Part shown: piece by piece, positions 1 through 8,831 of the stretch
How the letters are laid out: every line of letters starts with the position of its first letter
How positions within the stretch are numbered: the first letter of the stretch is position 1
Notes under the pieces: model-generated
Database searches by the model: none
Told to the model about the DNA's origin: nothing
The model's input: the letters and a program-made list of their open reading frames with translations, nothing else
Made by a program: the position numbers and the translations under genes
Assembly (NCBI GenBank): GCA_002399565.1
Contig: DHDW01000006.1
Coordinates: 4,079 to 12,909, forward strand
Length of the DNA stretch: 8,831 nucleotides
DNA from: Bacteroidales bacterium UBA4866
GTDB taxonomy: Bacteria; Bacteroidota; Bacteroidia; Bacteroidales; P3
Direction: 5' to 3'

Positions 1-83
1 GATGTGAAATACGGCGTCTAAATAATTGAGATATGGCGTGTGAAAAAATTAATCTAAAAACTTAAATTTTAGTTGGTGTGTTT
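1..83. other. Short non-coding left edge, no gene seen
   Basis: All three plus-strand frames hit stops within the first 30 bases, so at most the last few codons of a rightward gene could lie here. No start codon opens a leftward gene. A weak AT-only inverted repeat (CTAAAA at 54-59, TTTTAG at 67-72) lies just after the tsaE stop on the minus strand. It might help transcript ending, but it has no G+C-rich stem and cannot be called a terminator. Confidence 0.4.
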
Positions 84-509
84 CTAAACTTCTTTAATGG
101 TTATCTCTCTTTTTTGGTCTTGAGTTTCTTTTATTGAGATAATAATATAATGTAAGGGCAACAGGTTGCTGACTTTTTCTGCCCATTCAATAAAACAATA
201 GTTGCCACTGTAAAGATATTCTTCAAATCCAATGTCAAAGGCTTCCTGCTCTTTGTTTATTCTGTAGAAATCAAAATGATAAATATCTCCTGCCTTTTCA
301 GAAAAGTATTGGTTTACAATTGCAAAGGTTGGAGAGCAAACATTATCATTTGCTCCTAAATGCTTGCAAATGGATTTTGTAAGAGTGGTTTTGCCTGCTC
401 CCATTTCTCCTTCAAGAATAAATATCCTATCATCTTTGTAGGAGTCTATGATTTGTTGAGCAATTGTTTGAAGTGCAGAAATGGAATTTGCTATAAAAGT
501 AGATTGCAT
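84..509 (-). CDS. tsaE: tRNA threonylcarbamoyladenosine biosynthesis ATPase TsaE
   Basis: A cytoplasmic P-loop ATPase of 141 residues, the usual size for TsaE. The family works with TsaB and TsaD to place N6-threonylcarbamoyl on A37 of ANN-decoding tRNAs; ATP hydrolysis by TsaE resets the TsaBD complex. Seen directly: Walker A GEMGAGKT at residues 34-41 (Lys40), the family stretch SPTFAIVNQY at 59-68, HFDFYRI at 78-84 and FIEWAEK at 106-112. The ATG follows the porX TAA with no base between (TAAATG), so it is the second gene of a porX-tsaE unit and probably depends on coupled translation. No Shine-Dalgarno sequence is present. The stop is TAG. Function is secure from the motifs; no separate promoter was seen. 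Confidence 0.95.
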   Translation of the reverse strand: MQSTFIANSISALQTIAQQIIDSYKDDRIFILEGEMGAGKTTLTKSICKHLGANDNVCSPTFAIVNQYFSEKAGDIYHFDFYRINKEQEAFDIGFEEYLYSGNYCFIEWAEKVSNLLPLHYIIISIKETQDQKREITIKEV

Positions 510-2060
510 TTATCTGTTTTTAATTGTTATAAAAGGAATCATTATTTCTTCCATAGAGATGCCTCCGTGTTGGAAGGTGTTCATATAATATTGTACGTAT
601 TGGTTATAGTTATTTGGATAGGCAAAGAAGTCGTTGGAACGAGTGAATATGTAAGGTGAGGTTATGGCAAGTTTTGGTAGGAATATTTGTGTGCAATCTT
701 TCACTTCAAGCACTTCTTTAGGGTTATAGTCAAGTAGTCTTCCAACTTTGTAACGCAGATTGGTTGAAACACCTTTGTCCCCTTTTACTTTCACAGGTCT
801 GTCAACCCTTACAGAACCATGATCTGTTGTGATTATAATATTAACTTTCTTGTCGCTCAAATACTTCAAAACATCCATAAGTGCTGAATGGCTAAACCAA
901 GTTTGAGTAACAGAACGATAGGCTTTTTCATCCTCAGCGAGTTCTCTCACCAAGTCATTTTCCGTTCTTGCATGAGACAACATATCAATGAAATTGTAAA
1001 CAATAACATTCAAATCATTATTGAGCATGTTTGGAAGAATATCTATCATTCTTTTCCCATATTGAACATTCAATACTTTATGATAGGTTGTTTTGAGGTT
1101 AAATCCAAAACGCTTCAGGTTTTCTTGCAAGAGTTCGTGCTCATTTTGATTTTTGTTTCCTTCCTTGTCTTCATTTACCCATAGAGAAGGATATTTCTTT
1201 TCAATCTCTGCTGGCATAAGTCCTGCAAACATTGAATTTCTTGCATATTGAGTTGTTGTTGGAATAATGCTAAAATAAATATCTTCATTATCTACCCTAT
1301 AATATTCTTCAACCATTGTTTGAATAGCTTTCCATTGATCAAAACGGAAGTTGTCAATAACAATTAAGAAAGTAGGAGTTTTATTTTCCTTAAGCAAGGG
1401 GAATAGTTTTTCTTTCAATACAGTGTGAGAAAGGAGGGGCTTGTCTTCTTGTTGGTTTTTCAGCCAACTTTCATAGTTCTTTTCGTAGAAACGGCAAAAC
1501 AAAATATTTGCTTCATCTTTTTGTTGGCGAAGGATTTCAAAAATACTTTCGTCTTGAGAAGTGGCAAGTTCCAATTCCCAAAAAATTAATTTCTTGTATA
1601 TTTCAGTCCATTGCTTAGAGTCCAATCTATCCATTAGACGCATGGATATTTCTCTAAATTGCTGTTGATAATTGAGTGTTGAGGTTTCACTTACTAATTT
1701 TTTTGCTTCAAGATGTTTCTTTAGAGCAAGAAGAATTTGGTTAGGATTAACAGGCTTTATTAAGTAATCAGATATTTTAGAGCCAATGGCTTGTTCCATT
1801 ATGTGCTCTTCCTCACTTTTTGTTATCATTATAATAGGGAGGGAAGGATACTTGTCTTTAATAAGCATTAGAGTATCTAATCCAGAAAGTCCTGGCATAT
1901 TCTCATCTAAAAAAACAATATCAACGATGTTTTGTTCCAAGAGTTCCAATGCTTCTTGTCCATCAGTAGAAGGTATTACTTCGTAGCCTTTTGTTGCCAA
2001 GAAAAGCATATGAGGTTTTAAAAGGTCAATCTCATCGTCAACCCAAAGAATATTAATCAT
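510..2060 (-). CDS. porX: PorX: response regulator fused to PglZ/alkaline phosphatase-type domain
   Basis: 516 residues in two parts. Residues 1-118 are a CheY-like receiver with the acidic pair Asp8-Asp9, phospho-acceptor Asp52 (in FLDENMPG), Thr80 and Lys102, all intact. After a mostly helical linker (about 120-225), residues 228-516 form a PglZ domain of the alkaline phosphatase superfamily. The visible candidate metal ligands are Asp236 (VIDNFRFDQW), the Thr268-270 run (PTTTQYARNSMFAG), Asp359 and His363 (NFIDMLSHAR), Asp413-His414 (TTDHG) and His498 (FQHGG). This architecture is PorX. In Porphyromonas and Flavobacterium PorX acts with the sensor PorY to control type IX secretion genes, and its PglZ domain is a phosphodiesterase acting on oligonucleotides. 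PorY and the sigma factor SigP are not in this window. The ATG at 2060 is the only sensible start, because the receiver's first beta strand begins at residue 2. It is upstream of and touching tsaE, an arrangement I recall as common in Bacteroidota. Confidence 0.95.
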   Translation of the reverse strand: MINILWVDDEIDLLKPHMLFLATKGYEVIPSTDGQEALELLEQNIVDIVFLDENMPGLSGLDTLMLIKDKYPSLPIIMITKSEEEHIMEQAIGSKISDYLIKPVNPNQILLALKKHLEAKKLVSETSTLNYQQQFREISMRLMDRLDSKQWTEIYKKLIFWELELATSQDESIFEILRQQKDEANILFCRFYEKNYESWLKNQQEDKPLLSHTVLKEKLFPLLKENKTPTFLIVIDNFRFDQWKAIQTMVEEYYRVDNEDIYFSIIPTTTQYARNSMFAGLMPAEIEKKYPSLWVNEDKEGNKNQNEHELLQENLKRFGFNLKTTYHKVLNVQYGKRMIDILPNMLNNDLNVIVYNFIDMLSHARTENDLVRELAEDEKAYRSVTQTWFSHSALMDVLKYLSDKKVNIIITTDHGSVRVDRPVKVKGDKGVSTNLRYKVGRLLDYNPKEVLEVKDCTQIFLPKLAITSPYIFTRSNDFFAYPNNYNQYVQYYMNTFQHGGISMEEIMIPFITIKNR

Positions 2061-2074
2061 AGCAGTGAAATTAA

Positions 2075-2130
2075 ATTATTACAATATTTCTTCTAAACGA
2101 AGAATACTGAAAATATATTATTGTAATAAT
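2075..2130. repeat. 12-bp inverted repeat with nested 6-bp hairpin, in porX leader
   Basis: ATTATTACAATA (2075-2086) and TATTGTAATAAT (2119-2130) are perfect reverse complements separated by 32 nt. Inside lies a second perfect hairpin, TTCTTC (2088-2093) and GAAGAA (2099-2104), with a 5-nt loop. The structure fills most of the 92-bp gap between the second lipoprotein gene and porX, and its near arm ends 14 nt before the porX ATG. It could be a folded 5' leader, an operator dyad, or a 3' end for the lipoprotein transcript. No U-run follows the outer stem in the manner of a classic terminator. Confidence 0.5.
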
Positions 2131-2152
2131 AATAAAAGGAGAGTGAATAATA

Positions 2153-2383
2153 TTATAAATCGGTGCAGTCAAGATTATATTCCGTACTACTGCTACTTAG
2201 TTCAGGAATATCATTTTGAGTAATGCTGCTGCAATTTCCTCCCCAATCGTAAACAGGATATTCATTTGAATTGGCAGATGAAGTTGATTTTTCTTGATTT
2301 GCTGTGCAAACACAGTCATTTTGAGTGCAAGAAACTAATGAAATGCAGAAAAGAACTGCTGCTAAAAAGAATACTTTTTTCAT
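2153..2383 (-). CDS. Small Cys-rich lipoprotein, paralogue of the 3397-3654 gene
   Basis: A 76-residue protein I cannot name. The N-terminus is a type II signal peptide: MKK, a hydrophobic core, and lipobox LVSC with lipidated Cys19. The mature part is about 58 residues, rich in Ser and Asn, with four more cysteines at 24, 26, 51 and 73. It aligns with the other small lipoprotein of this cluster: DCxC just after the lipid anchor, then PVYDWGGNCSSITQND against DVLEFDGDCADITWSD, then a C-terminal LxC. Its ATG lies 2 nt after the DoxX-thioredoxin stop (TAATTATG), so the two genes are probably co-translated. Location should be the periplasmic face of a membrane or the cell surface. The conserved cysteines next to a predicted thiol-redox protein suggest disulfides or metal binding, but that is inference. 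Confidence 0.85.
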   Translation of the reverse strand: MKKVFFLAAVLFCISLVSCTQNDCVCTANQEKSTSSANSNEYPVYDWGGNCSSITQNDIPELSSSSTEYNLDCTDL

Positions 2384-2385
2384 AA

Positions 2386-3324
2386 TTATTTATTGTTTTT
2401 GTTTTTTAAAAAGTCGACAATGAATTCTTCATCAATTGTAGTTAACTTATAAAGTTTCACAACATTTCCATTTTCCAATAAAAAAATTACTGGCATAGTG
2501 CCATGTGTTGTGTTTAGAAACGAAATTACATCAATAAAAGTATATTGTAAGGGTTTTGTATTGGATTCATTATAAAATTGAGTTAAAGGTTTTTCTTTAC
2601 CTCCAAAAACTTCAATAAAATCATTCCTATCCAAATTATGCCTATCAATAATAATATCAATTTTCTTTGCAGCTCTCTTACAATATTTGCAGCTTGTGCT
2701 GTACCAACACACAACTTTTCTTCCTTTATCAATATCTAAGGCTTGCAAATTGTCATAACCTTTAACTTTTTCAAATACTTCAGGTCGAATGTCAACAGAA
2801 TGTTTATAGATTTTAGATTGAATAAAATCAGGAGGTTTAATTGTGAATGCAGTTCCAACTATTAGAAGTGAAGAAATAATAATTATTAGTTTTGCATATT
2901 TGGTCTTCCACCATTTAGCCCATTTTAAGGTTAGAGCTAAAATAATAAGGATAATGTTTTTAATTATTGTTTCTATATCTGAAAGTTGAATTTTATCTCC
3001 AAAACAAAAACAGTTTTCATCGCTAACGTCGAATAATAGAGGCTTTATTAGTAAATATAATGTAAAGCCGATTAAAGTTGAAAAGGTAAGTATCTTGGAT
3101 AGCTTTGGATAAATTCCCACAACAAGCATTATCCCAATTATAGCTTCAAAAGATATTAATAATCTTGATAAGAAAGTAGTAATTACCCAAGGGAATAATT
3201 TATGGTCAAAAAAGAATAAATCAACTGCTTCAATAGACCAATATTTTAAACCCGCAGAAAGGATAAAAACTAAGCCAATAATAATTCGGCATATTGTCCC
3301 AATCAATTTTTTATTTATTCTCAT
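2386..3324 (-). CDS. DoxX/MauE-like membrane protein with C-terminal thioredoxin-like domain
   Basis: 312 residues from the ATG at 3324; an in-frame TTG two codons earlier (3330) is a less likely start. The N-terminal half has about five hydrophobic segments (roughly residues 7-28, 43-70, 76-97, 120-136, 146-163). ENCFCFGDK at about 103-111 (Cys105, Cys107), between the third and fourth, resembles the Cys-Phe-Gly signature of MauE/DoxX redox-associated membrane proteins. From about 178 on there is a thioredoxin-like domain with CxxC at Cys212-Cys215 (SCKYC) and a likely cis-proline at Pro278 (GTMPVIFLL). MauE is needed for disulfide formation in methylamine dehydrogenase. By analogy this protein probably passes electrons between the membrane and periplasmic thiols, the thioredoxin end facing out. 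It is flanked by two Cys-rich lipoproteins that may be its clients. It could belong to the Bacteroidota DoxX family typified by BT_3928, though the gene context differs. The direction of electron flow cannot be told from sequence. Confidence 0.8.
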   Translation of the reverse strand: MRINKKLIGTICRIIIGLVFILSAGLKYWSIEAVDLFFFDHKLFPWVITTFLSRLLISFEAIIGIMLVVGIYPKLSKILTFSTLIGFTLYLLIKPLLFDVSDENCFCFGDKIQLSDIETIIKNIILIILALTLKWAKWWKTKYAKLIIIISSLLIVGTAFTIKPPDFIQSKIYKHSVDIRPEVFEKVKGYDNLQALDIDKGRKVVCWYSTSCKYCKRAAKKIDIIIDRHNLDRNDFIEVFGGKEKPLTQFYNESNTKPLQYTFIDVISFLNTTHGTMPVIFLLENGNVVKLYKLTTIDEEFIVDFLKNKNNK

Positions 3325-3345
3325 ATTCAATTTTAATTAATAATA

Positions 3346-3378
3346 AAAGGGAATACTACAATATGTAATATTCCCTTT
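3346..3378 (-). terminator. Hairpin between lipoprotein and DoxX genes, possible leaky terminator
   Basis: AAAGGGAATA (3346-3355) and TATTCCCTTT (3369-3378) are perfect 10-bp complements. After one C-A mismatch the stem gains three more pairs (3357-3359 with 3365-3367), closing on a 5-nt loop. Read on the minus strand it starts 18 nt after the lipoprotein stop and is followed by TTTTATTATT, so it has the form of an intrinsic terminator or 3' stabiliser. The DoxX start is only 21 nt beyond it and no promoter was found between, so partial read-through is the simplest model. That would give more of the first lipoprotein than of the two downstream genes. Confidence 0.65.
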
Positions 3379-3396
3379 ACTTGCGAAAAATTGTTT

Positions 3397-3654
3397 TTAT
3401 TTTTCAACACATTTAAGTTTGTTTCCTTCCATGATGACTTCAGTCTTGTAAATTCCAGAGTAATCTGACCATGTAATGTCGGCACAATCTCCGTCAAATT
3501 CTAAAACATCTAAATTACCTTCTACCTCTGATGCTCTCATAACAACTGTACCATCACCTTCGTTAACAATATCGCAAGCACAATCTTTAGCAGAATCGCA
3601 AGCTGCAAATGAAAAAGCAGCAGCAATTCCTAATACAAATAAAACTTTTTTCAT
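3397..3654 (-). CDS. Small acidic Cys-rich lipoprotein, first gene of the cluster
   Basis: An 85-residue protein of unknown function. A type II signal peptide ends in a lipobox at FAAC, giving lipidated Cys19. The mature part is acidic, with further cysteines at 25, 27, 57 and 82. The order DCxC, then [WF]xG[ND]Cxx-IT-xxD, then LxC is shared with the lipoprotein at 2153-2383, so the two are paralogues or members of one small family. It has the best promoter match in the window (3727-3756), giving a leader of about 65 nt. A strong hairpin follows the stop. It is predicted to be membrane-anchored outside the cytoplasm. No catalytic motif is visible. A role as substrate, partner or metal carrier for the neighbouring DoxX-thioredoxin protein is a guess from gene order and cysteines. 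Confidence 0.85.
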   Translation of the reverse strand: MKKVLFVLGIAAAFSFAACDSAKDCACDIVNEGDGTVVMRASEVEGNLDVLEFDGDCADITWSDYSGIYKTEVIMEGNKLKCVEK

Positions 3655-3726
3655 AGCTATAATTTTTATTTATTTTTGCCTCTACTCTATTTTGGATTTT
3701 CGAGTTTCTCCATTTTGTATTTGAAG

Positions 3727-3756
3727 CAAAAATAATAATAAATATTGTATTACCAA
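3727..3756 (-). promoter_or_regulatory. Bacteroidota-type promoter for the lipoprotein/DoxX operon
   Basis: On the minus strand there is a TTG (-33 element, 3754-3756), a 19-bp spacer, then TATTTTTG (3727-3734), a perfect match to TAnnTTTG at -7. Transcription would start near 3720, about 65 nt before the lipoprotein ATG. Element sequence and spacing both fit the primary sigma factor consensus of Bacteroidota. Confidence 0.7.
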
Positions 3757-3761
3757 TTTTT

Positions 3762-3793
3762 TTTAGACTTTTTTCATGTAATGGTAGTCTAAA
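3762..3793. repeat. 8-bp inverted repeat just upstream of lipoprotein promoter
   Basis: TTTAGACT (3762-3769) and AGTCTAAA (3786-3793) are perfect complements with a 16-nt spacer. The near arm lies 5 bp upstream of the -33 TTG of the leftward promoter, where an activator commonly binds. It has the form of an operator dyad, but no known regulator site was recognised. Confidence 0.45.
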
Positions 3794-3830
3794 GTGTTGA
3801 TAGTTAATTATGCTTCATTTGTGAAATTAT

Positions 3831-3873
3831 AGATATTTATCTCATAATCGACTAATGTATATAGGAAATATCT
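3831..3873. repeat. 8-bp inverted repeat in the divergent spacer
   Basis: AGATATTT (3831-3838) and AAATATCT (3866-3873) are perfect complements 27 nt apart. In DNA this AT-rich a chance match is plausible, so it is listed mainly because two similar dyads lie nearby. Confidence 0.3.
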
Positions 3874-3891
3874 CAATTTTTTGTATTTAGA

Positions 3892-3915
3892 ATCTATTTA
3901 TTTAATCAAATAGAT
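3892..3915. repeat. 8-bp inverted repeat with 8-nt spacer upstream of sufB
   Basis: ATCTATTT (3892-3899) and AAATAGAT (3908-3915) are perfect complements around an 8-nt spacer, about 85 bp upstream of the sufB -7 box. The compact symmetry fits a dimeric regulator or a small hairpin. No consensus for an iron or Fe-S regulator was recognised. Confidence 0.4.
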
Positions 3916-3998
3916 ACTTGCATATTTATATTTTTGATGTAAATTCATTGTTCAGAGAAAATTTATATTAAATATTTCTTCTTAGAATAATTATATTG

Positions 3999-4006
3999 TA
4001 TTTTTG
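3999..4006 (+). promoter_or_regulatory. Probable -7 promoter element for sufB
   Basis: TATTTTTG matches TAnnTTTG exactly and lies 23 bp before the sufB ATG, implying a leader of under 20 nt. At the expected -33 distance there is only a T-rich TTTCTTC without a clean TTG. The promoter may therefore be weak or depend on an activator. Confidence 0.55.
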
Positions 4007-4029
4007 CAACTCATGAAAATAGAAATTAT

Positions 4030-5490
4030 ATGGAAAAAGATACTGGAAGAAATAAAGAAAATGATATAATTGAAGATATAACAAGTGGAGAATATAAATA
4101 TGGTTTTGTTACAGATATTGACACTGAGGTTATTGAAAAGGGATTAAATGAAAATGTTATTAGGCATATTTCTAAAATGAAAAATGAACCTGAGTGGTTG
4201 TTGGAATTTAGATTAAATGCTTATAGGAAATGGATTACAATGACTATGCCTTCATGGGCTCATATAAAAATTCCAGAAATTAACTTTCAGGATATTATCT
4301 ATTATGCTGCTCCTAAAACTAAAAATGAATCTGAATCTGAAGAAGTACATGAAGAATTAATTGATACATTTAATAGATTGGGAATATCATTAGACGACTC
4401 AGGAAATATTGGAAATGTTGCTGTTGATGCAGTTATGGATAGTGTGTCTGTTAAAACAACTTTCTCAGAAACTCTTTCAAAAGAAGGAATTATATTCTGT
4501 TCTTTTAGTGAAGCAGTTAAAAATCATCCTGATTTAGTTAAACAATATTTAGCTTCAGTTGTTCCTTATACTGATAACTATTTTGCTGCTCTTAACTCTG
4601 CAGTATTTAGCGATGGTTCTTTTTGTTATATTCCCAAAGGAGTGAAATGTCCAATTGAACTTTCTACTTACTTTAGAATAAATGCAGCAAATACTGGTCA
4701 GTTTGAAAGAACATTAATTGTTGCAGATGAAGGTGCTTATGTTTCTTATATGGAAGGTTGTACCGCTCCTAAAAGAGACGAAAATCAACTTCATGCAGCC
4801 ATTGTTGAAATTGTTGTGATGAAAGATGCTGAAGTAAAATATTCAACTGTTCAGAATTGGTATCCAGGAGATAAAGATGGTAAAGGAGGAATTTATAATT
4901 TTGTTACCAAAAGAGGAATATGTAAAGGGAATAATGCAAAACTGTCTTGGACTCAGGTTGAAACTGGTTCTGCAATAACATGGAAATATCCAAGTTGTAT
5001 TTTAAAAGGGGATAATTCTGTTGGCGAGTTCTATTCTGTTGCAGTAACTAATAATCATCAGCAAGCAGATACAGGTACAAAAATGATTCACTTAGGTCAA
5101 AATACTAAAAGTACAATCATATCTAAAGGTATTTCAGCAGGAGAAAGTCAAAACTCTTATCGTGGATTGGTTAAGGTAACTAAAGGAGCTACAAATGCAA
5201 GAAACTATTCTCAATGCGACTCTTTGCTTTTAGGTAGTAAATGCGGAGCTCACACATTCCCATATATTAAAATAGATAATCATAGCTCAATTGTTGAACA
5301 TGAAGCAACAACTTCAAAAATATCAGAAGACCAACTTTTCTATTGCCGTCAAAGAGGAATTTCTCAAGAAGGAGCAATTGGACTAATTGTAAATGGGTAT
5401 GCAAAAGAAGTTCTAAACAAATTACCGATGGAATTTGCTGTTGAAGCTCAGAAATTATTAAGCATAAGTTTAGAAGGAAGCGTAGGATAA
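4030..5490 (+). CDS. sufB: Fe-S cluster assembly scaffold SufB
   Basis: 486 residues, close to the 495 of E. coli SufB and collinear with it. SufB is the cytoplasmic scaffold of the SUF system: with SufC (ATPase) and SufD it builds Fe-S clusters from sulfur supplied by SufS/SufE or SufU. The C-terminal half is very well conserved, including [35 protein letters not shown] and [18 protein letters not shown]. Cys396 (QCDS) and Glu425 (HEATTS) match E. coli Cys405 and Glu434, which are needed for cluster assembly, so the protein should be active. SufD normally lacks this Cys, which argues against SufD. The ATG at 4030 opens directly into a typical SufB N-terminus; there is no Shine-Dalgarno sequence. 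Unusually, no sufC, sufD or sufS lies in this window: the next gene, 2 nt on, is a glycosyltransferase. Confidence 0.96.
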
Positions 5491-5492
5491 TT

Positions 5493-6512
5493 ATGGATGC
5501 TCACCCCAAGATTTTAATAATTCGCCTAAGCTCAATTGGTGACATTGTGCTTACAACTCCAATTATACGTTGTATAAAAACTCAAATACCTAAAGTTCAA
5601 GTTCACTATCTAACCAAGGCAAATAACGCAATCATACTTAATAATAATCCTTATGTTGATAGGATAATTACATTTAATGGTTCTCTTTCCGAAACCATTA
5701 AACTATTGAAAAAGGAAAACTATACTTATGTGATTGATTTGCATAAGCAGATAAGGTCTTTTATCATTAGGTTAAGATTATTTAGACCAAGTAAAACCTT
5801 CAATTCTTTGAGAATAAAAAAATGGTTATTTGTTAAGTGGAAATTAGATAAATTGCCAGAGAAACATATTGTTGATAGATATTTTGAAGCTACAAAAGGA
5901 TTGGATTATAATATTGTTAATGATGGAAAAGGACTTGATTATTTTTTAGCAGATGAAGATTACATTTCTCCTGATGCCTTGCCTTTAAGTTTTCAAGATG
6001 GTTATATTGCTGTTGTGGTTGGAAGTAAACATCAAACCAAGCAAATCCCAACATCTAAGCTTATTCAATTATGTCAAGGAATAAAAAAATCAATTGTTCT
6101 TCTTGGAGATAAAAACGATAGACAAAAAGCCATAGAGGTTGAAAATGCTGTTGGTGCAAGAGTTTTCAATGCTTGTGGGGCCTATAATCTAAATCAAACT
6201 TCTTCATTAATTGCTAATTCAGTTGGTGTTATTACTCCCGATACAGGTTTAATGCATATTGCAGCAGCACTAAAAAAGAATACAATTAGTGTTTGGGGCA
6301 ATACCGTTCCTCAATTTGGTATGTATCCATACTTTCCTAAGGACTCAAAAGCTAAGGTTTATATTTTTGAAAAGAAAGGTTTGGCTTGTCGCCCTTGTTC
6401 AAAATTAGGGTTTAAAGAATGTCCAAAGAAACATTTTGAATGTATGTTGAGCATAGACTTTGACGAGATTATATCAATTGCAAATGATTGGGAGCAAGAT
6501 AGAGATAAATGA
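5493..6512 (+). CDS. Glycosyltransferase family 9, heptosyltransferase-like
   Basis: 339 residues with the two-domain GT-B form of ADP-heptose:LPS heptosyltransferases. Residues 6-24 read KILIIRLSSIGDIVLTTP, where Asp17 matches the catalytic aspartate region of WaaC. The second domain has VVVGSKHQTKQ (about 174-184), VLLGDKND (202-209) and the donor-binding TPDTGLMHIAAAL (248-260). Near the C-terminus is a cysteine cluster at 299, 302, 310 and 317 (CRPC ... C ... C), a form I associate with many GT9 proteins and a possible metal site. The enzyme probably adds a heptose or related sugar to lipopolysaccharide core on the inner face of the cytoplasmic membrane. Acceptor and sugar cannot be told. 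Its ATG is 2 nt after the sufB stop (TAATTATG), so it is probably translated by reinitiation. No other LPS gene is nearby. Confidence 0.88.
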   Translation: MDAHPKILIIRLSSIGDIVLTTPIIRCIKTQIPKVQVHYLTKANNAIILNNNPYVDRIITFNGSLSETIKLLKKENYTYVIDLHKQIRSFIIRLRLFRPSKTFNSLRIKKWLFVKWKLDKLPEKHIVDRYFEATKGLDYNIVNDGKGLDYFLADEDYISPDALPLSFQDGYIAVVVGSKHQTKQIPTSKLIQLCQGIKKSIVLLGDKNDRQKAIEVENAVGARVFNACGAYNLNQTSSLIANSVGVITPDTGLMHIAAALKKNTISVWGNTVPQFGMYPYFPKDSKAKVYIFEKKGLACRPCSKLGFKECPKKHFECMLSIDFDEIISIANDWEQDRDK

Positions 6513-6534
6513 AGGTTAAAAAGAAATTTATTTG

Positions 6535-7317
6535 ATGAAAAAAGAAAGAAATAAGCAGGCGATAGAAAGTTTTGAACGCCTTTTAGATATTATGGATGAG
6601 TTAAGGGAGAAATGTCCTTGGGATAGAAAGCAAACCTTCGAAACTCTTAGACATCTAACCATTGAAGAGACTTATGAACTTGCTGATGCAATAATTGAAA
6701 ACGATACAGACGAAATAAAAAAAGAGGTTGGAGATTTACTCCTTCACATTGTTTTTTATGCAAAAATTGGTTCTGAAGAGAATGCTTTTGATATAAAAAG
6801 TGTTATTGATTCTTTAAATGAGAAACTAATACGTCGTCATCCCCATATTTACGGAGATGAAAAGGTTGAAAATTCTGAACAAGTAAAGGAGAATTGGGAG
6901 CAAATTAAGCTTAAGGAAGGAATAAAATCAACTCTTTCAGGTGTTCCAAAAACTTTACCTGCACTTGTAAAAGCATATAGAATTCAAGATAAGGCAAGAG
7001 GAGTAGGTTTTGATTGGGATAATAGTCAACAGGTATGGGAGAAGGTTGAAGAAGAAATTGAAGAACTAAAAGAAGAAGTAAGAAATAATAATAAAGAAAA
7101 AATTGAACAAGAGTTTGGAGATACACTCTTTGCTCTAATTAACTATGCTCGTTTTATTGATGTAAATCCTGAAACAGCATTAGAAAGAACAAATAAAAAG
7201 TTTATTAACAGATTCCAATTTATTGAAGAAAAAGCCCTCCTGCAAGGAAGAAGTCTTAAGGATATGACTTTAGAGGAGATGGATAAGATTTGGAATGAAG
7301 CTAAAACTCAAGAATAA
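6535..7317 (+). CDS. mazG: Nucleoside triphosphate pyrophosphohydrolase MazG
   Basis: 260 residues from the ATG at 6535. A TTG directly before it could add one Met but is the less likely start. MazG hydrolyses (d)NTPs to the monophosphate and pyrophosphate, clearing non-canonical nucleotides; in E. coli it also affects ppGpp level. Two MazG domains are visible. The first has CPWDRKQTFETLRHLTIEE, the Mg-binding pattern EETYE (44-48) and EVGD (64-67). The second has EEIEE (173-177) and EFGD (193-196). Both keep the EExxE and ExxD acidic residues, so neither domain looks dead. RRHPHIYGDE (100-109) is also typical. The gene follows the glycosyltransferase by 22 nt, and its TAA overlaps the next ATG by one base (TAATG). 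Confidence 0.95.
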   Translation: MKKERNKQAIESFERLLDIMDELREKCPWDRKQTFETLRHLTIEETYELADAIIENDTDEIKKEVGDLLLHIVFYAKIGSEENAFDIKSVIDSLNEKLIRRHPHIYGDEKVENSEQVKENWEQIKLKEGIKSTLSGVPKTLPALVKAYRIQDKARGVGFDWDNSQQVWEKVEEEIEELKEEVRNNNKEKIEQEFGDTLFALINYARFIDVNPETALERTNKKFINRFQFIEEKALLQGRSLKDMTLEEMDKIWNEAKTQE

Positions 7318-7952
7318 TGATAAAGATTTTCGCATTTAATCACTATGAAGTGAACTGCACAGTGGCATTTGACAATACAAAAGAATGTGTTTTGATTGAT
7401 GTTTGTTGTCAAAGCAATTCCGAAAGACAAGAACTAATCAACTTTATTGAACAAAACGACCTAAAAGTAAAACATATTCTAATAACTCACGCACATATTG
7501 ACCATGTTTGTGATGCTTATTGGGCAACTCAAACATTCAATCTCCCTTTAAAACTACATAAGGATGGAGAAAGATTTATTAGAATTGCCGATGCTCAAGC
7601 TCAAATGATGGGATTTAATGTTGATGGAATAGAAAAAATATCTTTGCAATACATAACAAAAGAGGATGCAATTGAATATGGTAATTCATGTTTGAAAATA
7701 TTTGAAACTCCTGGACATTGTGCTGGTAGTATTTGTTTCTATAATCAAGAAGAAGCCTTTGTTGTAACTGGAGATGTATTGTTTAGAGATTCAATTGGAA
7801 GAACAGACCTGCCAACAGGAGATTTTGAAACCCTTATGGCAAGTATTAAAAATAATCTATTCAATCTTCCAGAGAATACTAAATGTATCTGTGGTCATGG
7901 ACCATCAACAGAAATAGGCTACGAGAAAGAAAATAATCCTTTTATCAATTAA
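7317..7952 (+). CDS. Metallo-beta-lactamase-fold hydrolase, glyoxalase II/YcbL type
   Basis: 211 residues, the size of short single-domain MBL hydrolases such as YcbL and smaller than full glyoxalase II (about 250). The dinuclear metal site is complete: HAHIDH at 58-63 (His58, His60, Asp62, His63), His134 (TPGHCAGSICFY), Asp153 (VTGDVLF) and His194 (CGHGPST). GRTDLPTGD (161-169) is typical of the YcbL-like and GloB-like branch. The likely reaction is hydrolysis of a glutathione-like or other thioester; the true substrate is unknown, and Bacteroidales generally lack glutathione. The start overlaps the mazG stop by one base, so translation is coupled. The stop TAA overlaps the stop of the convergent outer-membrane gene. 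No signal peptide is present, so it is cytoplasmic. Confidence 0.88.
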   Translation: MIKIFAFNHYEVNCTVAFDNTKECVLIDVCCQSNSERQELINFIEQNDLKVKHILITHAHIDHVCDAYWATQTFNLPLKLHKDGERFIRIADAQAQMMGFNVDGIEKISLQYITKEDAIEYGNSCLKIFETPGHCAGSICFYNQEEAFVVTGDVLFRDSIGRTDLPTGDFETLMASIKNNLFNLPENTKCICGHGPSTEIGYEKENNPFIN

Positions 7953-8563
7953 AAAGTATAGCTTAACATAAAGGCCATGTAGTTGTGGTATTGTGCATTT
8001 TGTTCCTTATAACTCAAATAATAAATTTCTGAGGATCCACTTCTTATGCTTAGTAATGAATAATTGTAACTCCAAGTTAAGCTAAGCTTTTGACTAAGAT
8101 TATAACTTACTCCAGCAAGTCCTAATATTCCAAAACGTCTAAAGGCAGGTGCGTCATCAGGATTTTGAACAACTCCTGTTGGACGCTCTTCTTTAGAGGT
8201 TAAAAGTGCGGAAGGAGTTAATCCAATACGAAAGTTTAAACTCTCACTTACCTTGTAAATATATATTAAGCTTAAGTCAATGCTTGAAGTTGAAACTTGA
8301 AGGAAGTCGGGGTTAGTATTCTTTGGAGCACATCTGCTTCCTTTTGTTGCATAAACAAGCTCACCCTGAATTCTTGAGGCATGAGAAACTTCCCTATAAA
8401 CAAATAATCCTCCAACAAAACCAGCCTTATAGTATCCGCTCATAAAATCTCCATCAACTTGAGAAGCTATAAGCCCAGAAAGAATTCCAGCCTTAAATTC
8501 TTGAGCATTAAGAATGGTAAGTGAGCAAAAGAAGACAACAACTAAAAGAATCAGCCTTTTCAT
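7949..8563 (-). CDS. Outer-membrane beta-barrel protein (PorT-like/porin-family fold)
   Basis: 204 residues. MKRLILLVVVFFCSLTILNA is a Sec signal peptide, with probable cleavage after Ala20 before QEFKAG. Cys13 sits inside the hydrophobic core without a lipobox, so this is not a lipoprotein. The mature chain alternates hydrophobic and polar residues in about eight short strands with Gly and aromatic residues, starting FKAGILSGLIASQVDG and ending with MLSYTF. The terminal Phe is typical of barrels inserted by BAM. This is the Bacteroidota outer-membrane beta-barrel family that includes PorT-like proteins. I would not call it PorT itself, and ligand and function are unknown. It has its own promoter at 8595-8625 and a leader of about 25 nt. 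Confidence 0.82.
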   Translation of the reverse strand: MKRLILLVVVFFCSLTILNAQEFKAGILSGLIASQVDGDFMSGYYKAGFVGGLFVYREVSHASRIQGELVYATKGSRCAPKNTNPDFLQVSTSSIDLSLIYIYKVSESLNFRIGLTPSALLTSKEERPTGVVQNPDDAPAFRRFGILGLAGVSYNLSQKLSLTWSYNYSLLSIRSGSSEIYYLSYKEQNAQYHNYMAFMLSYTF

Positions 8564-8594
8564 ATTCTATATTTTTTATTTTAAATACCGAATG

Positions 8595-8625
8595 CAAAGT
8601 AAATAATAATTATTCTAAGCCACAA
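8595..8625 (-). promoter_or_regulatory. Bacteroidota-type promoter for the outer-membrane barrel gene
   Basis: On the minus strand there is a TTG (8623-8625), a 20-bp spacer, then TTACTTTG (8595-8602), which matches TAnnTTTG at seven of eight positions. The start of transcription would be near 8588, about 25 nt before the ATG at 8563. Confidence 0.6.
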
Positions 8626-8746
8626 AAAAATCAATTATTTTTACTATTTCTTTTCATTGTTGTCGGGTAAAAACCAAGAACAAAACTTACCGGCTTTTCA
8701 GGTTGTGTTCAATTGCCAAGAAAATGATAGAAGAGAAGAAAAAGGA

Positions 8747-8828
8747 GCAAGAATAAGAAGTTTCAGTAAAATAAAACTTCGTTTCAGCAAATTATAACTT
8801 CGTTTCATTAAAATAAATCCTTGTTTTG
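8747..8828 (-). repeat. Degenerate 21-bp tandem repeat, about four units, at window edge
   Basis: Read on the minus strand the units are 8828-8808, 8807-8787, 8786-8766 and a shortened 19-nt unit 8765-8747. The two central units share TGAAACGAAGTT and agree at 18 of 21 positions; the outer ones are more diverged (first unit about 15 of 21). Because 21 is a multiple of three the frame is kept, and the minus strand reads as a seven-residue repeat of the form [LM]-K-[RQ]-[SG]-[FY]-x-L. This reading frame is open from the window edge to a TGA at 8698-8700, with an ATG at 8808 giving 36 codons. It looks like repeat DNA more than a settled gene, and may continue beyond the window. Confidence 0.65.
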
Positions 8829-8831
8829 TTC

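Follow-up and report, generated by a model that had tools for sequence, protein, structure and literature searches.

A MauE-thioredoxin membrane protein and its co-encoded five-cysteine lipoproteins, a candidate dedicated thiol-oxidation system of Bacteroidales

In the DsbB-DsbA and VKOR-Trx systems, a membrane cysteine pair feeds a periplasmic thioredoxin-fold domain. MauD is thioredoxin-like, and the DoxX/MauE superfamily is, to our knowledge, mostly of unknown function. In the methylamine utilisation of Paracoccus, MauE has been speculated to form the disulfides of a single client, the beta subunit of methylamine dehydrogenase (recounted in PMC7794033); a MauE protein serving the disulfides of a client has thus already been proposed. 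That paper also deals with Streptomyces clusters that are RiPP candidates and encode MauE or MauD; families there that hold MauE homologues also have predicted precursor peptides. New here are a MauE domain fused to a predicted catalytic thioredoxin domain and a co-encoded family of candidate lipoprotein clients. As the first-pass annotation of this DNA had supposed, no named system of such composition was found in a literature search of open-licence PMC papers, a result that is not proof.

The window (the whole 8,831-nucleotide stretch of DNA that was analysed) lies on a 42-kb contig of a 2.11-Mb assembly of 54 contigs that is 84% complete. As shown in Table 1, the lipoprotein / DoxX-thioredoxin / lipoprotein cluster that had been noticed at 2153..3654 was confirmed there, all three genes lying on the minus strand. 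They are transcribed in the order LpA, hairpin, MauE-Trx, LpB, with 2 bp between the MauE-Trx stop and the LpB start. The surroundings are ordinary: porX and tsaE downstream of the locus; sufB, a gene for a family 9 glycosyltransferase, mazG and an MBL-fold gene upstream and divergent, with an OMP gene beyond them. PorX, a T9SS response regulator (780 bits, cut-off 300), is encoded directly downstream of the module at window 510-2060. A hairpin like that of the window follows the first lipoprotein gene at 22 of 72 loci, against 1.4 expected from shuffles. With it, LpA would outnumber the MauE-Trx enzyme, an excess that would fit a client and its catalyst.

Table 1. Features of the MauE-Trx module in window coordinates.
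Feature	Position	Strand	Remarks
LpA, first lipoprotein gene, 85 aa	3397..3654	-	Cys 19 (lipobox), 25, 27, 57, 82
Terminator-like hairpin, LpA/MauE-Trx gap	3346..3378	-	15 bp stem, T-rich tail
MauE-Trx membrane protein, 312 aa	2386..3324	-	five predicted TM helices and a predicted periplasmic thioredoxin-fold domain
MauE domain, residues 6-135	2920..3309	-	Pfam PF07291, E 5.8e-18
CxC pair: CFC of NCFCFG loop, Cys105 and Cys107	3004..3012	-	predicted periplasmic side
Thioredoxin-fold domain, residues 176-312	2389..2799	-	AF2 model matches ResA, CcmG, 2ls5
CKYC active site, Cys212 and Cys215	2680..2691	-	invariant in alignment
LpB, second lipoprotein gene, 76 aa	2153..2383	-	Cys 19 (lipobox), 24, 26, 51, 73

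The best start of the MauE-Trx gene is the ATG at 3324, where most homologues also begin. Its product was matched by Pfam MauE at 65.9 bits (gathering cut-off 27), and no Pfam thioredoxin family was matched, only MauE and DoxX being reported at E up to 1. The thioredoxin-fold assignment comes from the predicted structure (pLDDT 91.2), on which the protein combines a thioredoxin fold with CxxC as in the ResA/TlpA/CcmG group. The earlier description of a DoxX/MauE-like domain fused to a CxxC thioredoxin therefore stands, by Pfam for the one half and by the predicted fold for the other. The four catalytic cysteines (CxC and CxxC) are invariant in 30/30 aligned sequences with a mean column identity of 31%; invariant in the same alignment is Pro278 of the thioredoxin-fold domain, which we take to be the cis-Pro position. 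All 112 full-length MauE-Trx loci carry both CxC[FML]G and CxxC. Both cysteine pairs are predicted to lie outside, on the periplasmic side, by hydropathy and a positive-inside reading. Identity with DsbB or VKOR was rejected, as no Pfam PF02600 or PF07884 match was found in the protein. Membership of the BT_3928 family (NF045576) was likewise rejected: the window protein reached 63 bits over residues 10-157 against a cut-off of 250 over 358 positions. A distant MauE-Trx-like relative (23% identity) occurs in a Lentisphaeria MAG (L045).

LpA and LpB are predicted lipoproteins that share 29% identity. Their common cysteine layout (lipidated Cys19, then CxC, C and C), already pointed out in the first-pass annotation, was confirmed; the extra Cys13 of LpB sits inside the signal peptide. 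LpA-type (A9) and LpB-type (A8) profiles, built from sequences sorted into two types by reading, align across the entire mature region (hhalign probability 98.3%, E 2.5e-14), and on this profile alignment LpA and LpB belong to one family. Five cysteines are kept in 30/30 homologues from two lipoprotein searches, LpB itself not counted: in each of 7 close homologues of LpA and in all 23 further homologues of LpB obtained via profile A8. Of the 168 distinct lipoproteins selected by the pattern, 152 have exactly five cysteines from the first lipobox-like Cys onward, leaving an even number of four free thiols; CxC in these is fixed by the selection pattern itself. The remaining 16 have an extra Cys within the signal peptide (12) or the mature part (4), by reading. 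A lipidated Cys cannot form a disulfide, so that the four thiols left would be enough for two disulfides. The layout was also found in 149 of 153 small neighbours at 89 MauE-Trx loci that had been selected on the lipobox with no condition on later cysteines, and the poor conservation of cysteines that would have spoken against a dedicated partnership was not seen; none of 10 lipobox-only ORFs in 524 kb of control sequence had it.

The mature parts are very divergent, and profile A4 missed genus g2 and most g3 copies found by the pattern scan. No Pfam family was assigned to any of 21 A7 rows, and no NCBIfam match of the mature part to any of 56 A4 rows at E 1e-3; the lipoprotein family carries no name in our Pfam and NCBIfam scans. 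The signal peptide and lipobox of LpA and LpB resemble those of the PG1828 family (NF050142), but membership was rejected, since the match covers residues 1-24 only (23.4 and 22.1 bits, cut-off 50). One lipoprotein-profile match with three internal stop codons (G080:C9:287471-287632) is probably a relic.

Genomic linkage was assessed at 112 full-length MauE-Trx loci after de-duplication at 95% identity, comprising an 82-locus set (with 40 loci of the window's family added to it) and 30 loci from other families of the order. Same-strand five-Cys lipoproteins, 1 to 3 per locus, were present at 85/112 loci: 71/82 in the first set compared with 14/30 in the second. This pairing suggests that MauE-Trx is likely to be a dedicated machine that would form the disulfides of the lipoproteins. 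The 27 loci with no same-strand lipoprotein are L020, L026 (contig ends), L027, L029, L031, L032, L033, L035, L044, L112 and L113 of the 82-locus set and L170, L173, L176, L178-L182, L184, L185, L187, L189-L191, L198 and L200 of the order set; two of them, L170 and L185, carry an opposite-strand copy, and two have less than 400 bp upstream.

A first scan of 50 distinct MauE-Trx genes gave 77 pattern matches within 1.3 kb, at 39 loci and all on the same strand; the more distant flanks (258,718 bp) gave none, and 20-fold shuffling of every near region produced 1 match overall. Hand-picked background stretches gave no match in the window's genome (155,696 bp sampled) and one in other genomes (200,000 bp sampled), a hydrophobic ORF unlike a lipoprotein that was counted spurious. 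Loci of the long MauE paralogues termed BT_3928-type served as a control (20 loci in 20 genomes, 168,084 bp; 19 after de-duplication): five-Cys lipoproteins were found at 0/19, and the paralogues keep CxC and miss CxxC in 19/19. In the genus of the window, LpB-type copies lie downstream of MauE-Trx; other genera have them directly upstream of it. None of the other window genes is present in the examined flanks of 96/99 further loci, drawn from the family's other genera, the order and the phylum. The linkage is therefore not inherited synteny alone.

Other lipoproteins and arrangements were also observed. Orphan five-Cys lipoproteins away from MauE-Trx occur at L146 (G010:C10) and among L148-L165, with four in tandem in G010. 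A MauE-Trx subfamily of CGCFG type adjoins different small Cys-rich lipoproteins, with as many as 9 Cys counted from the lipobox, at 6/8 loci (L202:1646-1912, L203:2925-3191, L204:1648-1911, L206:1535-1750, L207:2910-3125, L208:2932-3156); those scanned score below all Pfam and NCBIfam cut-offs. Outside the order, CGCFG-type relatives mostly with C(D/E)HC sites (L251-L264) have no five-Cys lipoprotein in the examined flanks. In three genomes of one genus, MauE-Trx is followed by a predicted lipoprotein (L189:2509-3639, L190:2516-3646, L191:335-1465), the L189 copy of which has DUF362 and 4Fe-4S domains.

Co-occurrence was examined in an order sample of 295 genomes, full-length MauE-Trx being called at E at most 1e-60. 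MauE-Trx was found in 36 genomes and lipoproteins in 25 (21 by the order-level profile A7, five by A4), all 25 within the 36 (Fisher 4.8e-28, relatedness and profile origin uncorrected). The profiles were built from lipoproteins beside MauE-Trx and are biased towards such genomes. Seven lipoprotein-positive genomes (G101, G103, G180, G240, G251, G283 and G316) contributed no profile rows, and all seven are MauE-Trx-positive (P 1.4e-9); in 6 of them the lipoprotein is on another contig or far from MauE-Trx, contig breaks being possible in these fragmented assemblies. The other 11 of the 36 MauE-Trx genomes gave no A7 or A4 match, among them G299, which is positive by the pattern scan (L166). 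Of 31 lipoprotein matches in the order genomes, 17 adjoin MauE-Trx (one on the opposite strand) and 14 are orphans. In 101 genomes of the window's family, 70 of 110 profile matches lie beside a MauE-Trx gene and 40 away from it, six of the latter in G036 and G053, whose MauE-Trx match is either cut off or located at the start of a contig. Of the 43 A4-positive genomes of the family, 42 also gave a MauE-Trx match with E no worse than 1e-27; the exception, G043, has three such lipoproteins and no full MauE-Trx (best E 3.1e-15). In a phylum sample of 296 genomes, A7 lipoproteins were found only in G408 and G436, the best two MauE-Trx matches after the window's own genome, with the lipoprotein adjacent in G436. 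A MauE-Trx-like match occurs in 14 further genomes, none with such a lipoprotein, and in lipoprotein-free G438 it scores near that of G408 (2.8e-52 vs 3.7e-53). The earlier suggestion that the lipoproteins are dedicated partners of the membrane protein is thus supported by linkage and co-occurrence, and lipoproteins mostly lacking a MauE-Trx neighbour, the finding named beforehand as contrary to it, were not encountered.

We consider the chances about even that LpA, LpB and MauE-Trx form one dedicated envelope thiol-oxidation system. Through its CKYC site, the predicted thioredoxin domain would turn the four cysteines of each lipoprotein that carry no lipid into two disulfides; it would itself be re-oxidised by the CxC pair of MauE, from which the electrons would pass, probably, to membrane quinone. 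We infer from the sequences that the lipoproteins are the substrates and the direction oxidising. A DsbD_TM match was present in 11/11 genomes of the window's genus (open frames of 674-722 aa), and DsbB and VKOR were found in 0/11 by Pfam searches (PF02600, PF07884) that were positive in 6 and 3 of 14 control genomes, respectively. With the reducing arm filled and the known oxidising arms empty, oxidation by MauE-Trx is favoured, and in this genus the oxidising role most likely falls to MauE-Trx.

Several observations count against oxidation and fit a reductive or isomerising system, in which MauE-Trx would keep the lipoprotein cysteines reduced or reshuffle them and the lipoproteins would pass thiol electrons to other envelope proteins. 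The predicted thioredoxin domain is closest to ResA/CcmG/StoA-type folds, and ResA and CcmG act as reductants in their own systems. At one locus (L178:2490-3404), the MauE-Trx gene adjoins a lipoprotein with SelR (MsrB) and PMSR (MsrA) domains, enzymes that need a reductant. CxC pairs are also suited to fast thiol exchange. However, a DsbD_TM protein is already present in all 11 genomes of the genus that were searched, and no route for cytoplasmic electrons is visible, as both MauE-Trx cysteine pairs are predicted to lie outside. We therefore regard a reductive or isomerising role as unlikely.

A role in metal handling, in which the lipoproteins would bind or deliver a metal through four Cys ligands and MauE-Trx would keep the ligands in the right redox state, appears quite improbable. 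The CxC and two further cysteines would suit it, as would the parallel with TlpA, which acts on a copper chaperone, ScoI, and is represented in the structure matches by a PDB complex; but mature LpA and LpB contain no His, no metal transporter was found by Pfam among the ten window proteins, and the later Cys gaps of the 152 five-Cys lipoproteins vary widely (15-39 and 10-34 residues). The reading that the genes are simply carried along together near porX in this lineage, with no shared function, is strongly disfavoured and very improbable: porX adjoins the locus at 22/40 loci of one MauE-Trx locus set, yet lipoproteins persist at many loci that lack the other window genes, the order-level co-occurrence holds for genes lying apart, and the BT_3928-type paralogues have no lipoprotein neighbours.

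The oxidative reading bears on the wider question of how Bacteroidales lacking DsbB and VKOR would make envelope disulfides. In one gene cluster, the module brings together a definite enzyme, with its two invariant pairs of cysteines, and the probable clients of that enzyme, which makes that question testable. For the DoxX/MauE superfamily it adds a set of probable clients from outside methylamine metabolism, and it outlines the lipoprotein family described above. More tentatively, and with some doubt, MauE-Trx may represent a third type of membrane disulfide generator in bacteria, next to DsbB and VKOR, in Bacteroidota lacking both, with subfamilies specialised by co-encoded, fast-diverging Cys-rich lipoprotein clients (five-Cys ones here, unrelated ones beside the CGCFG type).

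Among described systems, the BT_3928 family shares with MauE-Trx an N-terminal MauE domain with CxC; the long BT_3928-type paralogues differ from the window protein in having neither CxxC nor lipoproteins. The candidate RiPP clusters of Streptomyces, compared by description and not by sequence, are actinobacterial, and no lipoproteins are described for them in the part of PMC7794033 consulted. The likeness to MauE/MauD lies in the MauE domain, which has MauD as its partner there and a thioredoxin domain here; the differences are that both parts reside in one protein here, that the presumed clients are small lipoproteins, and that no methylamine dehydrogenase gene was found by Pfam among the ten window proteins. 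In its working scheme MauE-Trx would presumably resemble DsbB-DsbA and VKOR-Trx, whereas its candidate clients, unlike those of the DsbB and VKOR systems, are encoded together with the enzyme.
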